From Thermococcus sp. M39 (GTDB taxonomy: Archaea; Methanobacteriota_B; Thermococci; Thermococcales; Thermococcaceae): a stretch of DNA of 64,000 bases. The notes beneath the pieces are model-generated. The model made no database searches. It had not been told where the DNA came from and saw nothing but the letters and a program-made list of their open reading frames with translations. Positions within the stretch are counted from its first letter, which is position 1. Every line of letters starts with the position of its first letter. Both the position numbers and the translations under genes were made by a program. Of the stretch, positions 1 to 64,000 are shown piece after piece. The stretch is from the NCBI RefSeq assembly GCF_012027325.1, contig NZ_SNUG01000001.1, positions 248,001 through 312,000 on the forward strand, given 5' to 3'.

Positions 1-714
1 CTTTTCCCATTCTCCAATGAGGTACCCTTCGATGTCAGGAGATGAGAGAAATCGGCTGAGGAGGAGAGCTATTATTCCAAGGGTTATGCCCAAGAGGGCT
101 ATATCAATGAAAAACGCCAGCTCGGGAAAGTACACGCTCAAGTACTCCCTGCCCCAGCCGTATATTAAAATCAGCCCAACCGCAATGATAAGACCTTTGG
201 CATGTCTCTCCAGAAAGCTCTCTCCGGCAAGGGACTCAAGGAAGGCAAATATGTAGACGAGTAGTGGCGCGAAGCCAAGGTAGAGCACCAGCCTTGACCA
301 GCCAGTGGGGAAGCCGTTGTCTGTCAGAAGGCGGGATATGCCCATAAAGACTAGCAGAGTTCCCACACCTCTAATCAAAAGGTCAGCTCGTCTTGGTGCA
401 TCGCTGGCAATTTTCATAATGGTTAGCCCAACAATTAGCAGTGCACACCCAGTTTGGAAGTTCAGTTCTGTGGGGTTATATTGGGGTATGGCAGGATAAG
501 TGTAGACAAAAACAGCAATACCTGCTCCTCTGAGAAGGGTTGGCAGTACGGGTACGCCAAGGCTATCGGTAACGCTTCCGAGAAACAGGAAGAGAAACAG
601 ATACTCTAGTGGTATGAGAAGTTCTTTATATTCGCTTACTGGGGGTTGGTTGAACAGGAAGTATATTGATGCCATGAGAGCTGGAAACACAATCATTCCT
701 GCCCTTACCCTCAC
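1..714 (-). CDS. Polytopic membrane protein, partial (C-terminus beyond window edge)
   Basis: The frame is open for 238 codons from a GTG at 714 to the window edge, so the C-terminus is missing. The product is almost wholly hydrophobic, with about seven or eight membrane segments separated by short polar loops. No family motif was recognised. The GTG overlaps the stop of the upstream transglutaminase-fold gene in a GTGA, which implies translational coupling and one operon. An ATG at 696 is an alternative start. In archaea, membrane proteins next to transglutaminase-fold surface proteins often sit with MoxR ATPase and DUF58 genes, which may lie beyond the edge; that is inference. Confidence 0.7.
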   Translation of the reverse strand, partial: MRVRAGMIVFPALMASIYFLFNQPPVSEYKELLIPLEYLFLFLFLGSVTDSLGVPVLPTLLRGAGIAVFVYTYPAIPQYNPTELNFQTGCALLIVGLTIMKIASDAPRRADLLIRGVGTLLVFMGISRLLTDNGFPTGWSRLVLYLGFAPLLVYIFAFLESLAGESFLERHAKGLIIAVGLILIYGWGREYLSVYFPELAFFIDIALLGITLGIIALLLSRFLSSPDIEGYLIGEWEK

Positions 715-3608
715 TTGATCACCCCCATATCCTTAAGAGCGTTTAAAAACCTCTGGAAGTCTTCACTGGAAAGCTCAGCATCACCATACTTCGCTATCTC
801 AAATATCCTCGTGACCCTCCGTAATGGCTCCCCATTAACCCCTCTCTCCTTAAGAGCTCTCCTTATCTCCTCCGGGGTCGCATCTTTTATTCTTACCCCC
901 TTTGAGGAAGCAAAGGGGAGGAAGTGATCCTCATAGAGCTTGATCACGGCGTCCTTTGGTCTCAGAACATAGACCGTTCTTTTTCTCCTGCCGCTGGCCA
1001 GTTCGTGAACTCCTTCAGGAAGGGATAGCGTGAAGCTCTTTCCAACACCAATGCTCTTCCCATCAACAAGGAGTTCACCTTCTTTTGAGAGCTCAACAGT
1101 GATCTTTTCTCCAACTAAGTACACATTTCTCTCTAAGATTATCTCTGGGCTGCTAAATGTCTTGATGCTCTCAATAGTCTCGCCAAGTTCTACTCTCCTT
1201 GCAATGACAACGATGACAAGCAAACCCAGGGGTGCTAGGAGAAGTAGAAGCGCATCCTTACTCATTGAGGCATTGAAACCTGAGATCTTTAAACTTGGCA
1301 AGCTGGTGCCGGAACCAAGGTCAGGAAGTTCAATCTTTCCAATTCCGTCACTGATGTCTACATTAATTTTTCTTCCACCGATGTCAAGATTGAGTTTACC
1401 ATCAAGAGGGTTTCCAAGATTGTCAAAGACCTTCAGCTTAAGACTCCTCTCTCCTTTCTGTGGTTCAGAGATTACGAATTTGTTATCCAGCTTGGAAATC
1501 GTGAGAGCGTTGGGGGAGATGTCTATGGTACCAGAACTTAAGACTATATTCCTCTGAGCCAAGATGTTGTCATTCTTTCTTATGAATATTGGGAAAGTTG
1601 TCTCGTCTTTGGCAGGAAAGTCCACAGGGATTTTAAGGCTAAACTTGCCCTCTTTTACAGAAACTGGGAAGACACCAGAGGGAGTCTCAATCGTTAGACT
1701 GCCGCTATTCATGCCTTCGACAGTACCGCGTATTTCAAGGTAGTCCTTTCCTCCTTCCACAAGGGGTACTATATTAAAATCTGTCTTGATGACCCTCAGA
1801 GTTTTTGATACTGGAACTGAGTCTGAAGAGATAGGAACTGCAGTTATCTCGTGTTCTCCTGGTGTAAGATTCAGTAGAAGGGAGAAGTAGCCACTTGAAT
1901 CTGGAGTTACTGTGGTCACAGTTTTTCCGTCGACCCTAATCTCAACGGGAACGTTCTTACTGATCCATCCAGAGAGGTTGAAGCTCCCAGCGGAAACCGT
2001 ATCATCTACATTCAGTGATACTGTAACTACTGGAAGCACTTCAACTATGGGATCACTGTCGCCAATGTAGAGGGGCGAGCTGTACTTGGCTACCAGCCAG
2101 TACTTTCCAGGAGCAATGGTGTTGGGAACAGTGCATTTGACTTCGAAGATGCCGTTATGAACTTCGCCATGTCCAAGGATATAATCTTCTGACCCCTTGG
2201 TTCTTCCTATCACGATTCTTATTTCACCCCCATCGAGGGGTGTTCCATTGTAGGTAACCCTGCCAGCTACCTCAAAACTTTCACCAGGTTTTATCCTTTG
2301 AGGATACTTGGTCAGCTCAACAGTTGCATTGCCAACGACTATTATAGGAAATCTTAGGAGGGACTTTCCGTTTGTGATGTTCACATAGTATACTCCAGGC
2401 GTTTCTGGAGCAGTTATTACAAGCTCATTTCCTTTTTGCAAAACATCTAAGCTTCCATTAACGGTAATCTCCTGCACATCTCCAATTAAGTTGACAACCG
2501 TTAGTTCTCCAGGAGTGAGCAGTTCAGGGAGACTGACAATGTCCAAGGGCCCTTCACCAACCCTAATGTATGAGTATGATCCATTCCATACAGGAATATA
2601 CAGAACCTCGTTTTCTTTAACTGGAACGTCTATCTTGTTACTAACCCAGTCCTCTTTGTAAGAAGCTTGAGCATTGTCAAGTAATATCTCATGGCTTATA
2701 TTTGCTATGCTTGTCACCGTGCTTTTCTTCGGTGTTGGATCAAAGATTATCCAGCCTGCTCCGTGGAAACAAACCTCAGCCCAATAATGAAAATCATTGC
2801 CGGTAACTGGGCGGGTGTGATTGGATGGCTCAACAACGTAACCTCTGACAAGCCTTGCGGGAATACCATTCAGCCTGGCCAGGACAACAAAAGATGAGGC
2901 AAAATCCAGATTGCTTCCCCTTCTTGATCTAAGGAGGAAATCTTCAAGAGACCCTGCTCTGGAGGCATGTTCGTAGTTCTCTTTGAGGAATCCCTCTATT
3001 GCTAGCACCTTTTCGTAATCATTTGTAATGCCATATGTCACAGTTCTTGCAAGCTCAATCACACTGCTGGAAACTTGCGGTAGTTGGAGATAAGTTGGAT
3101 CAGAACAGACTTTCAAATTTCTGAGGACTTCTGGAGGGATGAGAAACTGCACGGCAGTGAAGGAGTACTCAGAGATTGGGGTGTATGCTGTGTAAAGATT
3201 GTATCGGGAATCATACTCAGCAGGAACAGAAACGTTAACGGCATATAGTGTTGTGATAAGCCTTTTTCTTGGATGGAGGAGAGTTATGTGTACGGTGAAC
3301 GTTTGATTGGGATAATTTGGTAAGATGAGAAACCCTTCAGAGGGATAACGTTGCTTAGACCAGCGTTGGCCATCAAAAAAGTCGTACACCTCCTCGCGGA
3401 GATACAGCTTAGGGCCAGGAGACACAAGAAAGAGTATTCCAGTTTTGGAGGGCATCTCGCTTGGGGCTACTTCCGAAATATCAGGACTATTAGAGTACTC
3501 CTCATAACTCTGTTGAATAATGAGTGGGAGAGGAGAGTAGCTTTTAGCTGCAAGAAGGAGAAAAGTGGACAGCATAAGAAGAAGGATCGAGGCAGCATAA
3601 CGCCTCAT
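711..3608 (-). CDS. Large membrane-anchored transglutaminase-fold protein, catalytic Cys replaced by Asn
   Basis: 965 residues from ATG 3608, which follows a GGTGAT site (an in-frame GTG at 3617 is less likely). An N-terminal hydrophobic segment (about residues 6-24) is a signal peptide or anchor. A transglutaminase-core domain spans about 195-295: the GIPARLVRGY and HYWAEV motifs, His274 and Asp290 (FDPTP) are present. The position that holds the nucleophilic Cys in active enzymes reads Asn233 (GSNLDFAS, where active members have a Cys). Long beta-rich, Ig-like regions follow, then a membrane segment near 790-812 and a roughly 150-residue C-terminal cytoplasmic part. Most of the protein is probably extracellular. 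It is probably a non-catalytic transglutaminase fold. It lies 15 bp downstream of rtcA and overlaps the next membrane gene. Confidence 0.85.
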   Translation of the reverse strand: MRRYAASILLLMLSTFLLLAAKSYSPLPLIIQQSYEEYSNSPDISEVAPSEMPSKTGILFLVSPGPKLYLREEVYDFFDGQRWSKQRYPSEGFLILPNYPNQTFTVHITLLHPRKRLITTLYAVNVSVPAEYDSRYNLYTAYTPISEYSFTAVQFLIPPEVLRNLKVCSDPTYLQLPQVSSSVIELARTVTYGITNDYEKVLAIEGFLKENYEHASRAGSLEDFLLRSRRGSNLDFASSFVVLARLNGIPARLVRGYVVEPSNHTRPVTGNDFHYWAEVCFHGAGWIIFDPTPKKSTVTSIANISHEILLDNAQASYKEDWVSNKIDVPVKENEVLYIPVWNGSYSYIRVGEGPLDIVSLPELLTPGELTVVNLIGDVQEITVNGSLDVLQKGNELVITAPETPGVYYVNITNGKSLLRFPIIVVGNATVELTKYPQRIKPGESFEVAGRVTYNGTPLDGGEIRIVIGRTKGSEDYILGHGEVHNGIFEVKCTVPNTIAPGKYWLVAKYSSPLYIGDSDPIVEVLPVVTVSLNVDDTVSAGSFNLSGWISKNVPVEIRVDGKTVTTVTPDSSGYFSLLLNLTPGEHEITAVPISSDSVPVSKTLRVIKTDFNIVPLVEGGKDYLEIRGTVEGMNSGSLTIETPSGVFPVSVKEGKFSLKIPVDFPAKDETTFPIFIRKNDNILAQRNIVLSSGTIDISPNALTISKLDNKFVISEPQKGERSLKLKVFDNLGNPLDGKLNLDIGGRKINVDISDGIGKIELPDLGSGTSLPSLKISGFNASMSKDALLLLLAPLGLLVIVVIARRVELGETIESIKTFSSPEIILERNVYLVGEKITVELSKEGELLVDGKSIGVGKSFTLSLPEGVHELASGRRKRTVYVLRPKDAVIKLYEDHFLPFASSKGVRIKDATPEEIRRALKERGVNGEPLRRVTRIFEIAKYGDAELSSEDFQRFLNALKDMGVIK

Positions 3609-3623
3609 CCTTATCACCGCACC

Positions 3624-5847
<2,224 letters not shown>

Positions 5848-5873
5848 ATCCCTTACCTTTTTTTCTTTTTGCT

Positions 5874-5886
5874 CTCAAAATTTATA
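5874..5886 (-). promoter_or_regulatory. TATA-like promoter element for the 5847-to-1 minus-strand operon
   Basis: Minus strand reads GCTATAAATTTTG, about 30 nt upstream of ATG 5847 in the 49-bp gap after the phosphoesterase gene. The distance fits an archaeal TATA box with a short leader. It would drive the unknown gene, rtcA, the transglutaminase-fold gene and the membrane protein. Confidence 0.5.
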
Positions 5887-5896
5887 GCGTTTTTCA

Positions 5897-6409
5897 CTAA
5901 AGGCTCATAAAGCCAAGTGGTTCTTCTGTATCTAGGTTAATTATCTTTATCTCCCTTTTCTTTGTATCAAGAAATGCAATGCTTTTGATTCCGGTGAGGT
6001 ATCCACATACTTCTCCAGGATTCACGAGTATACTTCTTCCCGTTTCTCTGATTTCATATTTGTGAGTGTGCCCCCTTACTATCACATCATACAGTTGACT
6101 CCTTGCAAAAGCTTCGACAACCTTTTCATTTGTCCCATGAAGAACGATAATTCTCATACCATCTGCGTCAATCTCAAGTACCTCTTCTGAAATTCCTAAC
6201 GCCTTATTCAGACCTCTTCTCTCTCCATCGTTGTTTCCAAAAACTCCTTTTAATGGTGCTTTAAGTTTTGAGAGCTCTCTTTTAACGAAGGGAGCTACAT
6301 AATCTCCTGCATGAATCACTAGATCAACTTTTTCTCTGTTAAAAAGCTCAACAGCTTTCGCTATAGCGGGCAGATTGTCGTGAGTATCGCTCATTATCCC
6401 AATTAACAT
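5897..6409 (-). CDS. YfcE/MJ0936-family metallophosphoesterase
   Basis: 170 residues from ATG 6409, preceded by GGTGAT; the GTG nine bases upstream lies inside that site. Calcineurin-like phosphoesterase motifs are all visible in order: SDTHDN (about 7-12), HAGDYV (about 36-41), FGNNDGE (about 60-66), LHGTNE and RGHTHKYE. These residues bind the two metal ions. Relatives are Mn/Ni-dependent phosphodiesterases acting on small model phosphodiesters, some on cyclic nucleotides. The natural substrate is unknown. Length is typical. It has its own TATA-like element at about 6438-6450 on the minus strand and is divergent from the gins23-mcm operon. Confidence 0.93.
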   Translation of the reverse strand: MLIGIMSDTHDNLPAIAKAVELFNREKVDLVIHAGDYVAPFVKRELSKLKAPLKGVFGNNDGERRGLNKALGISEEVLEIDADGMRIIVLHGTNEKVVEAFARSQLYDVIVRGHTHKYEIRETGRSILVNPGEVCGYLTGIKSIAFLDTKKREIKIINLDTEEPLGFMSL

Positions 6410-6437
6410 GATTATCACCTTAGTTCTCTTTTTCCTT

Positions 6438-6450
6438 AGGGTTTATAGAG
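6438..6450 (-). promoter_or_regulatory. TATA-like element for the phosphoesterase gene
   Basis: Minus strand reads CTCTATAAACCCT, about 30 nt upstream of the ATG at 6409. It lies in the 120-bp divergent region shared with gins23. Confidence 0.5.
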
Positions 6451-6466
6451 TTTCCCCCAATGTTAT

Positions 6467-6505
6467 CTATGTGGGAAAGTTTAAGAAATCTTGACATCCA
6501 CATAG
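6467..6505. promoter_or_regulatory. Inverted repeat flanking the gins23-mcm TATA region (candidate operator)
   Basis: CTATGTGG (6467-6474) and its exact reverse complement CCACATAG (6498-6505) enclose 23 bp containing an AAGTTTAAGA element at about 6478-6487 that can serve as TATA box. Arms are perfect over 8 bp. Initiation would be expected near 6507, just past the right arm, so the repeat would act as DNA rather than in the mRNA. This fits a dimeric regulator site controlling the replication operon; no regulator is known from this sequence. Confidence 0.4.
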
Positions 6506-6530
6506 TAGATGACACAACCAGGTGATGCTC

Positions 6531-7025
6531 ATGCTCACAGGTAGGACTCTAATTGCTGTGAAGCTGCTTAAACCATTTGGTGATTGGAAAGCGGGAGATA
6601 TGGTTTTAATTGAAGATTGGAAGGCTAAGGAGCTCTGGGAAAGTGGAGTAGTTGAGATAATAGATGAGGCTGAAAAAGTCATAGGTGAAATTGATAGGGT
6701 TATTGCGGAGGAGAAAGAAAGTGAGCCTATAACCCCAATTCCAGAAGGGCTTTATGAGAGAGCTGAATTTTACATTTATTATCTGGAGAACTATATAAAG
6801 GAGAATTTTGAAGGCAACGTTGACGTCTTAAATGCAAAGATGACAAGGTTGGCGAACTTAAAAAAGAAGTATCACTACCTCAAAAGGCTTCGCTTTAATA
6901 AAATCCTCAATGCAATAATGTTCCGCCCAAATAGCTTGGAGGTTCTTTCGAGGTTGTCTCCAGAGGAGAGGAGAGTCTATCTTCAAATCTCTAAAATAAG
7001 AAATGAGTGGCTAGGTGAGAAGTAA
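6531..7025 (+). CDS. gins23: GINS subunit Gins23 (archaeal Psf2/Psf3 homologue)
   Basis: 164 residues from ATG 6531, five bases after an AGGTG site; GTG 6522 and ATG 6525 lie within or touch that site. The protein has the small beta-rich B-domain first (about 1-45, VKLLKPFGDWKAGDMV) and the helical A-domain after it, with the basic KKKYHYLKRLRFNKI stretch near 125-140. GINS joins MCM and GAN/RecJ to make the archaeal CMG-like replicative helicase. The stop TAA shares its last A with the ATG of mcm (TAATG), so the two subunits of one machine are translationally coupled. Confidence 0.88.
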   Translation: MLTGRTLIAVKLLKPFGDWKAGDMVLIEDWKAKELWESGVVEIIDEAEKVIGEIDRVIAEEKESEPITPIPEGLYERAEFYIYYLENYIKENFEGNVDVLNAKMTRLANLKKKYHYLKRLRFNKILNAIMFRPNSLEVLSRLSPEERRVYLQISKIRNEWLGEK

Positions 7026-10000
7026 TGGACAAGGAGGAGATGATTAACCGTTTTGTAAGCTTTCTTAGAGAGTATTCTGATGACAAGGGCAATAAAGTTT
7101 ATCTTAATAAAATAAGCGACATCTTAACTGTTATTCCAAAGCACTCAATTTCAATAAACTGGGAGCATCTAAATGGATTTGATCCAGAATTAGCTCAAGA
7201 GCTTTTGGACAACCCGGAAGAAACTTTACTAGCAGCTGAAGATGCACTTCAGATAATCCTCCAAGAGGAATTTTTTAGGAAGGAGCCCTTAAAGCTTCAT
7301 GCACGCTTTTATAATTTACCAAAAACCCTCTTAGTTAAGGAGCTGGGCAGTGAACACATAAACAAGCTCATTCAAGTTGAAGGGATTATTACTAGAATGA
7401 GCGAAGTCAAGCCGTATGTATCTAAGGCTGTTTTTGTGTGTAAGGACTGTGGGAATGAGATGATTCGCCTGCAGAAACCCTTTGCTTCCCTGGTTAAGCC
7501 CTCCAAGTGCGACCAGTGTGGAAGTAAAAACATTGAGCTTGATGTTGATAAGAGCAATTTCATCAATCTGCAGACATTTAGACTGCAAGATAGACCTGAA
7601 AGCTTGAAAGGTGGACAAATGCCTCGCTTCGTTGATGCAATTCTATTGGACGATTTAGTTGACTCTGCTTTACCAGGTGATAGGGTTGTAATAACTGGCA
7701 TTTTAAGAGTGATTTTGGAGCAGAGAGAAAAGAGGCCGATTTTTAAGAAGATACTTGAGGTTAATCATATAGAGCAGATAAGCAAGGAGATTGAAGAGCT
7801 TGAGATTACGCCAGAGGATGAGCAGAAGATTAGGGAATTGGCGAAGAGGAAGGATATAGTTGATGCAATTGTGGATTCAATAGCTCCGGCTATTTACGGC
7901 TATCGCGAGGTTAAGAAGGGGATAGCCCTTGCTTTGTTTGGCGGTGTTACGAGGCAATTACCTGATGGTACTAAGTTGAGAGGAGAGAGCCACGTTCTGC
8001 TTGTTGGAGATCCTGGTGTGGCAAAGTGTGTTGATTACGATACAAAGATAGTTCTATCTGATGGTAGCTTAGCAAAGATTGGGGATATTGTTGAAGAGGC
8101 TATAAGAAAAGCAGAAGCCTCTGGAACGCTTGGTAAAGTAAATGACGGTGTCTATGCACCAATTAATTTAGAGCTGTATGCATTAGATGCTGAAACTCTT
8201 AAAGTTAGAAAAGTTAAGGCAAACATAGCTTGGAAAAGAATGGCACCTGAAAAGATGTACAAGATAAGAACAAAGAGTGGAAGGGAAATTAAGGTAACTC
8301 CAACCCATCCATTCTTTATCTTTGAAGGAGGACAGTTCAAGACGAGAAAAGCAGAGGAGCTTAAAGTTGGTGATTTAATTGCAGTCCCACGCGAGATTAA
8401 GGCAAAGGGGAAGCCTGTTAAATTGAGTGAAATTCAAATTAGAGAGTCTAAGGCAAATAATTGCATTCATCTTAAGCTCCCTGAGTTCGCTGATGAGGAG
8501 TTTTGGTATGTTATTGGATTGCTTGTTGGAGAAGGATATGCTCAAAACCGTGATGGAAGTGCTACTGTCTACTTCACCAATGATGACAGCACATTAATAT
8601 TAACGGTTTATAACTACCTCAGAAAACTCGGTCTTAATCCAACTATACGGAACTCTCACAAAGGAAAGAGTGCTAAGGAAGTCTATGTATGTAGCATAGA
8701 GTTCTACAGCCTATTGGAGGCTTTGGGAATAGCAACAAAGTCAGCTGAAAAGATTGTCCCACCTCAGCTGTTTGGTGCAAGGCTATCAGATATAGTTGCA
8801 TTTCTTAGGGGTTACTTTGATGTTGAAGGAACTGTAGACAGGAAGAGACCAAAGATCACTGTAGTTTCAGCGTCAAAAGAACTTCTCAAGGGGATTCAGC
8901 ATCTTCTCTTAAGATTGGGTGTGAAATCTCAGCTTCATGCTACTAAAGCAAGAGCCACAAATGGCAAAATGAAAGAGACAAAAACTTACTATCGCTTGTT
9001 CATAACTGGTGAGGATGTAATTAAGTTTGCTAAAAATGTTGGCTTTAGCATTGAAAGAAAGAAGGAGTTATTAGAGTCTGTTATAGCAGTTGACTTTAAC
9101 ACGAATACTGACGTTATTCCGGGAGTAGGGAGTCTATTAAAAGAAATCCGTCTCGAGCTTGGACTTAGGCAGAAAGATATGGGAATAAATCGTTCAACTT
9201 ATCTTCACTATGAAAGGAATGACAGACGGCCAAGTAGGGAAAAGCTAAAGAAAATAGTTGAAACCCTAAAGCATTATCAGAATGAAAAAGTTGCCGATAA
9301 AGTAGCATTGCTTGATCTTCTTGCTAATTCGGATATTTACTGGGATGAGATTGAAGCAATTGAGGAATACGCTCCTGAACATCCATGGGTTTACGATTTA
9401 CAGGTTCCAGAGCATCACAACTTTATCGCAAACGATTTCTTTGTCCATAACAGCCAAATTTTACGCTATGTTGCCAATTTAGCTCCAAGAGCGATCTATA
9501 CTAGTGGTAAGAGCTCTTCGGCAGCTGGTCTGTGTGTTGCTCCGGACTCAGTTGTGGTGACTGAAAACGGTGGATTTGAAATAGGAGCTCTTACTGAAAA
9601 TTGGCTGTCTAAGATTGGCTCGATTGAATATGACAAGGGCATAAACTACGCTCCATTCCTCGGGGAGACTGTTTCAATAGAGAGAGGTAAGATATCCCAA
9701 AATCTGCTCAGAAAAGTGTGGAAGCTCAGGGCTCCTAAGAATCTCGTAAAAATCAGAACAACAACAGGAAAAGAAATCCTCCTAACGTCCGAAACAAAGC
9801 TCATGACGCTAGAAAACGAAACCATTACATGGAAGGAAGCAAAGGATATTTCCTCCAATGATTATGTTGCTACCGTCAGGAAGCTGGAAGTGAAGGAGAA
9901 ACCCCTGCTGACCCTTGAACTCCTTGAAGACCTTGACGATCTTGTACTTTACGGGATAAAGGGCAAGGTAAAAGAGCTCATAGAAAAAGCGTGTGAAAAT

Positions 10001-12400
10001 CTTGGAATAACAAAGAGAGAGCTTGCAAGAGTGCTCAGTGTAAGTGAAGACTCGGTTTATTACCATTGGGTGAAACCCAACTCCCGGGGTAACATTCGTA
10101 TGAAGCACCTTCGTCGGCTGATTGAATTGGCTGAGGCAAGTTTGGAAGAGATAGAGCCAGAATACGTGTCTCTGCAGGCTGGAACTAAGCTCAAAATTCC
10201 GAAGTATGTTGATGAAAAGCTCGCATACTTTGCAGGTCTTATCGCTGGGGATGGAGACGTCTCAAGAGCGGGCTGGGGAGTCTCGATAAGGTTTTCAAAC
10301 AGCAATGAGTTTATACGAGAGAAGTTCAAAAAACTAGCAGAGGAGCTGTTTGGCGTTGAGGTAAAGGAAATCAGACAGAAAAACCGCGTGCCAGCTGTTA
10401 GATTCCACTCAAAGATTATTGCACACGTACTCAATAAGCTTGGCATTCCAATGTCTCCAAAGTCTTCAACGCTCGACATAGGGCCTCAGCTTATGGTGGC
10501 TCCGAAGAACGTTCTTGCAGCATTCATACGTGGTCTGTTCGACTGTGATGGAACAGTTGTCATCCGCGAAGGTGGTTCGTCATACATTGAGCTTGATACT
10601 GCTAGTGAGAAACTCGCGAGAAAATTGCAGCTTGCTCTTCTCCGCTTTGGAATAGTCGCACATTTAAGGAAGCGCAAAAGAGCTGGGATGATCTCAAAGA
10701 TAAATGGAAGAGGCGTTGTTTCAAGGCACGACCGCTGGGAGCTGAAGATTTACGGAGAAAATGCCCTTAAGTTTGCAACATATATAGGCTTTGAACACCC
10801 AGAGAAAGCTAAAAAGCTTGAACTTCTCCTTGAAAAGCTCAAACAGTCGAGAAGCGATACGAACATTGACGTCATTCCTGGAGTCGGAGGGCCAATAAAA
10901 GAAATTAGAACTTTCTATGGACTCGGCATAAATGAAGTTTACGGTTCCTCTTTTGGAAGCGCGATTGAAAAAGGAAAACCAATCTCGAGAAGATCTCTCC
11001 AGCGGGTTGTTGAGAGACTTAGGAAAAATGCGAACATTTTAAACGTTCCCGTTAAGTTACCAAGTGAAATAAGGGCCAGAATTAGGAACTTAATCAAACC
11101 AGAAGAACTTAGTATGGACTATAGTCAATTCTATGAACTGTTCATGAGGAAAAGAAGTAAGAAGCTCCCCTATGGTTTGTTAGTGAAAGTTGCAAGGCTC
11201 ATTGAAGGGAGAGACAAAAAGACTTACAATGAACTTGCGTGGATCCTTAGTGAAATTACCAGAATAGAAGAAGAAATCAAGAACAAACTTCATGTCCTTG
11301 AAGAACTCGCTTACTCTGACATCTTATGGGAGAAAGTGAGAGAGGTAAAAACAATCAGAAGTCCCTACGACTACGTCTACGATCTCACAGTTGAAGGTTC
11401 TCACAGCTTCATTGCCAACGGCTTCGTGGTTCACAATACGGCTGCAGCCGTCCGCGACGAGTTTACAGGCTCTTGGGTGCTGGAAGCTGGTGTTTTGGTG
11501 CTGGCAGATGGTGGTTTCGCACTAATTGACGAGTTCGACAAGATGAGCGATAGGGATAGAAGTGCTATACACGAGGCGCTTGAGCAGCAAACAATCAGCA
11601 TCTCAAAAGCGGGCATTACAGCAACTTTAAACGCAAGAACAACAGTTATAGCTGCTGCAAATCCAAAACATGGAAGGTTCAACAAGATGAAGCCTCTTCC
11701 GGAGCAGCTCGATTTACCACCAACTCTGCTCAGCAGATTTGACCTCATATTTGTCCTCATAGATGAGCCTAATGAAAAGCTTGATGCCGAAATCGCATCT
11801 CACATCTTGAAAGTTAGAAAAGGAGAAGCTGAAGCTATAACTCCAAAGATTCCGTATGATTTGCTCAAAAAATACATAGCTTATGCAAGGAAGAATGTTC
11901 ATCCAGTTCTCAGCAGGGAAGCCATGGATGAGATTCTCCACTATTATGTCAAGATGAGAAAGGGTCTTAAGAAAACTACGGAGAGTGAGGGAATAAAGCC
12001 AATCCCAATAACTGCCAGACAGCTTGAAGCACTGATAAGACTCAGTGAAGCACATGCAAGGATGCGCTTGAGTGAGGTAGTTACCAGGGAAGATGCGAGA
12101 GAAGCGATAAAGCTTGTTGAATACACCTTGAGGCAGATAGCCGTTGATGAAGAAGGCGTCATGGATATTTCAATCCTTGAAGTTGGCAAATCGGCGAGGA
12201 AGATAAACAAGGTTGAAAAAGTGCTGGAGATAATTGAAGCTCTTCAAGACCAATCAGAATATGGTGCCCCAATAGATGACATAATTAAGGAGGCCGTGAG
12301 AGCAGGAATTGATAAGAAAGAAGTTAGAAAGCTTATTGAAGATCTTAAAGCTAGTTCAAGGATTTATGAACCAAGGAACGGTTACTATAAAGTACTGTGA
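7025..12400 (+). CDS. mcm: Replicative DNA helicase MCM with two inteins
   Basis: 1791 residues as translated; removal of two inteins (475 and 635 residues) leaves a 681-residue MCM, the normal archaeal length. MCM is the hexameric 3'-5' ATPase that unwinds DNA at the fork. The N-terminal zinc ribbon is seen as CKDCG and CDQCG. The Walker A sequence GDPGVAK (328-334) is cut by intein 1 directly before its Ser. Walker B is FALIDEFDK and the arginine finger is in LLSRFDL. A winged-helix domain forms the C-terminus. The extein piece between the inteins is only 27 residues (810-836). Without splicing of both inteins the ATPase site cannot form. Confidence 0.98.
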   Translation: MDKEEMINRFVSFLREYSDDKGNKVYLNKISDILTVIPKHSISINWEHLNGFDPELAQELLDNPEETLLAAEDALQIILQEEFFRKEPLKLHARFYNLPKTLLVKELGSEHINKLIQVEGIITRMSEVKPYVSKAVFVCKDCGNEMIRLQKPFASLVKPSKCDQCGSKNIELDVDKSNFINLQTFRLQDRPESLKGGQMPRFVDAILLDDLVDSALPGDRVVITGILRVILEQREKRPIFKKILEVNHIEQISKEIEELEITPEDEQKIRELAKRKDIVDAIVDSIAPAIYGYREVKKGIALALFGGVTRQLPDGTKLRGESHVLLVGDPGVAKCVDYDTKIVLSDGSLAKIGDIVEEAIRKAEASGTLGKVNDGVYAPINLELYALDAETLKVRKVKANIAWKRMAPEKMYKIRTKSGREIKVTPTHPFFIFEGGQFKTRKAEELKVGDLIAVPREIKAKGKPVKLSEIQIRESKANNCIHLKLPEFADEEFWYVIGLLVGEGYAQNRDGSATVYFTNDDSTLILTVYNYLRKLGLNPTIRNSHKGKSAKEVYVCSIEFYSLLEALGIATKSAEKIVPPQLFGARLSDIVAFLRGYFDVEGTVDRKRPKITVVSASKELLKGIQHLLLRLGVKSQLHATKARATNGKMKETKTYYRLFITGEDVIKFAKNVGFSIERKKELLESVIAVDFNTNTDVIPGVGSLLKEIRLELGLRQKDMGINRSTYLHYERNDRRPSREKLKKIVETLKHYQNEKVADKVALLDLLANSDIYWDEIEAIEEYAPEHPWVYDLQVPEHHNFIANDFFVHNSQILRYVANLAPRAIYTSGKSSSAAGLCVAPDSVVVTENGGFEIGALTENWLSKIGSIEYDKGINYAPFLGETVSIERGKISQNLLRKVWKLRAPKNLVKIRTTTGKEILLTSETKLMTLENETITWKEAKDISSNDYVATVRKLEVKEKPLLTLELLEDLDDLVLYGIKGKVKELIEKACENLGITKRELARVLSVSEDSVYYHWVKPNSRGNIRMKHLRRLIELAEASLEEIEPEYVSLQAGTKLKIPKYVDEKLAYFAGLIAGDGDVSRAGWGVSIRFSNSNEFIREKFKKLAEELFGVEVKEIRQKNRVPAVRFHSKIIAHVLNKLGIPMSPKSSTLDIGPQLMVAPKNVLAAFIRGLFDCDGTVVIREGGSSYIELDTASEKLARKLQLALLRFGIVAHLRKRKRAGMISKINGRGVVSRHDRWELKIYGENALKFATYIGFEHPEKAKKLELLLEKLKQSRSDTNIDVIPGVGGPIKEIRTFYGLGINEVYGSSFGSAIEKGKPISRRSLQRVVERLRKNANILNVPVKLPSEIRARIRNLIKPEELSMDYSQFYELFMRKRSKKLPYGLLVKVARLIEGRDKKTYNELAWILSEITRIEEEIKNKLHVLEELAYSDILWEKVREVKTIRSPYDYVYDLTVEGSHSFIANGFVVHNTAAAVRDEFTGSWVLEAGVLVLADGGFALIDEFDKMSDRDRSAIHEALEQQTISISKAGITATLNARTTVIAAANPKHGRFNKMKPLPEQLDLPPTLLSRFDLIFVLIDEPNEKLDAEIASHILKVRKGEAEAITPKIPYDLLKKYIAYARKNVHPVLSREAMDEILHYYVKMRKGLKKTTESEGIKPIPITARQLEALIRLSEAHARMRLSEVVTREDAREAIKLVEYTLRQIAVDEEGVMDISILEVGKSARKINKVEKVLEIIEALQDQSEYGAPIDDIIKEAVRAGIDKKEVRKLIEDLKASSRIYEPRNGYYKVL
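8027..9451 (+). other. Intein 1 in MCM (Walker A site, Cdc21-a position)
   Basis: 475 residues (335-809), starting at Cys335 after GDPGVAK and ending FFVHN before Ser810. It shows an N-terminal splicing block beginning CVDYDTKIV, a TPTHPFF block B, two LAGLIDADG-type motifs (LLVGEGY and LRGYFDVEGT) and a C-terminal block HNFIANDFFVHN. It is therefore a complete splicing element with a DOD homing endonuclease. A helix-turn-helix-like stretch (LGLRQKDMGINRSTYLHYE) lies late in the endonuclease region. The insertion point equals the known Cdc21 site a of other Thermococcales. Confidence 0.95.
9533..11437 (+). other. Intein 2 in MCM (SSAAGL/T site, Cdc21-b position)
   Basis: 635 residues (837-1471), from Cys837 after SSSAAGL to FVVHN before Thr1472. 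Splicing blocks are CVAPDSVVV at the start and HSFIANGFVVHN at the end. Two LAGLIDADG motifs (GLIAGDGDV and IRGLFDCDGTV) mark a homing endonuclease. It is larger than intein 1, with an extra helical region of about 150 residues between the endonuclease and the C-terminal splicing block. The +1 residue is Thr. The site matches the known Cdc21 site b, in the conserved segment just before the ATPase presensor region. Confidence 0.95.
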
Positions 12401-12402
12401 AA

Positions 12403-12414
12403 AGGTTATAAAGG
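12403..12414 (+). promoter_or_regulatory. TATA-like element for aIF2 beta
   Basis: AGGTTATAAAGG lies about 30-40 nt upstream of ATG 12446, in the 45-bp gap after mcm, and offers the translation factor gene its own promoter besides read-through from mcm. Confidence 0.45.
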
Positions 12415-12445
12415 GGAATGAATAGCTTCCTACGGAGGTGTTGAT

Positions 12446-12874
12446 ATGGGAGAGAAGCATGACTATTACGATTATGAGAAGCTCTTGGAGAAAGCTTATG
12501 ATGAATTACCGGAGAATGTTAAGCAGCATACGTCAAGATTTGAAGTACCAGTTGCCATAGTTACAATTGAGGGTAACAAGACGATCATAGAGAACTTTAG
12601 GGACATAGCCGAGGCTATGAACAGGGATCCAAATCACTTGCTTAAGTTCATTTTGAGAGAAGTTGCTACCGCTGGAACTCTCGAAGGAAGAAGAGTTGTT
12701 CTTCAGGGTAGATTCACTCCATACCTCATAGCAAATAAGATGAAGAAGTACCTCAAGGAATACGTCATCTGTCCAGTGTGTGGTTCACCAGATACAAAGA
12801 TTATCAAAAAGGGTAGGTTCCACTACCTCAAGTGTGAAGCGTGTGGTGCAGAAACACCAATTGCACACTTGTGA
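12446..12874 (+). CDS. Translation initiation factor aIF2 subunit beta
   Basis: 142 residues. This is the beta subunit of the heterotrimeric aIF2 that carries initiator Met-tRNA to the small ribosomal subunit. The alpha-beta core (about 25-95) is followed by a C-terminal C4 zinc ribbon, CPVCG and CEACG (about 110-135). Archaeal beta lacks the Lys-rich N-terminal extension of eukaryotes, and so does this one. A strong GGAGGTG site precedes the ATG. The gene follows mcm after 45 bp, an arrangement common in Thermococcales. Confidence 0.97.
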
Positions 12875-13089
12875 TGTAATTCATGGAATTCTTTATCTTT
12901 CATATTTTCGCTGCTGCGCTTTTTTCTCCAACTTTGTTCACTAAGTTTACAAAATTAACTGTAAAAGCTTGAATTTTGATTGTTCAATTTTGGGCAGCTT
13001 TACTTATTGAGCTTTTATTTTGCTAGTATAAAAATCCTTTTAAACTTTACAAACTACAAACTTTAGACTAATGCTAATGGGGGATTTCT
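12875..13089 (+). promoter_or_regulatory. Intergenic region with promoter of the Na+-pump decarboxylase operon
   Basis: 215 bp without a credible gene. A T-rich run (GCGCTTTTTTCTCC, about 12915-12928) could end the aIF2 beta transcript. CCTTTTAAAC at 13036-13045 is a good TATA box, which would place initiation near 13068 and give a short leader to ATG 13090. A 29-codon ORF at about 12883 has no proper ribosome site and was not called. Confidence 0.6.
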
Positions 13090-14658
13090 ATGAGCATGAA
13101 AGAGAAGGTGAACGAACTGTATGAAAAGAAGAAGAAAATTTTACAGATGGGAGGAGAGGCTAAGATTCAAAAGCAGCACGAAAAAGGCAAACTCACTGCA
13201 AGGGAGAGGATTGAGAAACTTCTCGACCCGGGGAGTTTTGTTGAGATTGGAGCCTTCGTCAAGCACAGAAACACTGAATTCGGTCTTGACAAGATGGAAT
13301 TACCAGCGGATGGTGTCATAACAGGGTACGGAACAATAGACGGTAGATTAGTTTTCGTTTACGCTCAAGACTTCACAGTGATGGGTGGTTCATTAGGAGA
13401 AATGCATGCAATGAAAATTAAACGCATTATGGAGCTTGCATTAGAAGCAGGCGCTCCAATAATTGGGCTCAACGACTCCGGTGGTGCAAGGATTCAAGAA
13501 GGTGTAGATTCACTCAAGGGATACGGTGAGATTTTCAAGATGAATACAATTTTGAGTGGTGTTGTCCCACAGATTACAGCCATCATGGGTCCTTGTGCTG
13601 GTGGTGCAGTTTACAGCCCAGCCATTGGTGACTTCATTCTCATGGTTGACAATCCCGCAACATTCATGTTCATTACCGGACCACAAGTAGTTAAGGCAGT
13701 TACTGGAGTAGAAGTCTCGCCAACACAACTCGGTGGAGCAATGGTTCACGCCCAGAAGAGCGGACAGGCACACTTAATCGGCAAAAGCGACGAGGAAGTC
13801 CTCATGCTCATCAGAAGACTATTAAGCTACCTGCCATCAAACAACATGGAAAAGCCCCCAAGAGTCAAGACAAACGACCCACCATTTAGAAAGAGCGACA
13901 AACTTTACGAAATCGTCCCAGATGATCCAAACAAGGGTTATGACGTTAGACAAGTGATTTATGAGATCGTTGATAGGGACGCAAACGGAAACCCAGACTT
14001 TCTTGAGATACAGCCCTACTTTGCTCCCAATGCTGTTGTCGGCTTTGGAAGGATGAATGGGCAGACAGTTGGAATAGTAGCGAACAATCCAATCCACCTC
14101 GCTGGCGTCCTAGACATTGACAGCTCAGACAAAATAGCAAGATTCGTCAGAACTTGTGATGCATTCAACATTCCAATTGTAACACTCGTTGATGTTCCCG
14201 GTTACCTGCCAGGAGTTCAGCAAGAGTACGGAGGAATAATTAGGCACGGTGCAAAAGTTCTCTACGCTTATGCGGAAGCGACAGTCCCAATGGTCACTGT
14301 TATTTTAAGAAAAGCTTACGGTGGGGCTTACTTGGCCATGGGTTCAAAGCACTTGGGGGCTGATTTCGTCTTTGCTTGGCCGACTGCTGAGATTGCCGTC
14401 ATGGGCCCAGAGGGGGCTGCAAACATAATCTTTAGAAAGGAGATTGCCAAGGCGGAGAATCCAGAGGAGTTCAGGCAACAAAAAATCAAGGAGTATAGGG
14501 ACAAGTTTGCTAATCCATACGTTGCCGCAAGCAGGGGTTACATTGATGATGTGATTGACCCCGCAGAGACGAGAGGAAAAATCATAATGGCCCTTGAAGC
14601 CTTAGAGTCTAAGAGGGTTAAGTTGCCACCGAAGAAGCACGGAAACATTCCGCTGTGA
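13090..14658 (+). CDS. mmdA: Methylmalonyl-CoA decarboxylase alpha subunit (carboxyltransferase)
   Basis: 522 residues of the acyl-CoA carboxyltransferase family. It moves the carboxyl group from methylmalonyl-CoA to the biotin of the carrier subunit. The acyl-CoA oxyanion-hole regions are clear: LNDSGGARIQEG (about 125-136) with MGPCAGGAVYSPA, and LVDVPGYLPG with RKAYGGAYLAMG in the C-terminal half. Propionyl-CoA carboxylase beta subunits are very similar; the downstream Na+-pump genes favour the decarboxylase role. It starts at an ATG 6 nt after GGGGGA and heads a four-gene operon. Confidence 0.93.
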   Translation: MSMKEKVNELYEKKKKILQMGGEAKIQKQHEKGKLTARERIEKLLDPGSFVEIGAFVKHRNTEFGLDKMELPADGVITGYGTIDGRLVFVYAQDFTVMGGSLGEMHAMKIKRIMELALEAGAPIIGLNDSGGARIQEGVDSLKGYGEIFKMNTILSGVVPQITAIMGPCAGGAVYSPAIGDFILMVDNPATFMFITGPQVVKAVTGVEVSPTQLGGAMVHAQKSGQAHLIGKSDEEVLMLIRRLLSYLPSNNMEKPPRVKTNDPPFRKSDKLYEIVPDDPNKGYDVRQVIYEIVDRDANGNPDFLEIQPYFAPNAVVGFGRMNGQTVGIVANNPIHLAGVLDIDSSDKIARFVRTCDAFNIPIVTLVDVPGYLPGVQQEYGGIIRHGAKVLYAYAEATVPMVTVILRKAYGGAYLAMGSKHLGADFVFAWPTAEIAVMGPEGAANIIFRKEIAKAENPEEFRQQKIKEYRDKFANPYVAASRGYIDDVIDPAETRGKIIMALEALESKRVKLPPKKHGNIPL

Positions 14659-14668
14659 GGTGTTCAAC

Positions 14669-15049
14669 ATGGTTACGATGCAAGCGTTCCTCGAGGGACT
14701 TTACATTACGATCTTAGGAGTTACAGTAGTTTTCGCCGTTTTAACTATTTTAGCTATTGCAATGTATGCAATCGGTTATTTCGAGAAGCGCTTGATTGAG
14801 AAGGAATCTCCAAAAGAAGCGCCAGTGGTTAGGGTTGAGAAAAAGGTCAAGGTTGAGGAGAAACCAAAGATTGAGCCCAGAAAGCTTGCTGTTATTACAG
14901 CGGCAATTTTGGCTTATATTGCTGAGAAGAATGCTCAGCTGAGACCCGTTCCATTTAGAAGGAAGCCTTCTGATGCTTGGCGTTTATATGGTATTCAAAC
15001 TCAAATGGAGGAGGTTGAGAATTTCAATTATGAGTTAGGGAAGTGGTAG
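14669..15049 (+). CDS. Na+-pumping decarboxylase small membrane subunit (OadG/MmdD type)
   Basis: 126 residues from ATG 14669, behind GAGGTG; the upstream GTG at 14660 lies in that site. One N-terminal membrane segment (about 5-32, FLEGLYITILGVTVVFAVLT) is followed by a Lys/Glu-rich stalk and a short C-terminal region ending near a Trp (ELGKW). This is the build of the OadG/MmdD subunit that holds the complex together at the membrane. It begins 10 bp after mmdA and touches the biotin carrier gene. Confidence 0.85.
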   Translation: MVTMQAFLEGLYITILGVTVVFAVLTILAIAMYAIGYFEKRLIEKESPKEAPVVRVEKKVKVEEKPKIEPRKLAVITAAILAYIAEKNAQLRPVPFRRKPSDAWRLYGIQTQMEEVENFNYELGKW

Positions 15050-15051
15050 AG

Positions 15052-15522
15052 ATGAAGGGGAAAGTCAAGGTCATCGTTGATGGTGTCACTTATGATGTTG
15101 AGGTTGAAGAACTTGGCATGGGTAAGTTCAGAGTATCATTTGAGGGGGAGAGTTATGAGGTTGAGGCTAAGGACTTGGGGATTCCATTGAGTGCACTGGA
15201 GATGCCAGTCCAGGCGCAAGTTCCTTCTGCACCTGCACCAGCTCCAACTCCTGTAACAACTCCTGTTTCGGCTCCAACGGCGCCAGCTCCTTCGCCGGCT
15301 CCGGCGGGTGAGGGTGTTGTTACTGCGCCGATGCCTGGTAAGATTTTGAGGATTCTTGTTAATGAAGGGGATCAGGTTAAGGTTGGTCAAGGGTTGTTAG
15401 TGTTAGAGGCAATGAAGATGGAGAATGAAATCCCAGCACCAAAAGATGGGGTAGTGAAAAAAATCCTCGTAAAAGAAGGCGACACAGTAGACACCGGACA
15501 ACCACTAATAGAAATAGGGTGA
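15052..15522 (+). CDS. mmdC: Biotin carboxyl carrier subunit of methylmalonyl-CoA decarboxylase
   Basis: 156 residues from ATG 15052 (GTG 15043 also in frame). The C-terminal biotinyl domain carries the AMKMEN motif with the biotinylated Lys, 35 residues from the C-terminus as usual. A Pro/Ala-rich flexible linker (about residues 55-85) lets the biotin swing between the carboxyltransferase and the membrane subunit. A small N-terminal domain of about 45 residues precedes the linker. The stop is 6 bp before mmdB. Confidence 0.94.
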   Translation: MKGKVKVIVDGVTYDVEVEELGMGKFRVSFEGESYEVEAKDLGIPLSALEMPVQAQVPSAPAPAPTPVTTPVSAPTAPAPSPAPAGEGVVTAPMPGKILRILVNEGDQVKVGQGLLVLEAMKMENEIPAPKDGVVKKILVKEGDTVDTGQPLIEIG

Positions 15523-15528
15523 GGAAAC

Positions 15529-16653
15529 ATGGGATTAGAACAAGCAATAATTGACTTCTTTGCACACATGGGTTTGCTTAACATTACAATAGGGCAAGTA
15601 ATAATGATACTTGTGGGGCTCACGCTCGTCTATTTGGCTATAGTTAAGGAAATGGAACCCTTGCTGTTGCTTCCTATTGGTATAAGTGCTGTGCTTGTAA
15701 ATCTGCCGTTTACTGGAATAGCTGATCCGCCACATGGTTTGTTATATTTAATCCACCGCTATCTCATTAGCACAGAGATAGTTCCATTGCTTATCTTCTT
15801 TGGTCTTGGCGCAATGACAGATTTTGGCCCTATGATAGCTGATCCCAAAACTGCATTACTCGGTGCAGCTGCTCAGATTGGTGTCTTCATCGCAATGCTT
15901 ACGGCGGTTGCCTTGGGCTTTACTCTTCCAGAGGCGGCTTCAATTGGTATCATCGGTGGTGCTGATGGGCCTACAACAATTTATTTAACAACAAAATTAG
16001 CCCCTCATTTGCTCGGTGCAACAGCAGTTGCGGCTTACTCTTATATGAGCCTAGTTCCATTGATTCAGCCTCCAGTTATTAAGGCATTGACAACTCCAGA
16101 AGAGAGAAGGATCAGGATGGAGCAGCTGAGGCCAGTATCAAAGCGTGAAAAGATTCTCTTCCCAATTGCTTCAATGCTGATCATTGGTCTCTTAGTTCCT
16201 TCAGCAGCCCCACTAATTGGCATGCTCATGATAGGCAACCTCTTCAGAGAGAGTGGTGTCGTTGAGCGTTTAAGCAAAGCGGCAAGGGAAGAGCTTATGA
16301 ACATCGTTACAATCTTCCTTGGACTTGGCGTTGGTTCAACAATGAGAGCTGAGTACTTCCTAAATGTCAAAACACTCATGATTCTTGGCTTAGGTGTCAT
16401 TGCATTTGCAACAGCAACAGCCGGTGGCGTTCTCTTAGGAAAGCTCATGATGAAGCTCAGCGGAGGAAGAATAAACCCAATGATTGGTGCTGCTGGTGTT
16501 TCAGCAGTTCCTATGAGTGCAAGAGTTGTTCAAAAATTAGCAGCTGAAGAAGACCCAGGGAACTTTATATTAATGCATGCAATGGGTCCAAACGTTGCTG
16601 GTGTTATTGGAACTGCAGTGGTTGCCGGTGTCTTGCTTTCAGCTCTCGGCTGA
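15529..16653 (+). CDS. mmdB: Na+-translocating decarboxylase beta subunit
   Basis: 374 residues with about nine to eleven membrane segments. This subunit decarboxylates carboxybiotin and exports Na+. The conserved [20 protein letters not shown] region (about 143-162) with its Asp matches the Na+-binding loop of OadB/GcdB/MmdB proteins, and [10 protein letters not shown] lies near the C-terminus. The operon 13090-16653 thus encodes a complete alpha, small-membrane, carrier and beta set. In a peptide-fermenting heterotroph it would couple decarboxylation to a Na+ gradient. Confidence 0.95.
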
Positions 16654-16703
16654 TTTTTCTTTTCTAACCATTTGGCAAATTAATTTTGATGTTTCGCCAA
16701 TGA

Positions 16704-16716
16704 AAAGTTTAAATAG
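16704..16716 (+). promoter_or_regulatory. TATA-like element for the CBS/homoserine dehydrogenase pair
   Basis: AAAGTTTAAATAG about 35-45 nt upstream of the CBS gene start, in an 97-bp gap that also contains a T-rich run just after mmdB. Confidence 0.55.
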
Positions 16717-16750
16717 TAGGAGGGCATTTTAGTTAAGACCGGTGGTGAAA

Positions 16751-17599
16751 GTGAAAGTTAAAAGCATAATGACACCAGATCCCGTAGTTATTGAACTGCC
16801 AGCATCAAGGAGCTATGCTCTTGAGCTTTTTAAAAAGCACAAAGTTAGGTCTTTTCCTGTTGTCAGGAGAGGAACCAAAGAGCTAGTTGGTATTGTAAGC
16901 ATTAAAAGGGTCCTTGTGAATCCTGATGAGGATCAGCTGGCAATGCTTGTGAAGAGGGATGTTCCCGTTGTTAAGCCTACTGATGACCTAAAGAAAGCCG
17001 TCCGCTTAATGCTTGAGTATGACTATAGGAGAGTAATTGTTGTTGATGATGAAGGTAAAGTTGTTGGAATTCTCACAGTTGGCGACATTATAAGGAGATA
17101 TCTGGCAAAGAACGAGAAGTACAGGGAGGTTGAAATTGAGCCTTATTACCAAAGATATGTGAGTGTTGTGTGGAGAGGTACTCCGTTAAAGGCTGCTTTG
17201 AAAGCTCTGCTCTTGTGTAATGCAATGGCAATCCCGGTAATTGATGATGATGGAAACTTAATTGGAATAGTTGATGAGACAGATTTGCTTAAAGACAGTG
17301 AAGTTGTTAGAGTAATGAAGAGCTCCGCTTTAGCAGTTTCAAGCGAAGAAGAGTGGATTCTTGAAAGCAATCCAATTTTGCTCTTTGAGAAGGCTGAACT
17401 TCAGATGCCAAAGAAACCCGTTGAGGATATAATGACAAGAAATCCAATAATAGCAACTCCACACATGAGCGTCTATGATGTGGCAAACAAGATGGCCAAA
17501 TACAGGATTGAACAGCTTCCAGTTATTAGAGGAGAAGGCGACCTCGTGGGATTAATCAGAGATATGGACTTAATAAAGGTCATTGTGAACAGAAAATGA
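16751..17599 (+). CDS. Protein of four CBS domains
   Basis: About 282 residues. The GTG at 16751 lies 5 nt after GGTGGT; GTG 16742 and 16745 sit in that site but cannot be excluded. Four CBS motifs run in order (two Bateman pairs), for example VKSIMTPDPV, RDVPVVKPTDDLKKA, a third near 120-180 and PVEDIMTRNPII at about 225. CBS pairs bind adenosine nucleotides or S-adenosylmethionine and act as sensors. There is no other domain. The stop overlaps homoserine dehydrogenase in an ATGA, which suggests regulation of, or co-expression with, that enzyme. Confidence 0.92.
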   Translation: MKVKSIMTPDPVVIELPASRSYALELFKKHKVRSFPVVRRGTKELVGIVSIKRVLVNPDEDQLAMLVKRDVPVVKPTDDLKKAVRLMLEYDYRRVIVVDDEGKVVGILTVGDIIRRYLAKNEKYREVEIEPYYQRYVSVVWRGTPLKAALKALLLCNAMAIPVIDDDGNLIGIVDETDLLKDSEVVRVMKSSALAVSSEEEWILESNPILLFEKAELQMPKKPVEDIMTRNPIIATPHMSVYDVANKMAKYRIEQLPVIRGEGDLVGLIRDMDLIKVIVNRK

Positions 17600-18597
17600 C
17601 TGAGATTTTTCTTTCTTTTATAGGTTTTGGAAACGTGGGCAAGGGAGTTGCGAGAGTTCTTCTTGAAAAAGCAGAACAGTTTAGGATAAAGTATGGTTTA
17701 GAGTTTAGAGTTGTTAGCATTTCTGATTCTAAAGCTACTATCTGGGATGAGAGTGGAATAGACTTGAGAGAGGCGCTAATGGTTAAGGAAACGTTTGGAA
17801 GCTTAGACAAATGGGGCAATGACTATGAGGTCTATCAAATGTCCCCAATGGAAGTTGTGAAGGAAGTTGAGAGCGACGTTGTTATTGACGTAACCAATGA
17901 TGTGAACGCGTGGAAATGGCATATGGAGGCTTTCAGACATGGTAGGCATGTTGTAACTTCAAACAAACCTCCCTTAGTTTTTCATTTCATGGAGCTCACC
18001 CAAGAGGCTTACATGAGAGGAGTGAATTACAGATTTGAGGCAACTGTGATGGCTGGAACGCCAATAATAACCCTTTTGCAGGAAAGCCTCTTAGGAGATG
18101 AAATTTTGAGCATTCAGGGAGTTTTAAATGGTACAACAACTTTTATTTTGAGCCAGATGGAGAGAGGACTTAGCTTTGAAGATGCATTGAAGAAGGCTCA
18201 AGAGCTTGGAATAGCTGAGAGGGACCCAAGCACGGACATTAATGGTATAGATGCTGCTTATAAAGCTGCAATTCTCCATAACGTTGCTTTCTATCCAATA
18301 AGCTTTGAGAAGTTGAAAATTAAGGGCATTGCTGAAATATCAATGGAAGATATAGAGAGAGCTAAGAGAGAAGGTAAGGTCATAAGATTGGTTGCTGAAG
18401 TTAGAAAAGGTAAAGTCTCAGTTGAGCCGAAAGCCCTTCCGAAGGATTCACCGTTAGCTGTTTATGGAACACAAAATGTCGCAGTCATTGAAACGGACTT
18501 GTTGGGAGAGCTTGTAATTAAAGGCGCTGGCGCGGGAGTTAAGGAGACTGCTTCAGCTGTTGTGAGTGATGTCATCAAAGCCGTGAGGAGAGAATAA
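17596..18597 (+). CDS. hom: Homoserine dehydrogenase
   Basis: 333 residues. It reduces aspartate semialdehyde to homoserine with NAD(P)H, for threonine and methionine synthesis. The Rossmann motif FIGFGNVGKGVARVL is at the N-terminus, TSNKPPLVF at about 115, and the substrate region GVLNGTTTFIL, with ERDPSTDINGIDAAYKAA after it, in the second half. There is no ACT regulatory domain, so the short form is like the Pyrococcus enzyme. It overlaps the CBS gene by 4 nt (ATGA); the CBS protein might supply a regulatory function in trans, which is inference. Confidence 0.94.
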   Translation: MTEIFLSFIGFGNVGKGVARVLLEKAEQFRIKYGLEFRVVSISDSKATIWDESGIDLREALMVKETFGSLDKWGNDYEVYQMSPMEVVKEVESDVVIDVTNDVNAWKWHMEAFRHGRHVVTSNKPPLVFHFMELTQEAYMRGVNYRFEATVMAGTPIITLLQESLLGDEILSIQGVLNGTTTFILSQMERGLSFEDALKKAQELGIAERDPSTDINGIDAAYKAAILHNVAFYPISFEKLKIKGIAEISMEDIERAKREGKVIRLVAEVRKGKVSVEPKALPKDSPLAVYGTQNVAVIETDLLGELVIKGAGAGVKETASAVVSDVIKAVRRE

Positions 18598-18603
18598 CCA
18601 AAT

Positions 18604-18613
18604 CTTTATATTT
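18604..18613 (+). promoter_or_regulatory. TATA-like element for the PUA/ASCH-like gene
   Basis: CTTTATATTT about 30-38 nt upstream of ATG 18643, directly after the stop of hom. Confidence 0.55.
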
Positions 18614-18642
18614 CCATAGTTGAGCTTTTCTTCGGTGAGAGC

Positions 18643-19170
18643 ATGGAGCATGTGATTGCACTCCATCAAGTGTATGGCGAGCTCATATTTAGAGGGTTAA
18701 AGTCTCATGAAATTAGACGCTCACGCGTGTTTAATGAGGGGGATATTGTCTTCCTTTACATAGCGAGAGGAAATTTATTCACCCTTAAGAGAACACTTGA
18801 GAAACTCGGCTTAACTGAGGAACAGCTGTTGACTAAGAGGGGAACAATTGCGGGCGGCTTTGAGGTGGGGGAAGTCATAAAAGCTGATTTTGAAACCCTT
18901 TGGGAGCTCACAAAAGATACAAGCGGCTTAACCTTCGTTCACGGAGAAGAAAGGGGTAAGCAGTGGCTCAAAGAATATATCAAAAATTACGGCTACGCCT
19001 TTACTATCGAAAAGCCTTTCCTCTTCAAGGAGCCTATAAGCAGAGAAGAAATGAAGGAAAAGTACGGTGTTTTCGTGGAGGGTATTATCCACCTCTCAAG
19101 CAGGACGAGGCAACCTTGGGTTAAAGCTCTGCTTGAGGACTTAATGAGCAGGGAAGCGGTGTTCATTTAG
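18643..19170 (+). CDS. PUA/ASCH-superfamily-like protein
   Basis: 175 residues. The N-terminal region (HQVYGELIFRGLKSHEIRR, then GDIVFLYIARG) has the layout of ASCH/PUA-like beta barrels: a ligand-loop start, a Lys/Glu/Arg-rich first strand and the D-x-V-x-L/I-Y strand. Such domains bind RNA or modified nucleotides. No catalytic motif was recognised. It converges on the ZPR1 gene with an 8-bp stop-to-stop overlap. ATG follows a GGTGAGAG site. Family assignment is by pattern only. Confidence 0.7.
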   Translation: MEHVIALHQVYGELIFRGLKSHEIRRSRVFNEGDIVFLYIARGNLFTLKRTLEKLGLTEEQLLTKRGTIAGGFEVGEVIKADFETLWELTKDTSGLTFVHGEERGKQWLKEYIKNYGYAFTIEKPFLFKEPISREEMKEKYGVFVEGIIHLSSRTRQPWVKALLEDLMSREAVFI

Positions 19171-19792
19171 CGTCTTCGTTCTCAAGTTCTTCGGGCTCAA
19201 TTACTACATAAGGCCCCGTGCTGAGCTTTTTAATTTCTTCCTTTGTCAAAAGCCTACTCTTGACTTTTTCACCTATCAAAGCGCTGTTTCCAAAGGGATC
19301 CATGATCTTAACCGTTAGAGGTTTTCTGCCTTCCTTGACATCTTCAATATAGTCTAAGAGCTCATCAATCTTCTTTACTGCTTCCTTGTCGTTTTCCTGT
19401 TCTTTGAAGTTCCTTGCCATTAAGAGTGTTTCTCTAACTCTCTCTAAAACTCCTTCAACGTTGCTCACGAATCCTTGACTCGCTGGGCCGGGTTCAATCT
19501 TTATGCCGAGTTCTTCCAGTTCAATTGTCCCACTCTTGCTCCTCACGACTCTTGTAAACAAGTCCTTCTCTTCTTCTACTTTTACAGTATACAGCTTTGG
19601 TTCTTTTTCCTCTAATATCATCACATCTGCACTTCTGTAACCGCATTTTTCGCAGATAATCGTTGATTCCATGACTTTGCCAAAATAAGGGATGTCGTGA
19701 ATGTATTGGAGGGCCTTAAGCGTGTTTTTGCCGCCACAGATTGGGCAGTCTCCTAATCTAATCTCTTGAATGTTAGGTTTTTCTTCACTCAT
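19163..19792 (-). CDS. ZPR1-type zinc finger protein
   Basis: 209 residues from ATG 19792, five bases after GGTGAC; the longer frame to 19816 would cover that site. An N-terminal C4 zinc finger CPICGGKN with CEKCGYRS (about 17-53) is followed by a ZPR1 beta domain with the signature RSKSGTIELEELGIKIEPGP. Archaea have a single ZPR1 domain, whereas eukaryotic ZPR1 has two. In eukaryotes ZPR1 is a chaperone for elongation factor 1A; an equivalent archaeal role is inference. Acidic C-terminus. Confidence 0.9.
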   Translation of the reverse strand: MSEEKPNIQEIRLGDCPICGGKNTLKALQYIHDIPYFGKVMESTIICEKCGYRSADVMILEEKEPKLYTVKVEEEKDLFTRVVRSKSGTIELEELGIKIEPGPASQGFVSNVEGVLERVRETLLMARNFKEQENDKEAVKKIDELLDYIEDVKEGRKPLTVKIMDPFGNSALIGEKVKSRLLTKEEIKKLSTGPYVVIEPEELENEDAK

Positions 19793-19857
19793 GAGCGTCA
19801 CCAATAGAAGAGCCAAAAAATGAGTTTATAAAGTCATGGTAGGAAAGGAAAGAAGAA

Positions 19858-20256
19858 TCAGCCTTTGTATATCTTGATGTCTGGTGGAGTCACTATAAGC
19901 TTAATTTCATATTTTGAAATCTTTGCGAGGTCTCCCCCAAGAGCGTTGACCATGCCCTTTAGCTGTTCAGCCATTTTTGCTAAAACTTCTTGTTTTGATT
20001 CAAGTGGGGTGAAATCCGCAATAACGATATTTCCTTGCTGTAACTCCTCTGAAATTTTTCCTAAATCAGTGTAACTGGTAACGACGATCTTTTTGATGTA
20101 TCTTATTTCAGGCTTTACAAGCTCTTTTGTGAGCTCATCTTCCTCTAGAGGAATGACATCGATGTCAGCTCTGGGGGTTGGACTTACCTCTTTCTTTATA
20201 GACTTGAGCGGTTTCTTTTTCGATTCATCTTTAATAATTTTGTCAAACAGTCCCAT
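19858..20256 (-). CDS. sepF: Archaeal SepF-like cell division protein (DUF552)
   Basis: 132 residues from ATG 20256, which follows GGAGGG; the longer reading from 20301 passes through that site. The N-terminus MGLFDKIIKD is a short amphipathic helix suited to membrane binding. A charged linker (about 10-45) leads to the DUF552 fold, with IVIADFTPLE (about 80-90) and a glycine-containing helix MVNALGGDL. Archaeal SepF anchors FtsZ1 to the membrane at mid-cell. It stands alone here, with a TATA-like GAAATATAAAC at about 20307-20317 on the minus strand. Confidence 0.88.
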   Translation of the reverse strand: MGLFDKIIKDESKKKPLKSIKKEVSPTPRADIDVIPLEEDELTKELVKPEIRYIKKIVVTSYTDLGKISEELQQGNIVIADFTPLESKQEVLAKMAEQLKGMVNALGGDLAKISKYEIKLIVTPPDIKIYKG

Positions 20257-20331
20257 TATTTTTCCCTCCATGAAATCTAGACTGAATTTATTTTTGTGCA
20301 TTGGTGTTTATATTTCTTGTGGAAGGACGAC

Positions 20332-20446
20332 AAGGGGCTTTGCCCCTTATCTCCCTTTACCCTCAATCCCCATCTCTCTCTATTGGGGAAACTACGTTTC
20401 CCTCACCCTTCCTTTCCTCTCAACTACTGGGGGAGCTATGCTCCCC
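20332..20446. repeat. Cluster of three 17-bp palindromes (7-bp arm, 3-nt loop, 7-bp arm)
   Basis: Three units: AAGGGGC-TTT-GCCCCTT (20332-20348), GGGAAAC-TAC-GTTTCCC (20386-20402) and GGGGAGC-TAT-GCTCCCC (20430-20446). Each is a perfect hairpin of identical geometry but with a different arm sequence, and a C/T-rich CTCACCC or CTCCC follows each. They lie between sepF and the next gene and look like compensated variants of one dispersed element. A reversed copy of the second type occurs at 21484-21500. Confidence 0.75.
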
Positions 20447-20467
20447 TCACCCCTCATATTTTTAAAA

Positions 20468-20887
20468 TTAATTTCCGAAAATCTTTTCGATTTTTTCCAG
20501 TTCTCTTTTCTGAATCAACCTCAGCAGAGCAGAGTAGTAAGCAATTTCAAGAGCATTCTCTTCTATGTTTTGTTCTATGAGAGCATCGAGCCTGTGGATT
20601 ATTTCTTCTTCAGCTTTCTTTAGGGCTTCCTCAGAATAGCCGGCAAATTTGAGTCCCATCACGATGGCGAGAACTTCCGGTGGAATGGTTTGAGATTTTG
20701 GTTTCTTCGTCTCTATCTTCTTCCCGCTGATCTCCGCGAGGAACTGCCTGAACTCCTCAAGCTCCGGCTCGATGTCGATGCCTGCTTGTTTGAGAATAAC
20801 AAAGGGATCGTCTGCAGCACCAGATATTGCCTTGGATGTCGCTTTGAGATGTTTTAGACTTTCTACGGATGGGATCATCTTGTCCAA
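20468..20887 (-). CDS. Uncharacterised helical protein, unclear start
   Basis: 139 residues if started at TTG 20887, or 136 from ATG 20878. The sequence is soluble and helical, with a charged linker near 54-70 and no recognised motif. The same frame stays open upstream to 20941 and reads like protein (VIIQSINKSAKIL), but contains no ATG or GTG, so a start codon may have been lost or TTG is used. It lies 32 bp after the restored stop of the frameshifted gene upstream and is probably from the same operon. Function unknown. Confidence 0.55.
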   Translation of the reverse strand: MDKMIPSVESLKHLKATSKAISGAADDPFVILKQAGIDIEPELEEFRQFLAEISGKKIETKKPKSQTIPPEVLAIVMGLKFAGYSEEALKKAEEEIIHRLDALIEQNIEENALEIAYYSALLRLIQKRELEKIEKIFGN

Positions 20888-20919
20888 TATCTTTGCAGAC
20901 TTGTTGATCGACTGTATGA

Positions 20920-21314
20920 TTACTTTCCGGTTTTTCTTTGTTTATTGGGGGTGTTTCTGCTTTGCTCTAAGTGGTAGATCAGCAAATCTGCGAATTCTTC
21001 CAGGTTCTTCTTCAACTCTTCCCAACCCTTCTCATCATCGGCCCACTCCAATAGTGCCTCGCCGATGGCATCTCCAAGGAGCGGTGAGCTTGTGCCGGCG
21101 TGTGGACAAGTGTTAGCGCCAGTTTGTATGATCCGTCAGGGCTTGCGCGGGCGAGAATCTTGAGAAGTCCATTTGCAGGGTTCGTATATACGCTCGATAT
21201 GTAGTCAATGTTTTCCTTCGGAAGCCCATATTTCCTCGCAAACTCTTCCAGTATTTCATCCCAGGTTTTCTCCTGTGGCTTTTTCTCCTCTTTCTTCCTT
21301 TTCCAGAAGGGCAT
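20920..21314 (-). pseudogene. Frameshifted unknown gene (one-base deletion near 21095)
   Basis: From ATG 21314 the frame reads MPFWKRKKEEKK to LALTLVHT. Near 21091-21101 it loses frame; the continuation SSPLLGDAIGEALLEWADDE, to a TAA at 20920-20922, lies one frame away. Adding one base restores a single 131-residue protein (395 + 1 nt = 132 codons). The N-terminus is Lys-rich, the rest soluble and helical. No family recognised. It may be a real disruption or a sequencing error in the GC-rich ACGCCGGCACA stretch. ATG is preceded by GGTGTG and a nearby TTTATAAG. Confidence 0.7.
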
Positions 21315-21317
21315 CAC

Positions 21318-21829
21318 ACCACTTATAAATCTTACACCTTCACTCCAATAAGCCTTTCCCTACTCCCAGACAATCCTCATATCTGTGGGTGTGTAAATTT
21401 CCTTTATTCTGAGCTCCTTCATATAAGCTCTCTATGGGGAGGAGGGGCGTTAGCCCCCGATGGACAAGAAGATAGGAAGGGCGTGGGAAACGTAGTTTCT
21501 CGAACTTTGGGAAAGTTTGATCAAATTGTTAAAGTTACTTAATTTGGTAAGGATTAAGTTTGTACGTCTTCTATTTGCTTGTGGAGTATTATGAGCTTAA
21601 TTTAAATCCACAGGTCGGTTTTGGTTTGTGTTCCTTATTCTTTTGCGCTCGAAGAGCGCTGTTTTGAGTCGAACACTCTGCGAGTTTGTGATGTTTTGGC
21701 ATAAGCTCTCTCTGTACATCTTAGTGAGCCTTTGACGTAGGAATTTTGATCAAACTTTGCGAAGGCAAAGTTTGCTTTGCAAAAATTTTTCACACTTCAA
21801 AGACAGAAAAAGGGTGGAAGGGTTCGAAA
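21318..21829. repeat. Gene-free region rich in short palindromes
   Basis: No supported gene in about 510 bp. Visible structures: GGGGC-GTTA-GCCCC near 21443-21456; GAAAC-GTA-GTTTC in 21486-21500, the reverse of a unit at 20386; GCGCTC-GAA-GAGCGC at 21645-21659; AAACTTTGC-GAAG-GCAAAGTTT at 21752-21773; and two inverted copies of AAAGTTTGATCAAA (21512-21525 and 21745-21758). Together with the frameshifted gene next to it, the region looks like an eroded insertion zone just ahead of the ribosomal superoperon. Confidence 0.7.
21512..21758. repeat. Inverted 14-bp repeat pair, AAAGTTTGATCAAA
   Basis: AAAGTTTGATCAAA at 21512-21525 and its exact reverse complement at 21745-21758, 219 bp apart. Each copy is the end of a hairpin (AACTTT-GGG-AAAGTT on the left; the 9-bp AAACTTTGC hairpin on the right). 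They may be two copies of one dispersed palindromic element or the ends of a small decayed insertion. Confidence 0.6.
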
Positions 21830-21841
21830 GCCTTTTAAATA
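21830..21841 (+). promoter_or_regulatory. TATA element ahead of the SPOUT gene and ribosomal superoperon
   Basis: GCCTTTTAAATA, about 58 nt upstream of ATG 21898 with initiation expected near 21863. It is the only clear promoter before rpl3, so the SPOUT gene and S10-type ribosomal genes are probably one transcript. Confidence 0.6.
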
Positions 21842-21897
21842 CTTTCCTTTTACTCCATCACAGCTTCCCTATGTGTATAAGTGAAGGATGAGCAAAA

Positions 21898-22674
21898 ATG
21901 ACCTTACACATCTTCATTCCAGATTCACTCCTTGAAGAAACAACTGACCCTAAAATACGAACCTACAAGGTTGGACAGATAGCAAGGGCAGCTGCAATAT
22001 TCGGTGTTGAGCACATATGGATTTACAAAGCCGGCGGCAAGGATGGAAAGTTCATAAAACTAATCCTTGAATACGCAGAAACTCCCCAATATCTCCGCAA
22101 AGCACTGTTCCCAATAATGAAGGAGCTCAAATACGTTGGTGTGATCCCTCCCTTAAGAACCCCTCATCATAAGCTCAAGGGGAAACCCAAGGTGGGGGAA
22201 ATTCGGGAGGGTGTAATCATTAAAAAGGGAAAGCGGCTTTACGCGGACATTGGCCTTGATGAGCTCGCTCTCGTTGAAGGCTCTGGAGAAGGGCGAATGA
22301 CGTTCAAAATAGTCTCAGTAAAGCCTTTGAAAGTGATTCCAGTAAAACCCGTTGAATACTGGGGATACAGGGTTCATCTCACGAACAAAACATTGGCAAA
22401 AACACTTAAAAAGGCAAAGCTCAACCTTGCAATCGCGACCTCACGTAAAGGTGAGGATGTAAGAAAAGTTAAGCTCCCTCCGCTGGAGGGGGAAATTGGA
22501 TTCGTGTTCGGGTCGCCGAGAAAGGGCGTGATGGAGATCCTGAGAGACTTCAATGAGGATTATCCCTTTGATTTAATCCTCAATACCATTCCAAATCAAA
22601 AGACGAAAACCGTTAGAACCGAAGAAGCCGTGTTGGCGACTTTGGCCGTGTTTAATTTCATAAGGAGGGATTGA
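21898..22674 (+). CDS. SPOUT-family RNA methyltransferase (COG2106 type)
   Basis: 258 residues. The N-terminal half-Rossmann piece ([28 protein letters not shown]) is interrupted by an OB-fold-like insertion (about 85-150, [22 protein letters not shown]). The C-terminal SPOUT knot follows, with [14 protein letters not shown] and the [21 protein letters not shown] segment that forms the SAM pocket. In archaea this gene regularly precedes rpl3, suggesting rRNA or ribosomal-protein modification; the target is not known here. It is 1 bp from rpl3. Confidence 0.9.
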
Positions 22675-22675
22675 T

Positions 22676-23716
22676 ATGGGTAAGATTAGCAAGCCAAGAA
22701 GAGGTTCATTGGCATATTCCCCAAGAAAAAGGGCTAAGAGCATAGTCCCTAGAATTAGAAAGTGGCCTCAAGAGGAAGAAGTAAGGTTGCTAGGATTTGC
22801 TGGCTACAAGGCAGGAATGACTCACATACTCATGATTGACGACAGACCAGGACTTACAAAGGGCAAAGAGATATTCATGCCAGTTACAATAGTCGAAACT
22901 CCACCAATGGTCGTCTTTGGAATCAGAGCATACAAGCAGGGCTACCTTGGATTGGAGACAGCAACAGAGGTCTGGATTCCAAATCTCAACCCAGACTTAA
23001 AGAGAAGGATCAAGACACTTCCAAAGAACTACAGTGAAGATGCATTCCAGCAGAAGCTTGGTGAGCTTGAAGACCTCGTTAAAAGCGGTGAAATCGTCGA
23101 AGTTAGGGCTTTGGTTCACACTCAGCCAAGGCTCATCAAGCTCAAGAAGAAGCCAGAAGTCATGGAGTACGCTGTTGGTGGAAAGAGCGTGGAAGAGAAG
23201 TTTGCTTATCTCAAAGAAAAGCTTGGAAAAGAAATCAGGGTAAAGGAAGTTCTTAAGGAAGGTGAACTCCTCGATGTTATAGCTGTCACAAAGGGTAAGG
23301 GAACCCAAGGTCCAGTTAAGAGATGGGGTATTAAGATCCAGTTCCACAAGGCTCAGAGAGCTGGAAAGGGAAGACACGTTGGTAACTTAGGTCCATGGCA
23401 CCCAGCAAGAGTTATGTGGACAGTTCCACAAGCTGGTCAGATGGGCTTCCACCACAGGACAGAGTTCAACAAGAGGTTGATCGCTATTGGTGAGAACGGA
23501 GTTCTTGAGCTTGATGGAAACAAGATTGAGATTACACCAAAGGGCGGCTTCCCACACTATGGAATCGTTAGGAGTGACTTCCTCATGATTGCAGGTTCAA
23601 TCCCCGGTGCAATTAAGAGAATCATTAGAGTTAGACCAGCAATCAGACCACCAGCTAAGAAGCCACCTGTTGAGAGACCACAGATTACATACGTTAGTAG
23701 GGAATCAAAGCAATGA
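22676..23716 (+). CDS. rpl3: Large-subunit ribosomal protein L3
   Basis: 346 residues, archaeal/eukaryal uL3. The central [15 protein letters not shown] and [14 protein letters not shown] segments form the loop that reaches the peptidyl-transferase region, followed by [16 protein letters not shown]. It is the first gene of the S10-type cluster. ATG follows GGAGGGATTGAT, one base after the SPOUT stop. Confidence 0.98.
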
Positions 23717-23726
23717 GGTGAGTTAG

Positions 23727-24494
23727 ATGAAGGTTAAGGTATTTTCACTCAACGGCGAGCCAATTGAGGAGATTGAGTTACCTAAGGTATTTGAGACCCC
23801 ATTTAGACCAGATTTGATTAGGAGAGCGGTCATTGCTTCATGGACACACAGAATTCAGCCTCAAGGTAGAGACCCAATGGCTGGTAAGAGAAGGGTCACA
23901 GAGAACATTGGTAAGGGTCATGGAATGGCAAGAGTTGAGCGCATTAAGACTCCTCCAAGGTTTGCTGCATTCGTCCCATTTGCAAGAGGCGGTAGAAGAG
24001 CTCACCCACCAAAGGTCGAGAAGATAATCTGGGAAGACATCAACAAGAAAGAGAAGAAGCTCGCTCTCATGAGTGCAATTGCAGCAACAGCCAACTATGA
24101 TTTAGTTAGAGCAAGAGGTCACATAATTGACAACGTTCCGCAGATTCCGCTCATCGTTGAGGATGAGCTCGAGAAGATAGGCAAGACAAGGGAGACAAGG
24201 GAGATATTCAAGAAGCTTGGCATTTGGGACGACATTGAGAGAGCTAAGAAGAACACAAAGGTTAGAGCTGGAAAAGGTAAGATGAGAGGAAGGAGATACA
24301 AGAAGGCTAAGGGTCCACTCATCGTCGTTGCAAAGAACGAAGGAATACTCTTGGGCGCAAGGAACCACCCAGGTGTTGATGTTGTATTAGTCGACAACCT
24401 TGGAGTTGAGATGCTTGCTCCAGGTACACACCCCGGAAGATTAACCGTGTGGACAAAGGGTGCAATTGAGAGATTGAGGGAGATTTACGGGTGA
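23727..24494 (+). CDS. rpl4: Large-subunit ribosomal protein L4
   Basis: 255 residues, uL4. The extended loop that lines the exit tunnel is seen around [20 protein letters not shown] (about 48-67) and the Arg/Gly/His-rich [10 protein letters not shown]. The globular part carries [17 protein letters not shown]. Ten bases after rpl3, with a GAGGTG site. Confidence 0.98.
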
Positions 24495-24500
24495 TGAAAG

Positions 24501-24761
24501 ATGGATCCGTACAAGGTTATTATCAGACCTGTCGTTACAGAAAAGGCAGTTTCGTTGATTGAGAAAGAGAACAAGCTCACATTCATTGTTGACAGAAGAG
24601 CCACTAAGCAAGATATCAAGAGAGCTGTGGAGGAAATCTACAAGGTTAAAGTTGAAAAGGTCAACACACTTATTACAATGAAAGGCGAGAAAAAGGCATA
24701 CGTTAAGCTCAAGCCTGAGTACAACGCAAGTGAAATTGCTGCTAGAATAGGATTGTTCTGA
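24501..24761 (+). CDS. rpl23: Large-subunit ribosomal protein L23
   Basis: 86 residues, uL23, at the tunnel exit where it forms part of the SRP and translocon docking site. Typical motifs: [16 protein letters not shown] at the N-terminus and [18 protein letters not shown] in the second half. It lies 6 bp after rpl4. Confidence 0.98.
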
Positions 24762-24772
24762 GGTGGGTGAGA

Positions 24773-25492
24773 ATGGGTAAGAGTTTGATTCAACAGAGGA
24801 GAGGTAAAGGAAGCACAACTTTCAGAGCTCCATCTCACAGGTATAGGGGAGCTGTGAGATACGTTCCCCTTAACTTGACAAAGGAGAAGACACTCGTTGG
24901 TAAGGTCGTTGAAATCCTCCACGACCCTGGAAGAACGGCACCAGTTGCAAGAGTTAAGTTTGAGAACGGTCTTGAAAAGCTCATCATAGCTCCAGAAGGG
25001 CTTCTTGTTGGAGATGAAATAGCCATTGGACCAAACGCACCAATCAAGATAGGCAACACACTTCCACTAGCAATGATTCCTGAGGGAACTTACGTTTATG
25101 ACATTGAGGGAGTCCCAGGAGATGGAGGAAAGTTCGTAAGAGCTGGCGGTAGCTATGCACTGATTGTTTCAAGAGAAAAAGACAAGGTCATTGTTCAACT
25201 GCCGAGCGGTGAGCTTAAAGCCTTCAACCCAATGTGCAGAGCAACAATTGGTGTTGTCGCTGGCGGTGGAAGGTTGGAGAAGCCACTTGTCAAAGCAGGT
25301 AAAGCTTATTACGTCATGAAAGCAAGGAACAGGTTCTGGCCGAAGCCAAGAGGTGTCAAGATGAACGCTGTGAACCACCCACACGGTGGTAAGGAGCACC
25401 ACATTGGTAGACCAAGTACAGTTTCAAGGAGAGCTCCACCTGGAAGAAAGGTTGGTCATATCGCTGCGAGAAGAACAGGTAGGAGAAAGTGA
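24773..25492 (+). CDS. rpl2: Large-subunit ribosomal protein L2
   Basis: 239 residues, uL2, needed for subunit joining and peptidyl transfer. ATG 24773 follows GAGGTGGGTGAG; the GTG at 24767 lies inside that site. The conserved [11 protein letters not shown] motif near the C-terminus contains the His important for peptidyl-transferase function. A basic tail ends RRTGRRK. Confidence 0.98.
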
Positions 25493-25502
25493 GGTGATTT
25501 GA

Positions 25503-25901
25503 ATGGCAAGAAAAGAGTTTAGATATCGCGGTTACACCCTTGAAGAGCTCTTAAACATGCCTCTCGATAAGGTAGCTGAGCTTTTCCCTGCAAGACAGAG
25601 GAGGAGCTTAAAGAGAGGCTTTAGTCCAGAGCAGAAAAAGCTCTTAAGAAAGATTAGATTGGCTAAGAAGGGTAAATACAAGAAGCCGATCAGAACACAC
25701 TGCAGAGACATGGTTATCCTTCCAGAGATGGTTGGAATAACAATCTACGTCCACAACGGAAAAGAGTTCGTACCCGTTGAAATAAAGCCAGAGATGATAG
25801 GACACTACTTAGGTGAGTTTGCATTAACAAGAAAGAGAGTCCAGCACGGTTCACCTGGTGTTGGTGCAACAAGATCATCAATGTTCGTTGCAATCAAGTG
25901 A
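25503..25901 (+). CDS. rps19: Small-subunit ribosomal protein S19
   Basis: 132 residues, uS19 of archaeal type with the N-terminal extension [12 protein letters not shown] that bacterial S19 lacks. The head-binding core includes [15 protein letters not shown] and [11 protein letters not shown]. Ten bases after rpl2. Confidence 0.98.
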
Positions 25902-25911
25902 GGTGGTATGA

Positions 25912-26382
25912 ATGCCTAGAGGAAGATTTGGCTACTCTTTCCAAAATTTTGATCCAGAGAGGATGGCAAGGGCTAGTGGGAGAGATTTGAGAATCTCACC
26001 AAAGTTCTCAGTTGAAATCTGCAGAGAGATTAGGGGAATGATGCTCAACGATGCAATAAAATTCCTTGATGATGTAATTGCAATGAGGAGACCAGTTCCA
26101 TTGAGAAGATTCAACGACTCACAGGGACACAAGAGAGGAAAGGGCTTCGGTCCAGGTAGATATCCAGTCAAGGTTGCAAAGGCAATCAAGAAAGTTCTCT
26201 TGAATGCAAAGAACAACGCAGAGCAGAAGGGCTTAGACCCAGACAAGCTTAAGATCATCCATGCAGCAGCTCACAGGGGACCAGTGCTTAGAGGATACAT
26301 CCCAAGAGCTTTTGGAAGAGCTACACCATTCAATGAAGAAACAACACACATTGAGATAGTTGTTGAGGAGATTAGGAGGTGA
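25912..26382 (+). CDS. rpl22: Large-subunit ribosomal protein L22
   Basis: 156 residues, uL22. The long beta hairpin that reaches into the exit tunnel is in the basic stretch [20 protein letters not shown], and the C-terminus has the typical [18 protein letters not shown] site 10 nt upstream of ATG. Confidence 0.98.
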
Positions 26383-26386
26383 GCTC

Positions 26387-27010
26387 ATGGCTATTGAGAG
26401 ATACTTCATTAGAGAAGCAGTTAGAGAAATGCTCATCGACGAATACCTTGAGAAGGAATTAAGGAGAGCTGGTTATGGCGGTTTAGATATCAAAAAGACA
26501 CCTCTTGGAACAAAGGTCATAATCTTTGCAGCAAATCCAGGTTACGTTATAGGTAGAGGTGGAAGAAGAATCAGAGAGCTCACAAGAGTTCTTGAGAGAC
26601 AGTTTGGTCTCGAGAACCCACAGATTGAAGTTGAGGAAATTAAGAACCCCTATCTAAACGCAAAGGTTCAGGCCGTTAGGCTTGCTCAAGCTTTAGAGAG
26701 GGGAGTTCACTTCAGAAGGGCAGCTTATGCGGCAATTAGAGCAATCATGAGAAACGGTGCAAGAGGTGTCGAGATTAGGCTCAGCGGAAAGCTTACAGGT
26801 GAGAGAGCAAAGAGCGTTAGATTCTACCAAGGCTACCTCGCAAAGGTCGGAAATCCAGCAGAGACACTCGTTAGCAAGGGATACGCCCAAGCTTTGCTCA
26901 AGCTTGGTGTTATCGGTGTTAAAGTTGCAATAATGCCACCAGAGGCAAAGCTTCCAGATGAGATTGAAATTATCGAGAAGCCAATTGAGGAAGAGGTGAG
27001 CGAACAATGA
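26387..27010 (+). CDS. rps3: Small-subunit ribosomal protein S3
   Basis: 207 residues, uS3, at the mRNA entry channel. It starts at ATG 26387 behind GGAGGTGAG; a longer frame begins inside rpl22 and is not used. The KH domain signature [14 protein letters not shown] is at about 50-63. The acidic C-terminal tail ends four bases into rpl29 (ATGA overlap). Confidence 0.98.
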
Positions 27011-27207
27011 AGCCTAGCGAAATTAGAGAGATGAGCTTGGAAGAGATTGAGCAGAAGATTAGAGAGCTCAGAATGGAGTTGGCTAAGGAGAGAGGAATGC
27101 TCACAATGGGAACATCTTTAGAGAACCCGATGGTTATTAGGAACCTCAGACGGGATATAGCCCGTTTGTTAACAATTAAGAGGGAGAAGTTGAGAGAAAG
27201 AAGGTGA
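27007..27207 (+). CDS. rpl29: Large-subunit ribosomal protein L29
   Basis: 66 residues, uL29, two long helices in antiparallel ([20 protein letters not shown], then [17 protein letters not shown]). Overlaps the rps3 stop by 4 nt. Confidence 0.98.
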
Positions 27208-27213
27208 TGTTTG

Positions 27214-27510
27214 GTGCCAAGGATCGTGAACCCTCTGGATGAGATGTTATTTAGGGAGGTATTGAAGGAGCAGCAGAGGATTAAGGTATATATTGAGCGT
27301 GCAAGGTATGGAAAGCTGAAGACCATAATTGAGGGCATAGATGAGAAGGAATTTGACCTTGAGGAGATTGCAAAAAAACTGAAGGCGAAACTAGCATGCG
27401 GAGGAACAGTAAAGAAAGGAAGGATAGAACTTCAAGGGGATCACAGAGAAAGGGTCAAGCAATTGTTGGCAGAGTATGGATTTTCAGAGGACTTAATAGA
27501 AATCGAGTGA
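27214..27510 (+). CDS. Translation initiation factor aIF1 (SUI1)
   Basis: 98 residues from GTG 27214, seven bases after AAGGTGA; TTG 27211 is also possible. SUI1 fold with the conserved [16 protein letters not shown] turn (about 63-78), which contacts the decoding region during start-codon selection. Its last 115 nt can be read in another frame as the N-terminus of a longer RNase P component 1 (see that entry). The stop overlaps the GTG of rnp1. Confidence 0.96.
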
Positions 27511-27773
27511 ACAAGAAAACATTAATATGGCACGAGCTAATAGGACTGAAAGTGAAAATCAAGAGAAGCTCCCATCCAGAGCTGGTTGGCATTGAAGGTT
27601 ATGTAGTAGATGAGACCAAAAATACGCTCACAATCGTCGGGGAGAAAGTTTGGATAATCCCCAAGAACGTTGCTGAGTTTGAGTTTGAAGTTGGCGATAA
27701 AAAAATCGTGATTGATGGAAAGGAACTGATTGGAAGACCCGAGATGAGATTGAAAAAGAGGTGGAGAAGATGA
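27507..27773 (+). CDS. rnp1: RNase P protein component 1 (Rpp29/Pop4)
   Basis: 88 residues from GTG 27507, coupled by a GTGA overlap to aIF1. The protein has the Rpp29 Sm-like barrel: [24 protein letters not shown], and the basic end [12 protein letters not shown]. It binds RNase P RNA with Rpp21 in tRNA 5' processing. The same frame stays open back to ATG 27396, giving a 125-residue form with a basic N-terminus like that annotated in Pyrococcus, but this would overlap aIF1 by 115 nt. The short form matches the length of Rpp29 in Archaeoglobus and Methanothermobacter. The start is uncertain. Confidence 0.93.
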
Positions 27774-28105
27774 GAGACATTGGGTTGAGAATTCAACCTC
27801 CCGCTGAAAAATGTGACGATCCCAAGTGCCCATGGCATGGGCACTTAAAAATCCACGGTAGAGTATTTGAGGGAATAGTTGTCAGCGACAAGCCAAGAAG
27901 AACTGTTACAGTTGAAAGACAGTACTACCACTACCTTAGAAAGTACGAGAGATACGAGCTCAGGAGAAGCAAAATACACGCACACAATCCGCCATGCATC
28001 AATGCAAAAGTTGGCGACAAAGTTTTGATTGCTGAGACAAGGCCATTAAGCAAGACAAAGCACTTTGTCGTCGTTGCAGTTTTGCAGAAAGCTGGTGAGA
28101 GGTGA
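27770..28105 (+). CDS. rps17: Small-subunit ribosomal protein S17
   Basis: 111 residues, uS17 with the archaeal N-terminal extension containing [10 protein letters not shown]. The OB-fold core has [19 protein letters not shown] and [23 protein letters not shown] 27770 overlaps the rnp1 stop (ATGA) and follows GAGGTGG. Confidence 0.97.
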
Positions 28106-28110
28106 TTGCG

Positions 28111-28545
28111 ATGGCAAAGAGGGGAAAGAAGGGTGCTGGTGCAACCAGAGGTGTTTCACCTGTAAGGCCTACAAGGGCTTTACCAATTGGTGCTTACCTT
28201 AAGGTTGCCGACAACAGCGGTGCAAAGGTCATCCAGATTATTGGTGTCGTTGAGTACCACGGCGTTAGAAGAAGATTAGCTTCCGCTGGAGTGGGAGACA
28301 TGGTAGTTGCAACAGTTAAGAAAGGAAGACCAGACATGAGACACCAAGTCGTTAGAGCAGTCATTGTTAGACAGAGAAAGGAATACAGAAGATTGGATGG
28401 CATGAGGGTTAAGTTCGAGGACAATGCTGCTGTCATTACAACGGAAGATGGAGTTCCAAGGGGAACTGAAATCAGAGGTCCAATTGCAAGAGAGGCGGCT
28501 GAGAAGTGGGTTAGATTAGGTGGTATTGCGAGCATAGTATTGTGA
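28111..28545 (+). CDS. rpl14: Large-subunit ribosomal protein L14
   Basis: 144 residues, uL14. Starts at ATG 28111 behind GAGAGGTGA. Signature [17 protein letters not shown] and the C-terminal [19 protein letters not shown]. Lies at the subunit interface. Confidence 0.98.
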
Positions 28546-28555
28546 GGTGAGATAA

Positions 28556-28918
28556 ATGGAGCTTAAGAGTAAGCAACCAAGGAAGCAGAGGAAGTTTTTA
28601 TATAACGCTCCTCTCCACTTGAGGCACAAGATAATGAGCGCTACACTTTCACCAGAGCTTAGGAAGAAATACGGCGTAAGGAACTTGCCAATAAGGACTG
28701 GTGATAAGGTTAGAATTATGCGCGGAGATTACAAGGGTGTCGAGGGCAAAGTAGTTGAAGTTGACCTCAGGAGATACAGGATTTACGTTGAGGGAGTTAC
28801 ACTTAAGAAGGTCAACGGAACCGAAGTGTTCTACCCAATACACCCCTCAAACGTTATGATTGTTGAGCTTAACCTTGACGATGAGAGAAGGAAGAAGATA
28901 ATTGAGAGGAGGGCTTGA
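28556..28918 (+). CDS. rpl24: Large-subunit ribosomal protein L24
   Basis: 120 residues, uL24. The KOW motif is clear ([20 protein letters not shown], about 48-67), preceded by the archaeal [17 protein letters not shown]. It binds early in assembly of the large subunit near the tunnel exit. Stop falls three bases ahead of the rps4e start. Confidence 0.98.
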
Positions 28919-28920
28919 AT

Positions 28921-29667
28921 ATGGCAAGAAAAGGTGCTAAGAGGCATTTAAAGAGACTTGCTGCTCCAACTCAATGGTATATTGAGAGAAAAGCCTACAA
29001 GTGGGCTGTGAGACCAAGGCCAGGACCGCACAACATGAGGACATCAATTCCGCTCCTCTACATCGTTAGAGACTATCTTGGCTATGCAAAGACGGCAAGA
29101 GAGGCAAGAAAGATACTCAACGAAGGCAAAATCCTTGTAGATGGGAAGGCAAGAAAGGACTACAAGTTCCCCGTTGGGATTATGGATGTTGTCTCAATCC
29201 CAGAGACTGGTGAGCACTACAGGGTTTTACCAAACAGAATTGGTAAGCTCATCCTTCACCCAATAAGCGAGGAAGAGGCTAAGATAAAGCCGCTCAGGAT
29301 TAACAACAAGAGAATGGTTAAGGGTGGAAACCTACAGCTCAACTTCCATGATGGAACCAACTATCTCGTAAAGCTCAGCTCACTCACCGATGAAGTCAAA
29401 GATCGCTTCAAGACATCATACACAGTCCTCATGAAGATGCCGGAGAGAGAAATCGTTGAGATACTTCCATTTGAAATCGGTGCATATGTCTTCGTTACAC
29501 AGGGTAAGAACGTTGCAAGAATAGGTAAGATAGTTGAGGTCAGACACTTCCCAGCAGGCTGGCCAGATGTCGTTACAATTGAAGACCAAGAAGGCGAGCT
29601 CTTCGACACACTCAAAGAGTATGCCTTCGTTATTGGAAAGGACAAGCCAGAGATTTCACTGCCATGA
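28921..29667 (+). CDS. rps4e: Small-subunit ribosomal protein S4e
   Basis: 248 residues, archaeal/eukaryal eS4. ATG 28921 follows GGAGG. S4-like RNA-binding segment near 40-75 ([20 protein letters not shown]) and a KOW-containing C-terminal part ([19 protein letters not shown]). Usual position between L24 and L5. Confidence 0.98.
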
Positions 29668-29678
29668 GGTGAATTGAA

Positions 29679-30230
29679 ATGATAGCAAATAGAGAGCAAA
29701 TTTTAGCTGATTGGGAAGCTCATCCGATGAGAAGACCAAGGGTAGCCAAGGTTACAATTAACATTGGTGTTGGTGAGAGTGGAGAAAGGTTAACAAAAGC
29801 AGAGACAATGCTTCAACAACTTGTTGGGCAGAAGCCAATTAGGAGAAGGGCAAAGAAGACAAACAGAGACTTTGGAATTAGAAGAGGAGAGCCAATTGCT
29901 GTAAAAGTCACACTTAGAGGAAAAAAAGCCTACGAGATTCTTAAGAGACTTCTGGTAGCAGTTGATAACAAGCTCAAAGCTTCAAACTTTGACGAACACG
30001 GAAACGTCTGCTTTGGAATTGAGGAACACATAAACATCCCGGGTGTTGAGTACGACCCAGAGATCGGTATCTTCGGTATGGACGTCTGTGTCACACTCGA
30101 GAGACCAGGATTTAGAATTGCAAGGAGAAGAAGAAAGAGGACAAAGATACCCACAAGACACAAGCTCACAAAGGAAGAGGGTATAGTTTTCATGCAAGAG
30201 GAGTTTGGCGTTGAGATTGTGGAGGGATGA
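29679..30230 (+). CDS. rpl5: Large-subunit ribosomal protein L5
   Basis: 183 residues, uL5, which contacts 5S rRNA and the P-site tRNA. Motifs: [39 protein letters not shown] and the C-terminal [13 protein letters not shown] with the basic [11 protein letters not shown]. Confidence 0.98.
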
Positions 30231-30232
30231 AT

Positions 30233-30403
30233 ATGGCCAAGGCAGATTACAATAAAAGAAAGCCGAGAAAGTTTGGTAAAGGTGCGAGAAGGTGCATTCG
30301 CTGCGGACAATATGGGCCAATCATCAGAATCCATGGACTTATGTTGTGCAGACACTGCTTTAGAGAGATAGCTCCAAAGTTAGGATTTAGGAAATACGAG
30401 TGA
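30233..30403 (+). CDS. rps14: Small-subunit ribosomal protein S14 (zinc-binding)
   Basis: 56 residues, uS14 of archaeal type: [17 protein letters not shown], then CIRCG and CRHC, which make the C4 zinc site. ATG at 30233 is two bases after the rpl5 stop, behind GGAGGGATGA. The gene is short but is expected at this place in the spc order and is intact. Confidence 0.97.
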
Positions 30404-30414
30404 GGTGAGAGAAG

Positions 30415-30807
30415 ATGACTTTACTTGACCCATTGGCAAATGCCCTATCACATATTACAAACAGTGAGAAGGTTGGGAAGAAGGAGGTTTACATAAAGCC
30501 AGCCTCAAAGCTCATTGGAGAAGTTTTGAGAGTTATGCAGGAGAACGGCTACATCGGTGAATTCGAATTCATTGACGACGGAAGGGCTGGAATTTACAGG
30601 GTTCAGCTAATAGGTAAAATAAACAAAGCCGGAGCAATAAAGCCAAGATTCCCCGTCAAAGCTAGGGACTACGAGTACTGGGAAAAGAGGTTCCTCCCAG
30701 CATTCGAGTTTGGAATATTGATAGTCTCAACATCACAGGGTGTAATGACACACAAAGAGGCAAGAGATAAGGGAATTGGCGGAAGGTTGATAGCTTACGT
30801 CTACTGA
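30415..30807 (+). CDS. rps8: Small-subunit ribosomal protein S8
   Basis: 130 residues, uS8, a primary 16S binder in the platform. [20 protein letters not shown] at the N-terminus and [19 protein letters not shown] at the C-terminus are typical. Confidence 0.98.
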
Positions 30808-30817
30808 GGTGAGAGAG

Positions 30818-31372
30818 ATGCCAATTGATGCGTGGGTAAGGGAAGAGATTGAAATCCCAGAGGGAGTTGAAGTCACAGTTGAGAATAACGTTGTCAAAGT
30901 AAAGGGGCCAAAGGGAGAGATTGAGAGAGAGCTGAAGTATCCTGGAGTTAAGATATTCACAGAAGACGGTAAGGTTGTGATATACAAGGACTTTCCAAGG
31001 AGAAAGGACATAGCAATTGCAAGAACCTTCAAAGCTCACATAAACAACATGATAAAGGGTGTAACAGAGGGCTTTACATACAAGCTTAAGGTTGTTTACA
31101 GCCACTTCCCAGTTACTGTTAAGGTTCAAGGGGACAAAGTTATCATTGAGAACTTCCTCGGTGAAAAAGCTCCAAGAATTGCTCAGATCTTGCCGGGAGT
31201 GAAAGTCAAGGTCATGGGACAGGAAATCATTGTTGAAGGAATTGACAAAGAAAAAGTTGGACAAACAGCTGCAAACATTGAGCAGGCAACAAGAATCACA
31301 AAATGGGATAGAAGAGTGTTCCAAGATGGAATTTACATTGTTGAGAAGGCTGGCAAGCCTATAAAGTTCTGA
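30818..31372 (+). CDS. rpl6: Large-subunit ribosomal protein L6
   Basis: 184 residues, uL6, at the GTPase factor site. Start at ATG 30818 behind GAGGTGAGAG; GTG 30809 lies in that site. Two duplicated alpha/beta domains are visible ([19 protein letters not shown] and [19 protein letters not shown]). Confidence 0.98.
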
Positions 31373-31382
31373 GGTGTGAGAA

Positions 31383-31763
31383 ATGAATGAGAAAGCGAGA
31401 CTCTTAAGAATTAGGGCAAAGCTCAAGAGAAAGAAGCCAAGATTCCTTAGGCAAGAATGGTGGCGCTTTCCAAAGTTCAAGAATGATCCAAAGTGGAGAA
31501 GACCAAGGGGAATTGACAGCAAGATGAGGCTCAAGAAGAAGGGTAAGCCAAGGTCACCAAGCATTGGATGGAGCTCACCTAAACTTGTTAGAGGATTACA
31601 TCCAAGCGGATATGAGGAAGTGTTAGTTCACAACGTCAAAGAGCTTGAAGCCCTTGACCCAGCAAGACAGGCAGCAAGGATTGCAAGAACCGTCGGAAAG
31701 AAGAAGAGAATCATGATAATTGAGAGAGCAAAAGAGTTAGGTATTAAAGTGCTTAACGGGTGA
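31383..31763 (+). CDS. rpl32e: Large-subunit ribosomal protein L32e
   Basis: 126 residues, eL32, found only in archaea and eukaryotes. Very basic N-terminal half ([20 protein letters not shown]), then the [18 protein letters not shown] fold. Confidence 0.98.
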
Positions 31764-31768
31764 GGATA

Positions 31769-32212
31769 ATGAGAATGCAGAGAAGGATTGCTGCTGAGAT
31801 TTTAAAATGTGGCGAGAACAGGGTCTGGATTGACCCTGAGAGAATTGAGGATGTTAAATCCGCTATCACAAGGGAAGATATCAAGCGTTTAATAAAAGAG
31901 GGAGTTATTAAGAAAAAGCCAATCAAGGGACAGAGCACTTACAGAGCCAAGATAAGGCATGAACAGAGGAAGAAGGGAAGACACAGGGGACCAGGAAGCA
32001 GAAAGGGTAAGAAGACAGCAAGAATGGGCAAGAAGGAAAGGTGGATTATGACTATCAGAGCATTGAGAAAAGAACTTAGAAAGCTCAAGGCAGAGAAGAA
32101 GATAGATGTTCACACCTACAGGAGATTGTACATAAGAGCGAAGGGTGGACAGTTCAAGAACAAGCACCAGCTCTACCTGTTCCTTGAGGAAAAGGGAATA
32201 TTGAAGAGGTGA
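31769..32212 (+). CDS. rpl19e: Large-subunit ribosomal protein L19e
   Basis: 147 residues, eL19. ATG 31769 follows GGGTGAGG; GTG 31760 is less well placed. Helical N-terminus ([20 protein letters not shown]) and a long basic region ([20 protein letters not shown]) that forms an inter-subunit bridge. Confidence 0.97.
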
Positions 32213-32217
32213 TATAA

Positions 32218-32823
32218 ATGGCACACGGGCCAAGATATAGGGTTCCATTCAGGAGAAGGAGAGAAGGCAAGACCAACTATCACAAGAGGCTCAAGCTCCT
32301 CAAATCAGGCAAGCCAAGGTTAGTGGTTAGAAAAACACTCAATCATCACATTGCCCAAATCATCGTTTACGATCCAAAGGGAGATAGAACTTTAGTTTCA
32401 GCTCACACAAGGGAATTGATGAGAGACTTTGGCTGGAAGGGACACGGTGGAAACACTCCAAGTGCTTATCTGCTCGGTCTGCTCATCGGCTACAAGGCAC
32501 TGCAGAAGGGCATAAGCGAAGCTATCCTTGATATAGGCTTGCACCCACCAACAAAAGGTTCAAGCGTCTTTGCAGTCCTTAAGGGAGCTGTTGACGCTGG
32601 TTTAAACGTTCCGCACAGCGAGGAAATTTACCCAGAGGATTATAGAATCAGGGGAGAACACATAGCCGAATACGCTAAGATGCTCAAAGAGGAAGACGAG
32701 GAGAGATATAGAAGACAGTTTGGCGGTTACCTCCTTAAAGGTCTCGAACCTGAAAAGCTTCCAGAGCACTTTGATGAGGTCAAAGCGAGAATAATTGAAA
32801 AGTTTGAGGGGGCGAGAGAATGA
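32218..32823 (+). CDS. rpl18: Large-subunit ribosomal protein L18
   Basis: 201 residues, uL18 of the longer archaeal/eukaryal type that binds 5S rRNA with L5. Basic start [20 protein letters not shown], then [16 protein letters not shown]. Overlaps rps5 by 4 nt. Confidence 0.98.
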
Positions 32824-33527
32824 GCCAAGACTGGAGGGAATACGCTCAAAGAGTATTAGAAGAATGGCAGCCCAAGACTAAGTTGGGCATGCTCGTTAAG
32901 GAAGGACAGATTACGGACATTCACGAGATCTTCAGAAAGGGCTACCAGATTAAGGAGCCAGAGATTGTTGATGTCCTCCTTCCAGAAGTCAATGCAAGAG
33001 AAAACCAACAAGTCCTTGATATTGCTCTGACAGTTAGAATGACTGACAGCGGTAGGAGAGTAAGATTTAGGGTCTTAGCTGCAGTTGGTAACAGAGATGG
33101 TTATGTTGGATTGGGCATTGGTCATGGAAAGGAAGTCGGTATCGCAATTAGAAAAGCAATAAACTATGCTAAGATGAACATCATCGAAATTAAGAGAGGC
33201 TGTGGTTCATGGGAGTGCAGATGTAGAAGACCACACTCAGTTCCATTCACCGTTGAAGGAAAAGAGGGAAGCGTCAGAGTCAAGCTCATACCAGGGCCAA
33301 GAGGTCTTGGACTTGTCATTGGTGATGTCGGCAAGAAGATACTGACCTTGGCAGGAGTTAAGGACGTATGGTCACAAAGCTTTGGTGAGACAAGAACAAC
33401 AGTTAACTTTGCAAAAGCAGTGTTTAATGCACTCTACAACACAAACAAAGTTGCTATTAAGCCCGACATGATCGAAAAGTACGGCATCGTCGTTGGTAGA
33501 GAGATGCCACAGAACTTTGAACTGTGA
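32820..33527 (+). CDS. rps5: Small-subunit ribosomal protein S5
   Basis: 235 residues, uS5, at the mRNA entry and decoding region. The double-stranded-RNA-binding-like domain and [20 protein letters not shown], with [20 protein letters not shown], are typical. Contains a [14 protein letters not shown] loop of archaeal members. Confidence 0.98.
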
Positions 33528-33538
33528 GGTGAGCAAGG

Positions 33539-34006
33539 ATGGCAAAGATAGCAATAATTAGGATTAGAGGAAGAGTTGGGGTTAAGAGACCAGTAAGGGA
33601 TACACTCGCAATGCTTAGACTTCACAAGGTCAACCACCTCGTCATAGTTGATGACACACCAAGCTACAAGGGAATGATCCAGAAGGCGAAGGACTACATT
33701 ACATGGGGCGAAATTAACGCGGAGACATTAGCTAAGCTCATAAGAAAGAGGGGCAGATTAATCGGGAACAAGAAGGTTACAGATGAGTATGTCCAAGAGA
33801 AGCTCGGAATGACAATTGAAGAGTTTGCCGAAAAAGTCATTAATGGAGAGATGAAGCTCAGCGACTTGCCAAACCTCAAACCAGTCTTTAGGCTCCACCC
33901 ACCAAGGGGTGGCTTCAAGGGAAGCAAGAAGAGGACATTCAAAGAGGGCGGAGCTTTAGGTTATAGAGGCGAGAAGATTAACGAGCTTATAGAGAGAATG
34001 CTGTGA
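33539..34006 (+). CDS. rpl30: Large-subunit ribosomal protein L30
   Basis: 155 residues, uL30 in the longer archaeal form related to eukaryal L7. Core [20 protein letters not shown], and a C-terminal extension with [23 protein letters not shown] precedes the ATG. Confidence 0.98.
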
Positions 34007-34016
34007 GGTGCTTGCG

Positions 34017-34460
34017 ATGATTAGGAGAAGAAAGAAAGTGAGAAAGCTGAGAGGATCACACACTCATGGCTGGGGATGCAAGAAGAAGCACAGAGGTGGA
34101 GGTCACAAGGGCGGTAGAGGAATGGCTGGAACTGGAAAGAGGAAGAAGACAAAGTGGACTTGGGTTATCAAATACATGCCTGACCACCTCGGTAAGAGGG
34201 GATTCAGCAGACCAAAGGCTGTCCAGAGAGAAATCATAGCAGTCAACTTGAAGTTCATTGACGAGCACTTGGATGAGCTTATGCAAATGGGAATTGCATA
34301 TGAAGAGAACGGAAAAATCATAGTTGACACAACCCAGTTCGCTGACAAGGTTTTGGGAACTGGAAAGCTCACAAAGCCTTTGGTTATCAAGGCTTATGCC
34401 TTCTCCCCCAAGGCTCAGGAAAAGATTGAGCAGGCAGGGGGAGAGGCAATCCTCGCTTGA
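34017..34460 (+). CDS. rpl15: Large-subunit ribosomal protein L15
   Basis: 147 residues, uL15. Start at ATG 34017 behind GAGGTG (TTG 34008 is in frame but closer to the site). Gly/Lys/His-rich N-terminus ([20 protein letters not shown]) that threads into 23S rRNA, then a globular C-terminus ending QAGGEAILA. Precedes secY, as usual. Confidence 0.98.
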
Positions 34461-34493
34461 TCTTTTTATTTTAAATTTTGGCAGGTGTTAATC

Positions 34494-35882
34494 ATGGGCG
34501 CAAGGGATATAGTTTATGCATTAGAGAGATGGTTCCCAGAGATTGAAAGACCAAAGAGGCATGTTCCTTTAAAAGAAAAGTTTGCTTGGACCGGAATTGT
34601 ACTGCTATTGTATTTCATCTTATCAGAAATTCCTCTATTCGGTTTGCCACCAACTGTTCAAGACTATTTTGAAACCTTAAGAGTTGTTCTCGCTGGTAGA
34701 AGCGGTAGCATTCTCACCTTAGGTATCGGTCCTATTGTTACTGCTGGAATTATCATGCAGCTTTTAGTCGGTTCTGAGATAATAAAGCTCGACTTATCAG
34801 ACCATGAGGATAGAAGATTTTACCAGGCACTGCAGAGAGTGTTTGCAGTATTCATGTGTTTCTTTGAGGCAGCTATCTATGTATTAGCTGGTGCGTTCGG
34901 AAACCCATCGTTAGGAATAAAAGTCCTCTTGATACTTCAGCTTGCATTTGGTGGATTACTCCTTATAATCATGGATGAACTCGTTAGCAAGTGGGGAATT
35001 GGGAGTGGTATCAGCTTATTCATTGCTGCTGGTGTTTCGCAGACAATAATTACAAGAGCATTCAATCCTTTAACCACAACACAAGTAATTGATCCCCTTA
35101 CAGGACAGCCAGCAATAATCGGTGCGATTCCTGCATTCATCCAGCATCTAATTCATGGTGATCTGACGGGTGGATTTTACAGAGGAACCTTGCCAGATAT
35201 GAGCAATGTATTGGCAACTCTGGTAGTGTTCCTTATCGTCGTATATTTAGAGAGCATGCGTGTTGAGATCCCACTCAGCTATGGAAGAGTTACAGTTAGA
35301 GGAAGATATCCAATTAGGTTCATGTATGTTTCGAACATTCCGATTATCTTAACCTTCGCACTTTATGCAAACATTCAGCTTTGGGCTAGATTATTGCAGA
35401 GACTTGGACATCCAATCTTAGGGCAGTTTGACCCCCAAACTGGAGCTGCAATTTCAGGATTTGTTAGATACACTATTCCTCCTAGGGATATCTTCCACGT
35501 TACAGCTGATCCAGTAAGGGCATTGATCTATGCCCTTATGACAATCGTTTGGTCTTTAATCTTTGGATTCCTCTGGGTTGAGCTTACGGGATTAGATGCA
35601 AAGAGCATAGCAAGGCAACTGCAAAGAGCAGGTCTCCAAATTCCAGGATTTAGAAGGGATCCGAGAATCCTTGAGAGAGTGTTGCAGAGGTACATTCCGT
35701 ACGTTACCTTCTTGGGCTCATTCACCCTAGCTGTGGTTGCAGTATTGGCTGACTTCCTTGGAGCATTAGGTACAGGAACAGGAATACTGCTGACTGTCGG
35801 AATCCTCTACAGGTTCTATGAGGAGATAGCGAGGGAGCAAGTAAGCGAAATGTTCCCAATGCTCCGCAGGTTCTTCGGTTGA
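34494..35882 (+). CDS. secY: Preprotein translocase subunit SecY
   Basis: 462 residues with ten predicted membrane segments, the channel subunit of the Sec61/SecYEG translocon. Start at ATG 34494 behind GCAGGTG. The pore-plug region (about 55-75, [19 protein letters not shown]) and the cytoplasmic loop with [20 protein letters not shown] are recognisable, and the C-terminus [12 protein letters not shown] is typical. A T-rich segment separates it by 33 bp from rpl15. Confidence 0.97.
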
Positions 35883-35973
35883 CATTTCTTTTTCCAAAAA
35901 ATCTTTAAACCCTTACTTCTTTTATCTCATTGACAGCAAATTCATCTATTTAATTCATTAAAGGTGATACCAA

Positions 35974-36564
35974 ATGCCGTTTGTAGTCATAATTACTGGC
36001 ATCCCAGGGGTAGGTAAGAGCACCATTACAAGATTGGCTTTGAAAAGGACACGGGCTAAATTCAGACTCATTAACTTTGGCGACTTAATGTTTGAAGAAG
36101 CGGTAAAATTAGGTTGGGTTAAGCACAGGGATGAAATGAGGAAATTGGAGTTGCCGAAGCAGAGAATTCTACAGCAGAAAGCTGCAGAAAAAATTGCGGA
36201 AATAGCCAAAAAGGAGCCCGTTCTTTTAGATACACATGCTACAATCAGAACTCCCCTTGGCTATTTGCTGGGATTCCCAAGGGAGGTCATTGAGACCATA
36301 AATCCAAACTTTATTGTAATAATTGAGGCAACTCCAAGCGAAATCCTCGGTAGACGTTTGAGAGATCTCAAAAGAGACAGAGATGTTGAGACTGAAGAGC
36401 AAATCCAGAGACATCAAGATTTAAATAGGGCTGCTGCAATAAGCTATGCAATGCATTCCAATGCACTTATAAAGATAATTGAGAACCATGAAGACAAAGG
36501 TTTAGAAGAAGCTGTTAATGAGTTGGTGAAAATACTCGATTTGGCGGTGGAGGAATATGCTTGA
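35974..36564 (+). CDS. adkA: Archaeal adenylate kinase AdkA
   Basis: 196 residues, AMP + ATP = 2 ADP. Walker [10 protein letters not shown] is at about 9-17, typical of the short trimeric archaeal enzyme without a bacterial-type lid. [12 protein letters not shown] and [13 protein letters not shown] form the AMP site. A TATA-like TCTTTAAACCC at about 35901-35911 gives it its own promoter after secY. It overlaps the DUF106 gene by 8 nt. Confidence 0.95.
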
Positions 36565-37078
36565 GCCGATATATCTTGTACTGGATAAAATATTTGGGCC
36601 GTTGTTGGTCTCAACTCCCCCATTGTGGGTAGTGACAATCTCGGGTATAATACTAGGTTCGTTTTTCACACTAGTGAACTACTTCTTAGTTGACCAAGAA
36701 AAGTTGAAGAGACTTCAAAAGCTGAGCAAAGAATTTCAGAAAGAGTGGAAGGAAGCACAGAAAGCTGGGGATGAGAAGAAGCTTAGAAAGCTTCAGCAGA
36801 AGCAAATAGAGCTTTTAAAACTTCAGAATGAAGTTATGAAAGATACATTCTTCAAGCCCATGTTAGTAACAATGCCGATATTCTGGATATTCTTTGGATG
36901 GATGAGGAGATGGTACGCTGAAGTTGTTGTAGTAAAGCTACCATTTAACTTCTTCATTGCTGACTTTTTCCACAAGGCGTCATCTCTTCATGCAAATGAG
37001 CTCGGCTACATTGGATGGTACATCCTAACTTCAATGGTAGTAGGACAAGTTTTAAGAAAGATATTGGACATGGCTTAG
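36557..37078 (+). CDS. DUF106 membrane protein, archaeal EMC3/TMCO1/Oxa1-like insertase
   Basis: 173 residues with three membrane segments (about 20-42, 96-115, 145-165) and a charged coiled coil (about 48-90, [19 protein letters not shown]) between the first two. This layout is that of the Oxa1 superfamily insertases of archaea, relatives of EMC3, TMCO1 and GET1. Position next to secY and ribosomal genes supports a role in co-translational membrane insertion. Confidence 0.88.
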
Positions 37079-37125
37079 TTAAGTTTAAAAATGCTGAACA
37101 AAAATGCTAAGCGAGGTGGAGAAAA

Positions 37126-37395
37126 ATGAAACCAATGTATAGGTCAAGGTCATGGAGGAGGAAATACGTTAGAACTCCTGGGGGAAGGACTGTCATACAC
37201 TTTGAGAGAAGAAAGCCAAAGATTGCTCACTGTGCAATGTGCGGAAGACCACTTAACGGCATTCCAAGAGGAAGACCAGTTGAAATGAGAAAGCTACCAA
37301 AGACCAAGAAGAGACCAGAGAGACCAATGCCGCACCTCTGCCCAAGATGCATGCGCAAGGTCATGAAAGCCCAGGTTAGAGCTCAGATTTCTTGA
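37126..37395 (+). CDS. rpl34e: Large-subunit ribosomal protein L34e
   Basis: 89 residues, eL34. CAMCGRP with CPRCM forms a zinc ribbon; N-terminus [19 protein letters not shown] is typical. A GTTTAAAAATG element at about 37082-37092 may serve as promoter. SD GCGAGGTGG. Confidence 0.97.
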
Positions 37396-37422
37396 TTTCT
37401 AAAACTTTATTAAGTGGTTAAA

Positions 37423-37992
37423 ATGCCAAAAGGCTGTCTAGTGATAACAGTAAGCGGTTTAGCAGGTTCAGGAACTACAACACTATGTCGCAATATTGCC
37501 AGACATTATGGATTTAAGCATGTCTATGCTGGTTTAATTTTTAGACAGATGGCCAGAGAAATGGGTATGACTTTACAGGAGTTTCAAAAATACGCTGAGC
37601 TTCACCCAGAGATTGATAGGGAAGTTGATAAGAGGCAGATTGAGGCAGCTAAGGAGTGCAACGTTGTTATTGAAGGTCGTTTGGCTGGCTGGATGGTTAA
37701 GAATGCTGACCTTAAAATTTGGCTTGATGCTCCAATAAAAGTTAGAGCCGAAAGGGTTGCAAGGAGAGAGGGCATTAGTGTTGAGGAAGCGTTCATACAG
37801 ATTGCCGAGAGGGAGAAGCAAAATAGGAAAAGATATTTAAACCTTTATGGTATTGACATCAACGACCTTTCGATTTATGATTTAGTCATAAACACTTCGA
37901 AATGGTCGCCCGATGGGGTCTTCGCTATTGTGAAGGCCGCCATCGACCACCTGTACCCCGATGGCGACACGGGGTTTAGGACGAAAAAATGA
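37423..37992 (+). CDS. cmk: Cytidylate kinase
   Basis: 189 residues, (d)CMP + ATP to (d)CDP. Start at ATG 37423; GTG 37414 lies in a weak ribosome site. P-loop SGLAGSGTTTLCRNIA is near the N-terminus, EGRLAGW marks the nucleoside site and AERVARREG the lid. Archaeal short form. The last 25 codons (about 37905-37980) are strikingly GC-rich at third positions compared with the rest of the gene and can fold as RNA (see findings). Confidence 0.95.
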   Translation: MPKGCLVITVSGLAGSGTTTLCRNIARHYGFKHVYAGLIFRQMAREMGMTLQEFQKYAELHPEIDREVDKRQIEAAKECNVVIEGRLAGWMVKNADLKIWLDAPIKVRAERVARREGISVEEAFIQIAEREKQNRKRYLNLYGIDINDLSIYDLVINTSKWSPDGVFAIVKAAIDHLYPDGDTGFRTKK

Positions 37993-38005
37993 GGAGGTGG
38001 GATGA

Positions 38006-38257
38006 ATGCCAGCAATTGATATAGGAAGAATAGCCGTTGTTATTGCCGGAAGGAGAGCCGGACAAAAGGTTGTTGTAGTTGATATAATTGACAAGAACTT
38101 CGTCCTCGTTACAGGTGCTGGATTGAACAAGGTTAAGAGGAGAAGAATGAACATAAAGCACATCGAGCCGCTCCCAGAGAAGATTAGCATTCCAAGAGGA
38201 GCAAGCGACGAGGAAGTTAAGGCCGCCCTTGAGCAGGCTGGAATAAGTTTAGCTTGA
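38006..38257 (+). CDS. rpl14e: Large-subunit ribosomal protein L14e
   Basis: 83 residues, eL14, a KOW-fold protein ([20 protein letters not shown]). It follows cmk by 13 bp with a GAGGTGGG site, as in other Thermococcales. Confidence 0.96.
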
Positions 38258-38311
38258 CAATAAGCCAAGCCTTTTTGACTTCTCTTTTCTATTCTTACTT
38301 GGGTGGGATTT

Positions 38312-39019
38312 ATGAAAAATGCACTTGTTACTGGAGCTTCCGGTGGAATTGGAAAGTTAATTGTAAAAAGATTGACTGAGCAGGATTATTTTGTTATTGG
38401 AGTTGGCAGGAATGAAAAAGCACTTAGAGAGCTTAGCTCACTCGGAAATTTTGACTACATTATTACGGATTTAAGTGAAAAGGGAGCGGCGGAGAGGATT
38501 AGAAAGGCGCTGGAACGGAGGGGTATTGAAAGGCTTGATCTTCTCATCAACAACGCGGGCTTTGCTATAGCTAAACCTCTCCTTGAGCAAAATGAGGAAG
38601 AACTCGAGAAACTTTTCAAGGTAAATGTAATAGCCCCAATTGTGCTTACGAAGGAGCTTCTGGACATGATTCCCAGAGGTGGAAAAGTCGTGTTTGTTAT
38701 AAGTGCTGCAGCATTTGTTAACACCGTAGAGCTGCCGTCTTATGGGGCTGCAAAAGCTTCTCTCCACTATATGGTTGTTAATCTTGAAAAAGAGTTGAAA
38801 GAAAAAGATGTTCATATAATTAAGGTGTATCCGAGACAAGTAGCAACTCCTTTCTGGTATGGGAAAGTCCCTAAAGGTTCCGTCAGCCCAGAAGAAGCTG
38901 TAGACGTAATTTTAAAAGCTATTAAGAAAAACAAAAGCGAAGTGTTTGTCCCTGCTTACGTCAAGCTCGTTAAGTATCTCCCAAGATGGCCGGTCTTTGA
39001 CTACAAGTTTAAATTCTGA
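38312..39019 (+). CDS. Short-chain dehydrogenase/reductase
   Basis: 235 residues. Start at ATG 38312 behind GGGTGGG. Cofactor motif TGASGGIGK at about 8-16, NNAGFA near 88, and the catalytic Ser, Tyr and Lys (SAAAFVNTVELPSYGAAKAS: YxxxK around 147-151) are present, so the enzyme should be active. Substrate unknown. It is an unrelated gene placed between rpl14e and cbf5; 54 bp from rpl14e. Confidence 0.9.
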   Translation: MKNALVTGASGGIGKLIVKRLTEQDYFVIGVGRNEKALRELSSLGNFDYIITDLSEKGAAERIRKALERRGIERLDLLINNAGFAIAKPLLEQNEEELEKLFKVNVIAPIVLTKELLDMIPRGGKVVFVISAAAFVNTVELPSYGAAKASLHYMVVNLEKELKEKDVHIIKVYPRQVATPFWYGKVPKGSVSPEEAVDVILKAIKKNKSEVFVPAYVKLVKYLPRWPVFDYKFKF

Positions 39020-39026
39020 GGGCAGA

Positions 39027-39034
39027 TTTATAAA
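39027..39034 (+). promoter_or_regulatory. TATA box of cbf5
   Basis: TTTATAAA immediately after the SDR stop, 45 nt upstream of ATG 39079. Initiation is expected near 39058. Confidence 0.6.
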
Positions 39035-39078
39035 GCAAAATTCTGAGATTCTTACATGACAATCATTGGGTGATACTC

Positions 39079-40083
39079 ATGGCGAGAGATGAAGTTAGAA
39101 GAATCCTTCCAGCAGACATCAAGAGGGAAGTGCTAGTCAAAGATGAAAAAGCTGAGACCAATCCAAAATGGGGCTTTCCTCCAGAGAAAAGACCAATAGA
39201 GATGCACATGCAGTTTGGCATAATCAATCTCGACAAGCCTCCGGGACCTACGAGCCACGAGGTTGTTGCATGGATTAAAAAGCTCTTCAACTTAAAGAAA
39301 GCTGGTCATGGAGGAACACTTGATCCAAAGGTCAGCGGCGTTTTACCGGTTGCCCTTGAGAAAGCAACCCGTGTAGTTCAGGCTTTGCTCCCAGCTGGAA
39401 AGGAGTATGTAGCTTTAATGCATCTCCACGGCGAAGTTCCCGAGGATAAAATCTACAAAGTTGTGAAGGAGTTTGAGGGAGAAATCATTCAGAGACCGCC
39501 GCTTAGGAGTGCCGTTAAAAGAAGGTTGAGGACGAGAAAGGTTTACTACATCGAGATTTTGGAAATAGAAGGCAAAGATGTCCTCTTCAGGGTTGGCGTT
39601 GAGGCTGGAACTTACATACGTTCACTTATCCACCATATTGGGCTGGCTTTGGGAGTCGGTGCTCACATGGCCGAGCTGAGAAGAACGAGGAGCGGGCCGT
39701 TTAAGGAAGATGAAACATTAGTGACTTTACACGACCTTGTAGATTACTATCATTTCTGGAAGGAAGATGGAATTGAGGAATACTTCAGGAAAGCAATCCA
39801 GCCGATGGAGAAGGCAGTGGAGCATCTGCCGAAGGTCTGGATAAGAGATTCAGCAGTTGCCGCTGTTACTTATGGAGCAGATTTGGCCGTTCCAGGAATC
39901 GTTAAGGTGCATGCAGGCATAAAGAGGGGAGATTTAGTTGCTATAATGACGCTCAAAGATGAGCTTGTCGCATTAGGAAAGGCTATGATGACGAGTCAAG
40001 AAATGCTTAACAAGAGCAAGGGAATAGCTGTTGATGTCGAAAAGGTGTTCATGCCGAGGGATTGGTATCCCAAGTTATGGTAA
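39079..40083 (+). CDS. cbf5: tRNA/rRNA pseudouridine synthase Cbf5 (TruB family)
   Basis: 334 residues. Catalytic subunit of H/ACA ribonucleoproteins; it can also make Psi55 in tRNA without guide. Start at ATG 39079 behind GGGTGA. The catalytic Asp lies in GHGGTLDPKVSGVLPVAL (motif II); GTYIRSLIHHIG and the C-terminal PUA domain (WIRDSAVAAVTYGADLAVPG, about 250-330) follow. A 3' inverted repeat begins at the stop codon. Confidence 0.97.
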   Translation: MARDEVRRILPADIKREVLVKDEKAETNPKWGFPPEKRPIEMHMQFGIINLDKPPGPTSHEVVAWIKKLFNLKKAGHGGTLDPKVSGVLPVALEKATRVVQALLPAGKEYVALMHLHGEVPEDKIYKVVKEFEGEIIQRPPLRSAVKRRLRTRKVYYIEILEIEGKDVLFRVGVEAGTYIRSLIHHIGLALGVGAHMAELRRTRSGPFKEDETLVTLHDLVDYYHFWKEDGIEEYFRKAIQPMEKAVEHLPKVWIRDSAVAAVTYGADLAVPGIVKVHAGIKRGDLVAIMTLKDELVALGKAMMTSQEMLNKSKGIAVDVEKVFMPRDWYPKLW

Positions 40084-40142
40084 AGGGCAAAGAATATTCT
40101 TCCTTCTTCATTCTCTTAATTCACTGGGAGACTTTGCCTTTA
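40081..40142 (+). repeat. Inverted repeat at the 3' end of cbf5
   Basis: TAAAGGGCAAAG (40081-40092, including the stop) pairs with CTTTGCCTTTA (40132-40142) with one bulged base. The 39-nt loop is C/T-rich. It may end or stabilise the cbf5 mRNA; no T-run follows, so it is not a bacterial-type terminator. Confidence 0.4.
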
Positions 40143-40214
40143 CGATCCCTGAGATCATATTCACGAGTAAGTTTTCACGCTCACATTTTTAAACCCCTCA
40201 ACGAATCTTCAACC

Positions 40215-40802
40215 ATGAGTCATTACTATTCCGAAAATCCCAATGTTCCACTAAAAACTAGGACAATTGAGGTATTTATTAGAGGGCAGTATTTTAGGTT
40301 CATTACAGCAAGTGGAGTCTTCTCTTTCGGGAAATACGACGAGGGTACTCGATTATTGGTTGAAAATGCTATGCTTGAAAAAGATTGGCGTGTTTTGGAT
40401 TTGGGCTGTGGATACGGTGCAATTGGCATTGTGGTAGCTAAATTTGTTGATTATGTTGTGATGACTGACATTAACAGGAGAGCAGTAAGCATAGCAAAGA
40501 AAAACTTAAAAATCAACAATGTGAAGAATGCCGAGGTTAGGTGGGGTAACCTTTATGAACCAGTGAAAAATGAAAAGTTTCACAGCATAATTACAAACCC
40601 ACCAGTGCATGCTGGCAAGGAAGTTTTAAGGGAAATAGTTATAAATGCTCCCAAGCATCTCTACGATGGAGGTCTGCTCCAGCTGGTGATAAGAACTAAT
40701 CAGGGCGCAAAGTTTATTAAAGCCCTAATGGAGCAAACCTTTAAAGATGTGAGAGAATTAGCTAAAGGAAGTGGCTATCGGGTGTATGCCGGGATCGCCT
40801 AG
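40215..40802 (+). CDS. RsmC/HemK-like class I methyltransferase
   Basis: 195 residues from ATG 40215; longer frames begin in cbf5 and lack a start context. A TATA-like ATTTTTAAACC at about 40184-40194 is only 25-30 nt upstream, so the mRNA may be nearly leaderless. SAM motif VLDLGCGYGAIGIV (about 60-73) and the NPPV signature (about 130) typical of base N-methyltransferases such as RsmC are present. Its final codons and stop (40788-40802) lie within tRNA-Ser. Confidence 0.88.
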   Translation: MSHYYSENPNVPLKTRTIEVFIRGQYFRFITASGVFSFGKYDEGTRLLVENAMLEKDWRVLDLGCGYGAIGIVVAKFVDYVVMTDINRRAVSIAKKNLKINNVKNAEVRWGNLYEPVKNEKFHSIITNPPVHAGKEVLREIVINAPKHLYDGGLLQLVIRTNQGAKFIKALMEQTFKDVRELAKGSGYRVYAGIA

Positions 40803-40874
40803 CCTGGGATGGCGCGGGCCTTGAGAGCCCGTGGGCGTTTGCCCGCCGGGGTTCAAATCCCCGTCCCGGCGCCA
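40788..40874 (+). tRNA. tRNA-Ser (UGA anticodon)
   Basis: 87 nt with CCA encoded. Acceptor GCCGGGA pairs with TCCCGGC; anticodon stem CGGGC/GCCCG holds loop CTTGAGA, anticodon TGA. A long variable arm (GGGC-GTTT-GCCC) marks a class II tRNA, and the T arm is CGGGG-TTCAAAT-CCCCG. No intron. The 5' 15 nt are also the last codons of the methyltransferase gene. Confidence 0.96.
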
Positions 40875-40913
40875 AAATCCTCTTTGAAGGATTAATCTGG
40901 AGGTGTATTTATA

Positions 40914-41360
40914 ATGGCAGAATTTAGGCATATCGTCCGTGTTGCGGGAGTAGATTTAGATGGAAATAAACAGCTCAGATGGGCGCTCACAGGAATAAAA
41001 GGAATAGGCATAAACTTTGCCACAATGGTGTGCAGAGTTGCTGGATTAGACCCATTCCAGAAGGCTGGTTACTTAACAGACGAACAGGTTAAGCTCATTG
41101 AGGAAATTCTTGAAGATCCAGTTAAGCATGGAATTCCAGCTTGGGCAGTAAACAGACCAAAGGACTACGAGACTGGAAAAGACATGCATCTCATTGGTGC
41201 AAAGCTTGTCATGGCATGGCGTGAGGACATCAACAGGCTTAGGAGAATTAGGGCATACAGAGGTATTAGACACGAGCTTGGCTTGCCATTGAGAGGCCAG
41301 AGAACAAGATCAAACTTCAGAAGAGGACAAACTGTAGGTGTCAGCAGAAGGAAGAAGTGA
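40914..41360 (+). CDS. rps13: Small-subunit ribosomal protein S13
   Basis: 148 residues, uS13. [20 protein letters not shown] at the start and the basic tail [20 protein letters not shown]. First protein of the alpha-type cluster; 39 bp after tRNA-Ser with GGAGGTG. Confidence 0.98.
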
Positions 41361-41370
41361 GGTGGTATAG

Positions 41371-41916
41371 ATGGGAGACCCTAAGAGACAAAGGAAGAAG
41401 TATGAAACTCCCTCTCATCCATGGATTAAGGAGAGGCTTGACAGAGAGAGAGTTTTAATGAATAAGTATGCTCTCAAAAACAAGAAAGAGCTTTGGAAGC
41501 ACGAGACTCAGCTTAAGGAGTTCAGAAGAAGAGCAAGAAGATTGCTCGCAGCAAGAGGAAAGCAGGCAGAGATTGAGAGACAGCAGCTTCTCCAGAGATT
41601 GGCAAGACTTGGAATCCTTCCGGAGAATGCTGTGTTAGATGATGTTCTCTCACTTACGATTGAGGACATCTTAGAGAGAAGACTCCAGACACTTGTTTAC
41701 AGAAAAGGTCTTGCAAGGACAATCAAGCAGGCGAGACAGTTAATTGTTCACGGCCACATAGAGGTCAATGGGCAGATAATCAGGTCACCGAGCTACCTTG
41801 TCCTCAAGGAAGAGGAGGATGGTATAACCTACGCAAAGACCTCACCTTTCGCTAAGGAATCACACCCTGAGAGAGTTGTTATTGAGCAAGCTAAGCAGGC
41901 GGGTGAGGCTCAATGA
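41371..41916 (+). CDS. rps4: Small-subunit ribosomal protein S4
   Basis: 181 residues, uS4. S4 RNA-binding domain [20 protein letters not shown] with [11 protein letters not shown] primary assembly protein of the small subunit. Overlaps rps11 by 4 nt. Confidence 0.98.
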
Positions 41917-42323
41917 CTGAGGAGGTAAATATTAAGAAGAAGGAGAAATGGGGAGTTGCTCACATTTACTCCTCATACAACAACACCATAATTCACATAA
42001 CCGACCTCACAGGCGCAGAGACAATTTCAAGATGGAGCGGTGGTATGGTTGTTAAGGCAGACAGAGATGAGCCATCCCCATACGCAGCCATGATTGCTGC
42101 AAAGAGAGCCGCTGAAGAGGCCTTGGAGAAGGGTATTGTTGGTGTGCACATTAAAGTTAGAGCTCCTGGAGGAAGCAAGAGCAAGACCCCGGGACCAGGT
42201 GCTCAAGCTGCAATTAGAGCTTTAGCTAGAGCTGGTCTTAAGATCGGCCGTGTTGAAGACGTTACACCAATACCCCACGACGGTACAAGGCCCAAGGGCG
42301 GCCGTAGGGGTAGAAGAGTCTGA
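41913..42323 (+). CDS. rps11: Small-subunit ribosomal protein S11
   Basis: 136 residues, uS11. [19 protein letters not shown] and the C-terminal [20 protein letters not shown] are typical of the platform protein. Confidence 0.98.
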
Positions 42324-42357
42324 CCTCTCTTTACAACTTCTTTTTTGGTGAGAAAAA

Positions 42358-43134
42358 ATGGAAATTAAAATTCTTGAAAAAAGGGAAGATGCAATTCGCT
42401 TTATCTTAGAGGGTGTTGATGCGGCTTTTGCGAATGCATTAAGGAGAACAATAATTGGTGAAGTGCCGACTTTTGCAATTGATGAAGTTGAGTTCTATGA
42501 GAACGATTCAGCTCTCTTCGACGAGATTATCGCTCATCGCTTAGCCATGATCCCGCTCACCACTCCATATGACAGATTTGAGCTCGATGCTCTTGAGCTT
42601 GATGATTATACTGTCACTTTAAGCTTAGAAGCTGAAGGCCCAGGCATAGTGTACTCAGGCGATTTAAAGAGTGATGACCCAGATGTAAAACCGGTAACTC
42701 CAAATATACCCATTGTAAAACTAGCAGAAGGTCAAAAGTTGACCTTTAACGCTTATGCTAAGCTTGGAAGAGGAAAAGACCATGCAAAGTGGCAACCGGG
42801 CTTTGCTTACTACAAGTACCTCACAAAGATTTATGTGAGCAAAGAAGTCCCAGACTGGGAGAAAATAAAGAAGCTGGCAAAGAAGAGGAAGCTTCCCGTT
42901 GAGGAAACTGAAGATGAGCTTATCATAACAACAATCACTGCTTTCTATCTTCCAAGGGAGTTTGAGCAATATATGGGTAGCTTGATTAAAGAGGAAATTG
43001 TGCCAAATGCATTTGTGTTTACAGTAGAGAGCAACGGAGAGCTTCCCGTTGAGGAAATGGTAAGCATAGCGCTCAAGATTTTGATGAGAAAGAGCGATAA
43101 ATTTATAAACGAGCTTCATAAATTAGCCGAATAG
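42358..43134 (+). CDS. rpoD: RNA polymerase subunit D (RpoD, Rpb3/alpha homologue)
   Basis: 258 residues. The dimerisation domain with [19 protein letters not shown] matches alpha/Rpb3. It pairs with RpoL to start polymerase assembly. Domain 3 contains no cysteine at all, so the Fe-S cluster of some archaeal RpoD proteins is absent, as in other Thermococcus members. It ends 7 bp before tRNA-Leu. Confidence 0.97.
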
Positions 43135-43141
43135 CCTTAGT

Positions 43142-43229
43142 GCGGGGGTTGCCGAGCCTGGTCAAAGGCGCGGGATTCAGGGTCCCGTCCCGCAGGGGTT
43201 CCGGGGTTCAAATCCCCGCCCCCGCACCA
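43142..43229 (+). tRNA. tRNA-Leu (CAG anticodon)
   Basis: 88 nt with CCA encoded. Acceptor GCGGGGG/CCCCCGC, discriminator A, anticodon stem CGGGA/TCCCG with loop TTCAGGG (CAG), long variable arm and T arm CGGGG-TTCAAAT-CCCCG. No intron. It lies between rpoD and rpl18e. Confidence 0.96.
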
Positions 43230-43279
43230 TAATGATCACCCCGTCCCTCGGCGCGAGAAGGAATTGAGGAGGAATGCTC

Positions 43280-43642
43280 ATGAAGAGAACAGGTCCAACT
43301 GATATCAATTTGAGAAGGCTTATAAGGTATTTAAGGAAGAAGTCAAACGAGGAAGGAGTAAAGATATGGAAGGACATAGCTTGGCGTCTTGAAAGACCAA
43401 GAAGGCAGAGAGCTGAGGTAAACGTCAGCAAAATCAACAGATACACAAAGGATGGCGACATGGTTGTTGTTCCAGGAAGTGTCTTGGGTGCAGGAAATCT
43501 CGATCACAAGGTTATCGTTGCTGCATGGAAGTTCAGCGAGAAAGCTAGAGAAAAGATTATCAAAGCTGGTGGAGAGGCAATAACAATTGAGGAGTTAATC
43601 GAGAGAAATCCAAAAGGTAGTGGAGTAATCATAATGGAGTGA
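43280..43642 (+). CDS. rpl18e: Large-subunit ribosomal protein L18e
   Basis: 120 residues, eL18, related to bacterial L15. ATG 43280 is 7 nt after GAGGAGG; ATG 43274 is too near. [20 protein letters not shown] and [18 protein letters not shown] are typical. Confidence 0.97.
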
Positions 43643-43648
43643 TGAGCT

Positions 43649-44077
43649 ATGAGGATTATTAACGCTGAAGGTCTCATATTGGGAAGACTTGCATCAAAAG
43701 TCGCTAAGATGCTCCTCGAAGGGGAAGAAGTTATCATTGTCAATGCTGAAAAAGCTATAATCACCGGAAACAGAGAGAACATCTTTGCAAAGTACAAGCA
43801 GAGAACTGAGCTTAGAACAAGAACAAACCCAAGAAGGGGTCCATTTTATCCAAAAAGAAGTGACGAGATTGTTAGAAGAACAATCAGAGGAATGCTTCCA
43901 TGGAAGACTGACAGAGGAAGGAAGGCTTTCAAGAGACTCAAAGTTTACGCCGGTGTTCCAAAGGAGTTTGAAGGAAAAGAGTTTGAGACAATAATGGAAG
44001 CACACATGTCAAGGCTTAAGACACCCAAGTATGTGACAGTTGGAGATGTTGCAAAGTATTTGGGTGGAAAGTTCTGA
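43649..44077 (+). CDS. rpl13: Large-subunit ribosomal protein L13
   Basis: 142 residues, uL13. [19 protein letters not shown], then [20 protein letters not shown] and [13 protein letters not shown]. Six bases after rpl18e. Confidence 0.98.
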
Positions 44078-44087
44078 GGTGATAGTA

Positions 44088-44495
44088 ATGAGAGTTATTC
44101 AAACTGCTGGAAAGAGAAAGACTGCAATTGCGAGAGCAACAATTAGAGAAGGTAAGGGTAGAGTTAGGATTAACAACAAGCCAGTTGAGATTATCGAGCC
44201 TGAGATCGCAAGATTCACAATCCTCGAGCCACTCATCTTAGCAGGTGAGGAGATCGTCAGCAAAGTTGACATTGATGTCAAAGTGCAAGGCGGAGGATTC
44301 ATGGGACAGGCTGAGGCTGCAAGAGTCGCAATTGCAAGAGCTCTAGTTGAATGGACTGGAGACATGAATCTCAAGGAAAAGTTCATGAAGTACGATAGAA
44401 CAATGCTTGTCGGCGACAGCAGAAGGACAGAGCCGCACAAGCCAAACAGGTCAACTAAGGGTCCAAGAGCAAAGAGACAAAAGAGTTACCGTTGA
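44088..44495 (+). CDS. rps9: Small-subunit ribosomal protein S9
   Basis: 135 residues, uS9, whose C-terminal Arg contacts P-site tRNA. ATG 44088 follows GAGGTGATAG; longer frames start inside rpl13. [20 protein letters not shown] at the N-terminus and the basic tail [12 protein letters not shown] are typical. Confidence 0.98.
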
Positions 44496-44554
44496 ATTGG
44501 TTTGCTTTCCTTTAAAACTTTAGTTTAGAGTTAAAACTTTAAAAGGTGATTTGC

Positions 44555-44752
44555 TTGATAGTTCCCGTGAGATGCTTTACATGTGGAAAGGTCATAGGGG
44601 ATAAATATTACATCTTTAAAGAGCGCGTTGAGAAGGGTGAAGACCCTGAGAAGGTGCTCGATGACCTTGGATTGGAGAGATACTGCTGCAGAAGAATGCT
44701 CCTCACTCACGTTGAGTTGATTGATGACATCATGCAGTATAGAGTGTATTGA
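44555..44752 (+). CDS. rpoN: RNA polymerase subunit N (Rpb10 homologue)
   Basis: 65 residues, the usual Rpb10 length, from TTG 44555, which follows AAAAGGTGA; GTG 44546 is within that site. Zinc site from CFTCG at the N-terminus and CC in ERYCCRRM. Part of the RpoD-L-N-P assembly platform. Confidence 0.96.
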
Positions 44753-44771
44753 AAAACCACATTTCTTCGGA

Positions 44772-44849
44772 GGGGCCGTGGGGTAGCTTGGTCTATCCTC
44801 CCGGCCTGGGGCGCCGGAGACCCGGGTTCAAATCCCGGCGGCCCCACCA
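44772..44849 (+). tRNA. tRNA-Pro (GGG anticodon)
   Basis: 78 nt with CCA encoded. Acceptor GGGGCCG/CGGCCCC, discriminator A, anticodon stem CCGGC/GCCGG with loop CTGGGGC (GGG), T arm CCGGG-TTCAAAT-CCCGG. Placed between rpoN and rpoK. Confidence 0.96.
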
Positions 44850-44870
44850 AAATTGGCATAGGTGATAAAC

Positions 44871-45044
44871 ATGTTCAAGTACACGAGATTTGAAAAGGCG
44901 AGAATTATTGGAGCAAGGGCATTGCAAATAGCAATGGGTGCTCCCGTCTTGATTGACATTCCAGAGGGCATAACCCCGTTGGATGCCGCGATATTGGAGT
45001 TTGAAAAGGGTATAATACCAATAACCGTTATAAGACCGAGCTGA
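44871..45044 (+). CDS. rpoK: RNA polymerase subunit K (Rpb6/omega homologue)
   Basis: 57 residues, the normal RpoK length, from ATG 44871 behind [29 protein letters not shown] is the core shared with Rpb6 and omega, which clamps the largest subunit. Confidence 0.96.
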
Positions 45045-45050
45045 TGAAAG

Positions 45051-46076
45051 ATGACGATAATAGAGAACGTTGTGGGTAGGGTTGCAATCCTCAAAGGCGG
45101 CAAATATTCAATTGAAGTTGACGTTATAACTAGCTCTGGCTTTGGAAGATTTGCAGCTCCCGTTGATGAGAACCCCTCCCTATACGTTGTTGAAGCCCAC
45201 AGAGCTGTTAGTGAAGTAGATGAGATTATAGGACCCGAGCTCATTGGTTTTGATGCTCAAGAACAAGAGCTCATTGACAGCTATCTCTGGGAAATTGACG
45301 GAACAGACAATTTAAGCCACATCGGTGCCAACACTGCATTAGCTGTCTCAATAGCTGTTGCAAAAGCTGCAGCTAACGTCAAGAAAATGCCCCTTTACAG
45401 CTACATTGGCGGAACATTTACAACAGAGCTTCCGGTTCCGCTTATCGGCTTTGCAAGCGATGAGTCTTTTGACTACTACGTCATGGTCAGAGATTTGATG
45501 GAGATAACAGATGTTGTTGATGCAATGGTCAAGATTGAAGAGCATGCCAAAAAAATCAGCGTTGAGGAGCTTTCAAAAGCTTCAGAAACTGCAAGTGATG
45601 AGCTTGGCCTAGATGTTGCAATAGGGCTTGTCCAAAAAAGACCACTCGAGCTTGAAGAAGTCCTTAGGATTGTAGAGGACAACAACATAGCCTACATAAA
45701 GCCAATTGGCACTGAGGAGCTTTTCCTCGAGCTCATTGCCAGTACGCACGGGGTCTTTGTTGACGGTGAATACCTCTTTAAGGAGAAGGACATACTTGAT
45801 AGGAGATACTATAATGCGCTTTCAATAAAGCCTATAAACCTCGGCACACTCACCGATTTATACAACCTTGTGAATGATGCGAAATCCGAGAGGATTACGC
45901 CCATATTGGCTGAGGCAAAGTTTGAGTCTGCTGATGAAGCTTTGCCTCACATAGCTGTTGGGCTCAAATGCCCAGCTATAATGCTCTATAAAGATTCGCT
46001 AGTTAAAATAAACGAACTTATTAGGATAGCCGAAGATTTGGGTGAAAGAGGAAGGATAATAACATTTGAGGGGTGA
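45051..46076 (+). CDS. Enolase-like protein, short and lacking key active-site motifs
   Basis: 341 residues against about 420-430 for enolase. Enolase-type regions are clear at the N-terminus ([42 protein letters not shown] region) but the SGAST loop, the GGSHAGN segment, the SHRSGET motif and the catalytic Lys region are missing or altered. Such short paralogues sit in the rpoK-rps2 cluster of several archaea. Activity as enolase is doubtful; a scaffold or other role is possible. It starts 6 bp after rpoK and overlaps rps2 upstream frames. Confidence 0.85.
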
Positions 46077-46081
46077 AAGAA

Positions 46082-46687
46082 ATGGAAGAGTATTTAGTTC
46101 CACTCGACCAATATTTAGCAGCTGGAGTTCACATCGGAACACAGCAGAAAACTAAGGATATGAAGAAGTTCATCTATAGGGTTAGGCAAGATGGTCTCTA
46201 CGTTTTGGATGTTAGAAAAACAGATGAGAGGCTCCGCATAGCTGGTAAGTTCCTTGCAAAGTTTGAGCCAGACAAAATCTTAGCGGTTAGCGTTAGGCTC
46301 TACGGTCAAAAGCCGGTTAAAAAGTTCGGCGAAGTTACTGGTGCAAGAGCAATGCCTGGAAGATTTCTCCCAGGAACAATGACAAACCCAGCAGTCAAGA
46401 ACTTCTTTGAGCCAGATGTTCTTATTGTCACAGACCCAAGAGCTGACCACCAAGCACTCAAGGAGGCTGTTGAAGTTGGAATCCCAATTGTGGCTTTAGT
46501 CGACACTGAGAACTTGCTCAGCTACGTTGACTTAGCAATCCCAACAAACAACAAGGGTAGAAAGGCGCTAGCTTTGATTTACTGGATACTTGCAAGGGAA
46601 ATCCTCTACAACCGCAAAGAAATTGAGAGCAGAGAGGACTTCAAGGTTCCAGTTGAGGACTTTGAGATGAGGATTATTAGGACTTGA
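46082..46687 (+). CDS. rps2: Small-subunit ribosomal protein S2
   Basis: 201 residues, uS2. ATG 46082 follows [30 protein letters not shown] and [20 protein letters not shown] are typical. Last ribosomal protein of the superoperon; a T-rich stretch follows at about 46690-46740. Confidence 0.97.
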
Positions 46688-46752
46688 GCTTTAGTTTTTT
46701 GTTATCTTTTTCTGGCACTCTTGTTTTGTTCTTGTAACCTTTCGCGATAATA

Positions 46753-46801
46753 AACCAAAACCCTATAAGCCCTTTTGCATAACTTTTTTGGGGTGATAGC
46801 T
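46753..46801 (+). promoter_or_regulatory. Promoter region of the MEMO gene
   Basis: ACCCTATAAGCCC at about 46760-46772 is a TATA-like element about 30 nt ahead of ATG 46802. The 114-bp gap after rps2 also carries T-rich runs (TAGTTTTTTGTTATCTTTTT) that can terminate the superoperon transcript. Confidence 0.5.
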
Positions 46802-47680
46802 ATGATAAGGTACCCAGCAGTGGCTGGCAGTTTTTATCCCGCTGATGAAGAGCTTGTGATGATGCTTGAGCGCTTTTTCAGTGACTTAGGAGAGCCTGGC
46901 AGTGAGAGGAAGATAACAGCTGGGGTTGCTCCTCATGCCGGTTATGTCTTTTCAGGCTACACAGCATCAAGAACATACAAAGCGATTTATGAAGATGGCC
47001 TCCCGGAGACATTCGTCATAATAGGGCCTAACCACACGGGCTTTGGCTCACCTGTTGCCGTTTATCCAGAGGGGAAATGGAGCACTCCGTTAGGAGAAGT
47101 TGAAGTTGATAGCGAATTAGCCAGAGCAATTGTTAAGAATTCCGGTATAGCTGACTTGGATGAGCTGGCTCACAAGTATGAGCACTCCATAGAGGTTCAA
47201 CTACCGTTTATACAATACATAGCTGATAAAGCTGGCAAGGAAATCAAAATAGTGCCGATAGATCTTGGGCTTCAAGATGAGGAGGTTGCTGAGGACTTAG
47301 GAAAAGCAATTTTTGAAGCTTCCCATGAGCTTGGCAGAGATGTTGTTGTGATTGCTAGCACAGATATGATGCACTATGGCTATATGTACGGCTACGTTCC
47401 TTTCAGGGCGAGAGGAGAAGACTTGCTTGGCAGGATTAAGGAGTGGGACTTCAGGGTCATTCAGAAAATCCTAGAGTTTGACTACAAGGGCATGTTCGAT
47501 GAGATAAGGAAAATGAATCATACGATGTGTGGTCCAGGTGGAGTTGCCACTGCAATAGTGTTTTCAAGATTAGCTGGAGCTGTTGAAGCAGAGCTTTTGC
47601 ACTACACCACAAGCTTTGAAGTCAGCAGAAGTATGGATGCAATAGTTGGCTATGCATCGATTGTGATTAGAAAATCCTGA
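46802..47680 (+). CDS. MEMO1-family protein
   Basis: 292 residues from ATG 46802 behind GGGGTGATAG. Relatives of LigB-type dioxygenases; the metal-binding-like histidines are in [14 protein letters not shown] (about 42-55), [24 protein letters not shown] and [12 protein letters not shown], and a Cys lies in NHTMCGPGG. Human MEMO1 binds copper/iron, but the archaeal function is unknown. The gene regularly stands ahead of mevalonate kinase in Thermococcales. Confidence 0.93.
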
Positions 47681-47775
47681 TCTTTTCTTTTCATTCTGAG
47701 ACCAAAAGGAAAATAAATCTTAGACTTCAACTTTTCTAGGGAGTAAATTTCACTGAATTTAATGGAGGGTTAAAA

Positions 47776-48777
47776 ATGAGAGTTCTCGCGTCAGCTCCAG
47801 CTAAAATTATTCTCTTCGGTGAACACAGCGTCGTTTATGGGAAGCCTGCCATAGCAGCGGCTATTGATTTGAGGACATACGTTTGGGCTGAGTTCAACAA
47901 GAACGGGAGGATTAGGATTGAAGCTAAAGACATTAGAGTGCCAGGCTTAACTGTTTCGTTTTCTGACAAGGAAATCTATTTCGAAACTGATTACGGAAAA
48001 GCTGCAGAGGTTTTAAGCTATGTAAGGGAGGCAATAAACCTTGTAATGGATGAAGCTGGGCAAAAGAAGGGAGTTACCGTTTCAATTACATCTCAAATCC
48101 CAGTTGGCGCTGGGTTGGGCTCCTCAGCAGCGGTCGCTGTTGCAACTATAGGTGCAGTTTCGAGACTTTTAGGCTTGGAGCTTACCAAAGAAGAAGTGGC
48201 AAAGCTTGGGCATAGGACAGAGCTTTTAGTCCAAGGAGCTTCAAGCGGAATTGATCCGACAGTTTCAGCAATTGGCGGCTTTCTTTACTACGAGAAGGGC
48301 AATTTTGAGGAGCTGCCAGCAATAGAACTGCCAATTGTTGTCGGATACACGGGTTCAAGTGGCAGCACGAAGGAATTAGTTGCAAAAGTGAGGAAGAGCT
48401 TTGAAGAGATGCCGGAGATTATAACCCCAATTCTAAACTCAATGGGCAAAGTCGTTGAGAAAGCTAGGGAAGTGATTCTGGCAGACTATGACAAGGAACT
48501 TAAATTCCAGCTCCTTGGAAGGCTCATGAACATAAACCATGGCTTGCTTGACGCCCTCGGAGTCTCAACAAAGAGCTTGAGCGATTTGGTGTATGCTTCA
48601 AGGGAGGCTGGTGCTTTGGGCGCTAAAATCACAGGTGCTGGTGGGGGAGGATGTATGTATGCCTTAGCTCCAGGAAAGCAGAGTGAAGTGGCAACAGCAA
48701 TAAAGATTGCCGGTGGAATGCCTATGATAACAAAGATTAGCAGGGAAGGTCTTAGAATAGAGGAGGTTGAGGAATGA
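47776..48777 (+). CDS. mvk: Mevalonate kinase
   Basis: 333 residues of the GHMP kinase family; phosphorylates mevalonate for isoprenoid lipid synthesis. [20 protein letters not shown] at the start, [16 protein letters not shown] (about 107-122) binds ATP, and [14 protein letters not shown] is near the C-terminus. It overlaps the next gene by 4 nt (ATGA) and begins an isoprenoid operon. Confidence 0.97.
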
Positions 48778-49574
48778 TACTCATCAAGCTTGGTGGAAGT
48801 GTAATAAGCGACAAGGAGAAAGAATACTCATTCCACAAGCACATAGTGGAGCAGATAGCTGAAGAAATTGCTCAATTTTACCCAGATGAGAGCTTCATCC
48901 TAGTTCACGGCGGTGGAAGCTTTGGGCATCCAAATGCAAAGGAATACAAAATCACTGAAGGTCTCAGAGGGGATGTTGATAGAAAGAGAATTGGCTTCTC
49001 AAAGACTCATCAAGCAATGCTCAAGCTCAATAATTTGATAATTCAAACTTTCTTAGAGAAGGGTTTGCCTGCTTATTCTGTTTCTTCATCATCAATCTTT
49101 CTAATTGAAAATAAAGAGATAGTTTATGCTGAGCTTGAGATTTTGAGAAAGCTCCTTGAGCTTGGATTTATCCCTGTTTTGTTTGGAGACACAGCGATAG
49201 CCCTTGACAAAGGCATAGACATCCTTTCGGGAGACCAGATAGTAAGCTATCTCACAAAGATGCTCAAGCCGAGCAAAGTGATCTTTTTGATGGACGTTGA
49301 TGGGATTTATGACAAGAATCCAAAGGAAAGAGATGCAAAGCTAATTGAAGAGCTCAATGCTGAAGAAATTAGACATTTGCTGGAAAGTTCAGAGTCAGCT
49401 GGAATTGATGTAACTGGAGGAATTGGAAACAAGCTGAGGGAGGCTTTAAAAATAGCAAAGCACAGTGAAGTTTATTTCATAAACGGGAAAGTTAGGGGGA
49501 ATCTCAGTAAGGCTATCAAAGGTCAAAGAGTCGGCACAAAGCTTAGAAAACTTGAGCATCCAAAAATCTCTTAA
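48774..49574 (+). CDS. ipk: Isopentenyl phosphate kinase
   Basis: 266 residues of the amino-acid-kinase fold. It turns isopentenyl phosphate into IPP, the last step of the archaeal mevalonate route. [15 protein letters not shown] at the start and [15 protein letters not shown] (about 45-60), which contains the His that binds the substrate phosphate, are diagnostic. [20 protein letters not shown] completes the site. Coupled to mvk. Confidence 0.96.
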
Positions 49575-49609
49575 CCTATTCTTTCACTTTTCATTTAGGA
49601 GGTGCTTTC

Positions 49610-50731
49610 ATGGATAAGGAGGAGCTCACGATAATCAGGAAGTTTGAGCATATCGAGCACTGTTTAAAGCGGCAAGTTGAGGCTCATGTAACTAATCAAT
49701 TTGAGAACATTCACTTTGTCCACACTTCTCTCCCAGAAATAGATAAAGATGAGATTGATTTGAGCGTTGAGTTTCTTGGAAGGAAATTTGACTACCCGAT
49801 AATGATTGCTGGAATGACAGGCGGAACAAGAGGCTCTCAGCTTGCTGGAAAGATAAACAAAACCCTAGCTAAAGCTGCTCAAGAGCTGAACATCCCTATG
49901 GGAGTTGGAAGTCAGAGGGCAATGATTAGAAAGCCAGAAACTTGGGAAAGCTACTACGTTAGGGATGTTGCACCGGATATTTTTCTCATCGGGAACTTAG
50001 GCGCACCTCAATTTGCTGAGACTATGCCAAATCGCTATGGTATTGAAGAAGCACTAAAAGCTGTCGAGACAATTCAAGCCGATGCTTTAGCTATCCACAT
50101 GAATCCTCTCCAAGAGAGCGTTCAGCCTGAAGGAGATACGCAATACAGGGGAGTTCTTAAAGCGTTAGCTGAACTTAAGAGCGAGCTCCCATACCCAATA
50201 ATAGCTAAAGAAACAGGTGCTGGGGTTTCAATGGAAGTTGCAATAAAGCTTGAGAGCATTGGAATTGATGCCATTGACGTTGGCGGTCTTGGAGGCACGA
50301 GCTGGAGCGGCGTTGAGTACTACAGGGCAAAAGACGAAAGGAGCAGAAATCTGGCCTTAAAGTTCTGGGACTGGGGAATTCCCACAGCAATTAGTGTTGT
50401 GGAAGTTAGATATGCAACTGACTTGCCGATAATAGCAACTGGCGGAATTAGAGACGGTATAATGATTGCAAAAGCTTTAGCTCTTGGAGCGAACTTAGCT
50501 GGAGTTGCTTTGCCTCTGCTGAAACCAGCAGTTAGGGGAGATGTTGAGGGAGTAATTAAGATTCTCCAGAGATATATTGATGAGCTCAGAAATGCTATGT
50601 TTCTTGTTGGAGCGAGAAATGTGGAAGAGCTTAGGAAAGTCCCACTGGTGATTACGGGCTTTGCAAGGGAGTGGTTGGAGCAGAGAATTGATCTAGCTGA
50701 GTTTCTCAGAGTAAGGAGGAGAAAAGCTTAG
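49610..50731 (+). CDS. fni: Isopentenyl-diphosphate delta-isomerase type 2
   Basis: 373 residues, FMN-dependent TIM barrel that converts IPP and [16 protein letters not shown] (about 65-75), [16 protein letters not shown] and the [10 protein letters not shown] loop (about 222-231) match type 2 IDI. SD GGAGGTG. Follows ipk after 35 bp. Confidence 0.97.
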
Positions 50732-50866
50732 CTTTTTCTGCTTTTTAAATGTTCATTTTTGTTCAGTCTTTTACTTAAGTTTCTTTTGATTAGTAGAGCT
50801 GATAAAACTATAGCTTAAAAAATCTCACTAACAAAAAATTAGGTAAAAAATTTACTTTCAATAAAA

Positions 50867-50880
50867 GAAAAAATTTATAA
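50867..50880 (+). promoter_or_regulatory. TATA element for the secreted orphan gene
   Basis: AAAAAATTTATAAA, about 50-60 nt upstream of ATG 50929, within a very AT-rich 197-bp gap after fni. A strong TATA box indicates that this gene is transcribed on its own. Confidence 0.6.
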
Positions 50881-50928
50881 ATCATAAAGTCATAATTATT
50901 ATTGCAATATTTAGTGGAGGATGAAAGT

Positions 50929-52269
50929 ATGAAAAAACTGTTTGGAATTTTGTTGGGGTTATTGATAGTTGGGGCAATGGGATATATTCAAGCAACTCCT
51001 ATTGGTGGTGCTAAAGTTACTCTGATAGATGAGGATGGAAAAGCTCTAACAGACCATGGCAAAGTTTACTATTCAGTCTGGACTTTTGATGAGAATGGAG
51101 ATATCAAAGTTCTCCAGGAGGGAACGTTGAGCAAAAACTTCCTGTTCACAAATAATATTATAAAAATCTCCACTCTCGATACACCAAAGAGCATTGCAAG
51201 AAAGATTGGCTCAAAAACGGCATTCATTGGGATTGACGTGTGGATTGTTAAGGATGGAAAGCTTTATACGTTTCCACCAGAAAGCATCGAAGTTGGAATA
51301 AACAAAAACACATTTGCAGAAAATTTTGAGTTGAAATTCAACTTTAAAGAGGCAAAAATTAAAGATTTGAAAGCTCTTAATTTGAAAACATCAAAAACAG
51401 AGCCTTTGGCTCATGATGTTTATTACATCTGGAAAACTGAAAGACAAAAATCTTATGCTAATGTTAGAATACCCGTTTTGATAATACACAACAAAGCTTG
51501 GAGTGATGTATTTGCAACTGTTGATATTGCGGTTCAAGTTCACAAATACTGGGGACCAGATGTTACGGTAGCTTTTGGCGACCAGATCTCTAAGAAAGTA
51601 AGCTTTGATCCTAGCTCAATAACAGTCAAAGTTCTTGGAAGATCAATAACTGACTATTATGCTGGAGGAGATGATATTACCGTTCCCAAGGAGTATTCTT
51701 GGGGCTACGTTTGGATTAAAGGAACGGTCCATTACATTTATCAGAAAGAATACATCTGCACAGCATGGTGCTATCCCACAGGAAATGAGAGATACTTTGC
51801 AAAAATTGACAGTTCTATTATTGATAGATACGGAATTGTTAAACACATAAAGAGTGGGGCAACTCTTGGGAGACCGCCTTATAATTTTCCCAGCAGCTGG
51901 ATGAGGAGATCGGGAGGCATCAATGGCGGTGTTGAGGATCCAGTATCTATATCAGAATTTTACGGAACCATCTACGCCGGAACTGATGGACATAGCTTTG
52001 GTGTTGGGGTTCCGGTGGGAGCGATACTTAAGTACTTTGCTGGGGGAGCTTTGCCAGAATGGTTTGACACCTTAATTGTTGGATTCAGTGAAAGTGACTA
52101 TGCAAGCTACGTAATGTTAGGTCATTTAAAGAATAAAGGACCACAGAGCACTGTAACATTCTATGCCATGGAGAGCAGCTATAAGGTCAGAATTCCAGTT
52201 CATCACTGGTGGGGCACCATCTACGAGGATGTTAACGTTCCGGTTGGTTTGTATGTTGAAGTTTCTTGA
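50929..52269 (+). CDS. Orphan secreted protein inside the isoprenoid gene cluster
   Basis: 446 residues from ATG 50929 behind GGAGGATG. A classical signal peptide MKKLFGILLGLLIVGAMGYI is followed by a beta-rich, aromatic-rich body with no further membrane segment. Two Cys lie in ICTAWCY (about 277-283) and may form a disulfide. An early VTLIDEDGKALTDHGKVYY stretch resembles a small Ig/carboxypeptidase-regulatory fold. No family was recognised. It has its own promoter and interrupts the fni-RNase J-idsA order found in relatives, so it is probably an inserted gene. Confidence 0.8.
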   Translation: MKKLFGILLGLLIVGAMGYIQATPIGGAKVTLIDEDGKALTDHGKVYYSVWTFDENGDIKVLQEGTLSKNFLFTNNIIKISTLDTPKSIARKIGSKTAFIGIDVWIVKDGKLYTFPPESIEVGINKNTFAENFELKFNFKEAKIKDLKALNLKTSKTEPLAHDVYYIWKTERQKSYANVRIPVLIIHNKAWSDVFATVDIAVQVHKYWGPDVTVAFGDQISKKVSFDPSSITVKVLGRSITDYYAGGDDITVPKEYSWGYVWIKGTVHYIYQKEYICTAWCYPTGNERYFAKIDSSIIDRYGIVKHIKSGATLGRPPYNFPSSWMRRSGGINGGVEDPVSISEFYGTIYAGTDGHSFGVGVPVGAILKYFAGGALPEWFDTLIVGFSESDYASYVMLGHLKNKGPQSTVTFYAMESSYKVRIPVHHWWGTIYEDVNVPVGLYVEVS

Positions 52270-52406
52270 TGATTTCTTAACTTTTTATTTTTAACCCTCC
52301 GTACACGTACATTCAAATCTGTCTGACATCACTATTCTTTAACCAAGGTTACCGGTCATTACCAAATACACATCTTTTTAAACCCTACCTTCAATTATTA
52401 CTTAGC

Positions 52407-52439
52407 TTGACCTTATGCTCGTGAGAGCTTAGAGGTCAA
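52407..52439 (+). promoter_or_regulatory. Stem-loop in the RNase J leader
   Basis: TTGACCT (52407-52413) pairs perfectly with AGGTCAA (52433-52439); inside, GCTC-GTGA-GAGC (52417-52428) forms a second stem capped by a GNRA tetraloop. A TTTTTAAACC TATA box lies at 52375-52384, so transcription should begin near 52405 and the hairpin would be at the very 5' end of the mRNA. Confidence 0.6.
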
Positions 52440-52456
52440 ACACGGGAGGAAAAGAA

Positions 52457-53782
52457 ATGATAAATATTTACACCCTAGGCGGTTATGAAGAAGTAGGTAA
52501 AAACATGACAGCCATTGAATACAATGGGGAAGTTGTGATAATAGACATGGGCATTCGCTTGGATAGGGTTCTCATCCATGAAGATGTTGAGTTTCAGAAG
52601 ATGCCCTCAAAAGAGCTGAGAAAGATAGGTGCAATTCCAGATGACACTCCAATTAGGAATAAAAAAGTCGTTGCAATAGCTTTTTCTCACGGTCATCTTG
52701 ACCATATCGGTGCGGTAGCAAAGTTGGCTCCTCATTATCCAGACGTTCCGATTTACGGAACCCCATACACAATAAAGCTTGCAAAGAGCGAAGTCAAGAG
52801 CGAACAGTATTTTGAAGTTAAAAACCCAATGTATGAGACTCAATATGGTGAAATTGTTCAAGTTAGTGAAAATCTGGCAATTGAATTTGTTCAGATAACT
52901 CATTCAATTCCCCAATCTTCGATAGTCGTTGTTCACACCCCAGAGGGCGCTGTGGTCTATGCATGCGACTACAAATTTGACAATAACAGCCCTCTTGGAG
53001 AAAAGCCAGACTACAAGAGGCTCAAGGAAATCGGTAAGGAAGGAGTCAAAATTTTAATAGCAGAATCTACAAGGGTTGCCGAAGAAACAAAGACGCCAAG
53101 TGAAGCGGTTGCAAAGATGCTCCTTGAGGATTTCTTCTATTACGATGGTATGGAAGAGAAAGGTTTGATAGCCACGACATTTGCCTCGCACATCGCTCGC
53201 CTCCAAGAGCTTATAGAGATAGCCAACAACATGGGAAGGCAGGCTATTTTGGTCGGTCGCTCCTTAGCAAAATACACAGGCATAGCTAAACAATTGGGAT
53301 TGATAAAGATGAAAGGTTCAAGGGTTCTCAGGAGTCCCAATGCAGTTCAAAAAGCCCTCAAAGAGATTTCACAGGCAAGGGAGAACTACCTCTTAATAGT
53401 CACGGGTCATCAAGGTGAGCCTGGGGCGGTTTTAACAAGGATGGCAAATGGAGAGCTTTACGATTTGGGTAAGGATGACACTGTTGTTTTCTCTGCTGGA
53501 GTGATACCAAATCCTTTGAACATAGCCCAGAGATATGCTCTGGAAATAAAGCTTAGAATGAGAGGTGTTAGAATAATTAAGAACTTACATGTTTCAGGTC
53601 ATGCTTCAAGAGAAGACCATCGCTATCTGATTAAGATGCTCAATCCAGAAAACATTGTACCAGCTCACGGGGACTTTAGAATGCTCACTCATTATGCTGA
53701 ACTCGCAGAAGAGGAAGGATATTTAATTGGTAGAGATGTGTTTGTCTCGAGAAATGGATACAAGGTTGAAATTGCGAGGTGA
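52457..53782 (+). CDS. rnj: Archaeal RNase J (beta-CASP ribonuclease)
   Basis: 441 residues. Metallo-beta-lactamase fold with SHGHLDHIGA (about 77-86), the beta-CASP domain with TSHIARLQEL-type and TGHQGEPGAVLTRMANGE segments, and the C-terminal HVSGHASREDHRYLI and PAHGDFRML motifs. No KH domains precede it, so it is the RNase J rather than the CPSF1 type. It is a 5'-3' exoribonuclease. It lies in the isoprenoid cluster, five bases ahead of idsA. Confidence 0.95.
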   Translation: MINIYTLGGYEEVGKNMTAIEYNGEVVIIDMGIRLDRVLIHEDVEFQKMPSKELRKIGAIPDDTPIRNKKVVAIAFSHGHLDHIGAVAKLAPHYPDVPIYGTPYTIKLAKSEVKSEQYFEVKNPMYETQYGEIVQVSENLAIEFVQITHSIPQSSIVVVHTPEGAVVYACDYKFDNNSPLGEKPDYKRLKEIGKEGVKILIAESTRVAEETKTPSEAVAKMLLEDFFYYDGMEEKGLIATTFASHIARLQELIEIANNMGRQAILVGRSLAKYTGIAKQLGLIKMKGSRVLRSPNAVQKALKEISQARENYLLIVTGHQGEPGAVLTRMANGELYDLGKDDTVVFSAGVIPNPLNIAQRYALEIKLRMRGVRIIKNLHVSGHASREDHRYLIKMLNPENIVPAHGDFRMLTHYAELAEEEGYLIGRDVFVSRNGYKVEIAR

Positions 53783-53786
53783 TAAC

Positions 53787-54815
53787 ATGAGCAAGTTTGA
53801 TGCACTCTTCAAATCAATAAAAGAGAAAGCAAAAGTTGTTGATGATGTCATCTTTGAGCTTTTGCCTGAAAAGGAGCCGAAAGAGCTGTATGCAGCAACA
53901 AGACACTATCCCCTAGCTGGAGGAAAGAGAGTCAGACCTTTTGTCGTTCTCACTGCTACAGAGGCTGTTGGTGGGGACTGGAAGAAAGCCCTTTACCCAG
54001 CTGCAGCAATAGAGATTCTCCACACTTATACGTTAATTCACGATGACATCATGGATATGGACGAGACAAGAAGAGGAAGAGCAACGGTCCACAAAGTGTG
54101 GGGCATCAACATGGCAATCCTCGCTGGGGATTTAATGTACTCTGTTGTCTTTGATGCGGCAACAAAAGCTCCAGTCAGTGCAGAAAAGATCGTTGAAATC
54201 GTCAGAGCAATAGCGAGGGCAGGTATTGAGATATGTGAAGGTCAAGCTCTTGACCTTGAATTTGAGACAAGAGACGCAGTCACAATTGACGAGTATCTAA
54301 AGATGATTGACGGTAAAACTGCGGCCCTCTTTGACGCTTCTGCAAAGATTGGGGGTATAATTGGAACAGACAACCAAGAGTATATACAAGCACTTTCAAA
54401 GTATGGAAGAAACGTTGGGCTGGCATTTCAAGTTTGGGATGATGTCCTTGACTTAATTGCCGATGAGGAAAAACTTGGAAAGCCAGTTGGGAGTGACATA
54501 AGGAAAGGCAAGAAGACGCTTATAGTTGCTCACTTCTTCCAGCATGCGAGCGAAGAGGATAAAGCTGAATTCTTGAAGGTGTTCGGCAAATATGCTGGAG
54601 ATGTTAAGGGCAAGGGCATAATTGAAGAAGACATTAGAGAGGAGGTTGCAAAAGCAATTGAGCTGCTCAAGAAGTATGGAAGCATTGAATATGCTGCAAG
54701 ATTTGCCAAAGACCTAGTAAAGGAAGCTAAAGAGGCCTTGAAAGTTCTTCCAGAAAGTGAAGCAAGGAGAAATCTTGAGTTATTGGCTGATTTCATCGTG
54801 GAGAGGGAGTATTAG
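53787..54815 (+). CDS. idsA: Geranylgeranyl/farnesyl diphosphate synthase
   Basis: 342 residues, short-chain trans-prenyltransferase making the chains of archaeal lipids. Start at ATG 53787 behind GAGGTGATA; the longer frame lies in rnj. First Asp-rich motif DDIMDMDE (about 87-94) and second VWDDVLDLIADEEKLGKP (about 215-232) are complete. GGKRVRPF binds IPP. Confidence 0.97.
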   Translation: MSKFDALFKSIKEKAKVVDDVIFELLPEKEPKELYAATRHYPLAGGKRVRPFVVLTATEAVGGDWKKALYPAAAIEILHTYTLIHDDIMDMDETRRGRATVHKVWGINMAILAGDLMYSVVFDAATKAPVSAEKIVEIVRAIARAGIEICEGQALDLEFETRDAVTIDEYLKMIDGKTAALFDASAKIGGIIGTDNQEYIQALSKYGRNVGLAFQVWDDVLDLIADEEKLGKPVGSDIRKGKKTLIVAHFFQHASEEDKAEFLKVFGKYAGDVKGKGIIEEDIREEVAKAIELLKKYGSIEYAARFAKDLVKEAKEALKVLPESEARRNLELLADFIVEREY

Positions 54816-54905
54816 TGGATTTTCCTTACTCCCTCCGCTTGAATAATTACGAGGGAGAAATAATTTCGCTGGCTTTCATTTTATTTGTTTTATCTGGTTT
54901 AGTTT

Positions 54906-55438
54906 TTGAGTCCATTAGAATTTGAGATTAACTTTGCATCTCTGTGGAATATCTTGTGTTATCTAATCCTTCCATTGATTTTTGTCGTCGTTGCTCATGA
55001 GGTGCTTCATGCTGCAGCTGCAAAGCTCTTTGGGGCTAAAGTTGAGTTTGGAATTTCAGTTTTTGGAAAAGTGAATTTAGCTCCCTACACAGGTATAAGG
55101 ACTCCTCTAAGAAAGAGAGAGAGTGGATTTACATTATAATTGCCCCTGTTTTATTGTCTGCTGTCGCTTTTGTCCTCGCCTTTGCTTTGAAAAGTCTATG
55201 GTGGGGAGTTGTTTTTATATTCAACACTTCTGGCTTAGCGGGGGATTTGTTGGCCTTGATAATCATCGGCAGAATGTCTGATGGTGCTTTGATTGTGGAT
55301 GAAGGAACTGTTACAAAAGCTACTCATGAATTTCCGAGGATTTCGAGGAGAACTTCCATAATGATCAAGATCCTTGCTTTAGCTTTGCTGCTTTGTATCA
55401 TTTTGAACTTTAGGGTTGAGGTTGTTATGGGGAAGTGA
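54906..55438 (+). pseudogene. DUF3267-like membrane zincin, frameshifted at a GA repeat
   Basis: From TTG 54906 the frame encodes a membrane segment with the zinc motif AHEVLHAAAAKLFGAK, then stops at 55139. The rest (REWIYIIIAPVLLSAVAF, two more membrane segments and the C-terminus to 55438) continues one frame away. The break falls in AAGAGAGAGAG at about 55113-55123. Removing one GA restores a single 176-residue frame (533 - 2 nt = 177 codons). The product would be a small membrane metallopeptidase of the DUF3267 kind. The end overlaps the convergent ATPase gene by 14 bp. TTG start has no good ribosome site. Confidence 0.75.
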
Positions 55439-56786
55439 AGTCACCAAGGTCGAACACCAAATAGCCTTTCTCTCTAAGTTCTTCTTTCCTATCAACATGT
55501 TTTGCAATCAATCCGTAATGTTCTGCTTTTGTGCTTATTTTAACGCTTTTGCGCTTTTCTTTTAGTTCTTTTAAGATTTTCATAGCATTTTTGTATGAAA
55601 GCTCCTTCCATTTGACCTCAAAGAAGCCCGCTTCGCGTGTGATGCTATTAATAGTCACCAAGTCAATCTCTTTCTCTTTGTCCCACCATCTGCCGATTTT
55701 TGTGAACTTGAAGGGGAGCTTACTTTCAATGTTCAGTTTAATCAGAAACTGCCTTGCAACTCTTTCAAAGACTTCTCCAAGATACTTATTGAATTCATCC
55801 CTAAAATCCTCAAAACTTATTGCTCCAATCTCTATGTCATCCTTGTAGGGATAAACAAAGCGAAGCCAAAAACGATAGTAAAAGTCTTTTACTCGGTAAA
55901 TCCCAAACTTTCTGCGCTCTCTTTGTGTTATCGGAAACTCTTTGTAGATTAAGTCGAGTGTTTCAAGTGTTTTCAGGTATTTTGGCAGGTTTGTTATTGC
56001 TATCTTAGTTTCGTTAGCTATTTCTGTAAGCTTGGTTTTTCCTTCATTAATAGCTTTTAAGATGTTTAAATAATCTATCGGTTCTCTAAGCTCGTCTTTC
56101 AGGAGTCTTTCGGCATCTTCATAAAGGATGCTCACCTTGTTGTAAAAATTGCGCTCAATGTTTTCTTCAACGCTCAGCGAGTCGTTAAAGTACTGAAAAT
56201 ATGCGGGAATTCCATCGATGCATCCGTAAACTTTCACGAGTTCTTCCCATGAGTAGCGGGGAAAAGCTTCTTTTAAGTGGAAGAATCCAATCGGTGAGAG
56301 CTTTAGCTGAGCGGTTCTCCTTCCGTAAAGGGGATTTTTATAGCTCATCAAGCTTTCCATCGTGGAAATTGAAGAGCCGAGAAGAATGAGCATAATCCGT
56401 GAGTCCTTTAGAATTTCATCCCATATGTACTGGAAAACTGAAGGAATAGATTTGTCCTCCTCCACCCAGTATGGGAACTCATCAATAACAAAAACAAGCC
56501 TTTTAAAATCTTTAACTTTTTCAAAAAACTCCTCCAAGCTACGGGCTTCAATGAAGACGTTGAACTTTCTGTTAAAATTCTGAATTAGGCGAGTGAGTTC
56601 AAGCTCTATTGGCTCTTTTCTCGCTAAGAAATAAAAGCTGGGTTTGTCTTTTATGAACTGCTTGATTAGTTCAGTTTTTCCAATTCTTCTGCGTCCATAG
56701 ATTAGGATAAGGTGAGCTTTATTTTGGATGTAAAGCTCCTCAAGTGCTTTGAGTTCTTCTTCTCTGTCGATGAATTTTAGTATCAT
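55425..56786 (-). CDS. Archaeal AAA ATPase with DUF234 nuclease-like C-terminus
   Basis: 453 residues from ATG 56786. P-loop YGRRRIGKTELIKQF at about 30-44, Walker B LVFVIDEFPYW near 100, a winged-helix region (KTKLTEIANETKIAITNLPKY) and a C-terminal DUF234 part with a PD-(D/E)xK-like site (DKEKEIDLV then FFEVKWK). This is the PF01637 family, abundant and mobile in Thermococcales. Function is not established; host-defence or element-linked roles have been suggested for relatives. The start codon lies in a perfect 15-bp palindrome. Confidence 0.92.
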   Translation of the reverse strand: MILKFIDREEELKALEELYIQNKAHLILIYGRRRIGKTELIKQFIKDKPSFYFLARKEPIELELTRLIQNFNRKFNVFIEARSLEEFFEKVKDFKRLVFVIDEFPYWVEEDKSIPSVFQYIWDEILKDSRIMLILLGSSISTMESLMSYKNPLYGRRTAQLKLSPIGFFHLKEAFPRYSWEELVKVYGCIDGIPAYFQYFNDSLSVEENIERNFYNKVSILYEDAERLLKDELREPIDYLNILKAINEGKTKLTEIANETKIAITNLPKYLKTLETLDLIYKEFPITQRERRKFGIYRVKDFYYRFWLRFVYPYKDDIEIGAISFEDFRDEFNKYLGEVFERVARQFLIKLNIESKLPFKFTKIGRWWDKEKEIDLVTINSITREAGFFEVKWKELSYKNAMKILKELKEKRKSVKISTKAEHYGLIAKHVDRKEELREKGYLVFDLGDFTSP

Positions 56787-56800
56787 GATATTAAATATCA
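56786..56800. promoter_or_regulatory. Palindrome over the start of the ATPase gene (candidate operator)
   Basis: TGATATT-A-AATATCA has perfect 7-bp arms. On the minus strand it starts just before and includes the first base of ATG 56786, with a TTAAATTTAATAA TATA-like element 15-25 bp upstream. A protein bound here would block initiation. Confidence 0.5.
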
Positions 56801-56893
56801 CGTTATTAAATTTAAGAGTTTCGGCTAAGAGATTTTCACAGTTGATAATGATTTTGCGGTATATAGATTTGGGATTGTGCCGTGATGTTTTAA

Positions 56894-57652
56894 TCAGTAT
56901 GCAACATCCATCTTTCTGAAAAGGATGTATGCAATTATTAGCATAGCACCTGAAAAAAGCGTGAGCGTAGCTATTTGAAAAGCAGTATTTACTTGTATCC
57001 CCAGAAGAGACGCTCTTATTAAGTTCGCTGCATATGTTAAAGGATTAAACTTTGCAATTTCTGAGATGAGTGGGGGGAGATATTCAGGAGGATAGAATAT
57101 GCCGCTAATTGCTATTATTGGCGTTGTTATCATCCTGTTGAACATTGTTAGCTTGTCTGGAGTCTTTACAACTGCACTGACACAGAATGACAGTGATGCA
57201 AATATTATTGAACTCATCACAACAGCATAAAGAAACAGGAATGGGGTGGCATATGAAAGGCTCACTTCATCTTTTATTATTGTAGTAGAAAGCAGCCCTA
57301 AGGTTATGGCAGTTGATGACGAGATTATAACAATTGAGAGCACCCTTGAGAGGAAATATTCAGCTCTTGAGGAAAAGCTCAAAATTTGCTCTAACATTCC
57401 ATTGTATTTATCTGTCCAGAGCATTGACCCGCATAATATCGAAAGCTGCAGAGTATTTATCAAAATGGCAGCAGGTACAAAAAAGGCGGAATAGCTTAAA
57501 TATCTGTCATACATCGGTATAGGTTTTACAATTTTGTTGTATGCCAATGAAATTATGAAAATGTAAATGAGCGTTGGAAGGAGTAAGCTAAAAAACAGGT
57601 GAGGCCTCAGGTCATAGGTCGTTCTTAGATTCCGATATATCAGGCGTCTCAT
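56894..57652 (-). CDS. ABC-2 type permease
   Basis: 252 residues with six membrane segments in ABC-2 layout and the typical FYPPEYLPPLISEIAKFNPL loop before the last part. It starts at ATG 57652, behind GGTGAT, and overlaps the ATPase gene by 41 bp. With that ATPase it makes a two-component exporter. It is the last gene of the peptide/radical SAM/ABC operon, so the likely cargo is the modified peptide; that is inference. Confidence 0.9.
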   Translation of the reverse strand: MRRLIYRNLRTTYDLRPHLFFSLLLPTLIYIFIISLAYNKIVKPIPMYDRYLSYSAFFVPAAILINTLQLSILCGSMLWTDKYNGMLEQILSFSSRAEYFLSRVLSIVIISSSTAITLGLLSTTIIKDEVSLSYATPFLFLYAVVMSSIIFASLSFCVSAVVKTPDKLTMFNRMITTPIIAISGIFYPPEYLPPLISEIAKFNPLTYAANLIRASLLGIQVNTAFQIATLTLFSGAMLIIAYILFRKMDVAY

Positions 57653-58352
57653 TTTTAATCACCTTAAGATATGCCTCTTCTAAGTTGGCTGAGTTGGTTT
57701 TCCTAATTAGAGACTTTGGAGAGTCAATTGTTAATATTCGTCCCTTATTTATAATTGCGATTCTGTCGCATAGTCTTTCTGCTTCCCACATATTGTGAGT
57801 TGTAAAGAATACGGGGATTTTCATATTCCTTATAACTTCGATGACCTTATACCTCGATTCAACATCTAAGCCAACTGTAGGCTCATCAAGAAACAATAAC
57901 GTTGGTTTATGTACTAATTCCCTGGCTATTTGGAGTCTTCTTCTTTGTCCAATTGATAGTTCAATAGCTTTTTTGTTTGGCTTTAAATCGAATTCATTAA
58001 TAAGTTTTGAGGCTCTTTCTTTGGCTTCCTCTTTGCTTAACCCTCTTAGGTATCCGTAAAGCCAGATATTTTCAAACACTGAGAGATAAGGTTCAAAGCT
58101 AATTCGTTGCTGAACATAACCAATGCTTTTTCTTTCCTCTCTTGAAAGCTCTTTTGGACTTTTCCCGAAGATTTTAACGGAGCCTTTGTCTGCCCTTAAG
58201 ATACCAAGAATTATTCTCACTGTAGTTGTTTTACCAGCACCATTGGGCCCTATAAATCCAAATATCTCTTTTTTAACATCAAAGCTTATTCCTTTAAGCA
58301 CCCATGTACTGCTAAACTTTTTCCATAAATTTGAGACTGAAATGACCTTCAT
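57612..58352 (-). CDS. ABC transporter ATPase, exporter type
   Basis: 246 residues. Walker A GPNGAGKTTT (about 34-43), Q-loop VQQ, signature ELSIGQRRRLQIA (a variant of LSGGQ), Walker B LLFLDEP and the switch TTHNMWEAERLCD. CcmA/DrrA-like drug and peptide exporter ATPases look like this. It begins 14 bp after the restored stop of the radical SAM gene and appears intact, as does the permease. Confidence 0.93.
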   Translation of the reverse strand: MKVISVSNLWKKFSSTWVLKGISFDVKKEIFGFIGPNGAGKTTTVRIILGILRADKGSVKIFGKSPKELSREERKSIGYVQQRISFEPYLSVFENIWLYGYLRGLSKEEAKERASKLINEFDLKPNKKAIELSIGQRRRLQIARELVHKPTLLFLDEPTVGLDVESRYKVIEVIRNMKIPVFFTTHNMWEAERLCDRIAIINKGRILTIDSPKSLIRKTNSANLEEAYLKVIKNETPDISESKNDL

Positions 58353-58366
58353 GGTTTATCCCTTGA

Positions 58367-59748
58367 TTAATTTAAGTAGCTTGAATATTTCAAGATAATG
58401 TCCATAGCTTCGTTGAATATTCTACATACTATCGGGCAGGATACTCTTCTCCTAGTTCATAACTTCTGAAGGCTATTCCGGGGCAAACACCACCACATAA
58501 GGCATAATACTTACAAGATTTGCATTTTTGGAGTATGTCTAATGATTTTAATTTTCCGTATATGTCTTTCCAATCTCTACGTATATCCCTTGAATCTGAC
58601 AAGAGTTCTTTTAGTGACTTTTCTTTTAGAGAGCCTAATTTCCATTCTGTCATTCTATCACATGGAGTAATTGTTCCATCAGGTTCAATATTTATATAAG
58701 CAATGTAGGGTACACACTGAAATGAGAATTTTTCAAATTCTTTATTATCTTGGAGTAGTTCTATGTTAAATGAGCCAATAATACGAAATCCTGAATTTTC
58801 TTTGTTGTATATGGACATTAATCGCAATAAATTCTCAAGAAACTCTCGAATTTCTTGTATAGTTGGTCTAAACTCTTTCCAATTTATAAATCCACATCCA
58901 ACTGGCATTATTAAAGTTGGAATCCACATAGAGACATTTAGATCAAGCAAAAGGTCAACAAAATCTTCCATTCTTCCTATTAGATGTCCTCTCAAAGAAC
59001 TAGCAACAGCTACGTTTACACCATTATCGGTTAATGTTTTGATTGAGGTAATAATTTTTTATATGCGCCAGGAACACCAACAAAGGGATCAACATCCTGC
59101 TCGCTAATGCCATGTAATGAGACTTGGACAATAAGATTATCAATTTTAGATATTTTTTAATTATCTCCGGGGTTAGAAGTGTGGCATTTGTATAAACTCG
59201 TAGTGGAAATGCATATTCACCTGCATACTGAAGTAGTTGGAGAGTGTCCCTTCTTAGAAAAGGTTCTCCCCCTGTGAAGAATAAATAACTTGCTCCATAT
59301 TCTGAGAGTTGATCAATTATGTTCATCCATTCCTTGGCTGTTAGTTCTTTAATTTGTGGGCTCCACTTATTATTACCTTGAAGACAATGTTTACATTGGA
59401 AGTTACATCTATGAGTCAAAGTTAGAAGGGCTCTGCTACACATACTAAATGGATAAATTTCTACAGATTTGCTCTCGTATGTATCGCTGAAAGTAATTAT
59501 CCCTAGGTTATGCATTTCTAGTATTGTTTTAGCAACATCTTCTTGTGGTACCCCCATGTCATTGGATATTTCTTCACATATTTGATCAAATGTTAGCTTC
59601 TCTTTTGAAATTCTCAGTACAATTTCTTTGAAAATAGAATCACCGAATCACCGAAATAATAATCATTTTGGTAATAGGGTTCGACGAAATAATACTTGCC
59701 CCTATATTCATGAAGGCGTAATGGTCTAAGAAGAGATATATAGACCAT
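58367..59748 (-). pseudogene. PqqD-like/radical SAM/SPASM peptide maturase, broken by four indels
   Basis: Starts at ATG 59748 behind AGGGTGAG. Domains in order: a PqqD-like winged helix (about 1-95, RPLRLHEYRGKYYFVEP then DSIFKEIVLRISKEK), a radical SAM core with CNFQCKHC and FTGGEPFLRR, and a SPASM-type Cys-rich end (CVPYIAYINIEPDGTITPCD, CKSCKYYALCGGVCPG). Four breaks: tandem 8-bp GAATCACC copies at 59637-59652, missing A in two A6 runs (plus-strand T runs 59153-59158 and 59055-59060) and one missing base near 58441, after which the frame reads SCPIVCRIFNEAMDIIL. Undoing all four gives exactly 459 codons (1382 - 8 + 3). Such enzymes install thioether or C-C links in peptides. Confidence 0.88.
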
Positions 59749-59786
59749 TCTGCTCACCCTAAGGGAAAAATATTAAAAATTTGAAA

Positions 59787-59939
59787 TTAAACGTTATTGG
59801 CTAACTTATTTATCTCATCTATGAACTCTTTATGATATACTGAAATTCCGATATATTTATCTTCTCCAGCATGGAAACCTTTTGTATTTATCACACAACT
59901 AAACTTTTTTAAATGTTGAGAACTCCTTTTCCTATTCAT
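59787..59939 (-). CDS. Short peptide, candidate RiPP precursor
   Basis: 50 residues from ATG 59939, well placed after GGTGATA (ATG 59942 is too close to it). The N-terminal half is basic (MNRKRSSQHLKKFSCVINTK), the middle Gly/Tyr-rich (GFHAGEDKYIGISVYH) and the C-terminus amphipathic and helical (KEFIDEINKLANNV). It has one Cys (15), no signal peptide and no known domain. It is 38 bp upstream of the PqqD-like radical SAM gene on the same strand and first in the operon, where a precursor is expected. No family match is claimed. Confidence 0.6.
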   Translation of the reverse strand: MNRKRSSQHLKKFSCVINTKGFHAGEDKYIGISVYHKEFIDEINKLANNV

Positions 59940-59992
59940 CATTATCACCAAAATATTACTATAACTCTTTGTTTATTTTTTCTATAACTATA

Positions 59993-60008
59993 AGTTTAAA
60001 ACAAAAAG
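59993..60008 (-). promoter_or_regulatory. TATA-like element of the peptide/radical SAM/ABC operon
   Basis: Minus strand reads TTTTGTTTTAAACTTA, about 60 nt upstream of ATG 59939 in an AT-rich 131-bp gap behind leuS. Initiation would be near 59970. Confidence 0.4.
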
Positions 60009-60070
60009 TTAGATATACAATCTACCAAACTCAAAAACTAGTAATGATAAAAAGGGAATAAAAGCAAAGC

Positions 60071-62947
60071 TCACTCAATAAACACCGCAGGCTTCATCGG
60101 CATTGCTTGCTTCTTCTTTCCGCCTTTGTCCTCCTCTGGATTAATTACAATCTCCAAGCCAAGCTCCTTCTCAATGAAGTCTTTTGCTTCTCTCAAGGCT
60201 TTCTCCTCATCAATGCGCTTTATGTCAAAAGCTCTCTCTTTTATCAGCTTGTTCACTAGGTTTGCCACTTCTTTGCCCTTCTTTCTCATCTCTGGATCTT
60301 TCATGACTTCGCTCATCACAGCCTTAAAGTCTCTCTTCTCTGCAACAATCTCAGCAACTTTCCACTTCCACTCTGGAGCTGTATAGATATAGGCTTTCTT
60401 TGCATCCTCCAGCTTTGCAACCTTTATAATTTCCTTAATGTCCTCAATCAGCGACTTAATGTAATCCTCTTCCAGCTCTATTGCCTCGTTCCACCACTCT
60501 GGATTTGGCTCAGGCCACTTAGCCAAGCTGACAAATCCCTCTCCGCCTAGCTTTTCCCACAGCTCCTCACAGATATGTGGTGTAAACGGTGCCATCAAGC
60601 GAACCCATATATTCGCCAGTGTCCTCAAGACATAGCGCTTTGCTTCGTCGTCTCTGCCTTCAGTCCTCCTCATGTACCATCTCAAGTCGTTCAATATGCT
60701 GTAGAATGCCCACTGGACAGCAGTCCTCGTCCTAAACTCTTCCAAGGCTTTAGTTGCTCCCTCAATCGCTTTGTTCAATCTGTGTAGCATCCATTTGTCA
60801 ATGTCTTTCAACTCAGCTGGCTTTGCCTCATATTCAGCAAATTCGCTTATCAGCTCATAGAACCTCTCTAACTGTCCTCTCAGCTTTGATACTTCTTTGT
60901 TCCTCCAGTCAAAGTCGCTGTCATGCTCAGCTAAGCTCATTATGTACAGCCTCACGACATCGGCTCCGTTCTCGTTTATCGCGTCAATGAAGTTCAGTAC
61001 GTTTCCTTTGCTCTTGCTCATCTTCTTACCTTCCAGCGTTCCGTAGCCATTGACGGCTATTCCCTTCGGCCAGTGCTCCCTTCTGAACAGTGCTACATGA
61101 TTGAAGACAAAGAACGTTAGGTGGTTTGGGATTAGGTCTTTAGCAGAGCATCTCCAGTCCAGTGGATACCAGTATTCAAACTCCTCTTTCATCTCTCTGA
61201 TAACTTCAGCTGGAATTCCAGTCTTTTTGCTCAGCTCTTTCTCTTTCTCCTCGCTCCTCTCATCTAGGAATATGTAATCGAACAGCTCTGGAATCAGTTG
61301 CTCCCCTCTAATGCCGTACTTGTTAATCGCTCTTGAGATTGTGTAGTAAGCCATGTAAATCGTTGAATCGCTCAAGCTCTCAATCACCCATTCTGGGTCC
61401 CAAGGTAGCGGAGTTCCCAGTCCAATCTTTCTTGCACATGCTTTCTTGTCCAGCCAGTCAAATACAGCTTTGAATTGGGCTCTCCTTGACTCTGGGATTA
61501 TTTTCATCTGCTCCAAGCACTCAAAAGCCTTAGCTTTCCACTCTGGGTTTCCGTAGTCAATGAACCACTGGTCGTGGATTATCTTAATCACAGCCCTGTT
61601 TCCAAACCTTGAAATGACATTCTTTTCAGCAAATTCATACATGATGTCGGCGATTCCTTTCTTCTTCATGTCTTCAGCAATTATGTCCTTAACTTTGCTC
61701 ACTGGAATGCCCTTGTACGGCTCAATCTTGAAGATGCCCTTATGGTATTCAGCCTTGTATATTGTCTTTGTTGCCTGCTCCAGCTTTTCTTTGTCCTCTT
61801 GGCTCTTCACTCCTAGCTTTGCAACCTCTTCAACTGCTGGGAACTCGCCGTAGCCTTCCAGCTCAATCAGCGAGATGTACGTGATGTTCTCGACGATTCT
61901 TGGATCAATATCATACTTCAGCAAAATGTCTGTGTTTCTCTTCAAATCTTCCAGAGCGGCATGGTCAAATGGTGCATGCGCTGGAACGCTCATAACAACA
62001 CCGGTTGCGTTGTCTGGGTCAACGAAATCTGCTGGCAGAATTATTATCTCATCTCCAGTAACGGGATTCTTAACCCACTTGCCTATCAGCTTCTCTCCCT
62101 TGAACTCCTCCAATACTTCAATCTCCTTATCTTGGAAGCTCAGCTTATAGGCTGCCTCTTTGCTGACTACCCATATTTCCTCTTTTCCTTTGTATATCAC
62201 TTTAGCTTTGACGTATGTAGCATTGGGGTTCAGCCACATGTTAGTTACTCCGTAAACTGTCTCTGGTCTCAGCGTTGCTGCTGGCAAGTAAATAATCTCA
62301 CCATCCTCCTCTAAGATGAACTTAATTAAGATGTACTCCAAAATTGGAACATCTTCTCCATCCATCAAATCATGGTCGCCGAGAGGTGTTCCAACAACTG
62401 GATCCCATCTAACTCTGTGTGCTCCTTTAACTATCAGCCCTTTCTCTTTCAGCCTCAAGAACTGCCAAGTTATGAAAGCATTAAACTGCGGATGCAGTGA
62501 AGTTGTGTGAAACTCTCTGCTCCAGTCAACGCTGAATCCAGCTCTAATGAATGTCTCCTTTGCTGCTTTCATGAAGTATTTGACGATGTTTATTGGATCC
62601 TCAAACGTCCACAGAATATCTTCCGGCACTTTGTAAACATCTCTGTAAACAAAAATCGTCTGAGGATCGCGGTGCTTTATTCTTTCGGCAATTCCAACTA
62701 TTGGTGAACCTGTGATGTGCCATGCCATTGGGAACAAAACATTGTAACCCTGCATTCTCTTGAATCTCGCTATAACATCTGGGATTGTGTACGTCCTTGC
62801 GTGTCCAACGTGCAGATGCCCTGATAGGTATGGGAAAGCAACTGTGATGTAGAACTTTGGCTTATTTCTATCTATCTTTGGCTCAAAGATTTTCTCTTCG
62901 TTCCACTTCTTCTGCCACTTCTCCTCAATAGCCCTAAAATCTACCAT
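60071..62947 (-). CDS. leuS: Leucyl-tRNA synthetase
   Basis: 958 residues, archaeal/eukaryal-type LeuRS. HLHVGH (residues 44-49) and KMSKS near residue 640 bind ATP. The CP1 editing domain (about 160-480) contains [12 protein letters not shown] and the Asp of [13 protein letters not shown]. The anticodon-binding and C-terminal domains follow. ATG 62947 follows GGGAGGTCAG. It is transcribed away from rpl15e, with a leader of about 130 nt that begins with a long hairpin. Confidence 0.97.
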
Positions 62948-63009
62948 AGTCTGACCTCCCTAATGGTTGTTTGAACAGCAAAAAGAGCATGCACGGAGAA
63001 TTTTTGAGA

Positions 63010-63082
63010 ATGCCAAATAGGGGGATTATCGAAGAAATACTCAGCCTTGATAGTTGAGAAGATACTCCCCCCTCATTGGCAT
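63010..63082 (-). promoter_or_regulatory. Long imperfect hairpin at the predicted 5' end of the leuS mRNA
   Basis: ATGCCAAATAGGGGGATTATC (63010-63030, 21 bp, shown here only by its two ends on the plus strand) is largely complementary to 63061-63082 (GATACTCCCCCCTCATTGGC and following). The 30-nt loop contains a further CTCA/TGAG pairing. The TATA box on the minus strand is at 63103-63112, so the transcript should start close to 63082, at the base of the hairpin. Confidence 0.5.
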
Positions 63083-63101
63083 CGCCATAGATTTGGAATT
63101 G

Positions 63102-63116
63102 GAGTATTTAAAAGTT
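63102..63116 (-). promoter_or_regulatory. leuS promoter (BRE/TATA)
   Basis: Minus strand AACTTTTAAATACTC. It is identical in 14 of 15 positions to the rpl15e element at 63160-63174 on the other strand. Confidence 0.65.
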
Positions 63117-63159
63117 GTGGTTGTCTGAGTATCTTTGGGATTTGGATAGGGAGAATCGC

Positions 63160-63174
63160 AACTTTTAAAAACTC
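63160..63174 (+). promoter_or_regulatory. rpl15e promoter (BRE/TATA)
   Basis: AACTTTTAAAAACTC, facing away from the leuS element and nearly identical to it. Initiation is expected near 63188, where the structured leader begins. Confidence 0.65.
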
Positions 63175-63186
63175 AAACTCTAAACT

Positions 63187-63258
63187 CACCTCGACTAGGC
63201 GGGGGAACCCGCGGGATGTTCCGCTCTGCGGAGAACCACAAACAGCGAAAGCGAGGTG
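63187..63258 (+). promoter_or_regulatory. Structured leader sequestering the rpl15e Shine-Dalgarno
   Basis: CACCTCG (63187-63193) pairs perfectly with CGAGGTG (63252-63258), which contains the GAGGTG ribosome site of rpl15e. Inside are GCGGG-GGAA-CCCGC (63199-63212) and a second hairpin, CCGC-TCT-GCGG (63221-63231) extended by GTT/AAC across an AG bulge. The segment is very GC-rich in an AT-rich gap and begins where transcription should start. It may be a translational control element (for example autogenous) or a small RNA; a guide-RNA identity is not established. Confidence 0.55.
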
Positions 63259-63264
63259 GAAAGA

Positions 63265-63849
63265 ATGGGAATGTACAAATACATTAGGGAAGCTTGGAAG
63301 AGCCCAAAGAAGAGCTATGTTGGACAGCTTTTGAAGGTTAGAATGATTAAGTGGAGAAGGGAGCCAAGCGTTGTTAGGATTGAGAGACCAACAAGACTTG
63401 ACAGAGCAAGGAGCTTAGGCTATCAGGCAAAGCAGGGTTATGTAATCGTTAGGGTTAGAGTTAGGAGAGGAGGAAGAAAGAGGCCCAGGTGGAGGGGCGG
63501 TAGAAAGCCCTCAAAGATGGGTATGGTCAAGTACTCACCAAAGAAGTCTTTGCAGTGGATTGCTGAGGAAAAAGCTGCGAGAAAGTTCCCCAACCTTGAA
63601 GTGCTCAACTCCTACTGGGTTGGCGAGGATGGAATGTATAAGTGGTTTGAGGTTATAATGGTTGACCCACACCACCCAGTCATCAAGTCCGATCCTAAGA
63701 TAGCTTGGATTGCAATGAAGGTTCACAAGGGTAGAGTCTTTAGAGGTCTCACAAGTGCAGGTAAGAAGTCAAGAGGACTTAGAAACAAGGGTAAGGGTGC
63801 TGAGAAGATTAGACCAAGCATTAGAGCAAACAAGGGTAAAGGTAAGTGA
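63265..63849 (+). CDS. rpl15e: Large-subunit ribosomal protein L15e
   Basis: 194 residues, eL15. ATG 63265 is 6 nt after GAGGTGG; the longer frame begins inside that site. [20 protein letters not shown] at the start and the Arg/Gly-rich [20 protein letters not shown] loop that enters the rRNA core are typical. Monocistronic here, opposite to leuS. Confidence 0.97.
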
Positions 63850-64000
63850 TTTGCTTTTCTTATTCTCTTTTACTTGGATTAACCCTTTTTGGTGTAAATT
63901 TCTGATAATTTTCCTTTAATTGGTTCAAATTCGTGAATTTGACGATTTTGAGGGAAATGCTTAAATTTCATGAGCGATATATTTTAAAATGAGAGAGTGA
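63850..64000. promoter_or_regulatory. Terminator-like tract, 18-bp palindrome and promoter-like sequence of the next unit
   Basis: A T-rich stretch follows rpl15e (about 63851-63890). TCAAATTC-GT-GAATTTGA at 63925-63942 is a perfect 18-bp palindrome. GCTTAAATTT at about 63959-63968 and ATATATTTTAAAATG at 63977-63991 are TATA-like. No gene begins inside the window. Confidence 0.45.

Follow-up and report, generated by a model that had tools for sequence, protein, structure and literature searches.

A probable mobile radical SAM RiPP cassette in Thermococcus sp. M39 with a maturase gene that looks recently inactivated

The window considered here, a 64,000-nucleotide stretch of one contig of Thermococcus sp. 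M39, contains at positions 56894 to 59939 four genes that run in the same direction on the minus strand and encode a short peptide, a radical SAM/SPASM enzyme, an ABC transporter ATPase, and an ABC-2 permease (Table 1). The cassette is flanked by the gene for an archaeal AAA ATPase (55425 to 56801) and by that for leucyl-tRNA synthetase (60071 to 62947). The original prediction described a four-gene, one-direction operon with an intact precursor and exporter and a defective enzyme, and this description is borne out: the peptide, ATPase, and permease genes are open, and the breaks are confined to the enzyme gene. Both transporter proteins score above the Pfam cut-offs, and the permease gene overlaps the ATPase gene by 41 nt, as it does in relatives. 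No protease or peptidase gene lies within the conserved limits of the cassette, and the cassette carries no mobility genes of its own. The arrangement recurs at 77 to 80% protein identity in another genus, represented by genomes G078 and G082, and the locus is therefore not a chance arrangement.

Table 1. Positions of the cassette genes, enzyme domains, and breaks within the window
Feature	Position	Strand	Basis or remark
Candidate precursor peptide gene, 50 codons + stop	59787..59939	-	Open in window and both relatives
Upstream region common to both genera, presumed promoter and leader	59940..60013	-	DNA alignment
Radical SAM/SPASM maturase pseudogene	58367..59748 (about)	-	Alignment to intact 474-aa homologues, Pfam, NCBIfam
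Region coding for N-terminal RRE-like domain, interrupted at 59637-59652	59490..59748	-	AlphaFold, Foldseek
Radical SAM cluster motif CNFQCKHC (CX3CX2C)	59384..59407	-	Cysteines invariant in alignment
SPASM domain	58430..58707	-	TIGR04085, 48 bits versus cut-off of 27; PF13186
Break 1, frameshift from an 8-bp tandem duplication (two copies of GAATCACC, + strand)	59637..59652	-	Alignment
Break 2, one base short at A6 run (coding strand)	59153..59158	-	Alignment
Break 3, one base short, at or adjacent to A6 run (coding strand)	59055..59060	-	Alignment
Break 4, one base short (~58437), just before last SPASM cysteine	58434..58440	-	Alignment
ABC transporter ATPase, 246 aa	57612..58352	-	PF00005, E = 9e-31
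ABC-2 permease, 252 aa	56894..57652	-	PF01061, E = 2e-18
Cassette interval absent from congener G092	56825..60049		~30 bp in its place there

The predicted radical SAM core and SPASM cysteine motifs are both recovered, by Pfam and NCBIfam matches and by alignment of homologues; in Pfam, the pieces of the window enzyme match Radical_SAM (E = 1e-15) and SPASM (E = 3e-8). The intact homologue has the cluster motif CX3CX2C, in the form CNFKCKHC, and a complete seven-cysteine SPASM motif as defined previously (PMC6231123), consisting of C-x12-G-x4-C, then CX2CX5CX3C and a final Cys; in the window, this seven-cysteine motif is complete only across the fourth break. None of the NCBIfam equivalogs or maturase models reached its own cut-off with the enzyme. 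The best raw scores were those of the heme-synthesis relatives NirJ2 (124 bits) and AhbD (121 bits), each with a cut-off of 500, and scores below cut-off were likewise obtained with the mycofactocin and PQQ maturase models (TIGR03962, 111 versus 265 bits; TIGR02109, 100 versus 381 bits), the model for sactipeptides of the SKF type (TIGR04403, 80.9 versus 300 bits), and that for the ranthipeptide enzyme PapB (NF047865, 64.2 versus 340 bits). An AlphaFold model of the intact homologue, based on a 28-sequence alignment (pLDDT of 77, pTM of 0.76), found its best whole-protein fold matches with Foldseek in SkfB (E = 2e-15) and SuiB (E = 1e-14, ~470 aligned columns). The strain's own genome holds no second or replacement copy of the enzyme, the next best match being 33% identical.

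We term the N-terminal domain of the enzyme RRE-like on the strength of its modeled fold. The isolated domain of the intact homologue is predicted to adopt a beta3-alpha3 arrangement (pLDDT of 65), the element order by which RREs are defined, and many of its first Foldseek neighbors are RiPP enzymes with RRE domains, each match being weak (best E = 0.03) and fold searches with small domains being subject to false positives in Foldseek (2025 study, PMC12710340). The Pfam PqqD profile does not match this domain, and a profile-profile comparison (hhalign) with three PqqD-type domains was negative, at 2.7% probability, so the likeness to RREs is one of fold and not of sequence profile. The PqqD-like winged helix proposed from the sequence is modeled as a beta3-alpha3 fold with weak matches to RRE domains and is not recognized as PqqD by profile.

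The peptide gene encodes MNRKRSSQHLKKFSCVINTKGFHAGEDKYIGISVYHKEFIDEINKLANNV, beginning with an ATG at 59939 and preceded within a few bases by a ribosome-binding site graded as good (GGTGAT, 59944 to 59949); no Rfam family was detected in the upstream region common to both genera. The peptides of the window and of G078 are identical at 29 of 50 positions, with a conserved block at codons 12 to 39 (KFSCV.NTKG.HAGE..YIGISVYHKEF) and variable ends that are much less constrained. Within this 28-codon block, the 18 DNA differences from G078 are distributed 4/0/14 over codon positions 1/2/3 (13/10/27 over the whole gene), and the NG86 omega of the gene is 0.08, an approximate value given that synonymous sites are near saturation. 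Because of the codon-position pattern in the block, the small open reading frame is counted as protein coding and, by this comparison of sequences, is a genuine protein under purifying selection. Searches of Pfam, NCBIfam, PHROGs, and PADLOC gave no family for the peptide. Of 115 genomes of the phylum, exactly three contain it, the same three that contain the enzyme, a small sample that comprises two diverged cassette lineages. A weak peptide match in the congener G088 (E = 0.1, with a stop) sits among ABC genes resembling those for iron uptake and was dropped. The peptide has one cysteine and no tryptophan, and the caution originally expressed, that a peptide with a single Cys and no known core motif leaves the product class unpredictable, still holds: single-cysteine thioether, Tyr/His cyclophane, and Glu-Tyr (as in PQQ) chemistries were weighed, and the data select no bond chemistry.

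Among the 94 Thermococcaceae genomes searched, close matches to the enzyme (80 to 81% identity) are those of G082 (contig LGET01000076 of Thermococcales archaeon 44_46) and G078 (a complete chromosome of 2,215,172 bases), the rest being at most 33% identical. In each, a 52-codon relative of the peptide gene, running from ATG to stop, lies ahead of a gene for a 474-aa enzyme, after which come counterparts of the ATPase and permease genes, all four open and in the gene order of the window, such that the proposed look in other Thermococcales found intact homologues next to the same small open reading frame and transporter. Their cassettes lie between genes for enolase and a fibrillarin-like protein (gene identities assigned by eye), unlike that of the window. 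Six congeners of the window strain are without the cassette; its flanks are ~30 bp apart in G092, and G088 and G090 have neither the cassette nor the AAA ATPase gene. The GC content of the cassette is 35 to 36% in both hosts, compared with 42.8% for the whole window and 44 to 46% for the flanks in G078, and DNA similarity between the genera starts ~75 bp before the peptide gene and ends at the end of the permease gene. Based on the low GC content in both hosts, the different chromosomal sites, and the limits of similarity at its ends, the cassette is, as far as such comparisons can tell, a 3.1-kb unit that moved as a whole and reached two different chromosomal sites. No convincing direct or inverted repeats were found at the cassette ends. 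At the site occupied by the cassette in the window, the congener G087 has a gene for a 353-aa HEPN-domain protein (L146:3324-4385), and the position next to leucyl-tRNA synthetase is a possible insertion hotspot.

A wider scan of contigs returned the 44_46 copy and otherwise distant radical SAM proteins at 19 to 33% identity, and a BLAST screen of the neighborhoods of these distant proteins detected no like cassette. Viral contigs and plasmids hold no close relative of the peptide or cassette (plasmid radical SAM matches are <30% identical among the matches listed), and the permease has only generic matches of 21 to 30% elsewhere in the phylum. Two sets of candidates were set aside: loci in Tepidibacter have paired radical SAM enzymes and are not the window's system, and Thermoproteota matches at 30 to 34% are not accompanied by an ABC-2 pair or a related peptide. 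Several of the Thermoproteota homologues adjoin genes that, by eye, resemble those for heme biosynthesis.

Compared with the intact 474-aa homologue, the enzyme gene in the window has four internal frameshifts and a 19-nt difference at its tail, a gap in the last codons. The pieces between breaks contain no in-frame stops, and their dN/dS relative to G078 is ~0.06 to 0.09 in three of four pieces, the fourth being saturated at synonymous sites. Given the low dN/dS and the lack of stops, inactivation of the enzyme in this strain looks recent. The silent strain could reflect simple loss or an immunity-only remnant, that is, a broken locus kept by selection for a transporter that would protect against producing relatives. 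Such retention is a possibility that we regard as somewhat doubtful: every break falls in the enzyme gene and none in the peptide or transporter genes (P of ~0.04 under uniform placement for all four breaks and of ~0.10 for the three further breaks after the first), and the transporter genes have low omega values relative to G078 (0.14 for the ATPase and 0.13 for the permease), but the clustering statistic is weak, the low omega may date from selection that preceded the recent inactivation, and the peptide gene, which would not be needed for immunity, is open as well.

Frameshifts also occur in a neighboring gene for a zincin-like DUF3267 protein (54815 to 55438), which has an extra T in a T-run and an extra GA in a GA-run and is open at 206 to 209 aa in four congeners; together with the breaks in the maturase, these suggest that short repeats are prone to indels in the window strain. 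Of the genes in the window whose G092 orthologue is open and lies on the same strand, the DUF3267 gene is the only other one that is frameshifted. Other flags raised in the G092 comparison concern antisense or alternative-start open reading frames, or the multipiece match of a large gene at 7025 to 12400 (this 1,791-codon gene aligns in pieces to a 2,259-codon gene in G092 and possibly encodes the large subunit of DNA polymerase II, differing in inteins). Because just one other comparable gene in the window is frameshifted, the pattern favors real slippage mutations over assembly error. Alternatively, the organism might have an intact enzyme, with the breaks introduced during sequencing or assembly. 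This reading would accommodate the two breaks at A-runs, the stop-free pieces with dN/dS near 0.08, an assembly in 54 contigs, and the disruption of the DUF3267 gene, but that gene stands alone among its comparable neighbors, and the adjoining ATPase, permease, and AAA ATPase genes are open. Nor do the 8-bp tandem duplication, the 19-nt gap, and the single base lost at a distance from long runs resemble homopolymer errors. Such artifacts are considered unlikely.

The sporulation killing factor (SKF) locus of Bacillus subtilis encodes the precursor SkfA, the radical SAM maturase SkfB, and an ABC ATPase and permease. It is like the cassette in combining a short precursor, a radical SAM enzyme with an RRE (an RRE-like domain in the cassette), and a two-gene ABC transporter, and SkfB is the top match of the enzyme by both fold and sequence (6EFN, the best solved-structure match by sequence, E = 8e-19). 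In SkfB, however, a Twitch domain carries a single auxiliary cluster (PMC6231123), whereas the cassette enzyme has a full seven-cysteine SPASM domain, and the cassette further differs in being without a protease gene and in having one cysteine in its peptide. The streptide-type maturase SuiB consists of RRE, radical SAM, and SPASM domains, resembling the RRE-like, radical SAM, and SPASM domains of the cassette enzyme, and matches in fold over ~470 columns, but is only ~16% identical to the cassette enzyme, and the Lys-Trp bond of streptides is impossible in a peptide without tryptophan. CteB and PapB (sactisynthase and ranthipeptide enzymes) have a trimodular RRE, radical SAM, and SPASM organization like that predicted for the cassette enzyme with its RRE-like domain, with a sequence match of the cassette enzyme to CteB (5WGG, E = 5e-10), but have precursors with several cysteines as opposed to one, and the PapB model scored below its cut-off. 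We see the cassette as an unclassified member of the radical SAM RiPP loci with a narrow distribution, and not as a system of a new kind.

Loci with PqqD-radical SAM-SPASM enzymes beside an MFS transporter occur in three Thermococcaceae genomes (L012, L013, and L014) and may represent a separate RiPP locus. The radical SAM parts of these enzymes are 31 to 33% identical to that of the cassette enzyme, and in L012 and L013 Pfam recognizes a PqqD domain. These loci differ from the cassette in having an MFS instead of an ABC-2 transporter. No match to the 50-aa peptide was detected beside these radical SAM genes.

A short precursor gene is conserved next to the maturase, as expected of an RRE-dependent radical SAM RiPP locus. 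Leader proteases are common in loci of this kind but not universal, and the absence of one is not decisive; ABC-2 transporters of the type found in the cassette are generic. With homologues located beside a small open reading frame and a transporter, and with that reading frame under apparent purifying selection, the view of this region as a RiPP locus of a hyperthermophile gains support, and we consider it likely to be a small radical SAM RiPP cassette that moves horizontally and in which the enzyme gene was recently inactivated, in the window strain, by slippage-type indels. By analogy with SkfB, SuiB, and CteB, we infer that the enzyme acts on the peptide and that the transporter exports it. 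In intact copies, the 474-aa enzyme would bind the peptide of 50 to 52 aa via its RRE-like N-terminal domain. This enzyme is predicted to contain a radical SAM cluster along with two auxiliary clusters in the SPASM domain, and it would introduce cross-links or other modifications at residues of the conserved 28-residue block. Export of the product, protection of the producer from it, or both would fall to the ATPase and ABC-2 permease, and the leader would have to be cut by a host protease, since the cassette encodes none. It is improbable that the small open reading frame is not the substrate and that the enzyme instead carries out a small-molecule or heme-type modification whose product the transporter moves, as the top-scoring NirJ2 and AhbD models and the heme-like neighborhoods of some of the closest Thermoproteota homologues might imply, because those scores are far under cut-off, the best alignments to these models begin only past the RRE-like domain, and peptide and enzyme co-occur one to one, with a strongly conserved central block in the peptide.

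Few archaeal RiPPs are known from experiments. A 2025 study counts just two haloarchaeal lanthipeptides as validated earlier and describes archaeal radical SAM RiPPs as unexplored (PMC12144867), and we found no description of radical SAM RiPPs from Thermococcales in the open-access literature. More tentatively, the cassette might represent a new RiPP family of hyperthermophilic archaea that is transferable although it encodes neither a protease nor mobility functions, with silenced-maturase strains perhaps being resistant nonproducers. The cassette has a single modifying enzyme and a single candidate substrate, of 52 residues in the intact version from a hyperthermophile, which makes its chemistry directly testable, and the broken copy offers a natural nonproducer for comparison.

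A second radical SAM island is present, and open, elsewhere in the same genome (L156, contig C10:1-6924). The contig begins 175 bp upstream of this island, and a precursor gene may be cut off. The island encodes a 397-aa radical SAM protein, a stand-alone PqqD protein of 89 aa (PF05402, 47 bits), a protein of 368 aa with weak similarity to H4MPT-linked C1 proteins, two ABC ATPases together with an ABC-2 permease, and a large protein resembling permeases.

Follow-up and report, generated by a model that had tools for sequence, protein, structure and literature searches.

The closest described counterparts of the locus reported here are systems in which a ribosomal peptide is modified by a radical SAM (rSAM)/SPASM enzyme, namely the sactipeptide/ranthipeptide systems (SkfA-SkfB and the 5wgg maturase), the WGK/streptide-type RaS-RiPPs (WgkA/B/C), and the pathways of PQQ (PqqA/D/E) and mycofactocin. 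The well-studied enzymes SkfB and PqqE act on peptides encoded beside their genes. As far as we know, hyperthermophilic archaea have yielded few characterised modified peptides. A genome-mining survey describes rSAM-modified RiPP classes (ranthipeptides, sactipeptides) across archaea, and its main text makes no mention of Thermococcus or Pyrococcus (PMC12144867).

The locus lies in a 64,000-nt stretch of DNA from Thermococcus sp. M39 (the window) and comprises, in order, a short peptide ORF, an rSAM/SPASM maturase gene, an ABC transporter ATPase gene and an ABC-2 permease gene (Table 1). It resembles the sactipeptide/ranthipeptide systems in having a short putative precursor beside an rSAM/SPASM enzyme together with ABC export, in the best PDB sequence match of its maturase (SkfB), and in the presence of one invariant Cys in the peptide. 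Unlike those systems, however, the peptide has only this single Cys and matches no known precursor family, and the maturase reaches no NCBIfam equivalog cut-off, scoring far below all of them (80.9 bits vs 300 for SkfB, 70.3 vs 850 for AlbA, 86.3 vs 625 for StsB, and 64.2 vs 340 for PapB). With the WGK/streptide type it shares the rSAM/SPASM architecture and a weak profile match of the maturase N-terminus to WgkC, whereas the peptide contains neither Trp nor a WGK motif, the latter being found in a different Thermococcales family. PQQ and mycofactocin biosynthesis likewise combine a ribosomal peptide, PqqD-like recognition (putative in the present case) and an rSAM/SPASM maturase, but no PqqA or MftA model recognises the peptide, and the genes described here lack cofactor-biosynthesis partner enzymes, are patchy and mobile, and include an exporter. 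No Pfam, NCBIfam or PHROGs family covers the peptide, and the best reading of these similarities in sequence is a new precursor/maturase family of the known radical-SAM RiPP kind. No description of the locus was found in the literature searched, which lay mostly outside subscription journals.

Table 1. Features of the locus in the window, with the basis of each assignment
Feature	Position	Strand	Basis or remark
Inserted four-gene cassette, approximate extent	56825..60049		Empty site in G092, same genus
ABC-2 type permease (DrrB-like), 252 aa, intact	56894..57652	minus	~80% identical to cassette copy
ABC transporter ATPase (DrrA-like), 246 aa, intact	57612..58352	minus	~79% identical to G078 cassette copy
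Radical SAM/SPASM maturase, pseudogene	58358..59748	minus	Alignment to G078; orthologue intact in G078/G082
Putative precursor peptide ORF, 50 aa	59787..59939	minus	Start ATG at 59939, stop codon ends at 59787; homologues in G078/G082; middle block under purifying selection
Conserved 28-aa block K-F-S-C-V-[IL]-N-T-K-G-[FL]-H-A-G-E-x-x-Y-I-G-I-S-V-Y-H-K-E-F	59823..59906	minus	dN 0.07, dS saturated; 24/28 identical
Shine-Dalgarno-like GGTGAT, 4 nt 5' of peptide ATG	59944..59949	minus	GGTGGT in relatives, also 4 nt before the aligned ATG
A+T-rich block 5' of peptide, putative promoter	59978..60010	minus	Conserved with G078

The 50-residue ORF (MNRKRSSQHLKKFSCVINTKGFHAGEDKYIGISVYHKEFIDEINKLANNV) had been proposed as a candidate precursor peptide in an earlier note on this DNA, and it is present at the coordinates given there, but on the minus strand. 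The note had also described a well-spaced GGTGATA site before the ATG and a distance of 38 bp to the radical SAM gene. Both observations hold: GGTGAT precedes the ATG at a spacing kept in the relatives and fits an archaeal Shine-Dalgarno sequence, and 38 bp separate the peptide from the ATG of the rSAM frame (59748), the same distance as to the aligned ATG in genome G078. DNA similarity between the window and the corresponding G078 region spans window positions 56987-60016 and breaks off at both sides, upstream of the peptide at the A+T-rich block.

Among the 94 genomes of the order searched, strong peptide homologues outside the window were found only in G078 and G082 (E = 6e-16 and 8e-16; 63% identity over 43 aa), and these two, both from another genus of the same family, remained the only convincing cases besides the window's own genome among 115 genomes of the phylum. 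The frame in G078 and G082 reads MVVTMKARNHPKQLRKFSCVLNTKGLHAGEHQYIGISVYHKEFVKGIKKPFTNS[TA]F, with the common ATG at codon 5. An intact 474-aa radical SAM/SPASM ORF follows this frame after 23 bp, the distance being 38 bp if counted to the ATG aligned with that of the window. A search of genome contigs with the window peptide alone gave no match, and one with the three-peptide alignment matched only the MAG Thermococcales archaeon 44_46, which is the same contig as G082. Neither the peptide nor its DNA had a match in viral contigs, phages, Pfam, NCBIfam, PHROGs, PDB sequences or Rfam, a single PHROG match at E = 0.14 being disregarded. Other Thermococcales gave weak matches (E 0.03-0.6) that were discounted as chance. 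The same was done with a match in G015 (E 0.004), which falls in a long frame that lies inside the locus of a large unrelated protein or runs opposite to it.

Conservation within the peptide is strongly uneven. The window and G078 share 24 of 28 residues in the middle block vs 5 of 21 in the ends (Fisher p = 2e-5), so that the conserved part is the middle, flanked by variable ends, and not a clean leader plus core. The block includes the segment singled out in the earlier note, which had asked whether one part is more conserved and had named a lack of amino-acid conservation between loci as evidence against its proposal. Over the 28 codons, the 18 base differences between the window and G078 comprise 14 at third, 4 at first and 0 at second positions, and when these base changes were placed at random, none of 5000 trials gave as few amino-acid changes. 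Because of these third-position changes, the conserved middle block, and a dN of 0.07 with saturated dS, the ORF is, judged from its substitutions, a real gene that evolves as a translated one under amino-acid selection in the block; its homologues in two other genomes, directly upstream of an orthologous rSAM gene, further argue against a chance ORF. A translated leader (uORF) or RNA element controlling the operon might be suspected, since the ORF has a ribosome-binding site to itself and lies directly 5' of the other genes, but the dominance of third-position changes and the retention of amino acids over 28 codons, together with the lack of any Rfam match, leave a uORF or RNA element very improbable indeed.

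The nature of the neighbouring enzyme is most readily seen in its intact 474-aa orthologue in both G078 and G082, which carries Radical_SAM (2.8e-24) and SPASM (6e-9) domains in Pfam. In G078, the CX3CX2C motif lies at 117-124 (C117NFKCKHC), and the SPASM cysteines form a full set (C347, C365, C411, C414, C420, C424 and C444). The best matches among PDB sequences are headed by peptide maturases (SkfB 3e-19, PqqE 4e-12, 5wgg 2e-10). Orthologues at 68% identity or more occur only in the three peptide-bearing genomes, the next best relatives standing at 32-33%, and the rSAM relatives recovered by a plasmid search with the maturase were all below 60% identity, the best of those listed reaching 22-27%. 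The first ~90 residues resemble a PqqD/RRE domain by eye. Their single NCBIfam profile match, NF050069 WgkC (PqqD-family protein), is weak (E = 0.006), as is an hhalign match to PqqD-bearing relatives (E = 0.014, probability 3%), and the maturase has no match to Pfam PqqD (PF05402), a model known to miss many RREs (PMC7470986). These N-terminal residues are a putative RRE, likely but weakly supported by profiles. Where the earlier note had described the neighbour as a PqqD-like/radical SAM gene, the radical SAM assignment stands through the domains of the orthologue, the PqqD-like part finds weak profile matches, and the gene itself is a pseudogene in M39.

During these searches, a second, unrelated precursor-like peptide, QFExPxxVPLxSxxTxWxxWxxWGK, was observed just 5' of a PqqD-rSAM-SPASM gene in G016, G038 and G064 (loci L045, about 2755-2860 on the plus strand; L046 and L047, just 5' of the rSAM genes; and L081-L084). 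It occurs in 4/115 genomes, the copy in G067 lying near a contig end, and a transporter-like gene follows downstream in G016, G038 and G064. The associated rSAM enzymes are relatives at about 32% identity with clear PqqD domains, and the W-x-x-W-x-x-W-G-K near the peptide end recalls, in our view, the cross-linking of WgkA/streptide-type peptides, that is, WGK-type RaS-RiPPs. The presence of a short conserved ORF upstream of these ~32% relatives was counted in favour of the RiPP reading. In addition, locus L054 (G047:C67, about 3649-6500) contains a pair of neighbouring rSAM/SPASM genes, of which the first matches PqqD marginally (E = 0.005), and is possibly another peptide-modification locus.

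The window, G078 and G082 agree in gene order (peptide - rSAM - ABC ATPase - ABC-2 permease), and the last two genes overlap in all of them. The surroundings differ: the four genes follow leuS in the window, and in G078 and G082 they lie between two genes that we take, from their translations, to encode enolase (eno) and a fibrillarin-like protein. Sites free of the four genes are found in close relatives within both genera. In G092, of the window's genus, leuS is followed by an ATPase_2/DUF234 gene with about 30 bp between them; in G075 and G081, of the other genus, enolase leads on to the fibrillarin-like gene, the matching flanks being about 11 bp apart (flank identity 97% and 92%, respectively). 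The ~3.2-kb cassette thus forms a discrete unit that occupies two unrelated sites and is gained or lost as a whole. Terminal repeats that might explain its movement were sought at the cassette and none were found, and the cassette contains no recombinase. The region downstream of leuS (window 55425-60070) is a variable site in the genus and appears to be a small insertion hot spot, holding the cassette plus ATPase_2/DUF234 in the window, ATPase_2 only in G092, about 1 kb of different DNA and then ATPase_2/DUF234 in G087, and neither the cassette nor the ATPase_2 gene in G088 and G090.

The peptide, the rSAM orthologue and the ABC ATPase occur in exactly the same three genomes among the 94-115 searched. 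Within the order, the peptide is present in 3/3 genomes with the maturase and 0/91 without it, although G078 and G082 have their insertion site in common and nearly the same peptide (98%), which leaves effectively two independent observations and not three. The pattern is the opposite of the one that the earlier note had named as damaging to its idea, an ORF occurring only where the maturase is absent. Its proposal of a precursor peptide is thereby strengthened by conservation and by co-occurrence with the maturase, while the maturase of M39 is dead and the substrate role is one that we infer.

Taken together, these comparisons of sequence and gene content suggest that the ORF product is very probably a radical-SAM RiPP precursor, which the rSAM/SPASM enzyme would take as its substrate. 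The peptide could conceivably act instead as a small subunit with a regulatory or structural role in the operon (a regulator, chaperone or maturase partner), given that the conserved segment is central, that leader and core are not obviously separated, and that the conserved Cys, His and Tyr could also serve binding. Such a role nevertheless seems improbable: 28 conserved aa, in a protein of 50, make a short stretch for a folded regulator, Pfam, NCBIfam, PHROGs and PDB sequences hold no match to the peptide, the cassette contains no other candidate substrate, and SkfB and PqqE set the precedent of enzymes acting on a neighbouring peptide.

Under the precursor reading, the peptide would be the first gene of a horizontally moving cassette of precursor, rSAM/SPASM maturase, ABC ATPase and ABC-2 permease. 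As an RRE, the N-terminal ~90 residues of the maturase would bind to part of the 28-aa block, with the alternating YIGISVYH stretch as the likely beta-strand for this contact, and the enzyme would then install a cross-link or similar change within the same block. The one invariant Cys, in FSCV, permits a Cys-to-carbon thioether, which we tentatively place as the leading candidate for the modification; a cyclophane on Tyr/His/Phe or an epimerisation would be the alternatives. The ABC pair would export the product and/or protect the producer, and by analogy the exporter may also give self-protection. Because the cassette has no dedicated leader protease, any removal of a leader would fall to an enzyme encoded elsewhere.

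In M39 itself, the maturase is broken, while the peptide and both transporter genes are open. Alignment to G078 reveals an 8-bp tandem duplication at ~59655-59648, a 19-bp deletion at ~58378, and single-base deletions near 59152, 59058 and 58436. Since two of these single-base deletions fall in runs of A and the assembly is a draft of 54 contigs, sequencing or assembly errors might be thought to hide a maturase that is intact in the organism; we consider this quite improbable, as neither the 8-bp duplication nor the 19-bp deletion is a homopolymer error, one single-base deletion lies outside any run, and the neighbouring genes are intact (leuS, 958 aa; ATPase_2, 458 aa; both ABC genes). With the maturase a pseudogene, the peptide is probably unmodified in M39, where the precursor is probably an orphan beside an intact exporter; the strain would now be a non-producer that keeps both.

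The function of the peptide system in M39 may be nil. It is possible, if somewhat doubtful, that the whole cassette is decaying and functionless in this strain, with the ORF still open simply because the decay began recently, a view compatible with the RiPP reading of the family. The loss of the maturase fits such decay, as do the N- and C-terminal parts of the window peptide, which differ strongly from those of the relatives. Against it stands the contrast between ~1.65 kb of peptide and transporter genes without a frameshift and five indels in the 1.4 kb of the maturase: if indels were evenly spread over the cassette genes, all five would fall within the rSAM gene with a chance of about 0.02 by our own arithmetic. 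This clustering hints at selective retention of the transporter. A bolder interpretation, which we regard as unlikely on present evidence, would see a new hyperthermophile RiPP class on a mobile cassette, with recognition and modification sites merged in the 28-aa block between disposable ends, and M39 as a 'cheater' that has lost the maturase and kept an exporter that may confer immunity.

With its defined putative precursor, a maturase that is intact in two relatives, an exporter, natural cassette-free sites and a natural maturase-dead strain, the system offers material for testing directly the fate of the peptide and its possible part in competition among Thermococcales. More broadly, comparative genomics can find small precursor ORFs beside orphan rSAM genes in Thermococcales.
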